The translations under genes were made by a program, and so were the position numbers. 64,000 nt of DNA from Microbacterium sp. cf046 (GTDB lineage Bacteria > Actinomycetota > Actinomycetes > Actinomycetales > Microbacteriaceae), in NCBI RefSeq assembly GCF_900114345.1, contig NZ_FOZJ01000002.1, positions 620,001 through 684,000 of the forward strand, written 5' to 3'. Below are positions 1-64,000 of the stretch, one piece after another (position 1 is the stretch's first letter; the number at the start of each line of letters is the position of its first letter). The notes beneath the pieces were generated by a model. It worked only from the letters and a program-made list of their open reading frames with translations. It did no database searches and was not told the DNA's origin.

Positions 1-73
1 TCGGGGGGAACGTGCCGAGCGACTGCTCTGCGGCGCCGTGCCTGTGCCTGTCAAGACCAAGGCTCGAAGACAT
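1..73 (-). CDS. gltB: Probable N-terminus of glutamate synthase large subunit (partial)
   Basis: An open frame begins with ATG at 73 and runs off the window edge after 24 codons (MSSSLGLDRHRHGAAEQSLG and onward). An AGGA ribosome-binding site lies about 8 bases before the ATG. Nothing in these residues identifies the protein. The assignment rests on context: in Microbacteriaceae the order trpB-trpA-lgt is commonly followed by gltB, whose first 20-30 residues are variable before the conserved KQGLYNP-type start of the amidotransferase domain. If this is right, the rest lies outside the window. It could instead be another gene or a spurious frame. Confidence 0.4.
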   Translation of the reverse strand, partial: MSSSLGLDRHRHGAAEQSLGTFPP

Positions 74-173
74 ACCTACCGTCCTCACATTGATGCTCAA
101 GATGGGACGACGTCGGCCCTGAACTGCGGAAGCTGAAGGTCCACCGTTCGGAGGAGTGCTACTCCGCGAAGTG

Positions 174-1157
174 CTACTTCAAGACGGCTGTGCTTGTGGC
201 GGTGCCCGCGGTGACTTCGTCCGTCGGTGGTTCGCTGACGTCGACGAAGTCGCCGGTGTCCTGCGATTGTACCGTGCCCGCGGGCTTCCACTCGCGGCCG
301 GGCACGTATGGGGAGGGCTCGTAGCCGGGGTGCCGACGCTTCTGCACGAAGAAGATCACGAGCCCGAGGACGACGCCGAGGATCGCGGCCCAGACATTGC
401 TGCGCAGGCCAAGGATGATCTCGCTCGGATCGATTCGGATCGACTCCCACACGATGCGTCCAGCGCTGTACCAGACCAGGTACAGGCCGAACAGCCGCCC
501 CCACTGCAGCCGGAACCTGTTTCCGACCCAGAGCAGGAACAGCACGCCGAGCGAGTTCCAGATCACTTCGTACAGGAAGGTCGGGTGGAACAGGGTGCCG
601 GGGGCGAGACCGGGAGGGAACGCGGGGTTGTCGGCGTCGATCTCCAGGCCCCAGGGCAGGTCGGTGGGCAGGCCGTAGAGCTCCTGGTTGAACCAGTTGC
701 CGAAGCGCCCCATGGCCTGTGCCAGCAGGAGGCCGGGGGCCAGGGCGTCAGCGAAGGTCCAGAAGCGGATGCCGGTCCACCGGCAGCCGAGCCATGCGCC
801 GATCCCGCCGCCGATGAGGGCGCCGTAGATGGCGATGCCGCCCTCCCAGATGCGGAAGATCGCCCAGATGTCGGTGCCCTCCCCGAAGTAGAAGCCCGGG
901 TGGGTGGCGACGTGGTAGATGCGTGCGCCGATGATCGCGAGCGGAACCGCGATCAGCGAGATGTCGATGACGACCCAGGGCTCGGCCCCCCGCTTGTTCA
1001 AGCGCCAGTTCGTGAGCAGCGTGGCCGCGATGATGCCGGCGATGATGCACAGCGCGTAGAAGTGGATGCGCAGCGGGCCGAGGTCGATGTAGCTGACCGA
1101 CGGGCTGGGAATGCTGGCGAGCACGCCGTTCAGCGCGCTCGAGGGGGCGAACGTCAT
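174..1157 (-). CDS. lgt: Prolipoprotein diacylglyceryl transferase
   Basis: Lgt transfers a diacylglyceryl group from phosphatidylglycerol to the lipobox cysteine of preprolipoproteins in the cytoplasmic membrane, the first step of lipoprotein maturation. The 327-residue product has about seven hydrophobic segments. The family signature around GRFGNWFNQELYG (residues 150-162) and the HPTFLYE motif (191-197) are both present. The tail from about residue 275 is polar and Ser/Thr/Glu-rich, an extension common in actinobacterial Lgt. ATG at 1157 is preferred; an in-frame GTG at 1163 would add two residues. It follows trpA by about 10 bases and is probably cotranscribed with the trp genes, a typical neighbourhood in Microbacteriaceae. 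Confidence 0.95.
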   Translation of the reverse strand: MTFAPSSALNGVLASIPSPSVSYIDLGPLRIHFYALCIIAGIIAATLLTNWRLNKRGAEPWVVIDISLIAVPLAIIGARIYHVATHPGFYFGEGTDIWAIFRIWEGGIAIYGALIGGGIGAWLGCRWTGIRFWTFADALAPGLLLAQAMGRFGNWFNQELYGLPTDLPWGLEIDADNPAFPPGLAPGTLFHPTFLYEVIWNSLGVLFLLWVGNRFRLQWGRLFGLYLVWYSAGRIVWESIRIDPSEIILGLRSNVWAAILGVVLGLVIFFVQKRRHPGYEPSPYVPGREWKPAGTVQSQDTGDFVDVSEPPTDEVTAGTATSTAVLK

Positions 1158-1167
1158 GCCCACGAGT

Positions 1168-1977
1168 CTAAGCGGGCCGTCGAGTGCCTGCAGCCAAGGC
1201 CCGCGCGGTCTCGGCGAGCCCCTCGATTCCCCCGTCGCGGAGGGCGCGGACCAGCGCGGTGCCCACGATCGCGCCGTCGGCGTACTCCAGCAGACCGGCT
1301 ACCTGTTCTGCTGTGGAGATCCCGATTCCGACGCACGCGCGAAGGTCGCCCCTGCTGCGGGCACGCATCCGCTCGACGAGGCGCCGGGCGGCGGCATCCA
1401 ATTCCGTCCGCTCCCCCGTGATGCCCATCGTCGAGACGGTGTACACGAATCCGGTGGAGGCCTCGATGATCATGTCGAGGCGCTCGTCGGTGGAGGTGGG
1501 CGCGGCCAGGAACACGCGGTCAAGCCCGGTGCGCTCGCTCGCGGCGATCCAGTCGGCCGCTGCATCCGGCGTGATGTCGGGCGTGATGAGTCCGGCGCCG
1601 CCGGCGTCGAGCAGATCGTCGGCATAGCGGTCGACGCCGTACTGCATGACCGGGTTCCAGTACGTCATCACCAGCACGGGCACATCAACGCGTCGCGTGA
1701 TCTCACGCACGGCGGTGAAGGTGTCGCGCAGGCGGAATCCCCCGGCCAGCGCGGCCTGGGTCGCCTCCTGGATGACCGTGCCGTCCATCACCGGGTCGGA
1801 GTACGGCGGGCCGAGTTCGAGGATGTCGCCCCCACTCTCGGCGAGCGCGACGGCGGCGTCGATGCTGGTCTGCAGATCGGGGAAGCCGATGGGCAGATAT
1901 CCGACGAACGCTCCGCGGCCGTCGGCGTGCGCGGCGTCGATCGCCGCTGCGACGCGGGACGCGGTCCGTGCGCTCAC
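1168..1977 (-). CDS. trpA: Tryptophan synthase alpha chain
   Basis: The alpha subunit cleaves indole-3-glycerol phosphate to indole and glyceraldehyde 3-phosphate and channels indole to TrpB. The 269-residue TIM barrel keeps the catalytic Glu and Asp: Glu54 in ILELGPPYS and Asp65 in [11 protein letters not shown] correspond to Glu49 and Asp60 of the Salmonella enzyme. The phosphate-binding end (GIGIST, then GAIVGTALV) is also intact. The GTG start overlaps the trpB stop by four bases (GTGA), which implies translational coupling and suits equimolar synthesis of the alpha2-beta2 complex. Confidence 0.97.
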
Positions 1978-3236
1978 AGCTCCATTCCGTCGCCCTTGGC
2001 AGCCTCGGCGGATGCGGCGGCCGCGACGGCCTCCGCCGCGTCGGCGTCGTACAGCTCGAAATAGCGGGCCGCCGTGTCCATGTCCTTGTCGCCCCGCCCC
2101 GACAGGCAGATCGCGATGACCGCATCCGGTCCGAGTTCGGGCCCGATTCGCAGAGCGCCGGCCAGCGCATGCGCTGACTCGATCGCGGGGATGATCCCCT
2201 CGGTCTCCGACAGCAGGCGCAGGGCCTGCATCGCCTCGTCATCGGTCGCCGGGATGTAGTCGGCACGGCCGATCGATGCGAGCCACGCGTGCTCGGGGCC
2301 GACGCCCGGATAGTCCAATCCGGCAGAGATCGAGTGGGACTCGATCGTCTGGCCGTCCTCGTCCTGCAGCACGAAGGTCTTCGCACCGTGCAGCACGCCC
2401 GGCCGACCGCGCTCGATGGATGCCGCGTGCCGCGGGGTGTCGACGCCGTCGCCGGCCGCCTCGACGCCGTAGAGCTTGACGCCCTCGTCGTCCAGGAACG
2501 CATCGAACATGCCGATCGCGTTCGAGCCTCCGCCGACGCACGCGAACACGGCGTCCGGCAGGCGGCCGATCTCGTCGATGAGCTGCGCGCGGGCCTCTTC
2601 GCCGATGATGCGCTGGAAGTCGCGCACCATCGCCGGGAACGGATGCGGACCCGCCGCCGTCCCGAAGATGTAGTTGGTCGTCTCGACACTCGCCACCCAG
2701 TCACGGTATGCGTCGTTGATCGCGTCCTTCAATGTCCGTGAACCGGTCGTCACCGGAATGACCTCTGCGCCGAGCAGCCGCATGCGCGCCACATTCAGCG
2801 CCTGGCGCTGCGTGTCGACCTCGCCCATGTAGATCGTGCACTCGAAGCCGAACAGCGCCGCCGCCGTGGCGGTGGCCACGCCGTGCTGACCGGCTCCGGT
2901 CTCCGCGATCACGCGCGTCTTGCCGAGCCGCTTGGTCAGCAGAGCCTGGCCGAGCACGTTGTTGATCTTGTGCGAGCCGGTGTGGTTGAGGTCCTCGCGC
3001 TTGAGGAAGACCCGCCCGCCGCCGGCGTGAGCCGCGAATCGGGGCACTTCGGTGAGCGCAGAGGGGCGTCCGGCGTACGAGTGGAGCAGGCCTCGCAATT
3101 CGGCATCGAAGGCGGGATCGGCCATGGCCGCCTCGTACACGGCGGTCAGCTCGTCGATCGCCGCGATGAGCGATTCGGGCATGTAACGACCGCCGAACTC
3201 GCCGAAGTACGGCCCAGGGGCCTCGCGCAGGCTCAC
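1974..3236 (-). CDS. trpB: Tryptophan synthase beta chain
   Basis: TrpB is the PLP enzyme that condenses indole with serine to make tryptophan. The PLP-lysine motif HTGSHKINN, the glycine-rich phosphate loop [10 protein letters not shown] and the monovalent-cation region are present. I place the start at GTG 3236 ([20 protein letters not shown]) rather than the upstream in-frame codon at 3302. GTG 3236 overlaps the trpC stop as GTGA, the same arrangement as trpB/trpA, and gives 420 residues, close to the family norm, while the upstream start would overlap trpC by about 70 bases. It belongs to the trpC-trpB-trpA-lgt part of the his-trp operon. Confidence 0.95.
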
Positions 3237-4075
3237 GCCGAATCTCCGTTCCGTCGCGCCTGCAGCTCGCTCGACGACCGCCGATTGCTCAGCACTTCGC
3301 ATGATCCGGCCTCCAGGAACGCTGTCAGGGTGGCGACGGGGTCGCCTGTCACCAGGGCTTCGCCGATGAGCACGACATCAGCACCCGCGGCTCGATAGTG
3401 CGCGACATCGGCGGGTGTGAGCACGGCGGACTCCGCGATCCTGACCGCGTCATCCGGAATGGCGGCGGCCAGCCGGCCGAACAGGTCGCGATCGAGTTCG
3501 AATGTGGACAGATCGCGGGCGTTGACCCCGATGAGCTTCGCGCCGATGTCGGCAGCGCGCGCGACCTCGTCGGCGGAGTGGGTCTCGACGAGGGGTGTCA
3601 TGCCGAGGTCGAGTGTGAGCGCGTGCAGGCGCGCGAGGAGATCCTGCTCGAGCGCGGCGACGATGAGCAGCACCAGGTCGGCGCCGGAGGCTCGGGCCTC
3701 GAGGACCTGGTACTCCGTCGCGATGAAGTCCTTGCGCAGCACCGGGAGGGTCACGGCGGCTCGCACCGCCTCGAGGTCGGCGAGGCTGCCCTTGAATCTG
3801 CGACCTTCGGTCAGCACCGAGATCGTGGAGGCGCCGCCCTGCTCGTAGAGCCGCGCCTGCAGCGCCGGGTCGGGGATCGCGGCGAGGTCACCGCGCGACG
3901 GGCTCGCGCGCTTGACCTCCGCGATGATCTTCACACGGTCGGCAGGGGCGAGGAAGGCGAGGGCGTCGCGCGGTGCGGGCATCGCGAGCGCCGCCTGTTC
4001 GACGGCTGCGAACGGGCGCTCCGAGGCGCGAGTCTCGGCATCCTGCACAGCGCCGGCCGTGAGGTCGGCGAGCAT
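3233..4075 (-). CDS. trpC: Indole-3-glycerol-phosphate synthase
   Basis: TrpC converts 1-(2-carboxyphenylamino)-1-deoxyribulose 5-phosphate to indole-3-glycerol phosphate. The 280-residue TIM barrel has the catalytic lysine motif [13 protein letters not shown] near the N-terminus, LPVLRKDFI in the middle, and [13 protein letters not shown] and IAESAVLTP toward the C-terminus. ATG 4075 ([12 protein letters not shown]) is the typical start; longer reading frames upstream lack homology. It is a monofunctional enzyme, not the TrpC-TrpF fusion of enterics. The gene lies 35 bases after the HGxxPAAW gene and is coupled to trpB. Confidence 0.96.
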
Positions 4076-4110
4076 GCTCGGACTCACTGGCGTTCGCTCA
4101 GCATGAGTCG

Positions 4111-4341
4111 TCAATGCTCTTTCGGCGTGTACTTCGAGCCGTTGACGCCGTACCCGGCCCTGGCCATGCCCCACCCCACGAGCGCGCCGACCACGACGAG
4201 TCCGACGGAGGCCCACACCAGCCACGGGAGATCGAACCAGTACGCAAGGGTGCCGATCGCGATCGCGGCGAGCATGATGATGACGGCGGTCCAAGCGGCG
4301 GGCGAGTGTCCGTGGCCGGGGTCGCCGATGGGGTTGCTCAT
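4111..4341 (-). CDS. HGxxPAAW family small membrane protein
   Basis: This 76-residue protein starts at ATG 4341 behind a strong GGAGGAA ribosome-binding site. It carries the family motif HGHSPAAW near residue 12, followed by two hydrophobic segments (about 18-35 and 39-57) and a polar C-terminus. The family is known almost only from actinobacterial trp operons next to trpC; its biochemical role is unknown. Its position between the Trp-operon membrane protein and trpC is standard. A link to tryptophan or envelope physiology is only inferred from context. Confidence 0.9.
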   Translation of the reverse strand: MSNPIGDPGHGHSPAAWTAVIIMLAAIAIGTLAYWFDLPWLVWASVGLVVVGALVGWGMARAGYGVNGSKYTPKEH

Positions 4342-4376
4342 TGAAATTCCTCCGGGATAGCGCGAGTGCGGCAAGT

Positions 4377-5021
4377 CTAGCGGGGTCCGGCGGTCGGATC
4401 CGCGGTTGGGTCCGCGCCACGCGAGAGGTCATCCCACGAGTCGATCGCATCGTGAGGGCGGGATGCCGGGGCTCCGCCGTGCGGTTCGGCGGAGGCGACG
4501 GCATCCGCTTCGTAGCGACGTCCGCTCCTGCGCCACGCGCGGGCCGTGACGAGGATCGCGAGGCCTGCGGCGAGCAGGATGACCGTCGCCGTGAGCGTGA
4601 CCGCGGGCCACGCGGTCGGGGTGATCGTGGCGACCAGTGCGTCCACGGCTTCGATGCCGGTGATGCCGGTCGACCCGGTGACCGTGGAGGCGACGGCCGA
4701 GACCGGCGTGGTGATCGCCACCTGCGCGCTCAGGAAGCCGAGGGTGGCCGCGATCGCGACGGTCAGGACGCCGAAGACATAGCGCAGCACCAGCCCGACG
4801 ATCGACAGGGCCGCGCCGAGCGCCAGGACGGCGAGGCTGAGCGGTGCGAGAACCGGCACCGCGGCCGCTCCACTGACGGCGAGTTCGTGGCCCGCACCGT
4901 CGTCGAGCGTCGCCACCAGCCAGGTCTGGGTCGAGGAGATGATCCCGGTCGCGCCGACGGCCAGGACCGCGACGACCGAGAGCAGACGTGCGCGACGGAT
5001 CACTCGTCCACCGTATGTCAC
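4377..5021 (-). CDS. Trp operon-associated membrane protein (TIGR02234-type)
   Basis: This 214-residue membrane protein has an N-terminal hydrophobic helix followed by WLVATL, three further hydrophobic segments (two around residues 60-100 and one near 150-170) and a polar tail. The pattern and the position before HGxxPAAW and trpC match the actinobacterial Trp_oprn_chp family, function unknown. GTG 5021 is chosen because it overlaps the stop of the upstream cell-wall gene as GTGA; GTG 5003 (VIRRARLL) is an alternative start. In relatives the gene directly follows trpE; here trpE is missing. Confidence 0.85.
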   Translation of the reverse strand: MTYGGRVIRRARLLSVVAVLAVGATGIISSTQTWLVATLDDGAGHELAVSGAAAVPVLAPLSLAVLALGAALSIVGLVLRYVFGVLTVAIAATLGFLSAQVAITTPVSAVASTVTGSTGITGIEAVDALVATITPTAWPAVTLTATVILLAAGLAILVTARAWRRSGRRYEADAVASAEPHGGAPASRPHDAIDSWDDLSRGADPTADPTAGPR

Positions 5022-6895
5022 GGCGCCGTGAGACAGCATGCGGCGCCGCCCTGAGCGGTCAGCACCCGCACCTCGTTCGAGGTCGTCCAGAAGCCCCAGT
5101 AATCCTGTCCGGAGCTTCGCACGGTATATCCCCCGAAACGCATGCCCTCCACCGACACCGGGACTCCGGCCCTGCGGATCGTGAGGTGCACGTGATCGAA
5201 TGTCGCGCCGCCACCGCACGGCACGGTCCGGCCCACATCGCCGAGGTAGGTGCCTGCGGTGACGAACTGTCCCACGAGCTGATCCTGATAGTTGACGAGG
5301 TGGTAGTACGTCGACTGCCAGCCGTTCGCGTGGTTGATGCCGAGGTAGGAGGCCGATCCGCACTGCACCCGGTACACCGTGCCGTCCGCGATGGCGAGCA
5401 CGCGCCGGTCGGCACCGGTCTGAGGGCCGAAGTCCAGCGATCCCCGCGCACCGACCGTGCCCCCGGAGTTCGCGTGCGGCGCCCCGGCCGCCCAGCTCTG
5501 GCCGGAGGCGAACGGCAGTCGCCACCGCGGTGCCGTGGCGCTGGACATGCTGGACCAGACGATCGCACCGCCCGGTGCCGTCAGCATCAGGTCCCCGTCG
5601 TTCTGCACGAGCAGTTCGCTCGCATCGGTTCCCGCGGTGCTGGACTCCCAGATGACTCGGCCGTCGACGCCGAACAGGACCGCGTTCCCGTCGTCGCGGA
5701 TGCGCAGCGATCGCACCGTCGCGTCAGCGGCGCCGGAAGTCCACAGCGGCGTCGTGCCGCGGTAGATGCCGAATCGCCCGTCCGTGCCGACACACAGTTG
5801 ATGGCTCGCGTCCGGCGACGCGAGACACGTCCCGGCGCGCACCTCGGTGGCTCGTGTGAGGCGCCCACCGGATGCCTGCGGGAAGTCGCTGCTGAGGAAG
5901 GCCACCTGGTCTCGGACCGTCGCGGAGACGGAGGCCTCGCCCCCGAGGATGACGATCTTGGAGGGCTTCAGCCTGCGGAGTTCATCCGCGACGGGAGTGG
6001 GCAGACCGCCCGCCTGAGTGAGGAGCACCGGCCCGCCGAGCGTGCCGGCCGCCGGTGCGCCTGCGAGTGCGTCTGCGAAGATCAGTCCGTTGGCCACGAA
6101 CGCGATCGGGGCACCGGTCGGGAAGGCCTCGGTGCTGATGGCGATCGCCGTCGAGTACCGATCCGCGCCGGACCAGCGGGAGACCTCTCCGGTCGTCAGC
6201 GCCGCGAGCTGCGATCGGACCTGTTCGCTGACCGAAGCCGCGCCGCCCAGGATCACGATCTTCGCCGGAGCGAGCCGGCGCAGTTCCTCCATCGTCGCGC
6301 CGGGAAGGGCGTCGGGCTGAGTCAGCAGGACGGGGCCGCCAAGCTGCCCGGCGACGGGTGCGCCGGCGAGCGCGTCGGCGAACACGAGTCCGCTGGCCAC
6401 GAATGCGACCGGGCTCGCGACGGGGAACGACTCCGCACTGATGACGGCGGAGGTCGCGTATCGATCAGGCCCCGACCATCGCACGATCTCGGTGGAGATC
6501 AATGCGCGCACCTCGTCCTCCACGGCGGTGCTCACCGAGGCTTCGCCCCCGAGGATGATCACCTTCGCAGGAGCAAGGCGGCGCAGTTCGTCGGCGACGG
6601 GCGTGGGCAGACCGGCGACCTGGGTCAGCAGGACCGGTCCGCCGAGGCGAGTGGCCGCAGGCGCACCCGAGAGCGCATCCGAGAACTCCAGGCCGTTCGT
6701 GAGGAATGCGACAGGGGCCCCGCCTGGGAAGGACTGGGCGCTGATCGTCGACGACGTCGCGTATCTGTCGTGACCTGCCCATCGGGTGACTTCCGCGGAT
6801 GCCGCACGGGCGGGAGAGCCGGACGAGATGAGTCCCGCGACCGCGACCAGGAGGGCGATGACCATGACGGCGATCCTCCTGCGCGCGATCGTCAT
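5018..6895 (-). CDS. Secreted protein with three cell-wall-binding repeats, a lectin-like domain and an M23-type peptidase domain
   Basis: The 625-residue product has a Sec signal peptide (residues 1-32, cut probably after ARA-A). Three repeats of the cell wall-binding repeat 2 type follow at about 38-133, 139-235 and 240-334, each with RW.G.DRYAT, GLxF(A/S)DALx[12 protein letters not shown], LRRLxPxK and ILGGxASVS. Residues 350-450 look like a bulb-type (mannose-binding) lectin domain ([16 protein letters not shown]). The C-terminus resembles an M23 metallopeptidase: H474, D488 in SLDFGP and the HVH pair 568/570 could be the zinc and catalytic residues. It probably binds and trims or remodels peptidoglycan, but activity is unproven. 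The ATG overlaps the hisI stop (ATGA) and its stop overlaps the next start (GTGA). It sits exactly where trpE is expected. Confidence 0.88.
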
Positions 6896-7263
6896 GCCCG
6901 CTCGTCCTCCTGCGTGACGACCGTCGGATCGAGGTCGTCCGCATCGAAGCAGGTCCGCGTGCCGGTGTGGCACGCGGGGCCGATCTGGTCGACTTCCAGC
7001 AGGATCGCATCGCCGTCGCAGTCCAGCCGCGCCCCTCGGACGAGTTGGATGTTGCCGGACGTGTCACCCTTGCGCCAGTACTCCTGACGCGATCGGGACC
7101 AGAACGTCACCCGGCCGCTGGTGAGCGTGCGCCGAAGTGCCTCGGCATCCATCCAGCCCAGCATGAGCACTTCCCGGGTGTCCCATTGCTGCACGATCGC
7201 GGCGACGAGTCCGTCTGCCGTGAAGGTCACGCGAGCGATCCGCTCGTCCACGGTCTCTGTCAC
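6892..7263 (-). CDS. hisI: Phosphoribosyl-AMP cyclohydrolase
   Basis: HisI hydrolyses the adenine ring of phosphoribosyl-AMP in histidine synthesis. The 123-residue monofunctional enzyme has [27 protein letters not shown] and [12 protein letters not shown], the motifs that hold the catalytic zinc and magnesium ions. The separate HisE in the same operon confirms that the two activities are not fused here. The ATG of the downstream cell-wall gene overlaps the hisI stop codon. A gap of about 30 bases separates it from hisF. Confidence 0.96.
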
Positions 7264-7294
7264 TTCGTGCCCTCCGCTCGCTGAGTGCGCGGCA

Positions 7295-8056
7295 TCATCG
7301 CACCTCGATCCCTTCGGCGCTCATCGCGGTCTTGACATCGCCGATCGTCAGCTGCCCGGAGTGGAACACGCTCGCTGCGAGCACGGCATCCGCCCCTGCG
7401 GCGATCGCCGGGGCGAAGTCCCCGGCGCTGCCTGCGCCGCCCGATGCGATCACGGGGACGCTCGAGACCTCCCGCATGAGAGCCACGAGCTCGAGGTCGA
7501 ACCCCTCCTTGGTGCCGTCGGCGTCGATCGAGTTGACGAGGAGCTCGCCGGCGCCGCGCTCGATCGCCTCGCGCGCCCACTCGAGGGCATCCAAGGAGGT
7601 GAGCGTGCGGCCGCCGTGGGTCGTGACGACGAAGCCCGAGTGCGTCGCGGCCGAGCGTCTCACATCGAGCGAGAGCACCAGCACCTGCGCGCCGAACCGG
7701 TCGGCGATGTCGTCGATCAGGTCGGGCCGGGCGATCGCCGCCGAGTTGACGCCGACCTTGTCGGCGCCGACGCCGAGCAGTCGCGCGACGTCCTCCGCCG
7801 AACGCACCCCTCCCCCGACCGTGAGCGGGATGAAGACCTCCTCGGCGGTGCGTCGGACGACGTCGTAGGTCGTCGCCCGCTCGTCCACCGTCGCGGTGAC
7901 ATCCAGGAACGTGAGTTCATCCGCGCCCTGCGCGAAGTACTCGCGCGCGAGCTCGACCGGGTCGCCCATGTCGCGGAGGTTCTCGAAGTTGACGCCCTTG
8001 ACGACGCGCCCGCCGGTGACGTCGAGGCACGGGATCACGCGGCAGACGAGAGCCAT
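7295..8056 (-). CDS. hisF: Imidazole glycerol phosphate synthase cyclase subunit
   Basis: HisF uses ammonia from HisH to convert PRFAR to imidazole glycerol phosphate and AICAR. The 253-residue barrel starts [21 protein letters not shown], with the catalytic Asp in PCLD, and has the second catalytic Asp in [11 protein letters not shown] and the phosphate loops GGGVRS and ASGGAG. ATG 8056 lies two bases after the hisG stop; longer upstream frames have no homology. hisH is not in this window and must be elsewhere. Confidence 0.97.
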
Positions 8057-8058
8057 GA

Positions 8059-8901
8059 CTACAGCCGTGCGTTGTGGATCGCCGTCACGAGGATCGCTCG
8101 CGCGCCGATCGCGTAGAGGGCGTCCATGACCTGATTGACGTCCTTGCGCGGACTCATCACCCGGACGGCGACCCACGCGGGGTCGCGCAGTGGCGAGATC
8201 GTCGGAGACTCGATTCCTGGCGCGATCGCCACCGCGGCGTCGATGAGGTTCGCAGGCAGGTCGTAGTCGATCAGCACATAGCGACGGGCCACCATCACGC
8301 CGCGCAGCCGCCGCAGCAGGGTCTGCGTCCCGTCGGCAGGCGTGGGGGCCTCGATCAGCACCGCCTCGGACTGCAGGATCACCGGCCCGAAGATCTCGAG
8401 GCCTGCCTGCTTGAGCGTCGTGCCTGTCGAGACCACGTCGGCGACCGCGTCGGCCACGCCCAGGCGGACGGCGGACTCGACGGCGCCGTCGAGCGGGACC
8501 AGGTCGACCGCCACGCCGCGCTCGTCCAGGAATCCGTCCACCAGGCCCGGGTAGGCGGTCGCGACGCGGACCCCCTCGAGGTCCTCGACCGAGCTGAAGC
8601 TCCCGGGGGGCGCCGCGAAGCGGAAGGTCGACTCGCCGAAGCCCAGCGCCTCGATCTCCTTCGCACCGGGCATCCGCGCGTCCAGCAGCAGATCACGCCC
8701 GGTGATTCCGACATCGAGTGCGCCGGATCCCACGTAGGTGGCGATGTCCTTCGGACGGAGGTAGAAGAATTCGACCTCGTTCTCGGGGTCGATGACGTGG
8801 AGGTCCTTCGGGTCGCGGCGACCGACGTATCCGGCTTCCTGGAGCATCTCGGAGGCGGTGTCGGCGAGCGACCCCTTGTTCGGCACGGCGATTCGCAGCA
8901 T
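8059..8901 (-). CDS. hisG: ATP phosphoribosyltransferase (long form)
   Basis: HisG catalyses the first step of histidine synthesis, joining PRPP and ATP. At 280 residues this is the long form. The catalytic domains contain [27 protein letters not shown] and the PRPP loop [15 protein letters not shown]. The last 75-80 residues (from about 205) form the ACT-like regulatory domain that binds histidine for feedback inhibition, so no HisZ partner is needed. The gene lies 40 bases after hisE. Confidence 0.96.
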
Positions 8902-8941
8902 GGCGGGGTGGCTTTCGGATTCGGGGTTCGGCGGGCGGAGC

Positions 8942-9205
8942 TCAGAGATGTCGGTAGACGTCTTCGAGGGTGAGACCCTTCGCGAGCATCAGCACCTGCA
9001 GGTGGTACAGCAGCTGCGAGATCTCCTCGGCCGCGGCATCCGTCGACTCGTACTCGGCCGCCATCCAGACTTCGGCGGCCTCCTCGACGATCTTCTTGCC
9101 GATCGCGTGCACGCCGGCGTCCAGCTGTGCGACGGTACCCGATCCCTCGGGTCGCTCGAGCGCCTTCGCGGAGAGCTCGGCGAACAGCGCATCGAACGTT
9201 TTCAC
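8942..9205 (-). CDS. hisE: Phosphoribosyl-ATP pyrophosphatase
   Basis: HisE hydrolyses phosphoribosyl-ATP to phosphoribosyl-AMP and PPi. The 87-residue all-alpha MazG-like protein has the metal-binding signature [14 protein letters not shown] with [13 protein letters not shown] 9205 ([11 protein letters not shown]) is the expected start. There is no Shine-Dalgarno sequence; a TACCCT -10-like box lies only six bases before the GTG, so the transcript may be leaderless. It is the first gene of the his-trp operon. Confidence 0.94.
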
Positions 9206-9211
9206 TTTGCC

Positions 9212-9217
9212 AGGGTA
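9212..9217 (-). promoter_or_regulatory. Candidate -10 box of the his-trp operon, possibly leaderless
   Basis: The minus strand reads TACCCT, fitting the actinobacterial TANNNT -10 pattern, six bases before the hisE GTG. This spacing would start the transcript at or next to the start codon. No clear -35 box is seen. Confidence 0.4.
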
Positions 9218-9276
9218 TCGAACCGCGGACACCCTCCGGCGCCCGCCGTCGCGTCGGTCGTCCGATGTCCTCGCAC

Positions 9277-9843
9277 TCAGTGGACGATGATGCTCAGCAC
9301 GATCACGAGCATTCCGAGTCCGGTCGTGGCCAGCACGCCGGCGATCCGCCACGGCCAGGGACTGCGGTTGCGGGCGGCGTTCGCGTAGCCGATGGCGGCC
9401 AGGAGCACGATTCCGCTGCCCAGGGCGAGATAGTACGCCGTGTACTCCTCGACGACGTCCAGGACGGCGAGCAGGAGCAGTGAGGCGGGGATCAGCATCG
9501 CGACGAGCATCCCGTACGTGTGCCGGATGCCGCGCACGAGGGCGGTCCGCAGCACCAGAGGGGTTTCCGTGGCCCTGCTCGCGACGACGGCGGCATAGAT
9601 GTGCGCAAGCCAGAAGACGAACACGGTGCCCACGACGAACAGCAGCACCTCGAGGTCGGTGTCGTCCTCCCACCCGACCGCGATCAGGGCGGTGACCAGC
9701 ACGATGCCGTACACGCCGTGCTCGCCGCTGTACGCGTCGAGCACGTGGCGGGCGGGTTTGGCGGTCACCGCGCGCAGACGGTCGGTCGTCGTCGGAGGCT
9801 TCTTCACGGCCGGCTCCTCGCCGGGCGATGTGTCGGATTCCAT
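9277..9843 (-). CDS. Integral membrane protein of unknown function
   Basis: The 188-residue product has a polar N-terminus of about 40 residues (Glu/Lys/Thr-rich) and then five hydrophobic segments at roughly 45-58, 68-88, 112-132, 138-155 and 166-187. No enzymatic motif is visible. ATG 9843 begins the frame 28 bases after the rpe stop, so the gene is probably cotranscribed with rpe. I do not recognise a family beyond a generic actinobacterial multi-pass protein. Confidence 0.8.
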
Positions 9844-9871
9844 GAGGCTCCTTCCGGGCGCTCCCCGTGGA

Positions 9872-10531
9872 TCAGTGCTGATGGTGGCGGACGGCACTCG
9901 CGCGCAGTGCCGAGATCGCTGCATCGGGGTCGGCCGCGCCGAAGACCGCCGAGCCCGCGACGAACGTATCGGCACCCGCCTCGGCGGCCTGCGCGATCGT
10001 GGACTCGCTGATCCCGCCGTCGACCTGCAGCCAGATCGACGACCCGCGCGAGCGCGCCTCATCCGCGAGGAGCCGCAGCTTGGGCATCGTCTCCGGCATG
10101 AAGGACTGCCCACCGAACCCCGGCTCGACTGTCATCACGAGGATCTGGTCGAACTCGTCGAGGACGTCGAACAGCCCCTCGATCTGCGTCGCCGGCTTGA
10201 CGGCCAGTCCCGCGCGTGCGCCGATCGCGCGGAGGCGGCGGGCCAGGGCGATCGGCTCCGTCGCCGCTTCCAGGTGGAAGGTGACCGAGGCGGCACCGAG
10301 TTCGGCGTATTCGGGCGCCCACCGTTCGGGCTCGTCGATCATGAGGTGCACATCCAGGGGCACCGGGCTCGTCGCCTGGATGCGCCCGACCATCTGCGGT
10401 CCGAAGGTGAGATTGGGCACGAAGTGGTTGTCCATCACGTCGACGTGCACGAAGTCCGCGCCGTCGATCCGCGCCAGTTCGCTCTCGACATTCGCGAAAT
10501 CGGCCGCGAGGATGCTCGGGTTGATGCGCAT
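9872..10531 (-). CDS. rpe: Ribulose-phosphate 3-epimerase
   Basis: Rpe interconverts ribulose 5-phosphate and xylulose 5-phosphate in the pentose phosphate pathway. The 219-residue TIM barrel has INPSILAADFANVE, the metal site HVDVMDNHFVPN, LDVHLMID, VEPGFGGQSF and the second catalytic Asp in LQVDGGI. ATG 10531 is the homologous start; the frame continues 18 codons upstream without similarity. In Mycobacterium rpe follows the fmt-rsmB pair; here the divergent glutaminase gene separates them. Confidence 0.96.
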   Translation of the reverse strand: MRINPSILAADFANVESELARIDGADFVHVDVMDNHFVPNLTFGPQMVGRIQATSPVPLDVHLMIDEPERWAPEYAELGAASVTFHLEAATEPIALARRLRAIGARAGLAVKPATQIEGLFDVLDEFDQILVMTVEPGFGGQSFMPETMPKLRLLADEARSRGSSIWLQVDGGISESTIAQAAEAGADTFVAGSAVFGAADPDAAISALRASAVRHHQH

Positions 10532-10605
10532 GCCGGTCACCGTACCGGCACGGCTCTGCTCTCGACTGTCCTCTGGGCTGCGCACGCGTCCATTATGGTC
10601 GAGCC

Positions 10606-11778
10606 GTGGACCCCATCACGGCGTTGCTCGAGAAGGTGCTGATCGAGATCGGACCGCACGATTCTGGCGAGCCGGCTTCCTACATCCCCGAACTCGCCGA
10701 ATCCGATCCGAACCTGCTCGCGTTCGGAGTGGTCGGTCCCCGCGGCCGGGTCATGACGGTCGGCGATGACGGCGCGGAATTCACGATCCAGTCGATGTCG
10801 AAGCCGTTCGTGCTCGCACTGGCGCTGCACACGTTCGGGCGCGAAGCAGTCTTCGCCCGAGTGGGAGCCGAGCCCAGCGGCGAGCCGTTCAACGCGATCA
10901 GTCTCGAGGCGGGGACCGGGCGACCCGCCAATCCGATGGTCAACGCCGGCGCGATCGCCACCACCTCGCTGATCCCCGGCGCCGACATCGACGAACGCAC
11001 CGCCGCGATCGTCGCCATGATGTCGGCATTCGCGGGTCGATCGCTCTGGATCGACGAGTCCGTGTACGCGTCCGAGTCGGCCACAGGCGATCGCAATCGC
11101 GCCCTCGCCCATCTGCTGAAGTCGTACGGCATCGTCGAGGGGTCCGTGCACGATGCCGTCGAGACCTACTTCCGGCAGTGCTCGGTGCTCGTCACCGTGC
11201 GCGATCTGGCGGTCATGGCAGCGACGCTCGCCTTCGGAGGTCGCAACCCCGTCACGCGCGAGCGGGTCGTCTCCGAACGGGTGGCGCGCGACGTGACCTC
11301 GATCATGGCGAGCTGCGGCATGTACGACTTCTCCGGCGAATGGATGCTGCGCGTCGGCCTTCCGGCCAAGAGCGGCGTCAGCGGCGGTGTGATGGCGGTG
11401 GCGCCGTCGCAGTTCGGTGTCGCCGCGTTCAGCCCGCGGCTGGACGCCCACGGCAACAGCGTGCGCGCGCAGGCCATCGTCGCGATGCTCTCGGACCGGT
11501 TCGGAATGCATCTGCTGGAGCCGCACGAGAGCATCGCAGCGCCGGGCATCTCGGTGCAGGAGTCCGCGGCGGGCCCGGTCGTCCGCCTGGGCGGCGAGCT
11601 CGGCTTCGCAGGCGCCGAGCGCGTGCTGTCGATGCTGCGGGAGATCGTCACCGCGGCGCCGAACGCCGCGGTGATCACGGTCGATGCGGCTGAACTCGCC
11701 CGCTCGCACCCTGCCGCGGTCATGGTGCTGCAGACGGAGATCGACAGCATGGCGCCGAGGGTGCGTCTGCTGCAGTGA
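10606..11778 (+). CDS. glsA: Glutaminase A with a short STAS-like C-terminal extension
   Basis: The enzyme hydrolyses glutamine to glutamate and ammonia and has a beta-lactamase-like fold. The nucleophile motif QSMSKPF places Ser63 and Lys66 at the catalytic S-x-x-K; SYIPELA, NAGAIATTSLI and the SGVSGGVMAVAP loop are also typical. The catalytic domain ends near residue 310. The last 70 residues (VRLGGELGFAGAERVL to VRLLQ) resemble a STAS fold but are shorter than the STAS plus cyclic-nucleotide domains found in some actinobacterial relatives. The start is GTG 10606. The gene is divergent from rpe and alone on the plus strand here. Confidence 0.93.
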   Translation: MDPITALLEKVLIEIGPHDSGEPASYIPELAESDPNLLAFGVVGPRGRVMTVGDDGAEFTIQSMSKPFVLALALHTFGREAVFARVGAEPSGEPFNAISLEAGTGRPANPMVNAGAIATTSLIPGADIDERTAAIVAMMSAFAGRSLWIDESVYASESATGDRNRALAHLLKSYGIVEGSVHDAVETYFRQCSVLVTVRDLAVMAATLAFGGRNPVTRERVVSERVARDVTSIMASCGMYDFSGEWMLRVGLPAKSGVSGGVMAVAPSQFGVAAFSPRLDAHGNSVRAQAIVAMLSDRFGMHLLEPHESIAAPGISVQESAAGPVVRLGGELGFAGAERVLSMLREIVTAAPNAAVITVDAAELARSHPAAVMVLQTEIDSMAPRVRLLQ

Positions 11779-11799
11779 CGGCATCGCCCGCGGGACGAG

Positions 11800-13164
11800 T
11801 CAGGGGCGCCGCAGGAGCGTGATCGACATCGCATCCGTGTTGTGACGGTGCGGCCACAGCTGTGCGCGACCGGAGCCATCGTTCTGTGGGGGCAGCCCGG
11901 GATCGGCGACGGCGAGGTCTCTGACGACCGCGCGCGCATCGAGCTCCTCGATCGCGCCGCCGAACTCGCGGCGGACCTCGCCGACGACGCCGGCCGTCTC
12001 GGCCAGGTGCGGAGAGCAGGTGACATACGCCACGATTCCGCCCGGCCGGAGACCGCCGATCGCCGCGATGAGCAGCTCCCCCTGCAGCTGAGTCAGCTCC
12101 GGCACGTCGGCCGGTGATTTGCGCCACCGCGCCTCCGGTCGACGTCGCAGCGCACCGAGCCCCGTGCAGGGCGCATCCACGAGGATCCTGTCGTATCCGC
12201 CGGCACCCGCCCGCGTGCGCCCGTCCTCCTCCGAGACCGGCACCTCGAGCGGAACTCCGGCGATCGCCTGCCGGACGAGTCCGGCTCGGGCCGGGGAGAC
12301 CTCGTTCGCCTCGAGTCGCGCGCCGCCCTGCAGCGCCTCCGCTGCGAGCACCGCAGTCTTGCCTCCGGGGCCGGCGCACAGGTCGAGCCACCGCTCGCCC
12401 TCCCGGACGGGAAGTGCGCGGGTGAGCGCGAGTGCTGCCAGCTGCGATCCCTCGTCCTGCACGCGCAGCGTGCCGCCCGACTCCCGGACGAGCCGCTCGG
12501 GGTCACCGCCGCCGAGGCGGAACCCCAGCGGCGAGTACGGCGTGTGCCGTGCGTCATCCGGAACGTCGGCCAGCCCGGGAAGGGCGGCCATCGTCACGCG
12601 CGGCGACGCGTTGTCGGCGGTCAGCAGCGCCTCCAGCTCATCCGCGCGCCCCTCCGCCGCGAGGGCGCGCCGGAATGCCCGCACGATCCACACCGGGTGC
12701 GAGAACACCAGACCGAGGCGCTCGTCATCCGACCGCGCGCTCGCCGCGACCCGCGCCATCCACTCCCCCGGCGTGTCGCGGGAGATCCGCCGCAGCACGG
12801 CGTTCGCGAACCCGGCCGCTCCGCGGCTGCCGGCGCTCCGCGCCAATTCGACCGACTCGTTGACGGCCGCGTGCGAGGCGACGCGCGTGGACAGCAGCTG
12901 ATGGGCGCCCAGGCGAAGCGCATCGAGGACGGCCGAATCGATCTCGTGGACGGGGCGGTCGGCGGCGATCTCGATCACGGCGTCGTAGGTGCCCTGGCGG
13001 CGCAGCGTGCCGTAGGTCAGCTCGGTGGCCAGACCGGCATCGGCGGTGTCCAGTCCTGCGCGGGCGATCGCTCTCGGCAGCAGCAGGTTCGCGTAGGCGT
13101 CCGACTCGTTGACCGCACGGATCGTCTCGAACGCGACGCGACGGGAGGTGTTCGCGGAGCTCAT
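11800..13164 (-). CDS. rsmB: 16S rRNA (cytosine967-C5)-methyltransferase, RsmB/NOL1/NOP2/Sun family
   Basis: The 454-residue protein has an N-terminal NusB-like RNA-binding domain (about 10-140) and a C-terminal Rossmann methyltransferase domain. The SAM loop is LDLCAGPGGKT. The two cysteines of m5C methyltransferases are in DAPCTGLGALRR and YVTCSPH. ATG 13164 overlaps the fmt stop (ATGA), so the two genes are coupled, as in the conserved actinobacterial fmt-rsmB pair. Confidence 0.93.
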   Translation of the reverse strand: MSSANTSRRVAFETIRAVNESDAYANLLLPRAIARAGLDTADAGLATELTYGTLRRQGTYDAVIEIAADRPVHEIDSAVLDALRLGAHQLLSTRVASHAAVNESVELARSAGSRGAAGFANAVLRRISRDTPGEWMARVAASARSDDERLGLVFSHPVWIVRAFRRALAAEGRADELEALLTADNASPRVTMAALPGLADVPDDARHTPYSPLGFRLGGGDPERLVRESGGTLRVQDEGSQLAALALTRALPVREGERWLDLCAGPGGKTAVLAAEALQGGARLEANEVSPARAGLVRQAIAGVPLEVPVSEEDGRTRAGAGGYDRILVDAPCTGLGALRRRPEARWRKSPADVPELTQLQGELLIAAIGGLRPGGIVAYVTCSPHLAETAGVVGEVRREFGGAIEELDARAVVRDLAVADPGLPPQNDGSGRAQLWPHRHNTDAMSITLLRRP

Positions 13165-14087
13165 GGCTCGAACCTCGTGGGCGCTCCCTCGCGGCGACCG
13201 CGCCACCAGTCCGCGGCCTGCATGGGCCCCTTGCCTGCCGGCTGCACGCGGTCCAGGACGACGGCGTCGGTCGCCGTGCCGACGATCACGTCGCGACCGA
13301 GGGCGGACAGCGCACCGGGCTCGAGGCGCGGTGCATCGGCGGGTGCGGCCCGCGCGGTCAGCACCTTGACCCGGGAGCCGTCCAGCGTCGTGTGCGCGCC
13401 GGGCTCAGGGGTCACCCCGCGCACCCGCGCCAGCACCGCCTCCCGCGACTCGGCCCATCGGATGCGCCCGTCGTCGTCGCCGAGCTTCAGCGCGGGCGTC
13501 GGCTCACCTGCCTGGGGCACGGCGACGGCCGTTCCCCGGGCGATCGCGTCGACCACCTCCTCCAGCAGCTCGGCGCCGTCGACCGACAGCGCCGAGAGCA
13601 CGTCTCCGGCGGTGGCGCCGTCGGGAACCGGGTACTCGCGCTCCGCGAAGACGTCGCCCGCGTCGAGCGCAGGAACGAGCTGGAACACCGACGCACCGGT
13701 CACGGGGTCACCCGCGATGAGTGCATGCTGCACGGGCGCCGCGCCGCGCCATCGGGGAAGCAGCGAGAAGTGCAGGTTGATCCACCCGTGCGCGGGCGTG
13801 GACAGCAGCGGCTCGCGCACCAGGCCGCCGTACGCGACGATGACTCCGAGGTCCGGGCGGAGGGCTCCGATGCGCGCGGTCGCGTCCGCATCCATTCGAT
13901 CCGTCCGGATCGTCTCGATGCCGAGTTCGTCCGCCGCGACGGCGACCGGCGACGGGGTGATCACCCGTTTGCGGCCGACCGGCGCGTCGCGGCGGGTGAT
14001 CGCCGCGATGACGTCGTGATCGGATGCCGCGAGCAGGCGCAACGACGGAACCGCGGCATCGGGTGTGCCGGCGAAAACGAGGCGCAT
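13161..14087 (-). CDS. fmt: Methionyl-tRNA formyltransferase
   Basis: Fmt formylates initiator Met-tRNA using 10-formyltetrahydrofolate. The 308-residue protein begins MRLVFAGTPDAAVPSL and has the formyltransferase signature INLHFSLLPRWRGAAPVQ with the catalytic Asn and His, the Asp region PALDAGDVF, and a C-terminal tRNA-binding OB domain. ATG 14087 is eight bases after the priA stop. It lies between priA and rsmB, as in Mycobacterium. Confidence 0.96.
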   Translation of the reverse strand: MRLVFAGTPDAAVPSLRLLAASDHDVIAAITRRDAPVGRKRVITPSPVAVAADELGIETIRTDRMDADATARIGALRPDLGVIVAYGGLVREPLLSTPAHGWINLHFSLLPRWRGAAPVQHALIAGDPVTGASVFQLVPALDAGDVFAEREYPVPDGATAGDVLSALSVDGAELLEEVVDAIARGTAVAVPQAGEPTPALKLGDDDGRIRWAESREAVLARVRGVTPEPGAHTTLDGSRVKVLTARAAPADAPRLEPGALSALGRDVIVGTATDAVVLDRVQPAGKGPMQAADWWRGRREGAPTRFEP

Positions 14088-14095
14088 GGCGTTCC

Positions 14096-16108
14096 TCACA
14101 GGTCGAGGTCGGGCACGTCGACCCGGACTCTGAGTGTATTGCGCGCGCCCGGGGTACGAGACTTGGGATTCCTCCGCACGCGCAGGGCGTCGGCCACCAG
14201 GGAGCCTCGGAGGCTCCCCGCCACGGCCGCTCCGTGGGCGTAGTCGAAGCGCACCAGCGCGCGCACCGCGTCGCCGTCGGTGGTGACGCCAGGCTGTCGC
14301 GTCGCAGGCGAGACGGCGACGGGCCCGAGCACGGCTTCGTCGTCGAGCGTCGGGACCGCATCGCGGAGGGCGCTCAACGCGGTCTCCAGCGCACGTCGAC
14401 TGCCCTCGAGCGCTGCGACGCGCACCGTCGGCGGCATGCGCAGCGGGGCGCGGTCCGCCAGCTCGGCGCGGGCATAGGCGGGTTGGGTCCAGGTCGCCAA
14501 GGCTCGGGCGACGGGCCCGGTCACCCCGACCAGATGCACGGGCGACCCGGGCGCCGCGAGCGCGGCGGCGTTCGACCACCACCGCAGGCAGGACTCGCCG
14601 ATCCGCAGGTCTTCGGACTGCAGCATCCGATCGCCGTCGAGCAGGACGACCGCCCGGTATCCCCCGTCGGCGATCGGCTCCGCGCCGCGGGTCGCGACCA
14701 CGAGCGCGGGACGGTCTTCGACATGCAGCACCGGATGCTCGCCGTCCGCGACGATGATCCGGGTGTCGGGGAATGCGCGTCCGAGCTCATCGGCAGTGCG
14801 CTCGCTGCCGGATGACGCCATCCTCACTCGCACCGACGCGCATTTCGGGCAGACCCACGCCGTCGCGACACGTCCGCACCATGCGCATTCGGGCGCGGCG
14901 CCGCGGCGGGCGGCATGCAGCGGTCCGCCGCAGTGCGCGCAGCGGGCCGGGGTGCGGCAGTCCGCGCACACGAGCACCGGCGCGTAGCCGGGCCGCGCCA
15001 CCTGGACCAGCACCGGGCCGGTCTTGAGTGCCTCGCGCGCCGCCGCGAATGCCGCCGATGGCACTCGCGCGCCGCGCGACTCGCCCTCCTTGGTGGCGCT
15101 CAGCACGACGCGTGGTGAAGCCCGCCGCGCTGCTGATACGTCACGCACGAATCCGAGCCCGACCAGACGTTCGATGTCGGTCGTCCGGGTGTGCCCGGCG
15201 AAGATCAGTGCGCAGTCGTCGAGCTCCTGCCGGATCAGGGCGGCGTCCCGCGCGTGCACCCCGGGGCTGAGCGGTTCGGCCAGGAGCGGATCGCCGTCGT
15301 CCCAGAGCGCGATGAGCCCGAGGCGGTGCACCGGCGCGTACACCGAGGAGCGGTTGCCCACGACGATGCACGGCGACGACGCCAGCATGCGCAGGAAGGC
15401 CGAGTAGCGGGCAGGCGAGGTCTGCCGTGCGTCGTTGCGGATGATCGCATCGGCCGGCGCGCGCCCGGCGAGCGCCGCCTCGAGCTGCGCCTGATCGCGA
15501 TGATCGGGCACGACGAGGATCGCACTCCGACCCGCCGCGAGCGTCCGCACGGCGGCGGCCGCGATGAGGACGGCCCACGCGCCGACGGTGGCGCGGGTCT
15601 CGAGCCGAGCAGGCTCGGGTGGCGCGTCGAATGCCCCACGTCCGCGGTGATCGAGGCAGTCGATCAGCGCGGGATACGGCGCGAGGCGCGAATCCGCCCA
15701 GCCGCGCGACTGCGCGTCGACGTCGGGGGCAGCGGGCGGCTCCGCGGCCATCCACGCCTTCTCGGCGCGCACCATGCGCTTGGGGATCGCGAGCCTCAGG
15801 ATGTCCGTGGCCGATCCGGCGGCGCGATCCGCGGCTCGCCTGGCCAGCGCGTACAGTCCGGGCGTGAGGACCTCGGTCGGCGAGACGACCGCCTCCACAT
15901 CCGAGAGCGGCCGGTCTGCGGCGTCCGCCTCCCCCACCTCGACGACGAGCGCGTCGATGACCCGCCCTGCGCTGCGCAGCGGGACGCGCACTCGAACCCC
16001 GGGCCGGACGGCCGAGCGCAGTTCGTCGGGAATCGCGTAGTCGAACAGGCGGTCCAGCTGAGGGAGGGGCGAATCGACCAGGACGCGCGCGACGTGCCGC
16101 GCGGTCAT
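14096..16108 (-). CDS. priA: PriA-like primosomal protein lacking helicase motifs
   Basis: The 670-residue product aligns with PriA: an N-terminal DNA-binding domain (VLVDSPLPQLDRLFDYAIP), a central helicase-like region and a zinc-binding block with four CxxC-like pairs (CADCRTPARCAHCGG and CAWCGRVATAWVCPKCAS). The Walker A site expected near residues 150-190 and the DEAH box are not recognisable; the region reads LALWDDGDPLL where DEEH would be. Such degenerate PriA proteins are usual in Actinobacteria, so it may act in replication restart as a structural loader rather than a motor. ATG 16108 is one base after the metK stop. Confidence 0.85.
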   Translation of the reverse strand: MTARHVARVLVDSPLPQLDRLFDYAIPDELRSAVRPGVRVRVPLRSAGRVIDALVVEVGEADAADRPLSDVEAVVSPTEVLTPGLYALARRAADRAAGSATDILRLAIPKRMVRAEKAWMAAEPPAAPDVDAQSRGWADSRLAPYPALIDCLDHRGRGAFDAPPEPARLETRATVGAWAVLIAAAAVRTLAAGRSAILVVPDHRDQAQLEAALAGRAPADAIIRNDARQTSPARYSAFLRMLASSPCIVVGNRSSVYAPVHRLGLIALWDDGDPLLAEPLSPGVHARDAALIRQELDDCALIFAGHTRTTDIERLVGLGFVRDVSAARRASPRVVLSATKEGESRGARVPSAAFAAAREALKTGPVLVQVARPGYAPVLVCADCRTPARCAHCGGPLHAARRGAAPECAWCGRVATAWVCPKCASVRVRMASSGSERTADELGRAFPDTRIIVADGEHPVLHVEDRPALVVATRGAEPIADGGYRAVVLLDGDRMLQSEDLRIGESCLRWWSNAAALAAPGSPVHLVGVTGPVARALATWTQPAYARAELADRAPLRMPPTVRVAALEGSRRALETALSALRDAVPTLDDEAVLGPVAVSPATRQPGVTTDGDAVRALVRFDYAHGAAVAGSLRGSLVADALRVRRNPKSRTPGARNTLRVRVDVPDLDL

Positions 16109-16109
16109 C

Positions 16110-17303
16110 TCAGAGCCCGGAGGCCGCGCGCAGATCGTCGACGCGGTCGGTGCGCTCCCAGGTGAAGTCGGGCAGCTCTCTGCCGAAGTGGCCGTACGCG
16201 GCGGTCTGCGCGTAGATCGGACGCAGCAGGTCGAGCCGGTCGATGATGGCCTTCGGTCGCAGGTCGAAGACGTCGAGGATCGCCCGTGTGATGACCGCGT
16301 CATCGACATGACCGGTGCCGAACGACTCGACGTACAGCCCGACCGGGTTCGCCTTGCCGATGGCATAGGCGATCTGCACCTCGAGCCGATCGGCGAGGCC
16401 CGCCGCGACCGCGTTCTTGGCGACCCAGCGCATCGCGTAGGCGGCGGAACGGTCGACCTTGGACGGATCCTTGCCGCTGAACGCGCCGCCGCCGTGCCGG
16501 GACGCTCCACCGTAGGTGTCGATGATGATCTTGCGCCCGGTCAGCCCCGCGTCGCCCTTGGGGCCGCCGGTGACGAACGGCCCGGCCGGGTTGATGTAGA
16601 ACTTGACGTCCGGCACGTCGAGGCCGGTCGCCTCGAGCACGGGATCGATCACCTCGGCGCGCACCGCCGCGCGCAGCGCCTTCTGCGAGATGTCGGGGTG
16701 GTGCTGTGTCGAGAGCACGACGGATTCGACGGTCTTCGGCGTCTGCCCGTCGTAGCCGAGAGTCACCTGCGTCTTGCCGTCCGGACGCAGGAACGGCAGC
16801 GCACCGGAACGGCGCACCTCTGCGAGTCGCTCGGCCATGCGGTGCGCGGTCCAGATGGCCATCGGCATCAGTTCGGGCGTCTCGGTCGTCGCATAGCCGA
16901 ACATGATGCCCTGGTCGCCGGCGCCCTGCTCGTCGCGCGGATCGGTCGAGCCGTCCTCGCGGCGCTCGAACGCCTTGTCGACGCCCGCCGCGATGTCGGA
17001 GGACTGAGCGCCGATCGACACGCTCACGCCGCACGAGTCACCGTCGAAGCCGGTGTCGCTCGAGGTGTAGCCGATGCGATTGACGACACCGCGGACGATG
17101 GCCGGGATCTCGACGTAGGCGCTCGTGGACACCTCGCCTGCGACGTGGACGAGGCCGGTCGTGACCAGCGTCTCCACGGCGACCCGTCCGTTCGGGTCCT
17201 CCGCGAGGATCGCGTCGAGGATGCTGTCCGAGATCTGGTCGCAGATCTTGTCGGGGTGGCCCTCGGTCACGGACTCGGACGTGAACAGGCGCAGCTGTGT
17301 CAT
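16110..17303 (-). CDS. metK: S-adenosylmethionine synthase
   Basis: MetK makes SAM from methionine and ATP. The 397-residue enzyme has the signatures [26 protein letters not shown] and [19 protein letters not shown], with the loop residues that gate the active site. ATG 17303 is well supported. It heads metK-priA-fmt-rsmB. The order pyr-gmk-rpoZ-metK resembles Mycobacterium except that coaBC (dfp) is missing between rpoZ and metK. I found no SAM riboswitch in the 105-base upstream gap. Confidence 0.98.
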
Positions 17304-17352
17304 CGATGCTCCAGATGGATGGCGGAGTCGGGTGCGGGTAGGCACAAGTATG

Positions 17353-17381
17353 CCCACCTCGGCCGACACGGCCGAGGTGGG
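17353..17381 (-). terminator. Perfect 12-bp hairpin between rpoZ and metK
   Basis: The arms CCCACCTCGGCC (17353-17364) and GGCCGAGGTGGG (17370-17381) pair perfectly around a five-base loop. The hairpin lies 28 bases after the rpoZ stop. There is no clear U-run after it, so it is either a U-less intrinsic terminator or an RNA 3'-end stabiliser for the pyr-rpoZ operon. Confidence 0.6.
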
Positions 17382-17408
17382 TGCCTCAGGGAGTCATACC
17401 CCGGCCGG

Positions 17409-17663
17409 TCACTCCGCCGAGCGGAGGCGCAGCTTGTCTTCGTGGATCTCGTGCAGCGCGATCGTGAGGGGCTTGTCCTCGACGGTCGAGTCGACCAGCG
17501 GACCCACGTTGTCGAAGAGGTTGCCCTCGTGCAGGTCGGAGTAGTAGTCGTTGATCTGGCGCGCGCGCTTGGACGCGTAGATGACGAGCTGGTACTTCGA
17601 GTCGACCTTCTCGAGCAGGCTGTCGATGGGGGGATCGATGATCCCCTGGTTCGTTCCGGCCAT
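17409..17663 (-). CDS. rpoZ: DNA-directed RNA polymerase omega subunit
   Basis: The omega subunit helps assemble and stabilise RNA polymerase. The 84-residue product has the family core [20 protein letters not shown] and a C-terminus ending [12 protein letters not shown]. It follows the mIHF-gmk gene by about 60 bases, with a good ribosome-binding site (CAGGAGG) before ATG 17663. It is the last gene of the pyr operon before a strong hairpin. Confidence 0.97.
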
Positions 17664-17723
17664 GGCGAAACCTCCTGGGTTCGTGCGGATGTCGGTGGAA
17701 GGGTGACGGCGCCGAACGGCGCG

Positions 17724-18683
17724 CTAAACAGAACGCGCGGGCGCCTGAACCAATTCTACGACCTCCCGGGCGGCCGAGGCGACGTCGTCGTTCACGACCC
17801 GGAAGTCGAACTCGTTCTGCGCGGCCAGCTCGCCCTTCGCCGTGCGCAGGCGACGGGCGCGTTCCGCCTCCCCCTCCGTCCCGCGGCCGACGAGCCGCTG
17901 GACGAGTTCGTCCCAGCTCGGGGGCAGCAGGAACACGAGCGTCGCACTCGGCTCGGCGGCGCGGACCTGCCGTGCGCCCTGGAGGTCGATCTCGAGCAGC
18001 ACCGTGCGACCCTCCTGGAGGGCCTCCTCGATCGGACGGCGCGGAGTCCCGTATCGGTGCGTGTTGTGCACCGTCGCGTGCTCGAGCAGCTCGCCGTCGG
18101 CGATGAGCCTGTCGAACTCGGCGTCGTCGACGAAGAAGTAATGCGCTCCGTCGACCTCGTTCGGGCGCGCGGGCCGGGTCGTCGCCGACACCGACAGGAG
18201 GATCTCGGGGTGCTGCTCGCTGATCTGCGCGGCCACGGTCCCTTTCCCCACGGCGGTCGGGCCGGCGAGGACGACGAGTCTGCTGCGGCCGCCGCGCGCT
18301 CCGTGCTCGGGCCAGCGCGAATCGAGGAATCCGCGCATCGCGCGGCGCTGCCGTGCCCCGAGGCCGCCGAGTCGCTTGACCGGCGAGATCTCCAGCTCGG
18401 CGAGGATCCGGTCCCGCTTGCCCTCGCCGATGGCGGGGAGGCTGGTGAGGAACTCCGTCACCCGCATCGTGCCCGCCGGGGATGCCGGGTCCTCGAACGC
18501 CCTGCGCAGCAGGTCCTGCGGAGTGATGACCCGGGTCGCGACATCTCGCTTGAGTGAAGCGCGCGCACGTCGTGCCGCGACGGCACGGCGGGATGCCGCC
18601 ACACGGTCGACTTCGGGAGGTCGTGGGTGCGAGTCGGGCGTTCGGGGCGAGGCCCCACTGGGATCCCTGGGCTGATCAGGCAT
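17724..18683 (-). CDS. gmk: Fusion of actinobacterial integration host factor (mIHF) and guanylate kinase
   Basis: Residues 134-319 are guanylate kinase, which phosphorylates GMP to GDP: P-loop GPTAVGKGT (141-149), GMP-binding [19 protein letters not shown] and [11 protein letters not shown]. Residues 30-120 match the actinobacterial nucleoid protein mIHF: an [10 protein letters not shown] helix, [15 protein letters not shown] (helix-two-turn-helix) and [18 protein letters not shown]. In Mycobacterium these are separate adjacent genes (mihF, gmk); here one uninterrupted frame of 319 codons encodes both. The first 28 residues are Pro/Asp-rich and probably disordered. ATG 18683 overlaps the end of pyrF by eight bases. 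Whether the DNA-binding part still functions in the fusion is unknown. Confidence 0.92.
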
Positions 18684-19520
18684 GGAAGCTCCTGTATTCC
18701 TGGATGCGGGAATCGATCGCGTCGGCGAGGCGGTTCGGGCCGCTCGCGAGCAGGCTGCGGCTCTCCGAGGCGATCACCATGGGCGCGGCGGCGCCGAAGC
18801 GCGTGACGAGGTCTTGGGGCCCGGCGCCCTGGTGACCGAATCCCGGTCCGAGGATCGGCGCGGGCGGGGCGAACGGGCTCAACCCGGCCTCGGCCCAGTC
18901 GACTGTGGCGCCGATCACGAAGCCGATACTCCCCCACGAACCCGCTTCCGTCGTGCCCGCGTTGCGGGCCGACACCTCGGCGACGATGCCGGCGGACACG
19001 GTCGAGCCGCTCGGCAGGGTCGCACGCTGGGCGGTGAAGGCGTCCGGGTTGCTGGTGGCGGCCAGCACGAAGACGCCCTTGCCGGCCCGCTCGGCCAGGC
19101 GGAAGGTGCCCTCGAGCGTGCCGATGCCGAGGAACGGATTGGCGGTGATCGCGTCCGCCTCCAGCGGCGCTCCCGGGGTGAGCCACGCTTCCGCGTATGC
19201 GTCCATGGTCGTCCCGATGTCGCCGCGCTTCGCATCGGCGATGACGAGGAGCCCGGCGACGCGGGCGGCGGCCATCACCTCTTCGAGGACCATGAAGCCC
19301 GCGGGGCCGTGGCGCTCGAAGAACGAGACCTGGGGCTTGACGATGCCGACCCGTCCGGCCGCGGCATCCACCGCCGCCAGTGCGAGCTCGCGGGCGCCGG
19401 CCGCCGTGTCCTCCAGGCCCCAGTCTGCGAGAAGTCGCGCGTGCGGATCGATGCCCAGGCAGAGCGGCCCGAACTCGGCGAGGGCGTCGCGGACCCGGTC
19501 GCCGAACCCGATCGTCGCGG

Positions 19521-19524
<4 letters not shown>
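18676..19524 (-). CDS. pyrF: Orotidine 5'-phosphate decarboxylase (type 2)
   Basis: PyrF decarboxylates OMP to UMP, the last step of de novo pyrimidine synthesis. The 282-residue enzyme has the type 2 signature [13 protein letters not shown] with the catalytic Asp-Lys-Asp set, [12 protein letters not shown] at the N-terminus and a phosphate-binding end ([12 protein letters not shown]). The GTG start 19524 overlaps the carB stop as GTGA. Length and motifs are complete. Confidence 0.97.
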
Positions 19525-22794
<3,270 letters not shown>

Positions 22795-22808
<14 letters not shown>

Positions 22809-23958
22809 TCGCGTCTTTCTTGCCGAGGTGGTCGCGGACCAGGTCGGCGAACCGGTCGAACAGATAGTTGGCGTCGTGCGGTCCGGCAGCTGCCTCAGGG
22901 TGGTACTGCACCGAGAAGGCCGGGATGTCCAGCGCCCGCAGACCCTCCACCACATTGTCGTTGAGCCCGACATGGCTCACTTCGACGCGGCCGTAGCCGT
23001 TGGGGCTGTCGAAGGCGCCCTCGAGCGGAGCGTCGACCGCGAAGCCGTGGTTGTGGGCAGTGATCTCGACGCGCCCGGTGGTCTTGTCCAGCACCGGCTG
23101 GTTGATGCCGCGGTGGCCGAAGGGGAGCTTGTAGGTGCCCAGGCCGAGCGCGCGGCCCAGCAGCTGGTTGCCGAAGCAGATTCCGAAGAACGGCAGCCCG
23201 TCATCGAGCACCCCGCGAAGCAGCTCGACGTGATCCCCGGATGCCGCGGGGTCGCCGGGCCCGTTCGAGTAGAAGACCGCGACCGGGTCGATCGCCCGGA
23301 TCTGGTCGATCGTGACGTCCTGCGGCAGGACGTGCACCTCGAACCCGCGGGCGGCGAGGTTGTCGATCGTCGCCTGCTTCACCCCGAGGTCGAGCACCGC
23401 GAGGTTGCCGATCCGCTCGGCGGTGGCCGCAGTCACCTCGGCACTGCCGACCGACACGGCGGCCGAGAGATTCTGCCCGGACATCTCGGGGGCGGCCTGC
23501 ACGATGCGAAGCTGCTCGGCGGGGCTGAGGCTCGCGGCATCCCCGGAGAAGATCCCCCCGCGCATGCTGCCCGCGGAGCGGATGTGCCGTGTCACCGAGC
23601 GCGTGTCGATGCCGCTGATGCCGACGATGCCGTCCGTGATCAGCGCGTCGTCGAGTGACTCATCGGCGCGCCAGTTGGACACGACGCGCGACGGGTCGCG
23701 GACGATGTAGCCCGAGACCCAGATGCGGCGCGACTCGGGGTCTTCGGCGTTCATGCCGGTGTTGCCGATGTGAGGAGCGGTCTGCAGCACGATCTGGCCG
23801 GCGTACGACGGGTCGGTCAGCGTCTCCTGATACCCGGTCATGCCGGTCGCGAAGACCACTTCGCCGAGCGTGGTTCCGCGCGCTCCATAGGCACGACCGG
23901 GGTGGCGGGTGCCGTCCTCGAGCACGAGGACCGCGGGGTCGGTGGTGAGGAGCGTCAT
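22795..23958 (-). CDS. carA: Carbamoyl-phosphate synthase small subunit
   Basis: CarA is the glutaminase subunit that feeds ammonia to CarB. The 387-residue protein has the N-terminal CPSase small-chain domain ([20 protein letters not shown]) and a C-terminal class I glutamine amidotransferase domain with the nucleophile in [10 protein letters not shown] and the His-Glu dyad in [13 protein letters not shown] 23958 overlaps the stop of the PH-like membrane gene (ATGA). It is coupled to carB by a 14-base overlap. Confidence 0.98.
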
Positions 23959-24458
23959 TCGTCCGTTCCTGTCGGGGTGAGAAGGGCGCCGATCTCCGCG
24001 GAGACCGCACGGGCGGAGGCATCCTGCGGTCGGATGTAGGAGTCGACGAGGGTGTCGGGGTCGATGCGCCACGCGATGCGGACCAGACCGTCCTTCTCGA
24101 CGACGCGGTCGATCGCCACGGTCGCCTGAGCAACCTCGACGATCCGCTCGGTCGGCAGGAAGAATCGCGGCTGACCGGTCAGATCGAGCGCGACCCCGGC
24201 GCTCGTGACGGTCAGGTCGGCGCGTGAGCGGAAGCCGAGCCCGCGGATCGCGAGCCGCTCGAGCGGCTCGCCGTGGCGGGTCGTGGCCACGTACAGTGCT
24301 TCATGCGTGCTGCGGATCTCGGCATCCGCCGGCGCTTCGCCCACTGGCGCGATAAGCCCGGCGTCGCGCCGGGTGCGTCGCCACCACGCCCACGCGAGGA
24401 TCGCGACCAGCACGACCGCGACCGCGATCATCACGGCCAGCGCGCCCTCGCGGGTCAT
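23955..24458 (-). CDS. Membrane-anchored PH-like domain protein of the pyr operon
   Basis: The 167-residue product starts with one transmembrane helix (residues 8-26) followed by WWRRTRRD, giving a cytoplasmic C-terminus. The rest is a single beta-rich domain (about 45-160: [31 protein letters not shown]). The gene corresponds in place to Mycobacterium Rv1382, between pyrC and carA, a conserved pyr-operon gene of unknown role. Both ends overlap neighbours as ATGA. A role in linking pyrimidine synthesis to the membrane is speculation. Confidence 0.85.
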
Positions 24459-25765
24459 GCGCGCGCTCCGGGCGCATCCAGCAGCCGCCCGTCCGCCACC
24501 GTCGCGATGCCGTCGCGGAGCGTCCAGCGCACCTCGCCGGGCAGCTCGCGGCCGAGATACGGCGAGTTGACGCTGCGTCCGTGCAGGTCCGCCTTGGAGA
24601 AGGTGCGGGAGGCGGCGGGGTCGTAGAGCGTGAGGGATGCCGGCTCCCCCGCGGTCAGCGGAGTGCCGTGCCCGGCGAGCCTGCCGATTCGTGCGGGCGT
24701 GCGCGACATCACGCGGGCGACATCGGACCAGGTCAGCATGCCGGTGTCGACCATGGCGAGCTGCACGACGTGAACGGCGCTCTCCAGACCCACCATGCCG
24801 TTGGCCGCGGCCTGCCATTCGCACGCCTTGGCCTCCGCGGGGTGCGGAGCGTGGTCGGTCGCGACGATGTCGATCGTGCCGTCCGCGAGGCCCTCCCGAA
24901 CGGCCCGCACATCCTCCTCGCGCCGCAGCGGCGGATTGACCTTGAAGTGCGCGTCATAACCGCGCGCGAGCTCGTCGGTGAGGAGCAGGTGATGCGGTGT
25001 GACCTCCGCAGTGACGTTCACCCCGCGACGCTTCGCCCAGCGGATGATCTCGACCGAACCGGCGGTGGACAGGTGGCAGACGTGCAGCCGAGAGCCCACG
25101 TGCTCGGCCAGCAGCACATCGCGCGCGATGATCGACTCCTCGGCGACGGCCGGCCAGCCGGCGAGTCCGAGCTCCGCCGACACGGCGCCCTCGTTCATCT
25201 GCGCGCCCTCGGTGAGGCGCGGATCCTGCGCGTGCTGCGCGATCACCCCGTCGAACGCCTTCACGTACTCGAGGGCGCGGCGCATGATGAGCGGATCCCA
25301 GACGCAGAACCCGTCGTCGCTGAAGACGCGCACGCGGGCGCGCGAATCGGCCATCGCACCGAGTTCGGCGAGGCGCTCGCCCTTCTGCCCGACCGTCACG
25401 GCGCCGATCGGCTGCACGGTCACGAATCCGGCGGCCTCGCCGAGTGCGAGCTCCTGCTCGACGACGCCCGCGGTGTCGGCGACCGGGGATGTGTTCGGCA
25501 TCGCGAAGACGGCGGTGTAGCCCCCCGCCGCGGCCGCGCGCGATCCGCTCAGCACGGTTTCAGAGGCTTCGTAGCCCGGTTCGCGCAGATGCGTGTGCAG
25601 GTCGACGAGTCCGGGCAAGGCGATGAGCCCGTCCGCGTCGATGACGGTCGCTCCGGCGCGGCTGAGGGAGATGCCGGATTCGGAGATCACGCCGTCCTGC
25701 ACGACCAGGTCTGCGGCTCCCCCGCCGTCGAGCTTCGCACCGCGGATCAGAAGGGTCTCGGTCAT
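24455..25765 (-). CDS. pyrC: Dihydroorotase
   Basis: PyrC cyclises carbamoyl aspartate to dihydroorotate. The 436-residue amidohydrolase has the metal-binding [10 protein letters not shown], the His ligands in VIAQHAQD and [11 protein letters not shown], and the catalytic Asp in ATDHAPH. This is the type I class found in Actinobacteria. ATG 25765 overlaps the pyrB stop (ATGA). Confidence 0.97.
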
Positions 25766-26742
25766 CGCACCACCACCTCCTCCTCGTTCGTCTGTCGTGC
25801 GCCGCGCTCGCCTGCCAGCAGCAGGTACAGCACCGCCATCCGCACCGAGACGCCGTTCGTCACCTGGTCGAGCACGGTCGACCGGGCCGAATCGGCTGCG
25901 TCGGCGGAGATCTCCAGGCCGCGGTTCATGGGCCCCGGATGCATCACCATGCTATCGGGGCGCAGCAGCTCGAATCTGCGCGCGTCGAGTCCCCATCGAC
26001 GGGAATACTCCCGTTCAGTGGGGAAATACGCGGCATGCATGCGTTCCAGCTGGATCCGCAGCATCATGAGGGCGTCGGGTTCGGCCGCTATCGCCTCGTC
26101 GAGGTCGTAGACCACGCGCACGGGCCACGCAGACACATCGTGCGGCATGAGGGTCGGGGGCGCGACGAGCGTGACCTCGGCGCCCAGGGCATCGAGCAGC
26201 CACACGTTGGACCGCGCCACGCGCGAGTGCAGGATGTCGCCGACGATCGTGACGGAGATTCCGCTCAGGTCGCGACCGCGGCTCTCGCCGGCGAAGCGGC
26301 GCTTGCGGATCGTGAAGGCATCCAGCAGCGCCTGCGTGGGGTGCTCGTGCGTGCCGTCGCCGGCGTTGACGACGCCCGCGGTGATCCACCCGCTCGTGGC
26401 GAGCGTACGGGGAGCGCCGGAGGCCCCGTGGCGGATGACGACGGCATCCGCCCCCATCGCCTGCAGGGTCTGGGCCGTGTCCTGCAGCGACTCGCCCTTC
26501 GAGACGCTCGACCCCTTCGCCGAGAAGTTGATGACATCCGCGCTCAGGCGCTTGGCGGCGGCCTCGAACGAGATGCGCGTGCGCGTCGAGTCCTCGAAGA
26601 ACAGGTTCACGACCGTCTTGCCGCGCAGCGTCGGCAGCTTCTTGACCTCGCGCAGCTGGGTGTCCGCCATGTCTTCGGCGACATCGAGGATCTCGAGGGC
26701 GTCGTCGCGGGACAGCGTCTTCGTATCGAGCAGGTGCCTCAC
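25762..26742 (-). CDS. pyrB: Aspartate carbamoyltransferase catalytic subunit
   Basis: PyrB condenses carbamoyl phosphate and aspartate. The 326-residue product has the carbamoyl-phosphate signature [39 protein letters not shown] and MHPGPMNRG. No pyrI regulatory subunit is adjacent, as is usual in Actinobacteria. The GTG start 26742 overlaps the pyrR stop as GTGA. The C-terminal tail ends in a short acidic stretch. Confidence 0.97.
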
Positions 26743-27278
26743 GTGTCGGCCCCCTCGATCGTCACGAACTCCTCGCCGTCGACCTCGGCGAGACGCACGT
26801 TCACGCGCTCGTCGGAGGCGCTCGGCAGGTTCTTCCCGACGAAGTCCGGCCGGATCGGCAGTTCGCGGTGGCCGCGATCGACAAGTGTGGCGAGTCGGAC
26901 CGATGCCGGACGGCCGATGTCCTGCAGGGCGTCGAGGGCCGAGCGGATGCTGCGTCCGGAGAACAGCACGTCATCCACGAGCACGACGACCTTGCCGTCG
27001 ATTCCCCCCGGCGGGATCGAGGTGGGCTGGGGCGCGCGGGTCGGGTTGCGGTGCAGATCGTCGCGGTACATCGTCACGTCGAGCGCGCCGACGGGGACGG
27101 CTGCGCCGCTGAAGTCGGCGATCAGCGTTGCGATCCGATGAGCGAGTGCGACGCCGCGAGTCGGGATCCCGAGGATCACCAGACCATCCGGCCCCTTGTT
27201 GGACTCGAGGATCTCGTGGGAGATCCGAGTCAGCGCTCGGGCGATGTCGGCCTCATGCAGCACGGTTCTCGTGCTCAT
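26739..27278 (-). CDS. pyrR: Pyr operon regulator / uracil phosphoribosyltransferase
   Basis: PyrR binds pyr mRNA in response to UMP/UTP and has uracil phosphoribosyltransferase activity. The 179-residue protein has the PRPP-binding loop [19 protein letters not shown] and [13 protein letters not shown] 27278 is used; an in-frame start eight codons earlier lacks homology. It is first in the pyr operon, so it probably controls it, in Actinobacteria mostly by blocking translation near the leader. Confidence 0.95.
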
Positions 27279-27330
27279 CCGCCGCTCCCTTCTCCGCCTC
27301 ACAGGACGGGGTTAAAGGTTGCTTCGATCG

Positions 27331-27336
27331 ATCCTA
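27331..27336 (-). promoter_or_regulatory. Candidate -10 box of the pyr operon
   Basis: The minus strand reads TAGGAT, a good TANNAT -10 box, 52 bases before the pyrR ATG. The implied leader is about 45 bases, long enough for a small PyrR-binding hairpin, although I could not define one. No convincing -35 box is seen. Confidence 0.45.
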
Positions 27337-27397
27337 CCCGACGCGCCTTGCGGTGCGCCTCCGCCTCGGTCCGGCCGCAGGCTGGCACGCTGACACC

Positions 27398-28099
27398 GTG
27401 GCGGAGCGAGTGCCGACGGATCCCGAGGGTCGGAGCCGCGAACTGCCGCGGTCCGGTTCCGAGTCGTTCGCCTCGCAGGATTCGAACGAGTTCGGGCGCG
27501 GCATCTCATTCCTGGATGCGATCTACGGGTTCGCCGCGACGCTCCTGATCGCGAACGTGGACGCGCCGCCCGCAGCGGCCTGGGAGAGCATGGATGCCCT
27601 CGCCGCTTCGAGCGTTCCGGCGCAGGCGCTCGGCTTCGCGCTGAGCTTCACGGTCATCGCAGTGTTCTGGCGGGTCAATGTGCGCCTGACTCGGCGCCTC
27701 CGGGGGCTGGATGCCGTCACGACCTTCATCAACATGGTCGGCGCGGGCCTGGTGATCCTCATCGCGTACACGACACAGGGCATCAGCGATCCTTCGACCG
27801 CTGATCTGGCCCTGCCGACCGCGTTCTACGCCGCGAACATCGCGGCCGTCGCCCTGTGCCAGACCGCGATGTTCCAGGTCGCCCGGGCCCGCGGCCTCGA
27901 GCGGACGCCTTCATCGTCGCGCGACAACCTCCTGGACGCCGCGGGGGCGTTGGTGACCCCCGTCGTATTCCTGGTATCGATCCCGATCGCGCTGACGTGG
28001 GGCGCGTCTGCAGGCAAGTGGACCTGGGCCGCGGCGATCGTGCTGGGTCCGCTGGTCGGGGTGCTGGTCGCGCGAGCCGGCCGCAGAGTCAAGGTGTGA
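27398..28099 (+). CDS. TMEM175-like (DUF1211) membrane protein
   Basis: The 233-residue product has a polar N-terminus and six hydrophobic segments. The first contains RGISFLDAIYGFAATLLI, resembling the RxxxFSDAVFAIAITLL motif of bacterial TMEM175 potassium channels. The FSD serine is Leu here (FLD). Channel activity is therefore uncertain. The GTG start 27398 is chosen from the frame and a position just upstream of the polar N-terminus; nearby alternatives exist. It is divergent from pyrR and converges on namH with 25 bases between. Confidence 0.7.
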   Translation: MAERVPTDPEGRSRELPRSGSESFASQDSNEFGRGISFLDAIYGFAATLLIANVDAPPAAAWESMDALAASSVPAQALGFALSFTVIAVFWRVNVRLTRRLRGLDAVTTFINMVGAGLVILIAYTTQGISDPSTADLALPTAFYAANIAAVALCQTAMFQVARARGLERTPSSSRDNLLDAAGALVTPVVFLVSIPIALTWGASAGKWTWAAAIVLGPLVGVLVARAGRRVKV

Positions 28100-28124
28100 C
28101 GCGGCTTCCCAGACTTCTCTCGTC

Positions 28125-29702
28125 TCAGGCGACCGCCGGCGCATTCGCCGAGCGTGAGACGGCGTCCTCGACGTTGTGCGAGCGGATGGGGTGCCCCTGG
28201 GTCGTGAGGCACTTGCCGCTTGCGAGGTCCCACTTCCAGTCGTGCAGGCTGCAGGTGAGCACGCCTGCCTCGATCTTGCCGGTCTTGGACAGATCGGCCC
28301 GCAGGTGCGGGCACCGGCGCTGCACGACCCACTCCTCCAGCTGCACGTCCTCGGAGACGTCGGACTGCTCGGCGTACCAGTTCTCGACGTATTCGATGCG
28401 ATCGCGCGACAGGCACTTCATGAACGTGTAGATGAACTCGTTGAATTTGCCGACGCGTCCGGCCTGGAACTGCATGGACAGGAAGATCGAGTTCGACCAG
28501 TCGATCTCGTGGTCGCGGATGTTCGTCGAGACCAGGTCGGCGGGGATCGTGAACCAGTAGCTCGTCTCCTCCCCCGCGTACTCGCGCAACTTCGCCTTGG
28601 GGAAGTCGACGACCATGTCGAGGTCGCCGATCGTGTAGCGCACCGGTCCCCCTACCCCCTCGCGGAAGATGCGTCCGCGCCGCAGGAGAGGCTCCCACCA
28701 TTCTTTGAGCGCGGCGAGCATCTCGTCGGGCGGAAGCACCGCGGCGCGTGATGCCTCTTCGGCGACGATCTCGTCCTGCCGGGAGTCGCGCTGCTCTGCC
28801 AGATAGTCCCACTTGCTCCCGAAGATGTGCTCGATCTCGTCGTCGGAGTAGAGCGACTGCGTGACCGAGATCTCACCGTCGTTGAGGTCGACCACGGTGC
28901 CGGGGAGGTACAGGTAGCCCTTCTGCTGCGGCCGGAGCTCCTTCATGTGATCGAGGAACTCGCGCTGATCGGTGAAGATCGCGTCGTTGTCGAGTCCCAG
29001 GCCGTTGTATCGGAACAGCTCCTCGCGGAGGAACATCGGCGGCCCCGCCATCGGGAAGACGTGCTCGGCATCCACTTTCTCGATGTAGTACATGGCGCGC
29101 TTGTTCTGCGCGTCGCGCTTGAGACGCGCGAAGTTCTGCTTAGCGTCCTGCGGCAGGTCGTAGACCATCGGCCACCAGATCGCCCCGGACACCTGGGTGA
29201 AGTACGCCTGCGGGTGGCTGAAGCCGAGCAGCTTCTCCAGATCGAGCGGATGGGAGTCGTTCTGGTTGAGGATGCTCGCGGTGCCGTCGTCGACGGAGAG
29301 GCTCGAGTCGCCGATCGGCCCGTCGCTGGGCGCGCGCAGCGGCGTCACCATCACCTTGAGATCGCCGAACTCCAAGGGGACTCCGGCCTGCGTGTGGATG
29401 ATGTTCTCGTAGCCGAGGGAGCGCAGGTCGTTCTCGAGGTCTTCGGTCGGGTACTCCGGCAGGAGGACCTTGATGTCCTTCGGGACATACCGATGCATCA
29501 GGGCAGGATCGAAATGGTCGCGGTGCCGGTGCGACACATACAGGAAGTCGGCATCGCCGAACTTCTCCCAGTCGAGGCCGCGGTTGTCGGGGAACGGGAA
29601 CCACGACCCGAAGAACGTCGGGCCGATCACCGGATCGCACAGGATGCTGCCGCCCCGGGTTTCGATGAACATGCCCGCGTGCCCGAGACCCGTGATCCTC
29701 AT
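28125..29702 (-). CDS. namH: UDP-N-acetylmuramic acid hydroxylase-like Rieske protein
   Basis: The 525-residue protein has an N-terminal metallo-beta-lactamase-like fold (ITGLGHAGMFIET and SHRHRDHFD) and a C-terminal Rieske [2Fe-2S] domain with ligands in RRCPH and LTCSLHDW (around residues 460-490). This architecture and length match mycobacterial NamH, which oxidises the N-acetyl group of UDP-MurNAc to N-glycolyl. Glycolyl-type peptidoglycan is a taxonomic trait of Microbacterium, which supports the call. ATG 29702 is chosen over GTG 29714 because GAGGAG sits 11 bases before it. The gene is absent from the corresponding place in the mycobacterial operon and looks like a local insertion between nusB and pyrR. 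Confidence 0.82.
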   Translation of the reverse strand: MRITGLGHAGMFIETRGGSILCDPVIGPTFFGSWFPFPDNRGLDWEKFGDADFLYVSHRHRDHFDPALMHRYVPKDIKVLLPEYPTEDLENDLRSLGYENIIHTQAGVPLEFGDLKVMVTPLRAPSDGPIGDSSLSVDDGTASILNQNDSHPLDLEKLLGFSHPQAYFTQVSGAIWWPMVYDLPQDAKQNFARLKRDAQNKRAMYYIEKVDAEHVFPMAGPPMFLREELFRYNGLGLDNDAIFTDQREFLDHMKELRPQQKGYLYLPGTVVDLNDGEISVTQSLYSDDEIEHIFGSKWDYLAEQRDSRQDEIVAEEASRAAVLPPDEMLAALKEWWEPLLRRGRIFREGVGGPVRYTIGDLDMVVDFPKAKLREYAGEETSYWFTIPADLVSTNIRDHEIDWSNSIFLSMQFQAGRVGKFNEFIYTFMKCLSRDRIEYVENWYAEQSDVSEDVQLEEWVVQRRCPHLRADLSKTGKIEAGVLTCSLHDWKWDLASGKCLTTQGHPIRSHNVEDAVSRSANAPAVA

Positions 29703-29744
29703 GTCGCTGCCCACTCCTCAGATGCCGACGTCTTGTGAACTCAC

Positions 29745-29750
29745 CGATTC
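29745..29750 (-). promoter_or_regulatory. Candidate -10 box of namH
   Basis: TAGAAT on the minus strand, 42 bases before the namH ATG, matches the actinobacterial housekeeping -10 consensus well. The -35 region is GC-rich and unclear. Confidence 0.45.
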
Positions 29751-29908
29751 TACGGCGCGGCCGTGCGCAGCTCCTGCGGGCGGGCCGTGGATATCCGCCG
29801 GTATCTTCGGTTCCACACCCGGCGCGCGGGCGTATCACCCGAGCGCGAACCGGCCTCTTCGAGCGAGCCGGCGTGTCCGGTGACGGAGTTCGGCGCGAAA
29901 GGAGCACG

Positions 29909-30841
29909 ATGCGCGGATTGCGCGATCTCATCGGGCGGCTGAATGCGCCTCGGGCGAGCCGTTGGCTCATCGGCACGTCGATGCTCCTGCTGACGCTGTG
30001 GCTGCAGGCCCATCTCGCTCTGGCCGCATTGCACGACGACGGGACGACGGTGCGCAACGCGATCACCGTCTACAACAGCGGCGACGTGCGCGGACAGCTC
30101 TCCGGCGCCGTCGACTGGGTGTTCGACCGGGGTGCCGAGCTCAGCTCCGCGGACGCAGAGCTCGCATCGGTCAACGCGGCGCTTGCTGCCGCGCTGCAAT
30201 CAGGAACGATCACCGCTCCGGTCTCGAGCGCGCTCGTCGACTCGCTGACCTCCGCGCGTGACGATCTGCTGGCGCAGTTCGACGGCGAGGCGCCGGTGCG
30301 GGGTCTCGCGATCGGGATCGGCCCGCTCCTGTCGGCGCTGGAGATCCCGGTGACCCCCGAGCTCGTCCAGTCCCTCGGGCTTCCGGCATCGGCGGTGCTG
30401 GCCGTCCCCGTCGCGGACGCCCAGACCGTGGAGGTCCTGCGCCAGCGCTACGGCTGGGCCGTGCTGATCGACCGGTGGGGACTCCTGGTCGGAATGATCG
30501 CCGGCGCCGCCGGAGTGATCCTCTCCGAACGCCCGCTGCGCACCCTCGCCATCGTCCTCGGCATCGGCGGAGCACTCTGCCTGCTCGCGATCCCGCTGTT
30601 CGGCGTGCTCAACGATTGGCTGGTCGGCGGCGGTGCAGGAGGGTGGTCGCCGCTGGTCGCACCGCTGGTGACCTCGGCGGTCGACCAGATCCGGCCGTGG
30701 CTGCTGCCGGTCGGTGTCGGCGCGATGATCGTCGGCGCGGCGAGCTTCGTCGGGCTGCTCCTGCTCGAGCGGCGGCGCAGTGCGCCGCGGGCACCCGAGG
30801 ACGATCAGGAGGAGCGGGCGATCCGCGCGAGCACTCCGTGA
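29909..30841 (+). CDS. Four-helix membrane protein of unknown function
   Basis: The 310-residue product starts at ATG 29909 behind AAAGGAG. One hydrophobic segment (about residues 18-40) is followed by a large Ala/Ser-rich extracytoplasmic domain (about 41-185), then three hydrophobic segments (about 187-205, 212-233 and 268-290) and a charged tail (LLERRRSAPRAPEDDQEERA). This topology resembles a sensor or envelope protein, but I recognise no domain. Its last 37 bases overlap the 3' end of nusB on the other strand. Confidence 0.82.
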   Translation: MRGLRDLIGRLNAPRASRWLIGTSMLLLTLWLQAHLALAALHDDGTTVRNAITVYNSGDVRGQLSGAVDWVFDRGAELSSADAELASVNAALAAALQSGTITAPVSSALVDSLTSARDDLLAQFDGEAPVRGLAIGIGPLLSALEIPVTPELVQSLGLPASAVLAVPVADAQTVEVLRQRYGWAVLIDRWGLLVGMIAGAAGVILSERPLRTLAIVLGIGGALCLLAIPLFGVLNDWLVGGGAGGWSPLVAPLVTSAVDQIRPWLLPVGVGAMIVGAASFVGLLLLERRRSAPRAPEDDQEERAIRASTP

Positions 30842-31215
30842 ACGAAGGCCCCCGAGTCGTCGGTCGAGAACTCCTTGGCGAGTTCGACCGCCTCGTCGAT
30901 CGCGACCGCCGTGGGCACCTCGTCGTTGTAGAGGATCTCCCACACCGCCATCCGCAGCAGCGCGCGGTCGACGGCGGGCATCCGCGCGAGCGACCAGTCC
31001 TTCGCGAACGTCGTGATCTGCTCGTCGATCTCGTCGTGGTTGTCGATCACGCCGTCGACGATCTCACGCGCATAAAGCCATGAGGCCTCACGGGACGGCT
31101 CGTTCGCGGCGCGCTTGGCCTCCGTCGCGAGGGTGACCGCGAGGTCGTCGCCGCGGATGTCGGACTGGAAGAGGATGTCGAGGGCGCGCTTGCGCGCCTT
31201 GGTACGGGCGCTCAA
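30805..31215 (-). CDS. nusB: Transcription antitermination factor NusB
   Basis: NusB, with NusE (S10), binds boxA RNA in rRNA leaders and promotes antitermination. The 136-residue all-alpha protein has the typical start ARKRALDILFQSDIR and the C-terminal EILYNDEVPTAVAIDEAVELAKEFSTDDSGAFVHGVL signature. It follows efp by two bases. The order efp-nusB is conserved in Actinobacteria. Confidence 0.96.
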   Translation of the reverse strand: MSARTKARKRALDILFQSDIRGDDLAVTLATEAKRAANEPSREASWLYAREIVDGVIDNHDEIDEQITTFAKDWSLARMPAVDRALLRMAVWEILYNDEVPTAVAIDEAVELAKEFSTDDSGAFVHGVLARIARSS

Positions 31216-31217
31216 CG

Positions 31218-31778
31218 TCAGTTGACGCGGCCGAGGTAGTCACCCGTGCGGGTGTCCACCTTGACCTTGGTGCCGGTCTCGAGGAACAGCGGCACCTGGA
31301 TCTCGTAGCCCGTCTCGACGGTCGCAGGCTTCGTCCCGGCCGAGGAACGGTCCCCCTGCAGCCCGGGCTCGGTGTAGGTGATCTCCAGGACGACGGATGC
31401 CGGAAGCTCGACGTACAGCGGATTGCCGTTGTTCAGCGCGATCTGGACCTGCTGGTTCTCCAGGAGGAAGTTCGCAGCATCCCCCACGACGGTGGCCGGC
31501 ACGGTGAGCTGGTCGTAATCGGCGACGTCCATGAAGACGAAGCCTTCGCCGTCGTTGAAGAGGTATGTGAAGTCACGACGGTCGACGTTCTCGATCTCGA
31601 TCTTCGCGCCCGCGTTGTACGTGCGGTCGACGGTCTTGCCCGACACGACGTTCTTGAGCTTGGTGCGCACGAACGCGCCGCCCTTGCCCGGCTTGACGTG
31701 CTGGAACTCGATGACGTTCCACAGCTGACCGTCGATGCTGAGGACGACGCCGTTGCGGATGTCTGCGGTGGATGCCAT
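31218..31778 (-). CDS. efp: Translation elongation factor P
   Basis: EF-P relieves ribosome stalling at polyproline stretches. The 186-residue protein has three beta domains. The tip loop KPGKGGAF carries Lys32, the position that is modified in many bacteria; no EpmA/B or EarP partner is in the window. The C-terminal signature [19 protein letters not shown] is complete. A TAGAAT -10 box lies about 60 bases upstream, so efp-nusB can be transcribed separately from aroQ. Confidence 0.97.
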
Positions 31779-31835
31779 GGCTGAAGGAGTCCGTTTCGTG
31801 AGGAAGACTGTGGGTGAGATGCGACCCGACGTTCG

Positions 31836-31841
31836 ATTCTA
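31836..31841 (-). promoter_or_regulatory. Candidate -10 box of efp-nusB
   Basis: TAGAAT on the minus strand, 57 bases before the efp ATG, fits the TANNAT -10 pattern. It lies in the 90-base aroQ-efp gap. Confidence 0.45.
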
Positions 31842-31868
31842 CGGGATGCCCCGCCTCCGGCCCTGAAC

Positions 31869-32327
31869 TCAGCCCTCGGACTGACCTGCGATGACCTGGA
31901 TGAGCCGATCGGTCGCGGTGGCGTAGCCGGCCACTCCCTCGCCGATCACGTGGACCAGAGCGACGTCGGCGACATAGGAGTGATGGCGGAACGCCTCGCG
32001 CTCCAGGACGTTGCTGATGTGCACCTCGGCGACCGGGAGGGCGACGCCGGAGAGCGCGTCCCGCAGCACGATCGACGTGTGCGTGAGCCCCCCGGGGTTG
32101 ATCACGATCCCCGAGCACGTCTCTCGCGCCGCGTGGATCGCATCGATCAGCACGCCCTCGTGGTTGCTCTGGACCGCCTCGACCTCGAAGCCGTGGGCTG
32201 CGGCCGTCTCCCGCACGAGGGCCTCGACGTCCGCAAGGGTCTGCGAGCCGTAGATCGCCGGTTCACGCGTGCCGAGCAGGTTCAGGTTGGGACCGTTGAC
32301 GAGCAGAAGGCGGCGGGGGGCGGTCAC
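31869..32327 (-). CDS. aroQ: 3-dehydroquinate dehydratase (type II)
   Basis: AroQ dehydrates 3-dehydroquinate to 3-dehydroshikimate. The 152-residue type II enzyme has LLVNGPNLNLLGTREPAIYG with the catalytic Tyr, QSNHEGVLID, and INPGGLTHTSI with the His of the active site. GTG 32327 is the homologous start; the frame continues upstream without similarity. It follows aroB by 72 bases. Confidence 0.96.
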   Translation of the reverse strand: MTAPRRLLLVNGPNLNLLGTREPAIYGSQTLADVEALVRETAAAHGFEVEAVQSNHEGVLIDAIHAARETCSGIVINPGGLTHTSIVLRDALSGVALPVAEVHISNVLEREAFRHHSYVADVALVHVIGEGVAGYATATDRLIQVIAGQSEG

Positions 32328-32399
32328 GTCGGAACGATACCAGCGGTCGGCGGCTCCCCGGGTTGCATGTCGTTCCGGAGGCTTCACGTCCCGTCGGGG

Positions 32400-33482
32400 T
32401 CAGCCGGCGACTTCCTGGTAGGCCGCGAACAGCAGCGACTCGTCCGGTGCCTGCAGCACCGTCGGGCGGGCGATGTCATCGAGCACGATGAAGCGCAGCA
32501 TCCCTGCCCGGCTCTTCTTGTCGCGCTGCATCGTCGCGAGCAGCTGCGGCCACGCACCGGCGCGGTAGGTGGTGGGCAGGCCGAGAAGCTCGAGGACGTC
32601 TCGGTGACGCTGTGCGGCGGCATCCGTTAGGCGGCCGGCCAGCCGCGAGAGCTCGGCGGCGTACATCATGCCCACCGAGATGGCTGCGCCGTGGCGCCAG
32701 CGGTAGCGCTCGGCGTGCTCGATCGCGTGTCCGAGGGTGTGGCCGTAGTTGAGCACCTCGCGCAGGCCGCCTTCGCGGAAGTCCTCCCCCACGACGTGCG
32801 CCTTCATCGTGATGGCGAGCTCGATGCAGCGGCGGAAGGACTCGCTGGACGGGTCGACGACGGCGGTGTGGTCGGCCTCGATGAGATCCAGGATCTCCGG
32901 GTACCAGATGAACCCGGCCTTCACGACCTCGGCGAATCCGGCGACGGACTCGTTCGGCGAGAGCGTGCCCAGCATGTCGAGATCGCACACGACGGCGCGC
33001 GGCGCCCAGAACGCGCCCACGAGGTTCTTGCCCTCGGCGGTGTTGATCCCGGTCTTCCCGCCGACCGCGGCGTCGACCATGCCGAGCACCGTCGTCGGCA
33101 CCTGCACGACCTGAACCCCGCGCAGCCAGGTCGCCGCGACGAACCCGGCAAGATCCGTCACGGCTCCCCCGCCGAATCCGACGACGGCGTCGGTGCGGGT
33201 GAAGTCCGCCTGGCCCATGACCTGCCAGCAGAACGCCGCCACCTCGACGCGCTTGCCCGCCTCCGCGTCGGGGATCTCGGCGAGCAGCACCTCCCGGGTG
33301 CCGTCGGCCATGAGCTGCTCCCGCAGCAGGGCTGCGGCCGAGCCCAGCGTCGGCGGGTGGACGACGAGCACCTTTCGCACCGTCGGCGCGAGCGCCTCGC
33401 TGACGCGATCCAGAATGCCGCGCCCGACGACGATGTCGTAGCCGGCGTCACCGGATACGGAGATCGCTGTCGTCTCGGTCAT
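32400..33482 (-). CDS. aroB: 3-dehydroquinate synthase
   Basis: AroB converts DAHP to 3-dehydroquinate using NAD+ and a metal. The 360-residue product has GFGGGAVTDLAGFVAATWLRG, VGGKTGINTAEGKNLVG and the metal ligands in NYGHTLGHAIEH. ATG 33482 overlaps the aroK stop (ATGA), a common arrangement in Actinobacteria. Confidence 0.97.
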   Translation of the reverse strand: MTETTAISVSGDAGYDIVVGRGILDRVSEALAPTVRKVLVVHPPTLGSAAALLREQLMADGTREVLLAEIPDAEAGKRVEVAAFCWQVMGQADFTRTDAVVGFGGGAVTDLAGFVAATWLRGVQVVQVPTTVLGMVDAAVGGKTGINTAEGKNLVGAFWAPRAVVCDLDMLGTLSPNESVAGFAEVVKAGFIWYPEILDLIEADHTAVVDPSSESFRRCIELAITMKAHVVGEDFREGGLREVLNYGHTLGHAIEHAERYRWRHGAAISVGMMYAAELSRLAGRLTDAAAQRHRDVLELLGLPTTYRAGAWPQLLATMQRDKKSRAGMLRFIVLDDIARPTVLQAPDESLLFAAYQEVAG

Positions 33483-34003
33483 GCGTGCTCCTCGGTCCTC
33501 TGCTGCGCCCACGTCACGATCTCGGCGACCACACCCCCGAGCGGTCCGGACGATGTGTCGAAGGTGATGTCCGCGGCCTCCTCGTACAGCCCGCGGCGCT
33601 CGGCGAAGATCCGCTGCCAGCGCGCGACCGGATCCGCGTCGGCGAGCAGCGGCCGGTCGGTGCCGTGGATCCGATGCGCCACGACGTTCGGGGACACCGT
33701 GAGGAAGACGACGCGGTGGCCTTTCAGCTCGGCGCGCGTGTCCGAGTCCAGAATCGCCCCTCCGCCCAGCGCGACGACGCCGCCGTGGCTGAGGGCTTCC
33801 GATACGGCGCCGCGCTCGATTTCGCGGAAGCGCGCCTCGCCGTATCGGACGAACAGCTCCGGGATAGGACCGTTGTCGCGCACGATCAGCTTGTCGGTGT
33901 CGCTGAAGGTCACACCGAGTGCGCGCGCGACACGGCGTCCGATGCTCGTCTTGCCGGCACCCATGGGTCCGATCAGGACGATCGCGCTACCGGGCGAGGT
34001 CAT
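33479..34003 (-). CDS. aroK: Shikimate kinase
   Basis: AroK phosphorylates shikimate at O3. The 174-residue P-loop kinase has [23 protein letters not shown] with the shikimate-binding Asp, FREIER, GGGAI and the lid region [11 protein letters not shown] 34003 overlaps the 3' end of aroC by 17 bases. Motifs and length are normal. Confidence 0.96.
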
Positions 34004-35216
34004 GCTCGATGAGGGCCGGATCGCTCTCGCTGGTCGTCCGGAGTCCCTCGGGGATCGCCGCGAGGTAGCCCTCGAGGTTGCGGCGCGTCTCGGCGACGCT
34101 GTCGCCACCGAACTTCTCCAGCACGACTTCGGCCAGGACGACCGCGACCATCGCCTCGGCCACGACACCGGCCGCAGGCACCGCGCAGACGTCGGATCGC
34201 TGGTGATGGGCGGACGCGGTCTCCCCGGTCGCGACGTCGATCGTGCGAAGCGAATGCGGAACGGTCGCGATGGGCTTCATGCCTGCGCGGACGCGCAGCA
34301 CGGTGCCGGTCGACATCCCGCCCTCGGTTCCCCCGGCGCGATCGCTCGAGCGGGCGATGCCATCATCGGTCGCGAACAGCTCGTCGTGCGCCGCAGAGCC
34401 GCGGCGCGTGGTCGTGAGGAATCCGTCGCCGACCTCGACGCCTTTGATGGCCTGGATGCTCATGATCGCCTGGGCCAGCTTCGAGTCCAGGCGCCGATCC
34501 CAGTGGACGTGCGAGCCCAGCCCGGGCGGGAGACCGTAGGCGAGCACCTCGACGATGCCGCCGAGCGTGTCGCCCTCCCTGCGCGCGTCGTCGACCTCAG
34601 CGACCATGCGGGCGGATGTGGCGGGGTCGAAGCAGCGCAGCGGATCGGCATCGAGGGAATCGACGTCGTCGGGTGTCGGCAGGGCGGCGTCTTCGGGCAC
34701 GCGTACAGGCCCGATCGAGAGGGTGTGGCTGACCAGCCGGATGCCGAGCTCCGAGAGGAATCCCCGCGCGATCGCACCGAGCGCGACGCGGGCCGCCGTC
34801 TCGCGGGCGCTCGCACGCTCCAGGATCGGCCGTGCTTCGTCGAATCCGTACTTCTGCATGCCGACCAGGTCGGCGTGGCCGGGTCGCGGCCGCGTCAGGG
34901 CGGCGCTGCGACCACGCGACATGTCGGTCAGATCGACCGGCTCCGGGCTCATCACCTCGACCCACTTCGGCCACTCGGTGTTGCCGATGCGCACCGCGAT
35001 CGGGCTGCCCAGGCTGAGCCCGTGGCGCACGCCACCCGAGATCGTGAGCTCATCCTCTTCGAACTTCATGCGGGAGCCGCGGCCGTAGCCGAGCTTCCGG
35101 CGGGCGAGGTCGGCCTGGATGGCGGCGCGCGAGACGGGGACGCCGGCGGGCAGGCCCTCCATGATGGCGACGAGTTCGGGGCCGTGCGATTCGCCGGCCG
35201 TGAGCACGCGGAGCAT
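33987..35216 (-). CDS. aroC: Chorismate synthase
   Basis: AroC removes phosphate from EPSP to form chorismate and needs reduced FMN. The 409-residue protein has [13 protein letters not shown], the signature [27 protein letters not shown] and a C-terminal region ending in [18 protein letters not shown] 35216 is supported. It lies four bases after the aroE stop. EPSP synthase (aroA) is not here. Confidence 0.97.
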
Positions 35217-35220
35217 TCGT

Positions 35221-36063
35221 CTAGTCTCCCACGACCGCCAGTCGCATTTCGGCGAGCACGGCATCCTCGTGATCCAGTGCGGTGTCGGGATCGCCGGTGA
35301 CGAAGACCCTCACCTGCAGCAGGGCCTGGTGCAGCAGCATCCCGAGTCCCGATGTCGCCCTGCCGCCGGCACGGTCCCACGCCAGCGCCAGGGCGGTCGG
35401 CCAGTGCCCGTAGACGACGTCGAGCAGAAGTCCCCCGCCGTCCGCGAGCGAGTCGGCGACGGAGTCGTCGAGCGGTGCGTCGCCGGGGAGCGTCGCGATG
35501 GTGACGGGGGCTCCGGTGCCGGCAGCGGCCTCGAAGGGCACCCCGGTCACGTGCACGCCGAGAGATTCTCCGAGCTCGGCGAGCGGCGCGATGGCGATCG
35601 CACGACGGGCGATGACATCGACGCGCTCGGCACCGAGCTCGCTCAGCGCGACGAGTGCAGACATCGCGGTTGCGCCCGCGCCGACGATCCGCGCACGATC
35701 GATCGCATCCACGCCCTCCTCCTGGAGGGCCAGCACGATGCCGCCGACGTCGGTGTTGAACCCGCGGGGACCATGGCTCGCCAGCAGCAGGGTGTTGACC
35801 GCGCCGGTCAGCTCGGCGCGCCGGTCGCAGGCGACCGCGGCCTGGAACGCGGCACCCTTGAGGGGCATCGTGAGCGAGAGGCCACGGTGATCGCGCGACA
35901 GTCCGGCCAGCTCGGCGTCGAACGACGCCTCGGCCACGCGCCGGCGTTCGTACGTCCAGTCCAGGCCGAGCACGCGGTACGCCGCGGAGTGCAGCTGCGG
36001 TGAGCGGCTGTGCGCGACCGGGTCGCCCCACACCTCCAGTCGCGTGCCGTTCGGGTTCAGCAT
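35221..36063 (-). CDS. aroE: Shikimate dehydrogenase
   Basis: AroE reduces 3-dehydroshikimate to shikimate. The 280-residue product has the substrate-site [11 protein letters not shown] and the catalytic Lys in [21 protein letters not shown] with the paired Asp, the Rossmann loop [12 protein letters not shown] and [12 protein letters not shown] near the C-terminus. ATG 36063 overlaps the mltG stop region by seven bases. Confidence 0.95.
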
Positions 36064-37616
36064 CCCGAGTCGGGATTGTCGCTGCACCACGCCTGCCACT
36101 GCGCGACCGCGCGATTGTGATCGGTCAGATTCGACGTGAAGACCGTCTCGCCGGTGTCGAGGTTGACCGTCACGAAGTAGAGCCAGTTCCCGTCCGCGGG
36201 GTGCATCGCGGCGTCGATCGCCGTGTCGCCGGGGTTCGCGATCGGCCCGATCGGGAGCCCGGGATGCACGTAGGTGTTCCACGGGTTGTCGTCCGTGAGG
36301 GCCTCGCCCGAGGAGCTGACCGTGCCGTCGTGCAGCTCGCCGTAGCCGTACTGCGCGGTCGAGTCCATCTGCAGCAGGCCGAACGTCTCCTGGTTGCTCG
36401 GATCCATGCGGTTCTCGATGACCCGGGAGACCTTGTAGAAGTCCGCCTCGAACCGCGCCTCGCGCTGGATGATCGACGCGATCGTGAGGATCCGCTGACG
36501 GTCCTCAACCGGGACGCCGGCCGCATCGAGCGACTGCACGGCGCGGTCGACCAGCGTCGCGATGACATCGGTCGCGGTGACGCCGGGATCGAACGTGTAG
36601 GTCGCCGGGAACAGCCAGCCCTCGAGCGTGTCGGCCGAGACGCCGTATGCGGAAGGATCGGCCACGGCCGCCTGATAGTCCTCCAGCGGGATGCCGGTTC
36701 CGTCGGCGAGGATCGGCAGGGACTGCTCGACGGTGAGCCCCTCACGCAGCTGCGCGCTGTTCTCCATCTTGTTCGCCGGATCGAGCAGGGCGGCCAGCGC
36801 AGCCTCAGAAGTCATCTGCTTCTGCAGCTTGAAGACACCGGGGACGAACGGCGGGTTCTGCGCAGTCTCGATCAGATAGTCGTAGAACGCCTCGGGGGTC
36901 TTGGTCACGCCGGCGTCGTACAGGCTCTGGGAGATCGGCGCGCCCGTGTCGCCCGAGGCGATCGTGACCAGGGCCTCGCCGTTGGCCAGACCCGGATCGT
37001 AGTCCTTGGGCTCCTCCCAGCCCATGACCTCGCGGATCTTGTCCTCGTACGTGTTCCACACGTAGAGGCCGCCCGCTGCGATCCCCCCGAGCAGCAGGAG
37101 CACGACTCCGAGGGCGATCCAGCCACCGATGCGGCGCTTGCGCTTGTCCTTCGGTGGCGGCACCTCACCGAGGCTATCGGTCGTGTGATCGCCGCTGAAC
37201 AGATCCTCGAGCGTCGCGGTCGCGCCGGGGCGTGCCGTTGCGGTCTCGCCCCGCCGGCTGTACGAGGACGCGCCGGCGGCCGACCCGCCTCCGGTGAACG
37301 GCCACTCGTCGTCGTCCACGTCGGCCACGGTGGGAGTCGAGGGTGCCGGGGCTGCCGGTGCCGCCGCCGAGGGCCTAGGAGCGGATGCTGATTCGCCTGC
37401 CGATCCGGCCGCGGCCTGGCGCGCGGCGGCCTCGCGGGCTTCCCGTCTCGACATCGGCGCGGCAGGGGTTGCGGCACCGTCGGCGCGAGACGGCGTCGAC
37501 CCCTCGGACGCGCCTCGAGGGGCATCCTCGCTCGTCGACCGCCGTTCACGCGGATCGGGGAGCTTGCCGAACAGATCCGCGAACGGATCGTCGAACGGCG
37601 ACGGGGCATCGGGCAT
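36057..37616 (-). CDS. mltG: Endolytic murein transglycosylase MltG
   Basis: MltG cleaves nascent glycan strands and sets their length. The 519-residue protein has a long cytoplasmic Pro/Ala/Ser-rich tail (about residues 1-155), one transmembrane helix (about 164-188) and a YceG-like domain outside. The catalytic Glu is in ASIIQREARFE, and PWNTYVHPGLPIGPIANPG and the GNWLYFV region are signatures. The tail is longer than in E. coli and probably disordered. It lies one base after ruvX, a standard partner. Confidence 0.95.
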   Translation of the reverse strand: MPDAPSPFDDPFADLFGKLPDPRERRSTSEDAPRGASEGSTPSRADGAATPAAPMSRREAREAAARQAAAGSAGESASAPRPSAAAPAAPAPSTPTVADVDDDEWPFTGGGSAAGASSYSRRGETATARPGATATLEDLFSGDHTTDSLGEVPPPKDKRKRRIGGWIALGVVLLLLGGIAAGGLYVWNTYEDKIREVMGWEEPKDYDPGLANGEALVTIASGDTGAPISQSLYDAGVTKTPEAFYDYLIETAQNPPFVPGVFKLQKQMTSEAALAALLDPANKMENSAQLREGLTVEQSLPILADGTGIPLEDYQAAVADPSAYGVSADTLEGWLFPATYTFDPGVTATDVIATLVDRAVQSLDAAGVPVEDRQRILTIASIIQREARFEADFYKVSRVIENRMDPSNQETFGLLQMDSTAQYGYGELHDGTVSSSGEALTDDNPWNTYVHPGLPIGPIANPGDTAIDAAMHPADGNWLYFVTVNLDTGETVFTSNLTDHNRAVAQWQAWCSDNPDSGC

Positions 37617-37617
37617 G

Positions 37618-38091
37618 TCAGGCGGGCTCCTGGGCCGGGGGAACGGGTGATCCGGCGGGCCGTCCGGTGCTCTTCTCGACATCGAGAGCTTGCTGGAGCA
37701 GAACCACGGCCGCGACCTGGTCAACAATGCTACGAGATGATCGCTGTGATCTGCCCGAATCGCGCAGCGCCGCGTGTGCGGACACGGTGCTGAGCCGCTC
37801 GTCGACGAGCCGGACGGGCCGACCGGATGCCGTGGCCAGCCCCTCGGCGAACTCGCGTGCGTCGGTCGTCGAGGCCGTGTCTTCGCCGCGCATGTTCAGC
37901 GGCAGCCCGACCAGGAGCTCACTCGCGTCGTACTCCGTGGCCAGTTCGATGATGCGTCCGATCGAGCCCTCGCCACGCGCCACGGTCTCCAGTGGCGTCG
38001 CGAGCAGCCCGTCGGGATCGCAGCGCGCGACCCCGATGCGGGCCCTGCCGACATCGATACCGAGGCGCACCCCTCGCCGGAAGCCGGTCAC
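37618..38091 (-). CDS. ruvX: Holliday junction resolvase-like YqgF/RuvX
   Basis: The 157-residue RNase H-fold protein has LGIDVGRARIGVARCDPDG, SELLVGLPLNMRGE, RLVDERLST and a C-terminal VDQVAAVVLLQQALD. In E. coli YqgF processes 16S rRNA precursor; a resolvase role is also proposed. The GTG start 38091 overlaps the alaS stop (GTGA). The C-terminus is extended by a Pro/Ala-rich tail. Confidence 0.94.
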   Translation of the reverse strand: MTGFRRGVRLGIDVGRARIGVARCDPDGLLATPLETVARGEGSIGRIIELATEYDASELLVGLPLNMRGEDTASTTDAREFAEGLATASGRPVRLVDERLSTVSAHAALRDSGRSQRSSRSIVDQVAAVVLLQQALDVEKSTGRPAGSPVPPAQEPA

Positions 38092-40748
38092 AGCGAGCCG
38101 AGCGCATCCTTCACGGCGCTGAGTGCGGCCGGCAGCGCCGCGGCGTCCGCGCCACCGCCCTGCGCGACGTCATCGCGCCCGCCGCCACCGCCGCCGAGCG
38201 TGGTCGCTGCGATCTTCGCGAGCGCCCCGGCACGGGCGCCGGACGCGCGTGCGGCGTCGTTCGTGGCGACGATCACGACCGGCCGACCGCCGACCTCGGC
38301 GCCGATGGCCACGACGGCCGCATCCGAACCGAGGCGGTCTCTCACGCCGAGCGCGAGAGCGCGCACATCGTCGGCGGATGACGCCGTGCCGACTGCCTCC
38401 GCGACGACGCGGTGCACGCCGACGGTCACTGCGTTCGCGGCCAGGGCAGGCACCCGATCGGTCAGCGCGCGGGATTCGAACGCCGCGATCTTCTTCTCGG
38501 CCGCCTTCAGGCTGGCCGCGAGCTCGGCGATCCTGGCGGGCAGCTGGTCACGCGGGGTCTTCAGCGTCGAGGTGAGCTGGGAGACGATCGCGCGCTCCGC
38601 GGCAAGGTCGCGGAACGCGTCCAGTCCGACGAGCGCCTCCACGCGGCGGTTCGACGCGCCCACGGAGGACTCGCCGACGAGGTTCACGAGTCCGATCTCC
38701 GCACTGGATGAGACGTGTGTTCCGGCGCAGAGCTCGCGGGACCACGGACCACCGATGTCGACCATCCGCACGGTGTCCCCGTACTTCTCGCCGAACAGCG
38801 CCATGGCGCCGAGCGACTTCGCATCGTCGAGCGACATCACGCGCGTGGTGACCTCGAGGTTGTCGCGCACCGCGTTGTTCGCGATCTCCTCGATCTCGGT
38901 GCGCGTCTCGGGCGAGAGAGCCTGCCCCCAGGTGAAGTCCAGGCGCATGTAGCCGGCGCGGTTGAGCGAACCGGCCTGTGTCGCGCTCTTGCCCAGTGTG
39001 TCGCGCAGCGCGGCGTGCACGAGGTGGGTCGCCGAGTGCGCCTGTCGGGCTGCCCTGCGGTTCACGGCGTCCACGACGGAAGTGGCGGGCTGGCCGACGC
39101 CGACATCTCCCGAAGTGACCTCCACGGTGTGGCTGATCAGTCCTGGGACGGGCTTCTGGACATCGAGCACCTCGAGCTCGTAGCCGGGTCCGACGATGAT
39201 GCCCTTGTCGGCGACCTGGCCGCCGGACTCGGCGTACAGGGCGGTGTCGGCGAGGATGACCTCTGCGACCTGACCCGTCGTCGCGCGGTCCACCGAGACC
39301 CCGTCGACGAGGACGCCGAGGATCCTCGACTCGGTCTCCAGGTCGGTGTAGCCCGTGAAGACCGTCTCGCCCAGCGCACGGAACTCGCGATACACGCTGT
39401 TGTCGGCGAGTTGGCGCTTGCGCGAACGGGCGTCCGCCTTGGCCCGGGTGCGCTGCTCGAGCATGAGCGCGTCGAATGCCTGGCGATCGACGCTCAGCCC
39501 GGCCTCCTCTGCGATCTCCAGGGTCAGATCGATCGGGAAGCCGTATGTGTCGTGCAGCAGGAAGGCCTCGGAGCCGGCGATCGTCGTGCCGCCGGCCTGC
39601 TTGGTCTGCGCGACCGAGAGGTCGAGCGTGGTCGTGCCCGCGGCCAGGGTTCGCAGGAACGTCTCCTCCTCGGCGATCGCGTAGGCCGACAGGCGCGGAT
39701 ATTCGGTCTCGAGTTCGGGATAGGCCGCCTTCATCGCATCGCGGGACGCGGCGAACAGCTCCGGGAACGTCGGGCCGTCCACTCCGAGGAGGCGCATCGA
39801 GCGGATGCCGCGCCGCATGAGGCGCCGCAGGATGTACCCGCGCCCCTCGTTGGAAGGCGTTACGCCGTCGGAGAGGAGCATGAGCGACGAGCGCACATGG
39901 TCCGCGATGATCCGCATCCGCACGTCGTCGCCGTGGTCCGCGCCGTAGCGACGGCCGCTCAGCGCAGCGGCGAGGTCCAGGACCGGGCGCACCTGATCGG
40001 TCTCGTACATGTTCTGGACGCCCTGTTTGATGAACGCGATGCGCTCCAGGCCCATGCCGGTGTCGATGTTCTTCTGCGGCAGCTCCCCGACGATGCGGAA
40101 GTCGTACTTCGACGCCACGTCGTCGATCGCGTACTGCATGAACACGAGGTTCCAGATCTCGACGTAGCGATCGTCGTCGGTGGCCGGGCCGCCGTCGACG
40201 CCGTACGCGGGGCCCTGGTCGAAGAAGATCTCCGAGCACGGACCTGCGGGCCCGGGAAGTCCGGTGCTCCAGTAGTTCGTGTCCTTATCGAGCCGCTGGA
40301 TGCGCTCTTCGGGCAGCCCGGCGATCTTCCGCCACAGGCTCGCAGCCTCGTCATCGTCCTTGTAGACGGTGACCCACAGGTCCTTGGGGTCGAAGCCGAG
40401 GCCCCCGTCGGCCTCCGACGTGGTCAGCAGCTCCCACGCGTAGGTGATCGCACCCTCTTTGAAGTAGTCGCCGAACGACCAGTTGCCGAGCATCTGGAAG
40501 AAGGTGCCGTGACGCGGCGTCTTGCCGACCTCTTCGATGTCGTTCGTGCGGATGCACTTCTGGACATCGGCAGCGCGGGGGTATGGCGCGGGCACGACGC
40601 CGCTCAGGTATGGGATGAACGGCACCATTCCCGCGACCGTGAACAGCAGGGCCGGGTCGTCGGTGACCAGCGACGCCGACGGCACGATCGTGTGGTCGCG
40701 CTCCTCGAAGTAGCGCAGGAATCGGTCGGCAAGCTCGGCGGTCTGCAA
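38088..40748 (-). CDS. alaS: Alanine--tRNA ligase
   Basis: AlaRS charges tRNA-Ala. The 886-residue protein has the class II core (FLRYFEERDHTIVPSASLV, MLGNWSFGDYFKEGAI), the editing domain zinc ligands in HSATHLVHAAL and ELCAGTH, and a C-terminal C-Ala domain rich in glycine (ATTLGGGGGGRDD). I place the start at TTG 40748 (LQTAELADRFLRYFEER), with AGGA six bases upstream. An ATG 13 codons earlier gives a non-homologous N-terminus. It heads alaS-ruvX-mltG-aro. Confidence 0.93.
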   Translation of the reverse strand: MQTAELADRFLRYFEERDHTIVPSASLVTDDPALLFTVAGMVPFIPYLSGVVPAPYPRAADVQKCIRTNDIEEVGKTPRHGTFFQMLGNWSFGDYFKEGAITYAWELLTTSEADGGLGFDPKDLWVTVYKDDDEAASLWRKIAGLPEERIQRLDKDTNYWSTGLPGPAGPCSEIFFDQGPAYGVDGGPATDDDRYVEIWNLVFMQYAIDDVASKYDFRIVGELPQKNIDTGMGLERIAFIKQGVQNMYETDQVRPVLDLAAALSGRRYGADHGDDVRMRIIADHVRSSLMLLSDGVTPSNEGRGYILRRLMRRGIRSMRLLGVDGPTFPELFAASRDAMKAAYPELETEYPRLSAYAIAEEETFLRTLAAGTTTLDLSVAQTKQAGGTTIAGSEAFLLHDTYGFPIDLTLEIAEEAGLSVDRQAFDALMLEQRTRAKADARSRKRQLADNSVYREFRALGETVFTGYTDLETESRILGVLVDGVSVDRATTGQVAEVILADTALYAESGGQVADKGIIVGPGYELEVLDVQKPVPGLISHTVEVTSGDVGVGQPATSVVDAVNRRAARQAHSATHLVHAALRDTLGKSATQAGSLNRAGYMRLDFTWGQALSPETRTEIEEIANNAVRDNLEVTTRVMSLDDAKSLGAMALFGEKYGDTVRMVDIGGPWSRELCAGTHVSSSAEIGLVNLVGESSVGASNRRVEALVGLDAFRDLAAERAIVSQLTSTLKTPRDQLPARIAELAASLKAAEKKIAAFESRALTDRVPALAANAVTVGVHRVVAEAVGTASSADDVRALALGVRDRLGSDAAVVAIGAEVGGRPVVIVATNDAARASGARAGALAKIAATTLGGGGGGRDDVAQGGGADAAALPAALSAVKDALGSL

Positions 40749-40802
40749 TGTGAATCCTCGAAAAAGGGCGGCGTCCACTCGGGACACCGCCTGACGGGTG
40801 GG

Positions 40803-41120
40803 TCAGTCGGTGAGCTTCTTGGCGGCGTTCTTGGCCGTGCCGATCGCGTCGGTCGCGGCATCCGCTGCCGTGTCGACGGCGTCCGACGCCGTGCTCTTGA
40901 GCGCGTCCACCGCGTCGCTCGCGGTGCTCTTGGCCGAGTCCACCAGGCCGGACATGCGCGCTTCCTGCTCGCGATACGCGTCGCCGATCCGATCGGTGAA
41001 CTCCGAGATCCGCGCATCGACGTCGGCCAGCACCTCGTGGCCGCGAGGGTCCTTGTTCATGAGGTGCGCGGCGACGAAACCGCCGATCACACCGAGCAGG
41101 AACCACAGGAGGTTTCTCAT
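40803..41120 (-). CDS. YtxH-like membrane-anchored small protein
   Basis: The 105-residue product has a short N-terminal transmembrane segment (LLWFLLGVIGGFVAAHLM) and a long polar helix containing repeats of STASDAVDALKSTASDAVDTAADAATDAI, a LEA-like amphipathic pattern. It ends in AAKKLTD. Such proteins are common before alaS in Microbacteriaceae; function is unknown, perhaps stress-related. ATG 41120 fits. The gene lies between rpsD and alaS. Confidence 0.85.
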   Translation of the reverse strand: MRNLLWFLLGVIGGFVAAHLMNKDPRGHEVLADVDARISEFTDRIGDAYREQEARMSGLVDSAKSTASDAVDALKSTASDAVDTAADAATDAIGTAKNAAKKLTD

Positions 41121-41176
41121 GTCACCACTTCCTCATCCGCAGGGCGCGGCATCCCTCCATCGTAGGCGAGAACGCC

Positions 41177-41206
41177 GAAGGGCGCCGGGTTGCCCCGACG
41201 CCCTTC
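41177..41206 (-). terminator. Hairpin downstream of rpsD
   Basis: Arms GAAGGGCG (41177-41184) and CGCCCTTC (41199-41206) pair, with an inner CGGG/CCCG stem around TTGC. It lies 44 bases after the rpsD stop and before the YtxH-like gene. It has no obvious U-run but is strong enough to end the rpsD transcript. Confidence 0.5.
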
Positions 41207-41209
41207 CTC

Positions 41210-41230
41210 TCCGCTCGCTGAGCGAGCGGA
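41210..41230. repeat. REP-like palindrome related to CCGCTCGCTGAGCGAGCGG
   Basis: The 21-base palindrome TCCGCTCGCTGAGCGAGCGGA is perfect around one central G. Related cores, CTCCGCTCGCTGAG at 7272-7285 and GCTCCGCTCGCTCAGGGACC around 58238-58257, occur elsewhere in this window. It may be a dispersed palindromic element, or part of the rpsD terminator with the hairpin beside it. Confidence 0.5.
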
Positions 41231-41249
41231 GCGAGACGAAACGCTGGCG

Positions 41250-41879
41250 CTAGCGCGCCGCGTAATACTCGACCACGAGCTGGACGTCACCGGTGACGGG
41301 GACCTCAGCGCGCTTCGGGCGACGCACGAGACGCGCGTGCAGCTTGTCGAGCTCGACCTCGAGGTAGCCCGGAACCGGGGGCAGGACGTCGGCGTGACCG
41401 CCGGCGGCTGCAACCTGGAAGGGCTCGGTGCCCTCGCTCTTGGCCTTGACGTGGATGAGCTGACCCGGCTTCACGCGGAACGACGGGCGGTCGACGGTCT
41501 GGCCGTCGACGAGGATGTGGCGGTGCACGACCAGCTGGCGAGCCTGCGCGGTGGTGCGGGCGAAGCCGGCGCGGAGCACGAGGGCGTCCAGGCGCATCTC
41601 GAGGAGCTCGACCAGGTTCTCACCGGTCAGGCCCTGGGTGCGACGGGCCTCGTTGAACGTGTTGCGCATCTGCTTCTCGCGGATGCCGTACTGCTCGCGC
41701 AGACGCTGCTTCTCGCGGAGGCGGACGGCGTAGTCGCTGTCCTGCTTGCGCTTGGTGCGGCCGTGCTCACCCGGAGCGTACGGACGCTTCTCGAGGTACT
41801 TGGCGGCCTTGGGCGTCAGCGGGATGCCGAGCGCGCGGGAGAGACGGACCTTGCGGCGGTCCTGGGACTTCGTGGGCAC
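41250..41879 (-). CDS. rpsD: 30S ribosomal protein S4
   Basis: S4 nucleates assembly of the 30S 5' domain. GTG 41879 (VPTKSQDRRKVRLSRALG) gives 209 residues, the family length, and is preceded by GGAAGG; the in-frame ATG 24 bases earlier adds a non-homologous start. The S4 RNA-binding domain contains RLDALVLRAGFARTTAQARQLVVHRHI, and the C-terminus ends VPVTGDVQLVVEYYAAR. No zinc-binding cysteines are present (C- form). The gene stands apart from other ribosomal operons. Confidence 0.96.
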   Translation of the reverse strand: MPTKSQDRRKVRLSRALGIPLTPKAAKYLEKRPYAPGEHGRTKRKQDSDYAVRLREKQRLREQYGIREKQMRNTFNEARRTQGLTGENLVELLEMRLDALVLRAGFARTTAQARQLVVHRHILVDGQTVDRPSFRVKPGQLIHVKAKSEGTEPFQVAAAGGHADVLPPVPGYLEVELDKLHARLVRRPKRAEVPVTGDVQLVVEYYAAR

Positions 41880-41904
41880 GGATGTGTCCTTCCAAAACGA
41901 CATG

Positions 41905-41921
41905 GCCGCGTCTTTCGCGGC
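41905..41921 (-). promoter_or_regulatory. Small hairpin in the rpsD leader
   Basis: GCCGCG-TCTTT-CGCGGC forms a six-bp stem that starts 26 bases upstream of the GTG of rpsD (plus-strand 41905-41921). With a TAGGCT -10-like box near 42025, the transcript would carry a leader of about 130 bases, which could serve as an S4 autoregulatory target. Confidence 0.3.
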
Positions 41922-42035
41922 TCATGGACGTATCTCCCGCCGGTCCTGATCGGCGCGCACGTCGGGGCGCACCGGAGGTGTGTGGGGGAAGGAGATACCC
42001 GAAAACCATGTTTCGAGCCGGTCTAGCCTATCAGT

Positions 42036-43394
42036 TCAGGACCCCGACCCCAGAATCCTGCGGATCTTCTCCAGCCGGGCCTGCACATCCCGCTCCTGAC
42101 CGTGCCCGGTCGGCTCGTAGTAGCGCTTCGAGGACAGCTCGTCGGGCAGATACTGCTGGGCGACCACGCCGACCTCCGAGTCATGCGGGTAGCGGTAGCC
42201 CTTGCCGTGGCCCAGGCGCTTGGCACCGGGGTAGTGCGCGTCGCGGAGGTGTGCGGGAACCCGTCCGAACCCGCCTGCTCGCACATCGGCGATAGCCTTG
42301 TCGATCGCGAGATACGCGGCGTTCGACTTCGCCGTCGTCGCCAGGTAGGCGGTGGCCTCGGCGAGCGGGATGCGGCCCTCCGGCATCCCGATGAAGGCGA
42401 CCGCGTCGGCGGCCGCGACCGCGATCACGAGCGCCTGCGGATCGGCGAGCCCGATGTCCTCCGACGCCGAGATCACGAGTCGTCGCGCGATGAATCGAGG
42501 GTCCTCCCCCGCTTCGACCATCCGCGCGAGGTAGTGCATCGCGGCATCCACGTCGGACCCGCGGATCGACTTGATGAAGGCGCTGATGACGTCGTAGTGC
42601 TCGTCGCCCTGACGGTCGTAGCGCAGGAGCGCGCGGTCCACGGCGTTGGCGACGTGGTCTGCGCTGATCTCGAGCGGCCGGGTGTCGGTGGCCGTGTCGG
42701 GATCGGCGTCGTCGTCCGGCGCCGGCTCGGCGAGGGACGCTGCCGCCTCGAGCGCGGTGAGGGCACGGCGGGCGTCCCCCGAGGAGAGGCGCACCAGCGC
42801 CTCGCGCGCCTCGGGCAGCAGCGTGACTCCACCGCCGAATCCGCGCGGGTCTGCGATCGCACGGTCGATCAGCATCCCCAGGTCGTCATCGGTGAGGGGC
42901 TGAAGGGTCAGCAGGAGCGACCGCGACAGCAGTGGCGAGATCACGGAGAACGAGGGGTTCTCGGTCGTCGCCGCGATCAGCACGACCCAGCCGTTCTCGA
43001 CGCCCGGAAGCAGGGCGTCCTGCTGCGCCTTCGTGAACCGGTGGATCTCGTCGAGGAAGAGGATGGTGGACTGGCCGTACAGATCGCGCTGGTTCAGCGC
43101 CTCCTGCATGACTTCGCGCACATCGCGCACACCGGCGGTGACCGCCGAGAGCTCGACGAAGCGCCTCCCCGACGATCGCGCGATCGCCTGCGCGAGCGTC
43201 GTCTTGCCGGTTCCGGGTGGGCCCCAGAGGATCACCGATGCGGCCGCGCCGGTGGAGACATCCGGTCGTGCCAGAAGCACGAGCGGCGAGCCGGATCGGA
43301 GCAGATGGGACTGCCCCGCGACCTCGTCGAGCGATGTGGGTCGCATCCGCACCGCGAGGGGCGTCTGCCCCTGGAAGAGTGCGGCGGAGGTCAC
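42036..43394 (-). CDS. rarA: Replication-associated recombination protein A (RarA/MgsA AAA+ ATPase)
   Basis: RarA acts at stalled or gapped replication forks. The 452-residue AAA+ protein has Walker [13 protein letters not shown], Walker [27 protein letters not shown] (sensor 1) and [11 protein letters not shown], and a C-terminal tetramerisation region with [22 protein letters not shown]. The start is GTG 43394. It is divergent from the 43507 gene. Confidence 0.94.
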
Positions 43395-43463
43395 GGATCA
43401 AGGCTAACGGCCGGGTCCGACCATCGGCGCCGGCCCGGGTTTGGCCGCCGACTCGGCGGCCCG

Positions 43464-43469
43464 TAGGAT
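43464..43469 (+). promoter_or_regulatory. Candidate -10 box of the 43507 gene
   Basis: TAGGAT, 38 bases before GTG 43507 and followed by GGGAGG as ribosome-binding site, fits a TANNAT -10 box. Confidence 0.4.
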
Positions 43470-43506
43470 CAAGCCGCCCGGGTGACCGGGGAGCGAGGGA
43501 GGTCCC

Positions 43507-43824
43507 GTGGCGACGGGTGGAAAGCAGCGCGATTCGCGCGACGGCCGCGAGCGAGCGCGGGTGTACCAGGCCCGTCGGGCGTTCCATGAGAGCCAGGCGA
43601 AGCGCCGCACGCGTGACAACGTCATCGCCGGCGTCGGTGGCGGGCTGCTGATCCTCGCTGTCATCGCCGGTCAGGTCGCGTACTTCGTGGCCGGTCCCGG
43701 CGCTCCTGCTCCGACTCCCTCGGCGACGCCGTCGTCCACGACCACGCCCGGCCCCAGCGCGACCCCCTCCGCATCCCCGGCTCCGAGTGAGACGCCGGCG
43801 GCCACACCGACGCCCACGCCCTGA
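43507..43824 (+). CDS. Small membrane protein with Pro/Thr/Ser-rich tail
   Basis: The 105-residue product has a basic N-terminus (KQRDSRDGRERARVYQARRAFHES up to residue 37), one transmembrane helix (about 39-62) and a tail from about residue 65 of Pro, Thr, Ser and Ala in irregular repeats (SATPSSTTTPGPSATPSASP). The charged N-terminus suggests an inside-facing N-terminus and an exposed tail. I do not recognise a function. The gene precedes the DUF349 gene on the plus strand. Confidence 0.75.
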   Translation: MATGGKQRDSRDGRERARVYQARRAFHESQAKRRTRDNVIAGVGGGLLILAVIAGQVAYFVAGPGAPAPTPSATPSSTTTPGPSATPSASPAPSETPAATPTPTP

Positions 43825-43875
43825 TCGCAACGCGGTGGGGGGCCTCCGCCCTCCGGGGAACCGCTCCGCCCGTAC

Positions 43876-43881
43876 TAGGCT
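43876..43881 (+). promoter_or_regulatory. Candidate -10 box of the DUF349 gene
   Basis: TAGGCT lies 51 bases before GTG 43932 and fits TANNNT. No -35 box is clear. Confidence 0.35.
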
Positions 43882-43931
43882 GGGGCCGTCCATCCCCCAC
43901 AGGCGGCGAGAGCCGCGATGAGGTGCATCCC

Positions 43932-45602
43932 GTGACTGCTGCAGCAGAGTCCACTCCCGAATCCGCCACTGAATCCGCACCGGAGAACGTGCCCGACGAA
44001 CCGGGCACGGCCGAGGTCGCTCCCTCCGTCGAGGCGGCCGCGCAACCCGTCGCCGAAGACGAGTCGCCGACGGACGCCCTCGACGAGGTCGTGAGCGAAC
44101 CCGAAGCGGATGCCGAGCCCGTCGCGGCCGCCGAACCCGCCGCGGATGCCGAGGCCGCGAGCGAACCCGAAGCCGCCGCCGACCCCGCCGGTGATGTTGA
44201 GCCCGAAGGCGCGAGCGAACCCGAAGCCGCTGAACCCGCGGCAGACGCTGAGAGCACGCGTCCCGCGCCGCCGGTCCCGACGCCCGTCGCGATTCCCCAT
44301 GCGCCCTCCCCCGGGCGTCGCCCGGTCGTGCCAACTCCTCCGGTGGATTCGGCGCCCACGGCGTCCGAGCCGGCGGACGCCGAGCCGTGGGGCCGGGTCG
44401 ATGAGGACGGCACCGTATCGGTGCGCGAGGCGGACGGATGGCGCGTCGTCGGAGAGTACCCCGACGGGACGGCCGACGAGGCGCTCGCCTACTACCAGCG
44501 GAAGTTCGCAGACCTCGCCGGCGAGGTCGCCCTGCTCGAGACGCGCTATCGCAGCGGCGGAGCCTCGCCTGCCGACCTGCGCACGACCGCCCGGGCCCTC
44601 CACGAGAAGCTCCAGGGCGCGGCAGCAGTAGGCAACCTGGCGGCGCTCGATGCGCGCGTGCTGGCGCTCACCGGAGTCCTGACCGCCGCATCCGAGACGG
44701 AGGCGGCCGCCTCGCGGCAGGCCGTCGACGAAGCGGTCAAGGCCCGCACCGAGCTCGTCGAGAAGGCCGAAGCGCTCGCAGCGCGCGATCCGAGAAGCGT
44801 GCAGTGGAAGCAGGCATCGGCCGAGCTCGCATCCCTGTTCGACCAGTGGCAGTCGCAGCAGCAGAACGGTCCGAGGCTGCCGAAGTCGACGGGTCAGCAG
44901 CTGTGGAAGCGGTTCCGCGACGCCCGCGCGACCGTCGACAAGCACCGCCGCGAGTTCTACGCCGAGCTGGATGAGGCACACAAGGGCGTCCGCGATCAGA
45001 AGGCACGCCTGGTGGAGAAGGCCGAAGCGCTCGCCCCGAAGGGCGAGGACGGCATCGCCGCCTACCGCGAACTGCTCGACCAGTGGAAGACCGCGGGACG
45101 CGCGGGCAAGAAGGCCGACGACGCGCTCTGGGCGCGATTCAAGGCCGCCGGCGATGCGCTCTACGGGGCGCGCGGCGAACGAGAGGCCGCGGACGCCGAG
45201 GCGTCGCGCGAGAAGATCGAGGCCAAGCGTGCCCTCCTCGAGGAAGCCCGCGGGATCCCCGACGAACGCGATCTGGCCAAGGCGCGCAGCGCCCTCACCG
45301 CCATCCAGCGGCAGTGGGACGACATCGGCCGCATCTTCCCGCGGGAGAAGGAGCGCGTGCTCGACGACGACCTCCGCCGCATCGAGACCGCCATCCGCAG
45401 CCGGGAAGAGACCGACTGGAAGCGCAACAACCCCGAGACGAAGGCACGCGCGAACGACATGACGCGCCAGCTCACCGAAGCGATCGAGAAGCTCGAGGAC
45501 GAACTGGCGGCCGCGAAGAAGTCGGGCGACAAGGCGGCGATCGCCAACGCGTCCGAGGCGCTCGATGCCCGCCGTGCCTGGTTGAACGCGCTCGGCGGCT
45601 GA
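43932..45602 (+). CDS. DUF349 domain protein with acidic Ala/Glu/Pro-rich N-terminus
   Basis: The first 150 residues are Ala/Glu/Pro-rich with repeats of SEPEA; after that come repeated DUF349-type helical units (FKAAGDALYGAR, RRIETAIRSREETDWKRNNPE and WKQASAELASLFDQW). A distinct domain around residues 155-190 contains the motif GRVDEDGTVSVREADGWRVVGEYPDGT. DUF349 proteins are predicted coiled-coil proteins of unknown role. GTG 43932 is chosen because GAGG lies about nine bases upstream; GTG 43923 is an alternative. Product about 556 residues. Confidence 0.88.
   Translation: MTAAAESTPESATESAPENVPDEPGTAEVAPSVEAAAQPVAEDESPTDALDEVVSEPEADAEPVAAAEPAADAEAASEPEAAADPAGDVEPEGASEPEAAEPAADAESTRPAPPVPTPVAIPHAPSPGRRPVVPTPPVDSAPTASEPADAEPWGRVDEDGTVSVREADGWRVVGEYPDGTADEALAYYQRKFADLAGEVALLETRYRSGGASPADLRTTARALHEKLQGAAAVGNLAALDARVLALTGVLTAASETEAAASRQAVDEAVKARTELVEKAEALAARDPRSVQWKQASAELASLFDQWQSQQQNGPRLPKSTGQQLWKRFRDARATVDKHRREFYAELDEAHKGVRDQKARLVEKAEALAPKGEDGIAAYRELLDQWKTAGRAGKKADDALWARFKAAGDALYGARGEREAADAEASREKIEAKRALLEEARGIPDERDLAKARSALTAIQRQWDDIGRIFPREKERVLDDDLRRIETAIRSREETDWKRNNPETKARANDMTRQLTEAIEKLEDELAAAKKSGDKAAIANASEALDARRAWLNALGG
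44093..44227 (+). repeat. Three direct copies of GAGCGAACCCGAAGC
   Basis: The 15-base unit recurs at 44093-44107, 44159-44173 and 44213-44227 inside the DUF349 gene and encodes SEPEA each time. It suggests unequal recombination or slippage in the acidic N-terminal region. Confidence 0.8.
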
Positions 45603-45700
45603 TCCCCACCCGCCTCGCGCTCGGCGAGTTCCGCCGAAGGTTCTCCACAGACCGTCGACGTGCGACCGACCACCACTGTGCATCGGGCACAGTGGCTGTC

Positions 45701-46264
45701 ATGCCCTCACCGTTCCTGTACTTCGCAGACGAGCGGCTCTCCCCCGCAGAGCTGTCCGCCGCGCGGCTCGACGGGCACCTCGTCGAGCTCGGCGACGCGT
45801 ACATCCCGGCCGACGCGGTCGAGACGCGGGAGCTGCGGGCAGGCTCCCTGCAGGCGCTGCTCGGAGAAACCCTGGCCGCCACCCATCTGAGCGCCGCGTG
45901 GGTGCACGGAGCGCTCCCCGAGCCGCCTGCCAGGCACACGGTTCAACGCGCAGTCGCTCGGCGCCTGCACCAGGTGATCGGCCGGCGGCTGCACTATCGC
46001 GACCTCTGCGTCGACCCGTCGGATCTGCTCTCGATCAGCCGGGTGTGGATCACCGCACCGGTGCGAACCCTCGCCGACCTCGCACGGGTCGACGACGCGG
46101 AGCACGCACGCGCCGCTCGCCTGCTGATGGATGCCGAACCAGGGCTCGCCGAAGAGGCGATCGAATGGCTCGAGACCCACGGGGCGCTCCCCCACAAACG
46201 GGCCGCCCTCGCGTTCCTGCGCGCGGTGACCGGCCGGACGGCCGGCGACGTCAGGACGACGTGA
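45701..46264 (+). CDS. AbiEi-like antitoxin family protein (tentative)
   Basis: The 187-residue product has [18 protein letters not shown] and an Arg-rich middle ([19 protein letters not shown]). The order of an N-terminal winged-helix-like part and a C-terminal region of this kind resembles type IV antitoxins of the AbiEi family, many of which stand alone in Microbacterium. No partner toxin of the AbiEii nucleotidyltransferase type is nearby. The ATG 45701 start follows a ribosome-binding region that is not obvious. Its end overlaps the rsh stop by 14 bases on the opposite strand. Confidence 0.55.
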
Positions 46265-48500
46265 CGCGGTAGACGTCGTAGACGGCGTCGATCCGCCGCA
46301 CCGCGTTGAGCACGCGCTCGAGGTGGACGATGTCGCCCATCTCGAAGACGAAGCGGCTCAGAGCCAGGCGGTCGTTCGTGGTCGAGACGGTTGCCGACAG
46401 GATGTTGACGTGGTGCTCGCTCAGCACGCGGGTCACATCGCTGAGCAGTCCGGATCGGTCCAGCGCCTCGATCTGGATCTGCACCAGGAACACGCTCTTG
46501 GTCGTCGGCGCCCACTCGACCTCGATGATCCGTGCCGGATCCTCCATGAGCGAACTGACGTTCGTGCAGTCCGACCGGTGCACCGAGACGCCGCTGCCGC
46601 GCGTGACGAATCCGACGACCTCGTCACCGGGAACGGGCGTGCAGCACTTCGCGAGCTTGACCAGGATGTCGGGAGCGCCGCGGACCAGCACACCGGAATC
46701 GCCCCCGCGCGGCTGACGGGAGCGGCCGACGTGCGGGATGTCGATCGGACCCGTCGAAGTGTCGCTGGCGCTCACGAGCGCTGTGACCTTCTCGATCACG
46801 GACTGCGTCGAGACATGCCCTTCGCCGACTGCTGCATAGAGCGCCGAGACGTCCTCGTATTTCAGCTGCTGCGCGACCTCGGTGAACGAGTCCTGGCTCA
46901 TCAGCCGCTGGAGGGGCAGGTTCTGCCGGCGCATCGCCCGCGCGATCGCCTCCTTGCCCTGCTCGACGGCCTCCTCGCGGCGCTCCTTCGTGAACCATCC
47001 GCGGATCTTGCTGCGGGCGCGAGTGCTCCTGACGAAGGTCAGCCAGTCCTGGCTGGGTCCGGCATCCGGATTCTTCGAGGTGAAGACCTCGACCACATCG
47101 CCGCTCTGCAGCTCGGATTCCAGCGGCACGAGACGACCGTTGACCTTCGCGCCCATCGTGCGATGGCCCACCTCGGTGTGCACGGCGTAGGCGAAGTCGA
47201 CGGGTGTCGCACCGGTCGGCAGCCCGATCACCCTGCCTTTCGGCGTGAAGACGTAGACCTCCTTCGCGCCGATCTCGAATCGCAGCGAGTCGAGGAATTC
47301 GCCCGGGTCGGCGGTCTCGGCCTGCCAGTCCGAGATGTGCGCGAGCCACGCCATGTCGGCATCGACCGACTTCGCGTCGGGCTTGCCGCCGGTGAGGCGC
47401 TCCTTGTACTTCCAGTGCGCGGCCACGCCGTACTCGGCCTGCTGGTGCATCTCGTTCGTGCGGATCTGGATCTCGACCGTGCGCCCGCCCGGTCCGATGA
47501 CCGTCGTGTGCAGCGACTGGTACAGGTTGAACTTTGGGGTGGCGATGTAGTCCTTGAACCGGCCGGGCAGCGGGGTCCACCGGGCGTGGATCGCCCCGAG
47601 CACCGCGTAGCAGTCGCGGACGCTCCCGACCAGGATGCGGATGCCGATCAGGTCGTAGATGTCGTCGAACTCGCGACCGCGGACGACCATCTTCTGGTAC
47701 ACGGAGTACAGCTGCTTGGGACGGCCCATCACGCGTCCCCGGATGCGCAGGTCGCGCAGGTCTCCGTCGACTGCTTCGATCACGTTGTGCACGTACTGCT
47801 CGCGCTGCGGCGTCCGCTGCTTGACGAGGCTCTCGATCTCGGCGTACAGCTTCGGGTGCAGCACCGCGAAGGACAGGTCCTCGAGCTCGGATTTGATCGT
47901 CTGGATGCCGAGCCGGTGCGCCAGGGGCGCGTAGATCTCGAGGGTCTCGGTGGCCTTCCGCTGCGCCTTCTCCGGTGGGACGAACCCCCATGTCCGCGCG
48001 TTGTGCAGCCGGTCGGCCAGCTTGATCAGCAGCACCCTGATGTCGCGCGACATCGCGACGATCATCTTGCGGACCGTCTCGGCCTGCGCGCTCTCGCCGT
48101 ACTTGACCTTGTCGAGCTTCGTGACCCCGTCCACGAGCATCGCGACTTCGTCGCCGAACTCCGCCTTCAGCGTCTCCAGCGCGTAGCCGGTGTCTTCGAC
48201 CGTGTCGTGCAGGAGTGCTGCGGCGATCGCCTTGGGCCCGAGCCCGAGGTCGGCGAGGATCTGCGCGACGGCGAGCGGGTGGGTGATGTAGGGCTCACCG
48301 CTCTGGCGGGTCTGCCCCTTGTGCGCCTCATCGGCGACTGTGTAGGCGCGCTCGATGATCGACAGATCGCCCTTGGGATGGTGCGTGCGCACCGTCCGCA
48401 GGAGCTGCTCGACATCGTCGCGCCGGGCGGACCGCGAGAAGATCCGCGGAACCAGGCGGCGCAGCGACGAGGACTGGGCGGGAGGAACGGTCTCGGTCAT
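46251..48500 (-). CDS. rsh: Bifunctional (p)ppGpp synthetase/hydrolase Rsh
   Basis: Rsh makes and degrades (p)ppGpp in the stringent response. The 749-residue protein has the HD hydrolase domain (His98-Asp99 in LLHDTVEDT), the RelA_SpoT synthetase domain ([34 protein letters not shown]), a TGS domain ([27 protein letters not shown]), the zinc-finger-like region and a C-terminal ACT domain (from about residue 670). ATG 48500 fits. It precedes the sec operon and the order rsh-secFD-yajC-ruv matches Mycobacterium. Confidence 0.96.
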
Positions 48501-48527
48501 CCGATTCCTCCCATCCGCAGGAGTTCA

Positions 48528-48533
48528 ATCCTA
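48528..48533 (-). promoter_or_regulatory. Candidate -10 box of rsh
   Basis: TAGGAT on the minus strand, 27 bases before the rsh ATG and followed by a GGGAGGA ribosome-binding site, fits a TANNAT -10 box. It lies in the 74-base gap after secF. Confidence 0.45.
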
Positions 48534-48574
48534 TGCCTGCGGCGCACGGCCCCTCGCGTCGGCGGGTCCCGGTC

Positions 48575-49564
48575 TCAGACGGGCACTCCCGCCCGCTCGC
48601 GTGCGGACAGCGCGCGAGCGTCGCGCGCCTTGACGGCGGGTTCGCGCTCTCGCAGCAGCGAGTACAGCGGCGATGCGACGAACAGCGTCGAGTACGCCGC
48701 GACGATCGTGCCGACGAAGATCGCGAGCGAGATGTCGGTGAGGGTCTGGGCGCCCAGCCAGAGCGCGCCGATGAAGAGGATCGCACCGGTCGGCAGGATC
48801 GCCACGACCGTGGTGTTGATCGATCGGATCAGCGTCTGGTTGACCGCGAGGTTGACGGACTCGCCGAACGTGCGCCCCGACACCTCTCCGTCCTCGGTCG
48901 TGTTCTCCCTGATCTTGTCGAAGACGACGGTCGTGTCGTACAGCGCGTACGACAGGATCGTCAGGAAGCCGATCACGGCCGCCGGCGAGATCTCGAAGCC
49001 GCACAGCGCGTAGACGCCGATCGTGATGATGAGGACGTCGAGCAGGCCGATGATCGAGGTGACCGACATCTTCCAGGTGCGGAAGTACAGCGCGAGGATC
49101 AGGAAGGTGAGCGCGAGGAAGATCGCAAGTCCCCAGAGCGACTGCCGGGTCACATCGGCGCCCCAGCTCGGCCCGATGAAGGATGCGGTCACTTCGCTGA
49201 CGGGGACGTCGTACGCCTCGGCGAGCGCGCTCGTGACCTGCAGCGACTCGTCGGGTGTCAGCTGGTCGGTCTGGACTCGGACCGTGCTGTCGCCGACCGT
49301 GGTCACCTTGGTGACGGCATCCGGAACGACGGATTGCACGGCCTCGGTGGCGACCGCCTGGTCCGGCGAGGACACGCCCGAGACGGTGAACTGCGATCCG
49401 CCGGTGAACTCGATCGAGAACTGGATCGGCCGGAACAGCGGCACCAGCGCGGAGCCGATCACCAGGATCGCCGCGATGATGAACCACAGACGCCGGCGTC
49501 CGACGAACGGGAACGAGGTCTTGCCGGTGTAGAGGTCGTTGCCGAACTGGCTCATGGAGCGCAT
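48575..49564 (-). CDS. secF: Protein translocase subunit SecF
   Basis: SecF with SecD uses the proton gradient to complete export by SecYEG. The 329-residue protein has the family N-terminus (FSIEFTGGSQFTV), six hydrophobic segments and IGFLTILSYALYDTTVVFDKIREN with the conserved Asp of the family. ATG 49564 overlaps the secD stop by one base (TGATG); a second in-frame ATG at 49555 also fits. It follows secD directly. Confidence 0.96.
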   Translation of the reverse strand: MRSMSQFGNDLYTGKTSFPFVGRRRLWFIIAAILVIGSALVPLFRPIQFSIEFTGGSQFTVSGVSSPDQAVATEAVQSVVPDAVTKVTTVGDSTVRVQTDQLTPDESLQVTSALAEAYDVPVSEVTASFIGPSWGADVTRQSLWGLAIFLALTFLILALYFRTWKMSVTSIIGLLDVLIITIGVYALCGFEISPAAVIGFLTILSYALYDTTVVFDKIRENTTEDGEVSGRTFGESVNLAVNQTLIRSINTTVVAILPTGAILFIGALWLGAQTLTDISLAIFVGTIVAAYSTLFVASPLYSLLREREPAVKARDARALSARERAGVPV

Positions 49565-51297
49565 CAGAGCTCTCCCTCCTTGTCGGGCGTGGACGGTTTG
49601 CCGGTGTCGGGGACCTTCGTCAGCTCGGCCTGCTTCCGCTCGGCGATCGTCTGACGCCTCTCGGCCTCACCGCGCGACCGTGAGGCGCGACGCTCGGCCT
49701 GCGTCTTGGTGGACTGCGCGACCGGCGCCCGGAACTGCGCGCGACCTCGGTAGACCGCGCCGAGCGCGGCCGGATCCATGCCGGAGAGCGGATGCCCGGA
49801 TCCGAAGAATCTCGTGCGCGCGAGCAGCTGCATGACGGGGTGCGTGAACAGGATGAAGATCATGACGTCGATGACCGTGGTGAGTCCGAGCGTGAACGCG
49901 AAGCCCTTCACGGTCGCATCGGCCAGGATGTACAGCACCACGGCAGCCAGGATGTTGATCGACTTCGAGATGTAGATCGTGCGCTTGGCGCGATCCCAGC
50001 CGTCCTCGACGGCGCCGGTGATGGACTTGCCGTCGCGCAGCTCGTCTCGGATTCGCTCGAAGTACACGATGAACGAGTCGGCGGTGAATCCGATCGACAC
50101 GATCAGACCCGCGACACCGGCCAGCGACAGGCGGAAGCCCATGCGCCAGGCCAGGATGCAGATCGTGATGTACGTGAGCACACCCATGACCGCGAGCGAC
50201 GCGATGATCACCAGTCCGAGCGCGCGGTAGACGATCAAAACGTAGACGGCCACGAGCGCGAGGCCGATGAGTCCGGCGATGAGGCCGATCTGCAGCTGCT
50301 GCGATCCGAGCGTGGCCGAGATCGTGTCGGAGCTGACGACTTCGAAGCTCAGCGGCAGCGCGCCGTACTTGAGCTGGTCGGCGAGCACCTTGGCGGTCTC
50401 CTGCGTGAAGCTGCCGGTGATGCTCGGGTCGCCGCCCAGGATGATCGCGTTCATCGAAGGCGCCGACAGCACGTACCCGTCGAGCACGAACGCGAACTGG
50501 TTCAGCGGCGGGTCGGCGCCGTAGAGGCGCTGGCTGATCTCACCGAACGTCTTGGTGCCGGCATCGTCGAACTTCAGGTTGACCGACCACTGGCCGTTGG
50601 TCTGCTGCAGGCCGTAGGTCGCATCGGTGATCGAGGAGCCGTCGAGTTCGACCGGGCCGAGGATGTACTTGACGCTGCCGTCGGCCTCGCACGTGATGAG
50701 CGGCTCGTCCTTCGGCGCGTTGGCCGGGTCGTTGGCGGGATCGTCGCAGTCGTACGAGAGGAACTCCGCGTACAGCGCTTCGGTCACCCAGGCCGGGTCG
50801 CTTCCGTTGGTCGGCTCCGCGGTGGGTGTGGAGTTGAGCGTCGGATCCGGGGTCGGGTACGGCGTCTCCTTGCCGTCGTCGCCCACGAAGGTGGTGGCCG
50901 GCTCGCCGGCGTAGAGCACGGCGCGCAGCTGCAGCTGCGCGGACGCCTCGATCCGCTGCCGCGTCTGCTCGTCGGCCTGTCCGGGGATCTGGACGACGAT
51001 GTTCTTGCCGCCCTCGGTCGTCACATCGGCCTCGCCGACGCCGGAGGCGTCGACGCGCTGGCGGATGATCGTGACCGCCTGGTTCATCTGGTCTTCGGTC
51101 GGCGCGCTGCCGTCGACGGTCTGCGCCTCGAGGATGATCTGCGTGCCGCCCTGGAGGTCGAGCGCGAGCTCAGGGGTCCAGGAGCTCGCCTTGAACACGT
51201 AGACGCCGAGTGCGTTGATGCCGAACAGCAGTGCGGTGATGATCAGAAGACCGGTCAGCGCACGCCAGGCATGCCGGACAGGGGTGGATGTCGCCAC
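49564..51297 (-). CDS. secD: Protein translocase subunit SecD
   Basis: SecD has six transmembrane segments and a large periplasmic-like domain. The 577-residue protein has the family signature LALDLQGGTQI, TIIRQRVDASGVGEADV, and GFTADSFIVYFERIRDELRDGK in the last part. The extracellular loop around residues 140-200 has a low-complexity Thr/Pro/Asp segment typical of actinobacterial SecD. It starts with GTG 51297 and the tail after about residue 515 is polar, Arg/Lys-rich. Confidence 0.96.
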   Translation of the reverse strand: MATSTPVRHAWRALTGLLIITALLFGINALGVYVFKASSWTPELALDLQGGTQIILEAQTVDGSAPTEDQMNQAVTIIRQRVDASGVGEADVTTEGGKNIVVQIPGQADEQTRQRIEASAQLQLRAVLYAGEPATTFVGDDGKETPYPTPDPTLNSTPTAEPTNGSDPAWVTEALYAEFLSYDCDDPANDPANAPKDEPLITCEADGSVKYILGPVELDGSSITDATYGLQQTNGQWSVNLKFDDAGTKTFGEISQRLYGADPPLNQFAFVLDGYVLSAPSMNAIILGGDPSITGSFTQETAKVLADQLKYGALPLSFEVVSSDTISATLGSQQLQIGLIAGLIGLALVAVYVLIVYRALGLVIIASLAVMGVLTYITICILAWRMGFRLSLAGVAGLIVSIGFTADSFIVYFERIRDELRDGKSITGAVEDGWDRAKRTIYISKSINILAAVVLYILADATVKGFAFTLGLTTVIDVMIFILFTHPVMQLLARTRFFGSGHPLSGMDPAALGAVYRGRAQFRAPVAQSTKTQAERRASRSRGEAERRQTIAERKQAELTKVPDTGKPSTPDKEGEL

Positions 51298-51338
51298 GGA
51301 GGGTCAGCTTTCTGAGAGCCCGGGAAGGGGCGAGCGGG

Positions 51339-51803
51339 TCAGGCCTTGGGCTTGGTTTCCGGGTCGGTGTCGGGCTCCGCCGTCGGCTCGGTCTCGGTCG
51401 CGCGCGACTGGTCGTCGCTGATGGAGCTGATCGAACCGCTGGCGACACCGGCGACGTAGCCGGCCTCGCTGGCTTCCGACTCGATGAATTCGTCCTCGGT
51501 CACGGCGCCCTGCGCGGGGTCGACGACGCGGAGGATGGCCTGGCTGTGGACCTTGATCTCGACTCCGGGAGCGATCTGGACGAGCGCGGGCTGGTCGAGG
51601 TTGTCGGGGTCGTAGGCGACGATCGTGCCGTACAGGCCGCCCTGCAGCAGGACCTCGGCGCCGGGGACCGTCTGGCGGGCCTTGGCCTCCTGCTCGGTTT
51701 TCTGCTTCGCCATGCGGCGGCGCGAGCTCCAGAACATGAAGCCGAGGAGGACGACCAGCAGGATGATGAGGCCGTAGTTGCCGAAGAACGTGGCGATGTC
51801 CAT
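51339..51803 (-). CDS. yajC: Preprotein translocase subunit YajC
   Basis: YajC is the small partner of SecDF. The 154-residue protein has one N-terminal helix (FFGNYGLIILLVVLLGFMFW), the cytoplasmic core QTVPGAEVLLQGGLYGTIVAY and an acidic C-terminal tail (ETEPTAEPDTDPE) that is longer than in E. coli. ATG 51803 is supported. It follows ruvB by 84 bases and is followed by secD. Confidence 0.93.
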   Translation of the reverse strand: MDIATFFGNYGLIILLVVLLGFMFWSSRRRMAKQKTEQEAKARQTVPGAEVLLQGGLYGTIVAYDPDNLDQPALVQIAPGVEIKVHSQAILRVVDPAQGAVTEDEFIESEASEAGYVAGVASGSISSISDDQSRATETEPTAEPDTDPETKPKA

Positions 51804-51885
51804 GGAGGCGAGAGCACCTTTCGAATCAGGCGCGCGCCGTGGCGGCACTGCCTTGCAGGGAGGGGGTAGGCGAGAGCCTCCAGCG

Positions 51886-51891
51886 ATTATA
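51886..51891 (-). promoter_or_regulatory. Candidate -10 box of yajC-secDF
   Basis: The minus strand reads TATAAT, a perfect -10 hexamer, 83 bases before the yajC ATG. It overlaps the ruvB stop codon, so the sec genes can be transcribed apart from ruv. Confidence 0.55.
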
Positions 51892-52915
51892 GATCATCGA
51901 ATCTGAGCGCCGAGTCGAGGTGGGATGCGCCGAGGTGCGCGAAGGCGGCAGGCATGGCGATCCTCCCCCGCGGCGTCCGACCCATGAAACCGATGCGCAC
52001 GAGGTACGGCTCGACGACCGACTCGATCGTCTCCGCCTCCTCGCCGACGGCGACCGCCAGTGTGCTCAGGCCGACAGGCCCGCCGCGGAAGCGCCGTACG
52101 AGCGCGTCGAGCACGGCTCGGTCCAGGCGATCGAGGCCGATGGAGTCCACGTCGTAGAGGTCGAGGGCCGCGTCGACGGTGGCGGTGTCGCCGCCGCCCC
52201 CTCGGACGATCATGAAGTCGCGCACCCGGCGCAGGAGCCTGTTCGCGATCCGCGGGGTGCCCCGCGAGCGCCGCGCGATCTCGGCCCGCGACGGTGCCGG
52301 CAGATCGACGGCGAGCATCGCGGCAGACCGCTCGATGACGCGTTCGAGCTCTTCGGGCTCGTAGTACTCGAGATGCGCCGTGAAGCCGAAGCGATCCCGC
52401 AGCGGATTGGGCAGGAGCCCCGACCGCGTCGTCGCGCCGACCAGGGTGAACGGCGACAGGTCCAGCGGGATGCTGGTCGCGCCGGCGCCCTTGCCGACCA
52501 TGATGTCGATGCGGAAGTCCTCCATCGCGAGGTAGAGCATCTCCTCCGCGGATCGCGCCATGCGATGCACTTCGTCGATGAAGAGCACCTCTCCCGGCGT
52601 CAGACTCGACAGGAGTGCGGCCAGGTCGCCCGCGTGCTGGATCGCCGGCCCGCTCGACATGCGAAGCGGTCTGCCGCTCTCGTGCGCGACGATCATCGCC
52701 AGCGTCGTCTTGCCCAGGCCCGGCGGCCCGGACAGCAGGATGTGGTCGGCGGGACGCTGCTGGATCCGCGCGGCATCCAGGAGCAGCTGAAGCTGACCGC
52801 GCACCTTCTGCTGGCCGACGAACTCGGCCAGAGATGTGGGCCTCAGCGCGCCCTCGATCGCGAGCTCGGTCTCGTCGACCGGCTCGTCGGCATCGCGCAG
52901 CTCATCCACCGGCAT
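51887..52915 (-). CDS. ruvB: Holliday junction branch migration helicase RuvB
   Basis: RuvB is the AAA+ motor that drives Holliday junction migration with RuvA. The 342-residue protein has Walker [13 protein letters not shown], Walker [11 protein letters not shown], the [18 protein letters not shown] arginine finger region and a C-terminal winged helix ([11 protein letters not shown]). ATG 52915 lies 14 bases inside the 3' end of ruvA. Confidence 0.97.
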
Positions 52916-53522
52916 GCTCCTTCCGCGCCGGGCCCAGCGTCGCGAGCGTGAGGCGCAGCAGCGACGGTACGGCTGCGCTCTCGGCGGGAGTCGCGCTCTC
53001 GACCGCACTCGTCACGGCCTCCACGGCGGCGCGTTCGCTCCACCCCAGGCCGACGAGCGCCTGCGTGACCTGTGCGGCGACGCCGGGAGCGGCATCCGAT
53101 CTCGGCGCGCCCGCCGCCCTCGGAGCCACGACCTTGCCGGCGAGCTGCACGGCGATCAGCTTCGCGGTCTTGGGACCGATGCCCGACACGCGCCGGAACG
53201 GCGCATCGTCGTCGGCGCCGACCGCCTCGGCGATCTGCGCGACGCTCAGTGCCGCGAGGACGCCCAGGGCGGACTTCGGCCCCACGCCGGTGACTCCGAG
53301 CAGTTGGGTGAAGACGATCAGTTCGTCGCGGCTCTCGAACCCGAAGAGCGAGAGGGCGTCCTCGCGCACGATCAGGCTGGTGTGCAGATGAACCTCATCC
53401 CCGACGTTCGTCGCATGGGCGACGTGCGGCGTGACTGCGACCGTCAGCCCGACTCCCCCGACCTCGATGACGAGCGAGTCCGAATCGACGTGGGCGGCAC
53501 GACCGCGCAGCGAGGAGATCAT
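52902..53522 (-). CDS. ruvA: Holliday junction DNA helicase subunit RuvA
   Basis: RuvA binds four-way junctions and loads RuvB. The 206-residue protein has the N-terminal OB domain ([13 protein letters not shown]), two helix-hairpin-helix motifs ([14 protein letters not shown] and [14 protein letters not shown]) and a C-terminal domain III ([19 protein letters not shown]). The gene lies between ruvC and ruvB as usual. Confidence 0.96.
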
Positions 53523-53568
53523 GCGACGAGCCTAGAACGCGGTTCGCAGTTTTGTTCGACCGACACAC

Positions 53569-54129
53569 TCATCGACGGGCGAGACGTTCGGCATCCGCCC
53601 AGGCGCGCTGCGCCGGCGTCAGCGCCCCGCCCGCGGGTGCCTGAGCGCCCCCACCGCGCCACGCGTGGCAGAGCGCCAACGCGAGCGCATCGGCCGCGTC
53701 GGCCGGCTGCGGAACCTCGTCCAGTCGCAGGATTCGCGCGATCATCGCCTGGACCTGCCGCTTGTCCGCCGCGCCGTACCCCGTCACGGCCGCCTTGACC
53801 TCGGTCGGGGTATGCGTCGTGGCGAGCAGGCCCCGCTCGCCGGCGATGAGGAGCGCGATCCCGCTCGCCTGCGCGGTACCCATCACGGACTGGCGATTGT
53901 GCTGGGAGAAGACGCGCTCGACGGCCACGACCGAGGGGTGATGCTCGTCGATCACCGCGCGGATCCCGGCCGCGATCGTGGCCAGCCGGCGCTCGATGGG
54001 CTCACCAGGATCGGAACGGATCACACCGACGTGCACGAGGGTCGCGGACCGGTCGCGCGCGACATCGACCACGCCGACACCGCAGCGGGTCAGGCCGGGG
54101 TCGATGCCGAGTACGCGCAGGGCTGCCAT
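53569..54129 (-). CDS. ruvC: Crossover junction endodeoxyribonuclease RuvC
   Basis: RuvC cuts Holliday junctions. The 186-residue RNase H-fold protein has the catalytic acidic residues in LGIDPGLTRCG, VAVERVFSQHNRQSV and ADAADALALALCH. ATG 54129 is chosen; GTG 54132 would add one residue. The C-terminal Ala/Pro-rich tail is longer than in E. coli. Confidence 0.96.
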   Translation of the reverse strand: MAALRVLGIDPGLTRCGVGVVDVARDRSATLVHVGVIRSDPGEPIERRLATIAAGIRAVIDEHHPSVVAVERVFSQHNRQSVMGTAQASGIALLIAGERGLLATTHTPTEVKAAVTGYGAADKRQVQAMIARILRLDEVPQPADAADALALALCHAWRGGGAQAPAGGALTPAQRAWADAERLARR

Positions 54130-54175
54130 CACTCCACGCTAGGCGGGGGGCGGTGGCACTCGGGTGCGGCGCGCC

Positions 54176-54934
54176 CTACTCGTCGGTCTCGAGCTCCGCC
54201 TGGACGTCTGCGGACAGATCGAAGTTGCTGTACACGTTCTGCACGTCGTCGCTGTCTTCGAGCGCATCGATGAGGCGGAAGACCTTGCGGGCCGTGTCGG
54301 CGTCGACCTCCACCTTGAGAGACGGCACGAATTCGACGTCCGCCGACTCGTAGTCGATGCCCGCGTCCTGGAGTGCAGAGCGGACCGCGACCAGCTCGGA
54401 GGCATCCGTGATCACGCCGAACCCGTCGCCGTGCGGCTCGATCTCCTCCGCGCCGGCATCGAGCACCGCCAGCATCAGGTCGTCCTCGGACGCGTTCTCG
54501 GATGCCACGACGATGACGCCCTTGCGGTGGAAGTTGTAGGCGACGCTGCCCGGGTCGGCCATGGTGCCGCCGTTGCGCGTCATGGCGGTTCGCACCTCCG
54601 CGGCGGCGCGGTTGCGGTTGTCCGTCAGGCACTCGATGAGCAGTGCGACGCCGTTCGGCCCGTAACCCTCGTAGAGGATCGTCTGGTAGTCGACGGACTC
54701 GCCGGTCAGGCCCGCACCGCGCTTGATGGCCCGGTCGATGTTGTCGTTGGGGACCGAGGTCTTCTTCGCCTTCTGGACGGCATCCACCAGCGTGGGGTTG
54801 CCCGAGAGGTCGGCACCGCCGATCTTGGCTGCGACTTCGATGTTCTTGATGAGCTTGGCGAACGACTTGGCACGGCGCGAATCGATGATCGCCTTCTTGT
54901 GCTTCGTGGTCGCCCACTTGGAGTGGCCGGACAT
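54176..54934 (-). CDS. yebC: YebC/PmpR-family protein
   Basis: The 252-residue protein begins [19 protein letters not shown] and has [17 protein letters not shown] and the C-terminal VYSNFD. Family members act as transcription regulators or help ribosomes translate proline-rich stretches. A TAAACT -10-like box lies six bases before ATG 54934, so the transcript may be leaderless. It stands upstream of ruvC as in Mycobacterium. Confidence 0.95.
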
Positions 54935-54940
54935 GCCTTC

Positions 54941-54946
54941 AGTTTA
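54941..54946 (-). promoter_or_regulatory. Candidate -10 box of yebC, possibly leaderless
   Basis: TAAACT on the minus strand, six bases before the ATG of yebC, would place the start site at or next to the initiation codon. A GAAGG just before the ATG could still act as a ribosome-binding site if transcription begins upstream. Confidence 0.35.
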
Positions 54947-54975
54947 CGTGCCGTGCCCGACGCCGCACGCCGGGA

Positions 54976-55515
54976 TCAGCCGTCGGCGATCTTGTGCAGC
55001 GTGCGCAGATTGCGGTTCGTCGTCGACGAGCGGTACGCCTTGCGCGCGAGCAGCTTGCCGAACGCCGTGTCGACGGTCGTGCCCTTGACCGGATTCCAGT
55101 AGATGACGCCGTCGCCGCGGGAGACCGGGTCGGCGTCGCCGTCGAAGGATGCCGCCGCCTCGATCAGCTCGTCCAGCACCGCGTCGTCCGAGCCGAAGAT
55201 CACCCAGGGCTGACGCTCGGAGTCGGCCGCATCGAACGGGAAGGCTTCGATGGCCTTCTCGACCTCTGCGCGCGTGACCAGGACGATCCATGCGTCGTAG
55301 CCGAATCGCTCCCAGAGCGCCGTCTCGATCGAGCGCTTGAGCGTCGCGCGCGCTGACGGGGCGGCATCCGTCTCGAAGGAGACGTTCCCGCTGGCGAGCA
55401 CGGTTCGGACCGCGCTGAAGCCCAGCGCGCCGGTCATCAGCGCGGCCAGGTCCGCATTGCGGATCGTCACTCCCCCGACATTGACTCCGCGCAGCAGCGC
55501 GACCCACGCGGTCAT
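54976..55515 (-). CDS. DUF1697 domain protein
   Basis: The 179-residue product starts MTAWVALLRGVNVGG and has FSAVRTVLASGNVSFET, VIYWNPVKG and ARKAYRSSTTNRNLRTLHKI. These match DUF1697, a family of unknown role common in Actinobacteria. The gene lies between yebC and a PUA/EVE-like gene, where Mycobacterium has none. Confidence 0.88.
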   Translation of the reverse strand: MTAWVALLRGVNVGGVTIRNADLAALMTGALGFSAVRTVLASGNVSFETDAAPSARATLKRSIETALWERFGYDAWIVLVTRAEVEKAIEAFPFDAADSERQPWVIFGSDDAVLDELIEAAASFDGDADPVSRGDGVIYWNPVKGTTVDTAFGKLLARKAYRSSTTNRNLRTLHKIADG

Positions 55516-55519
55516 CGGC

Positions 55520-56041
55520 TCAGAGGGCGAATTCGAAGCCGAACCGCGACGACAGCAGCGCGACGAGGTCGCGCGGCACCTTGCTCAGATACGCCGGCGC
55601 CGGCACCAGGCTCTCGGCCGCGCCGATGAACGGGAAGTACACGGGGCCCTCGGTGGACGCTTCGATCGAGTCGCGGATCGCGACGATGTCCCCGCCGATC
55701 CGACGCAGACCGGTCAGGGTGATCGGGGAGGCCAGCCGGAGGGTGTCGCTGACCGGCATGCGCCAATGGGGCATCAGCTCACCGTGGCGAGCCGTCGTCG
55801 ACTCGCCCATCGGGCCGAGCACGCGTCCCCATGCGGCGATGCCGGGCATGGTGAGCGTCCGATCCCAGACGAAGAGGGTGTCGCCCGGTTCGGTGCAGCC
55901 GACCAGTTCGTGCGACCACTCGAACCGGCGGTCCGGCGACGCCTTCGGCGCGCTGAGCGCGTCGCCCACGATGCCGCGAGAAGGGGCGATCATCCAGTAC
56001 CGCTCTTCTGGGCGGTCGTGCCACCACTCGTTGATGGTCAT
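55520..56041 (-). CDS. PUA/EVE-like domain protein (tentative)
   Basis: The 173-residue product begins MTINEWWHDRPEERYWMIA and contains EPGDTLFVWDRTLTMPGIAAWGRVLG, a pattern seen in EVE/ASCH-like domains that read modified bases or RNA. It ends VPRDLVALLSSRFGFEFAL. No catalytic motif is visible. It follows pdxT and precedes the DUF1697 gene by four bases, so the two may be cotranscribed. Assignment is by pattern only. Confidence 0.55.
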   Translation of the reverse strand: MTINEWWHDRPEERYWMIAPSRGIVGDALSAPKASPDRRFEWSHELVGCTEPGDTLFVWDRTLTMPGIAAWGRVLGPMGESTTARHGELMPHWRMPVSDTLRLASPITLTGLRRIGGDIVAIRDSIEASTEGPVYFPFIGAAESLVPAPAYLSKVPRDLVALLSSRFGFEFAL

Positions 56042-56072
56042 GTCAGAAATCTAGCCGCTGAGCCCACGAGCG

Positions 56073-56666
56073 TCAGGCGGCGCGCACCGTGTCGAGGAAC
56101 AGCTCGTGAAAACGACGCTCACCGGTGACCTCGGGGTGGAACGAGGTGCCGAGAAGCGTCGGCGTGCGCACCGCGACGATGCGACCGTCCGCGAGGCGCG
56201 CGACCGTCTCGACCCCCGACCCGGCGTCCAGCACGAGCGGCGCGCGGATGAACACCGCGTGGACCGGCGGCTCTCCGAGCACAGGGACATCGAGGTCGGT
56301 CTCGAACGAATCGAGCTGGTTCCCGAAGGCGTTGCGCTGCACGGTCACATCGAGTCCGCCGAAGGTCTGCTGTCCGTCGATCCCGTCGGTGATGCGGTCG
56401 GCGAGCAGGATGAGTCCTGCGCACGTGCCGTAGATCGGCATCCCCCCGGCGATCGCGTCGCGGAGGGGCTGCTGCATGCCGAACGCGCGCGACAGCTTGT
56501 CGATCACGCTCGACTCGCCCCCCGGGATCACCAGGCCGTCCACCGCCGAGAGCTCGGACGGGCGTCGCACGAGGTCCACGTCGGCCCCCAGGTCGGAGAG
56601 GACGCGCGCGTGCTCGCGGACGTCGCCCTGCAGCGCGAGGACGCCGACGCGGGGGCGCTTGGACAC
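56073..56666 (-). CDS. pdxT: Pyridoxal 5'-phosphate synthase glutaminase subunit
   Basis: PdxT releases ammonia from glutamine for PdxS. The 197-residue class I amidotransferase has LALQGDVREH, PGGESSVIDKL, the nucleophile in YGTCAGLILLA and the His-Glu dyad in SFHPEVTGE. The start is GTG 56666, 13 bases after the pdxS stop. The pair makes PLP from ribose 5-phosphate and glyceraldehyde 3-phosphate. Confidence 0.96.
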   Translation of the reverse strand: MSKRPRVGVLALQGDVREHARVLSDLGADVDLVRRPSELSAVDGLVIPGGESSVIDKLSRAFGMQQPLRDAIAGGMPIYGTCAGLILLADRITDGIDGQQTFGGLDVTVQRNAFGNQLDSFETDLDVPVLGEPPVHAVFIRAPLVLDAGSGVETVARLADGRIVAVRTPTLLGTSFHPEVTGERRFHELFLDTVRAA

Positions 56667-56679
56667 GCTCAGCGGCCGG

Positions 56680-57594
<915 letters not shown>

Positions 57595-57602
57595 AATGAT
57601 CG

Positions 57603-57608
57603 ATTCTA
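57603..57608 (-). promoter_or_regulatory. Candidate -10 box of pdxS, possibly leaderless
   Basis: TAGAAT on the minus strand, eight bases before the pdxS ATG, fits the housekeeping -10 consensus and would start the RNA at or near the ATG. Confidence 0.45.
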
Positions 57609-57684
57609 CTGGGGCTCGGATGCCGCTCCTGCCGCGGCGGCGAGCCACCCGCGGTCCGCTGGACCGGGGTGTCGAGCGATGCGG

Positions 57685-58269
57685 TCAGGAGTTCCAGGCG
57701 TCGGCCACGGTGCGGCGCACATCGCCCAGAAGCTGCGGCAGCGCCTTGGTCTTCGCGATGATCGGGAAGAAGTTCGCGTCGGCCCGCCAGCGCGGAACGA
57801 TGTGCTGGTGGAGATGCCCGTCGATCCCGGCGCCCGCGATGTGACCCTGGTTCATGCCGATGTTGAACCCGTCGCATCGGGACACGGAGCGGAGTACGCG
57901 CATGCCCTGCTGCGTGAGCGCCGCGATCTCGGCGACCTCCTCGGCGGTCGCCTCGTCGTAGTGCGAGATATGCCGATAGGGGCACACGAGCAGATGGCCG
58001 GAGTTGTACGGGAACAGGTTCAGCAGCACGAACGCCGTCGTGCCGCGAGCGACGATCAGCGCATCCTCGTCGGACATCCCGGGCGCCGCGCAGAACGGGC
58101 ACGCGTCGCGCAGCGGCTCCGGCCCGGCCTGGATGTACGCCATCCGGTGCGGCGTCCACAGCCGCTGGAACTCGTCGGGGACGCCTGCCAGGGTGGCGGC
58201 GTCGATGAGCTCATCGCTCACAAGCCCCTCGACGCGCTCCGCTCGCTCAGGGACCGGGATCTCGCTCAC
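57685..58269 (-). CDS. HIT-family protein, AP4A phosphorylase-like
   Basis: The 194-residue product has the HIT triad in [11 protein letters not shown], with DACPFC toward the N-terminus. Its position next to thrS and pdxST matches Mycobacterium Rv2613c, an AP4A phosphorylase, so this gene may cleave diadenosine tetraphosphate. The GTG start 58269 overlaps the thrS stop as GTGA. Codons 1-11 contain a GCTCCGCTCGCTCA motif that resembles the palindromic repeat near 41210. Confidence 0.88.
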
Positions 58270-60293
58270 GCGAGATCCTCTGCGGTGTTCACCAGCGCCC
58301 GCGTCGCGATCGCTCCGGTGATCCGGCGGACTGCGTCCTCGATGGGCACGCCGTTCTCCTGCGTGCCGTCACGGAAGCGGAAGGAGACCGTGCCACCCGC
58401 GCGATCCTGCTCCCCCGCGATGAGCTGCAGGGGCACCTTGTGGGTCGTGTGGGTGCGGATCTTCTTCTGCATCCGGTCGTCGCTGTGATCGACCTCGGCG
58501 CGGACGCCGGCGCGGGTGAGCTTGACGATGACCTCATCGAGGTAGTCGTAGTACTCCTCCGCAACGGGGATGCCGACGACCTGCACGGGCGCCAGCCACA
58601 CCGGGAAGGCTCCCGCGTAGTGCTCGAGCAGGATCGCGAAGAAGCGCTCGATCGAGCCCATCAGGGCGCGGTGGATCATCACCGGGCGCTTCTTGATCCC
58701 GTCCCGGTCGGTGAACTCGAGATGGAACCGCTCGGGCAGGTTGAAATCGAGCTGCACGGTCGACAGCTGCCAGGTGCGCCCGATCGCGTCCTTGACCTTC
58801 AAGTCGATCTTGGGGCCGTAGAACGCGGCCTCGCCCGCGACCTCGGTCAGTTTGAGCCCGCTGGCCAGGGCGACGCGGCGCAGCGCGTCGGTGGCCTCTG
58901 CCCAGTGCGCCTCGTCGCCGATCCACTTCGACTTCTCGTCGTCGCGCATCGACAGCTCGAGCTCGAAGTCGCTCAAGCCGAAGTCGCGCAGGAGCGACAG
59001 GACGAATTCGAGCACCTCGGCGACTTCGCCCTCGAGCTGCTCGGGTGTGACGAACAGGTGCGCATCGTCCTGTGTGAAGCCGCGCACGCGGGTGAGCCCA
59101 TGCAGTGCCCCGGAGAGCTCGTTGCGGTACACGGTGCCGTTCTCGGCGAGGCGCATGGGCAGATCGCGGTAGCTGCGGGCGCGCTCGCGATAGATCAGGA
59201 TGTGCATCGGGCAGTTCATCGGCTTCAGGTAGTAGTCGACGCCCTGCTTGGTGATCGCGCCGTTCTCGTCGCGCTCCTCATCCATGCGGATCGGCGGGAA
59301 CATGCCCTCCGCATACGTCACGAGGTGGTTGGACTCGATGAACAGGTCCTTCTTGGTGATGTGCGGGGTGTACACGTAGGTATAGCCGGCAGCGCGGTGA
59401 CGATGCAGCGCGTGCTGCTCCATCTCCTGACGGACGATGCCGCCGCGGGGGTGCCACACCGACAGTCCCGAGCCGATCTCGTCGGGGAACGAGAACAGGT
59501 CCAGCTCCTTGCCGAGGCGCCGGTGGTCGCGCTTGGCCGCTTCCTCGAGCCGCTGCTGGTGGGCCCGCAGGTCTTCCTTGGTCGGCCAGGCGGTGCCGTA
59601 GATGCGCTGCAGCTGCGGGTTCTTCTCGCTTCCGCGCCAGTATGCGGCGGCGATGCGGGTCAGCGCCCAGCCGTTGCCGATCATCCGCGTGTTCGGGAGG
59701 TGAGGGCCGCGGCACAGGTCCTTCCAGACGACCTCGCCGTCCCGGTTGACGTTGTCGTAGATCGTGAGCTCGCCGGCACCGACCTCGACGTTCGCGCCGT
59801 CCGCGTACTCGCCGGCCGCCGACCCTGTCGAGGAGGCACCCTTGAGCCCGATGAGCTCGAGCTTGAACGGCTCGGCGGCGAGCTCGACACGCGCCTCATC
59901 ATCGGTCACGACGCGACGGACGAATCGCTGGCCCTCCCTGATGATGCGCTGCATCTCCTTGTCGATGGCCTTCAGGTCCTCCGGTGTGAAGGGCTGCTCC
60001 ACCCCGAAGTCGTAATAGAACCCGTCGGTGATCGGCGGTCCGATCCCGAGGTTCGCCTGCGGATCGATGCGCTGCACCGCCTGTGCGAGCACGTGCGCGG
60101 CCGAGTGGCGCAGGATCGCGAGACCGTCGGCGCTGTCGATCGTCACCGGCTCGACGGCATCCGTCTCCGCGACGACCGTCGCGAGATCCTTCAGTTCGCC
60201 GCCGACGCGCATTGCGACGACGGAGCGATCGGGGAAGAGGGCGAATCCGTCGGCGGGATAGGTCACGTCCGACGGAGGGATGACGTCAGTCAC
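58266..60293 (-). CDS. thrS: Threonine--tRNA ligase
   Basis: ThrRS charges tRNA-Thr and proofreads serine. The 675-residue protein has a TGS-like N-terminus, an editing domain with [10 protein letters not shown], the catalytic core with [25 protein letters not shown] and YFNLPERF-type motif 2 ([14 protein letters not shown]), and the anticodon-binding C-terminal domain from about residue 575. GTG 60293 is used, with GGAG seven bases upstream. Upstream lies a short reading frame and hairpin that could control it. Confidence 0.95.
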
Positions 60294-60336
60294 GGAACAC
60301 TCCAGTGGGTGGCTCGGATCAGGGTGGCTCAGCTTC

Positions 60337-60353
60337 GGACGCGCAGGGCGTCC
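60337..60353 (-). promoter_or_regulatory. Hairpin in the thrS leader
   Basis: GGACGC (60337-60342) pairs with GCGTCC (60348-60353) around a five-base loop. In the minus sense it begins seven bases after the stop of the short upstream frame and ends 43 bases before thrS. Confidence 0.4.
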
Positions 60354-60360
60354 CGCCCGC

Positions 60361-60429
60361 TCAGGCGCCGAGCGTTCGCGTGCCGACGGAAGCGACGACG
60401 GTCGCATTCGGCAGCTGGCGCAATCCCAT
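60361..60429 (-). CDS. Possible 22-codon upstream ORF before thrS
   Basis: ATG 60429 opens a frame of 22 codons, [20 protein letters not shown] and GA, with three Thr codons (ACC, ACG, ACG) and a TGA stop. A TAGACT -10-like box at 60437-60442 lies seven bases upstream, so transcription could begin at the ATG. It is not a known peptide to me and could be an ordinary spurious frame. Confidence 0.35.
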
Positions 60430-60436
60430 GCAGCAC

Positions 60437-60443
60437 AGTCTAA
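60437..60443 (-). promoter_or_regulatory. Candidate -10 box of thrS leader
   Basis: TTAGACT on the minus strand contains TAGACT (TANNNT) and lies seven bases before the upstream-ORF ATG. The -35 region is GC-rich and unclear. Confidence 0.4.
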
Positions 60444-60502
60444 CCGCCGGGCGCGACCGCGCCGCTGGGACCTGGGGAGCCCTGCGGCGGATCATGCAGG
60501 CA

Positions 60503-62332
60503 TCAAGAAGCGGTGGTGGTGCCGGACGCGGGGCTCACATTCCAGGGTACGAACGCGTTCGGCACGCCCTCGAGCGACTTGGCGAGCTCGGGGAAGTGCC
60601 GCAGTAGGACCGTGATCATCGTGTTGTCGGCGATCCACTGCAATCCCGTCCTGGTGTAGTACTCCTCCGTGTAGCAGTCGGTGAGGAAGCGGTCGCTCTT
60701 GAGCCGGCGGCTGGCCATCAGGATGAACACGCGGAAGGCGGTGTCGCTGAACCCGAAGCCCTTCGGCGGCGTCTCGGCGTGCATGCCGATCTGCAGGTCG
60801 ACCTGCTCGACGTCCCCGCCGTACATCTCCGCGAGCTCTGCGGCCCACACCGGATCGTCGGTCAGCTCCTCGAACGTCTCGGCGGGCTTGAGGTGCAGAC
60901 GCCGCCGGAACTGGTTGTAGCGGGGCACCCCGCGCTCGCGGTCGCGCATGATGTCGAGCGCGGCGAGGTCGAGCCGAAGGCCGTCCTGGAGTGTGAGGTC
61001 CTGCATCCATCGGGGGAAGTTGTGCAGCACCACCGCACCCGGATGCTGGATGCCGAACGAGTACCAGAGGTCGGAGACCTTCGCTCCGCTGGTGAGCACA
61101 CGATGCGCGTTGAGCAGGATGATCTCCTCGAAGTCCATCGAGTCGACCAGGGCGTCGTCGGCGAGGGCGTGCACCTCGAGTGTGTCGGGCAGCAGGTTGT
61201 GCAGCCGGTACACCGCGGCGAACTCCTCGGTCAGCTGGTACGGCGCGCCGTGGTGGTCGAAGTGCGACCCGGGGATGCCGCTGATCACGTCGCTGGAGCT
61301 GATCCGCCCCCACCGGCGGTGCACCTTCTCCCCCGCCATGCCCCACCAGTTCGCGCGCATCGCGACCTTCAGCACGGGGTGGGCGATGATCGCGGGCGTC
61401 CACTCGACCGTGTGGATCTTCGCCAGGAGCGCAGAGTTGATCAGCTGCGCCGTGCCGAACAGCTCGTCTTCGCTCATCGCGGGGTGGTCGCGCTTGAGCC
61501 GGTCGCAGATCGCGTTGTGCTCGAGCGTGAACAGGGTGTGCAGCAGTCCCAGGCCGACCCACCAGTTCTCGCTGAATCCGGTGAGGGCGACGCCGGTGGC
61601 CGGATCGAGCGGCAGCTGGCCGTCCTTGAGGACGAGCTTGCCGTCCACGCCCGTCCGGATCTCCGCTCGCCGCTCGGGAGTGATCCCGTAGATCGAGGAT
61701 GCGTCCCACCAGTGCGTCTGGCTGTTGATGTACGTCGCCGGCAATCCGTCGTCCGCGGCGACCCTTGTCGTGTCCTGTTTGGTCAGCGGGATGCGCATCG
61801 GGGTCTCGAACCAGTCATCCCCCTCCTCGAGCGGGATCTCGACCGCCGCTTCGGTTTCGCGGCCGTGCGCGAACCAGTCGTGGGTCTGGAATTGGATCCA
61901 CGCCGCGGCGAGGAGGTTCAGCGATGTCGCGGGCGTGAACTCCTCGCGGCGCATGAGCTTCCTGCTGATCTCACGCGGACTCGGCGTCATGATCGCAGGG
62001 GCTTCGGCGGGCCACGCATCGGCCAGCGGCACGTTCCGGGCGAAGCGGGTGCCCGCGCGCCCCATGTCGGGATCGCCCAGGTCGTTGTAGGAGCCGTCGG
62101 CGGTGCGGAATCGCCGCACCCCGTCGGCCAGGGTGTCGGGGGTCGCCGCCGGTGACCGGTGCGGGTCACCGGGGGTCCGCGTGTCGATCAGATTGGACTC
62201 GCGCAGCTGTTCGCGCAGTGCGATGAGGTTGAGCAGGCCGAGGACGAACGGCAGCCTGTGCCACGGCCGAGTGCGGTTCACCCGCGCGAAGTACGCGGTC
62301 GATGCCCGATCGAACAGTGAAGGCTTGCTCAC
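60503..62332 (-). CDS. Heme-dependent peroxidase/alpha-dioxygenase-like protein
   Basis: The 609-residue product belongs to the animal-type heme peroxidase superfamily. AAAWIQFQTHDWFAHG places the distal His at 151 followed by Asp152. FAAVYRLHNLLPD places the proximal His at 378 and a Tyr at 375. The Tyr-x-x-His spacing matches cyclooxygenases and plant alpha-dioxygenases, in which that Tyr forms the radical that attacks fatty acids. There is also RFARNVPL (97-103), as in alpha-dioxygenases. No signal peptide is seen. GTG 62332 has GGGAG five bases upstream. Oxygenation of fatty acids is likely but not shown. Confidence 0.85.
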   Translation of the reverse strand: MSKPSLFDRASTAYFARVNRTRPWHRLPFVLGLLNLIALREQLRESNLIDTRTPGDPHRSPAATPDTLADGVRRFRTADGSYNDLGDPDMGRAGTRFARNVPLADAWPAEAPAIMTPSPREISRKLMRREEFTPATSLNLLAAAWIQFQTHDWFAHGRETEAAVEIPLEEGDDWFETPMRIPLTKQDTTRVAADDGLPATYINSQTHWWDASSIYGITPERRAEIRTGVDGKLVLKDGQLPLDPATGVALTGFSENWWVGLGLLHTLFTLEHNAICDRLKRDHPAMSEDELFGTAQLINSALLAKIHTVEWTPAIIAHPVLKVAMRANWWGMAGEKVHRRWGRISSSDVISGIPGSHFDHHGAPYQLTEEFAAVYRLHNLLPDTLEVHALADDALVDSMDFEEIILLNAHRVLTSGAKVSDLWYSFGIQHPGAVVLHNFPRWMQDLTLQDGLRLDLAALDIMRDRERGVPRYNQFRRRLHLKPAETFEELTDDPVWAAELAEMYGGDVEQVDLQIGMHAETPPKGFGFSDTAFRVFILMASRRLKSDRFLTDCYTEEYYTRTGLQWIADNTMITVLLRHFPELAKSLEGVPNAFVPWNVSPASGTTTAS

Positions 62333-62378
62333 GTCGTCTCCCGCTCGATGGGTGGCGCAACCATTGGGACCTGCCCGA

Positions 62379-62384
62379 ATACTA
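62379..62384 (-). promoter_or_regulatory. Candidate -10 box of the dioxygenase-like gene
   Basis: TAGTAT on the minus strand, 46 bases before the GTG, fits TANNAT. A -35 box is not obvious. Confidence 0.35.
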
Positions 62385-62455
62385 GTGATGCACCCCGGGC
62401 GCGGGCCATCACGGCGACGAGGCCGCGCGCCGGTGCTCTGATACGTCGATGCTGC

Positions 62456-63145
62456 TCAGAAGTGCTTGAGCGCCTCCCGGCGACTCAGCGGGCTGAGCTC
62501 GTGCGTCCCTGCGTACTGGCGGACCCAGTCCGGATCGACGCGCGCGAACTCCCGCAGGGCCCAGCCGATCGCCTTGCGGATGAAGAATTCCCGGTCGGCG
62601 AGGTTCGGGTCGATCACGTCGGCGAGCAGATCGCGGTCGACGCGTTCTCGTCTGCCGAGCTGCGAGATGATCGCGATGCGCCGGATCCACAGGTCCTCAT
62701 CCGTGCTCCACCGCCGCACGAGGGCGGCCGTGGCGACCGGTTCGCGGTCGTGCAGCGCGGCGAGACGATGCGCGAGCTCATCCGTGTAATCCCACCACCG
62801 GCCGGTGCGCACCATGTGCTCGATCAGGGGCACGATGCGAGAATCCGCGGATGCCGCAGGCAGGGCGAGCAGCGCCATCGCGGCGTACCGCTCCTCCCGG
62901 TGTGCCGCAGCGTCCCAGAGTGAGCGCGCAGCATCCTGCAGCACGGCGGAGTCGGTCGCTCCCGCGGATTTCGCGGCGGTGCGGGCGATGCGGCGTGCCT
63001 CGGGGACAGGCACGCCGTAGAACGGCATCGCCGACTTCATGTACGCCTGCTGGCCCCGAGCCCGCTCGGGGTCCGCCTGGACGGCGAGAGCGTCGCGGAT
63101 CCGGGCCGTCAGCGCGGCCGCATCACCGTCTGGGCGGGTCGGCAT
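62456..63145 (-). CDS. AlkD-like DNA alkylation repair protein
   Basis: The 229-residue HEAT-repeat protein has TGRWWDYTDELAHRLA with the catalytic-type Trp and Asp of AlkD and EEFFIRKAIGWALREF-type region near the C-terminus (REFFIRKAIGWALREF). AlkD excises cationic alkylated bases without base flipping. ATG 63145 is preferred over GTG 63166. The C-terminus ends SPLSRREALKHF, with no predicted signal peptide. It stands next to a tRNA cluster. Confidence 0.88.
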   Translation of the reverse strand: MPTRPDGDAAALTARIRDALAVQADPERARGQQAYMKSAMPFYGVPVPEARRIARTAAKSAGATDSAVLQDAARSLWDAAAHREERYAAMALLALPAASADSRIVPLIEHMVRTGRWWDYTDELAHRLAALHDREPVATAALVRRWSTDEDLWIRRIAIISQLGRRERVDRDLLADVIDPNLADREFFIRKAIGWALREFARVDPDWVRQYAGTHELSPLSRREALKHF

Positions 63146-63175
63146 ACGTCTCACGCTAGCGGTCACGGAACGCAG

Positions 63176-63199
63176 AAAACCCCCGGAATTCCGGGGGTT
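63176..63199 (-). terminator. Rho-independent terminator after the tRNA genes
   Basis: The palindrome AACCCCCGGAATTCCGGGGGTT (63178-63199) is followed in the minus direction by TTTTCTGC. It ends a transcript coming from tRNA-Val. Confidence 0.8.
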
Positions 63200-63205
63200 C
63201 TGCTG

Positions 63206-63277
63206 TGCGCGATACTGGGATCGAACCAGTGACCTCTTCCGTGTCAGGGAAGCGCGCTACCGCTGCGCCAATCGCGC
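63206..63277 (-). tRNA. tRNA-Val (GAC)
   Basis: The seven-bp acceptor stem GCGCGAT/ATCGCGC, the D arm, an anticodon loop CTGACAC (anticodon GAC) on the CTTCC/GGAAG stem and a T arm ACTGG-TTCGATC-CCAGT form a full cloverleaf. CCA is not encoded. It is the last gene of the Gly-Cys-Val cluster before the terminator. Confidence 0.95.
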
Positions 63278-63301
63278 CCGTACGGGCTATTGAGTTGAGA
63301 G

Positions 63302-63375
63302 TGGAGGTGGCGACGGGATTCGAACCCGTGTAAACGGCTTTGCAGGCCGGTGCCTAGCCGCTCGGCCACGCCACC
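63302..63375 (-). tRNA. tRNA-Cys (GCA)
   Basis: Acceptor stem GGTGGCG/CGCCACC, an anticodon loop CTGCAAA (anticodon GCA) and T loop TTCGAAT form a cloverleaf. CCA is encoded (63302-63304). It lies between tRNA-Gly and tRNA-Val. Confidence 0.95.
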
Positions 63376-63429
63376 GTGTGGATTGACCCCACGTGCCGTG
63401 ATCTCCCTGAGAGGAGATCCCTGCACTCG

Positions 63430-63502
63430 AGCGGATGACGAGACTCGAACTCGCGACCCCAACCTTGGCAAGGTTGTGCGCTACCAACTGCGCTACATCC
63501 GC
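63430..63502 (-). tRNA. tRNA-Gly (GCC)
   Basis: Acceptor stem GCGGATG/CATCCGC, D arm and anticodon loop TTGCCAA on a CAACC/GGTTG stem (anticodon GCC) are clear. CCA is not encoded. It is the first gene of the minus-strand tRNA cluster. Confidence 0.95.
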
Positions 63503-63532
63503 GTTCCCCGGATTGCTCCAGGCGCGTGAACG

Positions 63533-63561
63533 ACTTTAGCCGATGAATTCTGACTCGCCAA
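63533..63561 (-). promoter_or_regulatory. Promoter of the Gly-Cys-Val tRNA cluster
   Basis: On the minus strand TTGGCG (63556-63561) and TAAAGT (63533-63538) are separated by 17 bases, a good -35/-10 pair. The -10 ends 30 bases before tRNA-Gly. Confidence 0.6.
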
Positions 63562-63621
63562 ACCAGTGCAGACCCTCGCGTGTCACACTCGCACCGGTTC
63601 GCTCGGGCCGGAGCCATCCGG

Positions 63622-63627
63622 TAAGAT
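63622..63627 (+). promoter_or_regulatory. Candidate -10 box of tRNA-Val (CAC)
   Basis: TAAGAT lies 24 bases before the tRNA start. TTCGCT 17 bases further upstream (63599-63604) is a weak -35 match. Confidence 0.4.
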
Positions 63628-63651
63628 CGAGACTCGGCCCCGCAGGGCCAC

Positions 63652-63727
63652 GGGCGATTGGCGCAGTTGGTAGCGCGCTTCCTTCACACGGAAGAGGTCA
63701 TCAGTTCGAGTCTGGTATCGCCCACCA
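63652..63727 (+). tRNA. tRNA-Val (CAC)
   Basis: Acceptor stem GGGCGAT/ATCGCCC, anticodon loop TTCACAC (anticodon CAC) on the CTTCC/GGAAG stem and an encoded CCA (63725-63727) identify the gene. D and anticodon arms nearly match tRNA-Val (GAC) on the other strand. Confidence 0.95.
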
Positions 63728-63729
63728 CC

Positions 63730-64000
63730 TCAGTTGCCGACAGCCCAGCCGTATCTCCGGTGCAGCGCGTCTGCGACCCGCACGAACCGTTCCAGATCCA
63801 GGGCCGAAGCCTCACGCCGCATCCCGGACGCGTGCACGCTGTACAGCTGCTCGATGTCCACCCATGAGGGTCGTCCCTGTGAGTCCCACGCGCCTGCGCC
63901 GATGCTCAGGAAGTCGCGGTCGCCGTCATGCGACTTGCTCGTCAACCGCACCGCGAAGACCCGCTCCGCATCTTGGCGGCCGATCACCAGCACCGGACGG
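63730..64000 (-). CDS. PemK/MazF-like toxin, N-terminus missing (partial)
   Basis: The frame continues beyond the window end. The visible 90 residues read RP(V)LVIGRQDAERVFAVRLTS, a pattern seen in the PemK/MazF ribonuclease-toxin core, then SWVDIEQLYSVHASG and a C-terminal helix. The stop is two bases after tRNA-Val. The 5' part and any antitoxin gene lie outside the window, so the assignment rests on the short visible pattern. Confidence 0.55.
   Translation of the reverse strand, partial: RPVLVIGRQDAERVFAVRLTSKSHDGDRDFLSIGAGAWDSQGRPSWVDIEQLYSVHASGMRREASALDLERFVRVADALHRRYGWAVGN

Follow-up and report, generated by a model that had tools for sequence, protein, structure and literature searches.

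The window, by which we mean the whole stretch of 64,000 nucleotides analysed here, comes from a 3.99 Mb genome in 3 contigs (G000) of the genus Microbacterium. Its open reading frames, together with family searches, give the minus-strand order hisG-hisF-hisI-slot gene-Trp_oprn_chp-HGxxPAAW-trpC-trpB-trpA-lgt, in which hisG, hisF, trpB, trpA and lgt take their names from the sequence (Table 1). The slot gene encodes a cell-wall protein and stands between hisI and the gene for the Trp membrane protein (Trp_oprn_chp). An earlier note on this DNA had read the interval from hisI to trpA in the same order, and the family searches bear it out, with trpB and trpA identified by sequence. A longer frame for trpB, extending to 3302, is also in the list of open reading frames; the relatives L141-L143 match from its residue 23.

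Table 1. Features of the operon around the slot, with positions in the window.
Feature	Position	Strand	Basis or remark
hisI, phosphoribosyl-AMP cyclohydrolase	6892..7263	-	Upstream border of the slot; PF01502, 1.4e-33; NF000768 over cut-off
Slot gene, cell-wall protein of 625 aa	5018..6895	-	Pfam; PDB matches; alignment of 8 slot orthologues
ATGA, overlap of hisI stop and slot-gene start	6892..6895	-	Sequence
GTGA at slot-gene stop; next gene probably starts elsewhere	5018..5021	-	Orthologous start 14 nt further on
Trp_oprn_chp membrane protein, GTG start at 5001-5003	4377..5003	-	PF09534, 2.2e-29; start by comparison
HGxxPAAW / DUF6704 protein	4111..4341	-	NF041681 and PF20447 over cut-off
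trpC, start approximate	3233..4111	-	PF00218, 5.5e-71
trpB, GTG start, GTGA overlap with trpC stop	1974..3236	-	ORF; junction sequence; named from sequence
trpA	1168..1977	-	ORF of 269 aa; named from sequence

The slot gene starts on the hisI stop in an ATGA overlap, as the earlier note had described. A coupling GTGA had been proposed for the 3' end as well. The tetranucleotide is present, but orthologous Trp_oprn_chp proteins align from MIRRARL, at the GTG listed in Table 1, and in G003 this same start sits on the hisI stop. Because the orthologous start lies 14 nt past the slot-gene stop, translational coupling at this end is unsupported, and the GTGA is probably a chance occurrence. A scan around the operon returned one promoter-like match, at 3328-3301, and one terminator-like match, where 0.2 and 1.1 respectively were expected, and says nothing firm on co-transcription. 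An assembly error joining two pieces at the slot, raised in the earlier note as a possible undoing of its reading, is unlikely, since the gene occupies the identical place in 7 other genomes.

The 625-residue slot protein has a secretion signal, as judged by eye, together with a lectin-like stretch, three CWB2 repeats and an M23 domain of the LasA/beta-lytic type at about residues 459-600. Pfam finds three CW_binding_2 stretches and a Peptidase_M23 domain over its cut-off; B_lectin (PF01453) scores 21.4 bits, under its cut-off of 32.4, and solved mannose-type lectins match the lectin-like stretch at 5e-8 to 7e-8. The repeats match the solved CWB2 proteins 5j72 and 5j6q. For the C-terminal part, the best PDB match is LasA (3it5, 2.9e-12), and the M23 peptidase 8af1 matches at 1e-9. 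His474, Asp488, His532, His568 and His570 are invariant in the 8 slot orthologues and align with H, D, H, H and H of 8af1; we take these residues to have ligand or catalytic roles. Against LasA, the four histidines align and Asp488 is paired with an Asp four residues beyond what we presume to be the ligand Asp. The slot protein is likely a working wall peptidase. In one pattern scan, relatives outside Microbacterium were not found beyond one weak local match.

Relatives of the CWB2 repeats also occur outside the slot in G011 (10 matches), in G095 (9, slot gene included) and in other CWB2-rich genomes. In some proteins, just the C-terminal part of LasA type is shared, as in the one at G025:C18:157964-158500. 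The 3' side of the membrane-protein gene yielded observations of its own. In G017 (L046), HGxxPAAW and trpC were not found there within the stretch read, and a large ORF of at least 816 aa with Ig-like repeats stands in their place. In G045 (L053), neither HGxxPAAW nor trpC was found within the stretch read on this side, where repeated weak matches suggest a repetitive gene. The his-trp operon may take in surface-protein genes at a second site. Between the membrane-protein gene and trpC, L090 (G024) and L062 (G091) have a few hundred extra bases compared with other slots.

Tryptophan genes in the source genome and across Microbacterium

The earlier note had reported that no anthranilate synthase gene was present in the 64 kb and had proposed a genome-wide search for trpE/trpG and trpD. 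For canonical TrpE the absence extends to the whole source genome: nothing in it reaches the TIGR00564 cut-off of 517.7 bits, and the best score, 278.6 bits, belongs to PabB. An anthranilate synthase candidate of another type is present, however. The source genome holds three trpE_most matches. PabB exceeds the TIGR00553 cut-off and has a PIKGT motif, an isochorismate synthase exceeds that of TIGR00543, and the third match is a TrpE-TrpG fusion of 661 residues at G000:C2:156950-158935, about 0.47 Mb from the slot. The fusion carries a chorismate-binding domain (PF00425, 6.1e-35) and a GATase domain (PF00117, 2e-21) in one ORF. trpD was found at G000:C2:445846-446850, PriA (hisA-trpF) lies at G000:C2:287024-287734 and is over its cut-off, and trpCBA are in the window. 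TrpEG, TrpD, PriA and TrpCBA make up a complete predicted tryptophan route. The suggestion that trpE may have moved holds in the sense that the canonical gene has left its ancestral slot, with the fused TrpEG encoded elsewhere very probably filling its role.

The fusion and trpD recur across nearly the whole genus. The fusion is present in 117/119 Microbacterium genomes (E ≤ 1e-60); the two without a match at this threshold are the drafts G044 (650 contigs) and G103 (480 contigs). trpD is likewise present in 117/119, the misses being again drafts, G016 with 280 contigs and G023 with 500. A TrpE-like trpE_most score was obtained in just 1 of the 119, G090, at 488.8 bits (below 517.7), and the next best is 300.3. 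G090 is an outlier of the genus with both enzymes, its TrpE directly behind hisI and the fusion besides. Among the matches listed, 18 fusion matches have one in-frame stop; for three of these (G067, G032, G071), tblastn matches to the loci themselves contained no such stop. The loss of trpE is thus an old, genus-wide displacement by a Streptomyces-like TrpEG fusion with a Trp leader. Among the entries listed by an open-licence library on anthranilate synthase or trp genes of Microbacterium or Microbacteriaceae, the titles and the openings of abstracts showed no such displacement. The present results document a genus-wide exchange of anthranilate synthase type in Microbacterium.

A second, diverged TrpEG/PhzE-like gene (43% identity) was seen in one Microbacterium genome, at G097:C1:1315340-1316437, and possibly belongs to secondary metabolism. 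Two trpD matches each were seen in G092 (Microbacterium) and G335 (another member of the family).

These results bear directly on the proposal of tryptophan auxotrophy, in which the strain would depend on imported anthranilate or indole. The missing canonical trpE is what speaks for auxotrophy. Against it stand TrpEG behind a Trp leader, trpD, priA and trpCBA in the source genome itself, as well as the near-universal presence of the fusion and trpD in the genus. We reject this proposal on the strength of TrpEG, TrpD, PriA and TrpCBA, and regard it as highly improbable. A gap in an operon, even a conserved one, need not mean auxotrophy.

The Trp leader and the product of the fused enzyme

Upstream of the fusion in the source genome lies a leader peptide, MLANLTWWPAS, followed by a terminator composed of a AGACCGCC-loop-GGCGGTCT hairpin and a T-rich tail. 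The Rfam Trp_leader model matches at this leader below its gathering score (E 0.0031). Of 58 fusion loci from the genus and family, 56 are preceded by a short ORF with WW (1.4 expected in shuffle controls that kept base composition only; misses L116 and L131), as are 58/58 loci in a second set drawn from the genus, 32 of which are common to both sets. By the same composition-only controls, a strict terminator (perfect stem, T-rich tail) is found in 46/58 genus loci, with 12 failing, compared with 0.05 expected. An antiterminator needs a second copy of the terminator's 3' arm. Such a competing segment lies in between at 44 of the 46 terminator loci (2.28 expected, again with base composition alone preserved). 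An early hairpin was counted, without a control, in 41 of the 46. Ribosome-mediated attenuation of the fused gene would account for this leader and terminator. The Streptomyces trp attenuators in the passages of PMC1262725 and PMC8079986 concerned with them have the same anatomy. Leifsonia, another member of the Microbacteriaceae, is among the genomes in PMC1262725, whose corresponding passages give trp attenuators for Corynebacterium and Streptomyces only.

What the fused enzyme makes is less directly read from its relatives. The best solved relative of the fusion is PhzE, at 508 bits, ahead of the best PabB type (67.4) and the best TrpE (55.6). PhzE is the ADIC synthase of phenazine producers (PDB 3r74) and stops at ADIC. 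This resemblance is what recommends the reading that the fusion is an ADIC synthase for secondary metabolism and that anthranilate comes from PabB or another enzyme. Several observations argue against it. Tandem Trp codons precede every locus of the second genus set, the fusion is all but universal in the genus, and the PabB of the source genome has PIKGT, which speaks against PabB as the source of anthranilate. A precedent exists in Streptomyces venezuelae, whose TrpEG is cited in a passage of PMC3111181 as highly similar to PhzE; the reference list of that paper contains a title according to which S. venezuelae TrpEG is an anthranilate synthase and not an ADIC synthase. According to a passage of PMC5958127, sequence neither tells the two enzymes apart nor explains why pyruvate is released by only one of them. 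Because of the Trp leader, the distribution and the lack of another candidate, we infer that the fused TrpEG is much likelier to be an anthranilate synthase, and an ADIC synthase for secondary metabolism is very unlikely. The Microbacteriaceae make it possible to test how a PhzE-like protein comes to release anthranilate instead of ADIC.

The slot in Microbacterium and trpE in the family

The earlier note held that trpE normally sits between hisI and the Trp membrane protein. This is correct for the family as sampled: in 20/20 trpE-bearing genomes, our own picks with one from each of 20 other genera, trpE lies between hisI and the HGxx-trpC side, and the membrane protein between trpE and HGxx went undetected in one of them (L197).

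Within Microbacterium, the comparison of the hisI-trpC interval in sister species gave a different picture. We read 60 slots, chosen from 118 genomes with hisI and weighted to close relatives. In 56 of the 60 the slot is closed, with hisI adjoining the membrane-protein gene, and 53 of these 56 have ATGA or GTGA at the hisI stop; of the rest, G090 has TrpE and three have the cell-wall gene. Four further carriers were added to the slot reading on account of carrying the gene. A search of 366 Microbacterium genomes found the cell-wall gene in 8 (E ≤ 1e-120), always in the slot; as it scored the best 3 candidate places per genome, a carrier in a CWB2-rich genome could have been missed. When up to 10 places were scored in 119 genomes, the same 4 carriers were recovered. 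Named carriers are M. gallinarum, Microbacterium sp. CFH 31415, M. flavescens and a Microbacterium MAG.

The claim that the cell-wall gene replaced trpE fits poorly with these counts, since TrpE-like scores are absent from 118/119 genomes, nearly all slots read are closed and carriers are few. Among what would count against its reading, the earlier note had named sister genomes with the gene in this slot and trpE normally elsewhere for the whole clade. The second part largely describes what we found, as the fusion distribution attests; the gene itself sits in the slot only in the 8 carriers found. The cell-wall gene is an infrequent occupant of the hisI junction, separate from the loss of trpE.

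Across the family, canonical TrpE was found in 204/239 genomes (E ≤ 1e-110) and the PhzE-like fusion in 30/239 (E ≤ 1e-100), with 16 genomes having both enzymes. The 35 genomes without TrpE divide into 14 with the fusion, 4 of which are Microbacterium, and 21 lacking it; TrpE-less genomes were identified from gaps in the match list, which gives 31 outside Microbacterium and agrees with the tally. trpD failed as a discriminating control, being kept in 29 of these 31 and in 19 of the 21 genomes with neither enzyme. A PISGTIARG-type protein is present in 8 of the 21, in genera g21 (G138, G218, G278, G327) and g74 (G191, G253, G304, G349). Two of these proteins were scanned, and both are over the TrpE-clade3 cut-off. 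At eight loci of these genera (L156-L161, L163, L164), no WW leader was found in the 510-base stretch around each estimated start. The TrpE-clade3 type fusions in g21 and g74 are a second, different displacement within the family. In a further genome of the 21, G322, one contig ends in a PIAGS fragment that looks canonical. The other 12 include one genome of 0.9 Mb (G133), eight at most 90% complete, and three (G241, G318, G335) that have neither TrpE nor the PhzE-like fusion and no explanation in completeness or genome size. In genus g49, G166 has the fusion only, and G235, G289 and G337 have TrpE only.

The family is an apparent natural experiment. Most sampled genomes have trpE and some have both enzymes; Microbacterium and a few others have the fusion alone, and two genera have a different fusion.

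History of the slot and comparison with known systems

We consider it very probable that trpE was lost early, that the fused TrpEG supplies anthranilate under attenuation and that the cell-wall gene is a separate tenant. In such a history, canonical trpE would once have occupied the slot that it retains in other genera of the family, and would have been lost early in Microbacterium by a deletion that left hisI against the Trp membrane-protein gene. Anthranilate would be supplied by the PhzE-like single-chain fusion encoded elsewhere. With ample charged Trp-tRNA, the ribosome would pass the tandem UGG codons of the 11-codon leader and the terminator would form; with charged Trp-tRNA scarce, it would stall, the antiterminator would form and the fused gene would be transcribed. 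The cell-wall gene would have settled at the junction in a few lineages, presumably after the loss of trpE, with no part in tryptophan synthesis. Translated by ATGA coupling to hisI, it would yield a predicted secreted, wall-anchored LasA-type peptidase.

When the tenant arrived is where other histories compete. Carriers are scattered, requiring 6 changes on the flanking-gene tree and on the TrpEG tree. Well-supported branches force at least 4 of these on the TrpEG tree and at least 2 on the flanking tree. This pattern suits about six separate arrivals, with the gene transferred from one Microbacterium species to another and the flanking genes recombining. Such transfer would sit uneasily with the distances among the 8 carriers, which track those of TrpEG (r 0.96, Mantel p 0.0008, three of the 8 genomes being close) and contain no recently shared pair; the neighbouring membrane-protein distances behave alike (r 0.96, p 0.0004). 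Recent transfer is not visible in these 8 genomes, and the distances speak against it more than against old transfer. Repeated arrival is a tentative possibility, less likely than not. The same distances lend support to an early replacement, in which the cell-wall gene took the place of trpE early in Microbacterium and most lineages later deleted it, each deletion bringing hisI back against the membrane-protein gene. The lectin-M23 tree of the slot gene resembles the TrpEG tree, all 8 carriers have the gene in the slot, and their common ancestor spans 60/65 rows of the flanking-gene tree, close to the genus root. On the flanking tree of 65 genomes, a single gain would nevertheless entail 21 or more losses, compared with 6 changes when gains are free. 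Seven non-carriers (G038, G032, G043, G034, G071, G005, G002), moreover, branch outside the ancestor of the carriers on the TrpEG tree, an indication that the slot stood empty first. The flanking tree leaves only G047, G091, G086, G051 and G090 outside. The two gene trees thus disagree over which genomes these are, and they do not settle whether the cell-wall gene arrived before or after the loss of trpE. Both are quick trees with many weak forks; in the flanking tree, the rows of G019, G017 and G045 have under half the columns, trpC lacks about 23 residues at its end and G090 alone forms the root. We judge early replacement unlikely.

More doubtful still is the idea that the slot gene has been a working part of the his-trp operon since an early ancestor, translated with hisI and lost at least 21 times by deletions that restored the junction. 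If it were true, histidine or tryptophan demand would release a wall-bound LasA-type peptidase that remodels or digests peptidoglycan, the cell's own or a neighbour's.

The slot protein and the fusion can both be set beside known systems. The M23 domain of the slot protein is closest, among solved structures, to LasA-type peptidases, and its repeats to CWB2 cell-wall proteins. It differs from both in having CWB2 repeats, a lectin-like stretch and a peptidase in one chain, encoded within an amino-acid operon.

The fusion resembles TrpEG of S. venezuelae in being a PhzE-like single chain with chorismate-binding and amidotransferase domains, a likeness seen through the resemblance to PhzE only. 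As in the Streptomyces trp attenuator, a tandem-Trp leader and a terminator stand upstream; the leader before S. lividans trpE has WWW (in a passage of PMC8079986), whereas that of Microbacterium has WW. Unlike in Streptomyces, canonical trpE has been lost from the his-trp operon in Microbacterium. PhzE matches the fusion over both of its domains, but the fusion's Trp leader and its occurrence in almost every genome of the genus speak for primary metabolism. Finally, the TrpE-clade3 proteins (TIGR01815) of two other genera of the family are also TrpE-TrpG fusions; the Microbacterium fusion scores 126.5 bits against that model, under the cut-off of 739.15.
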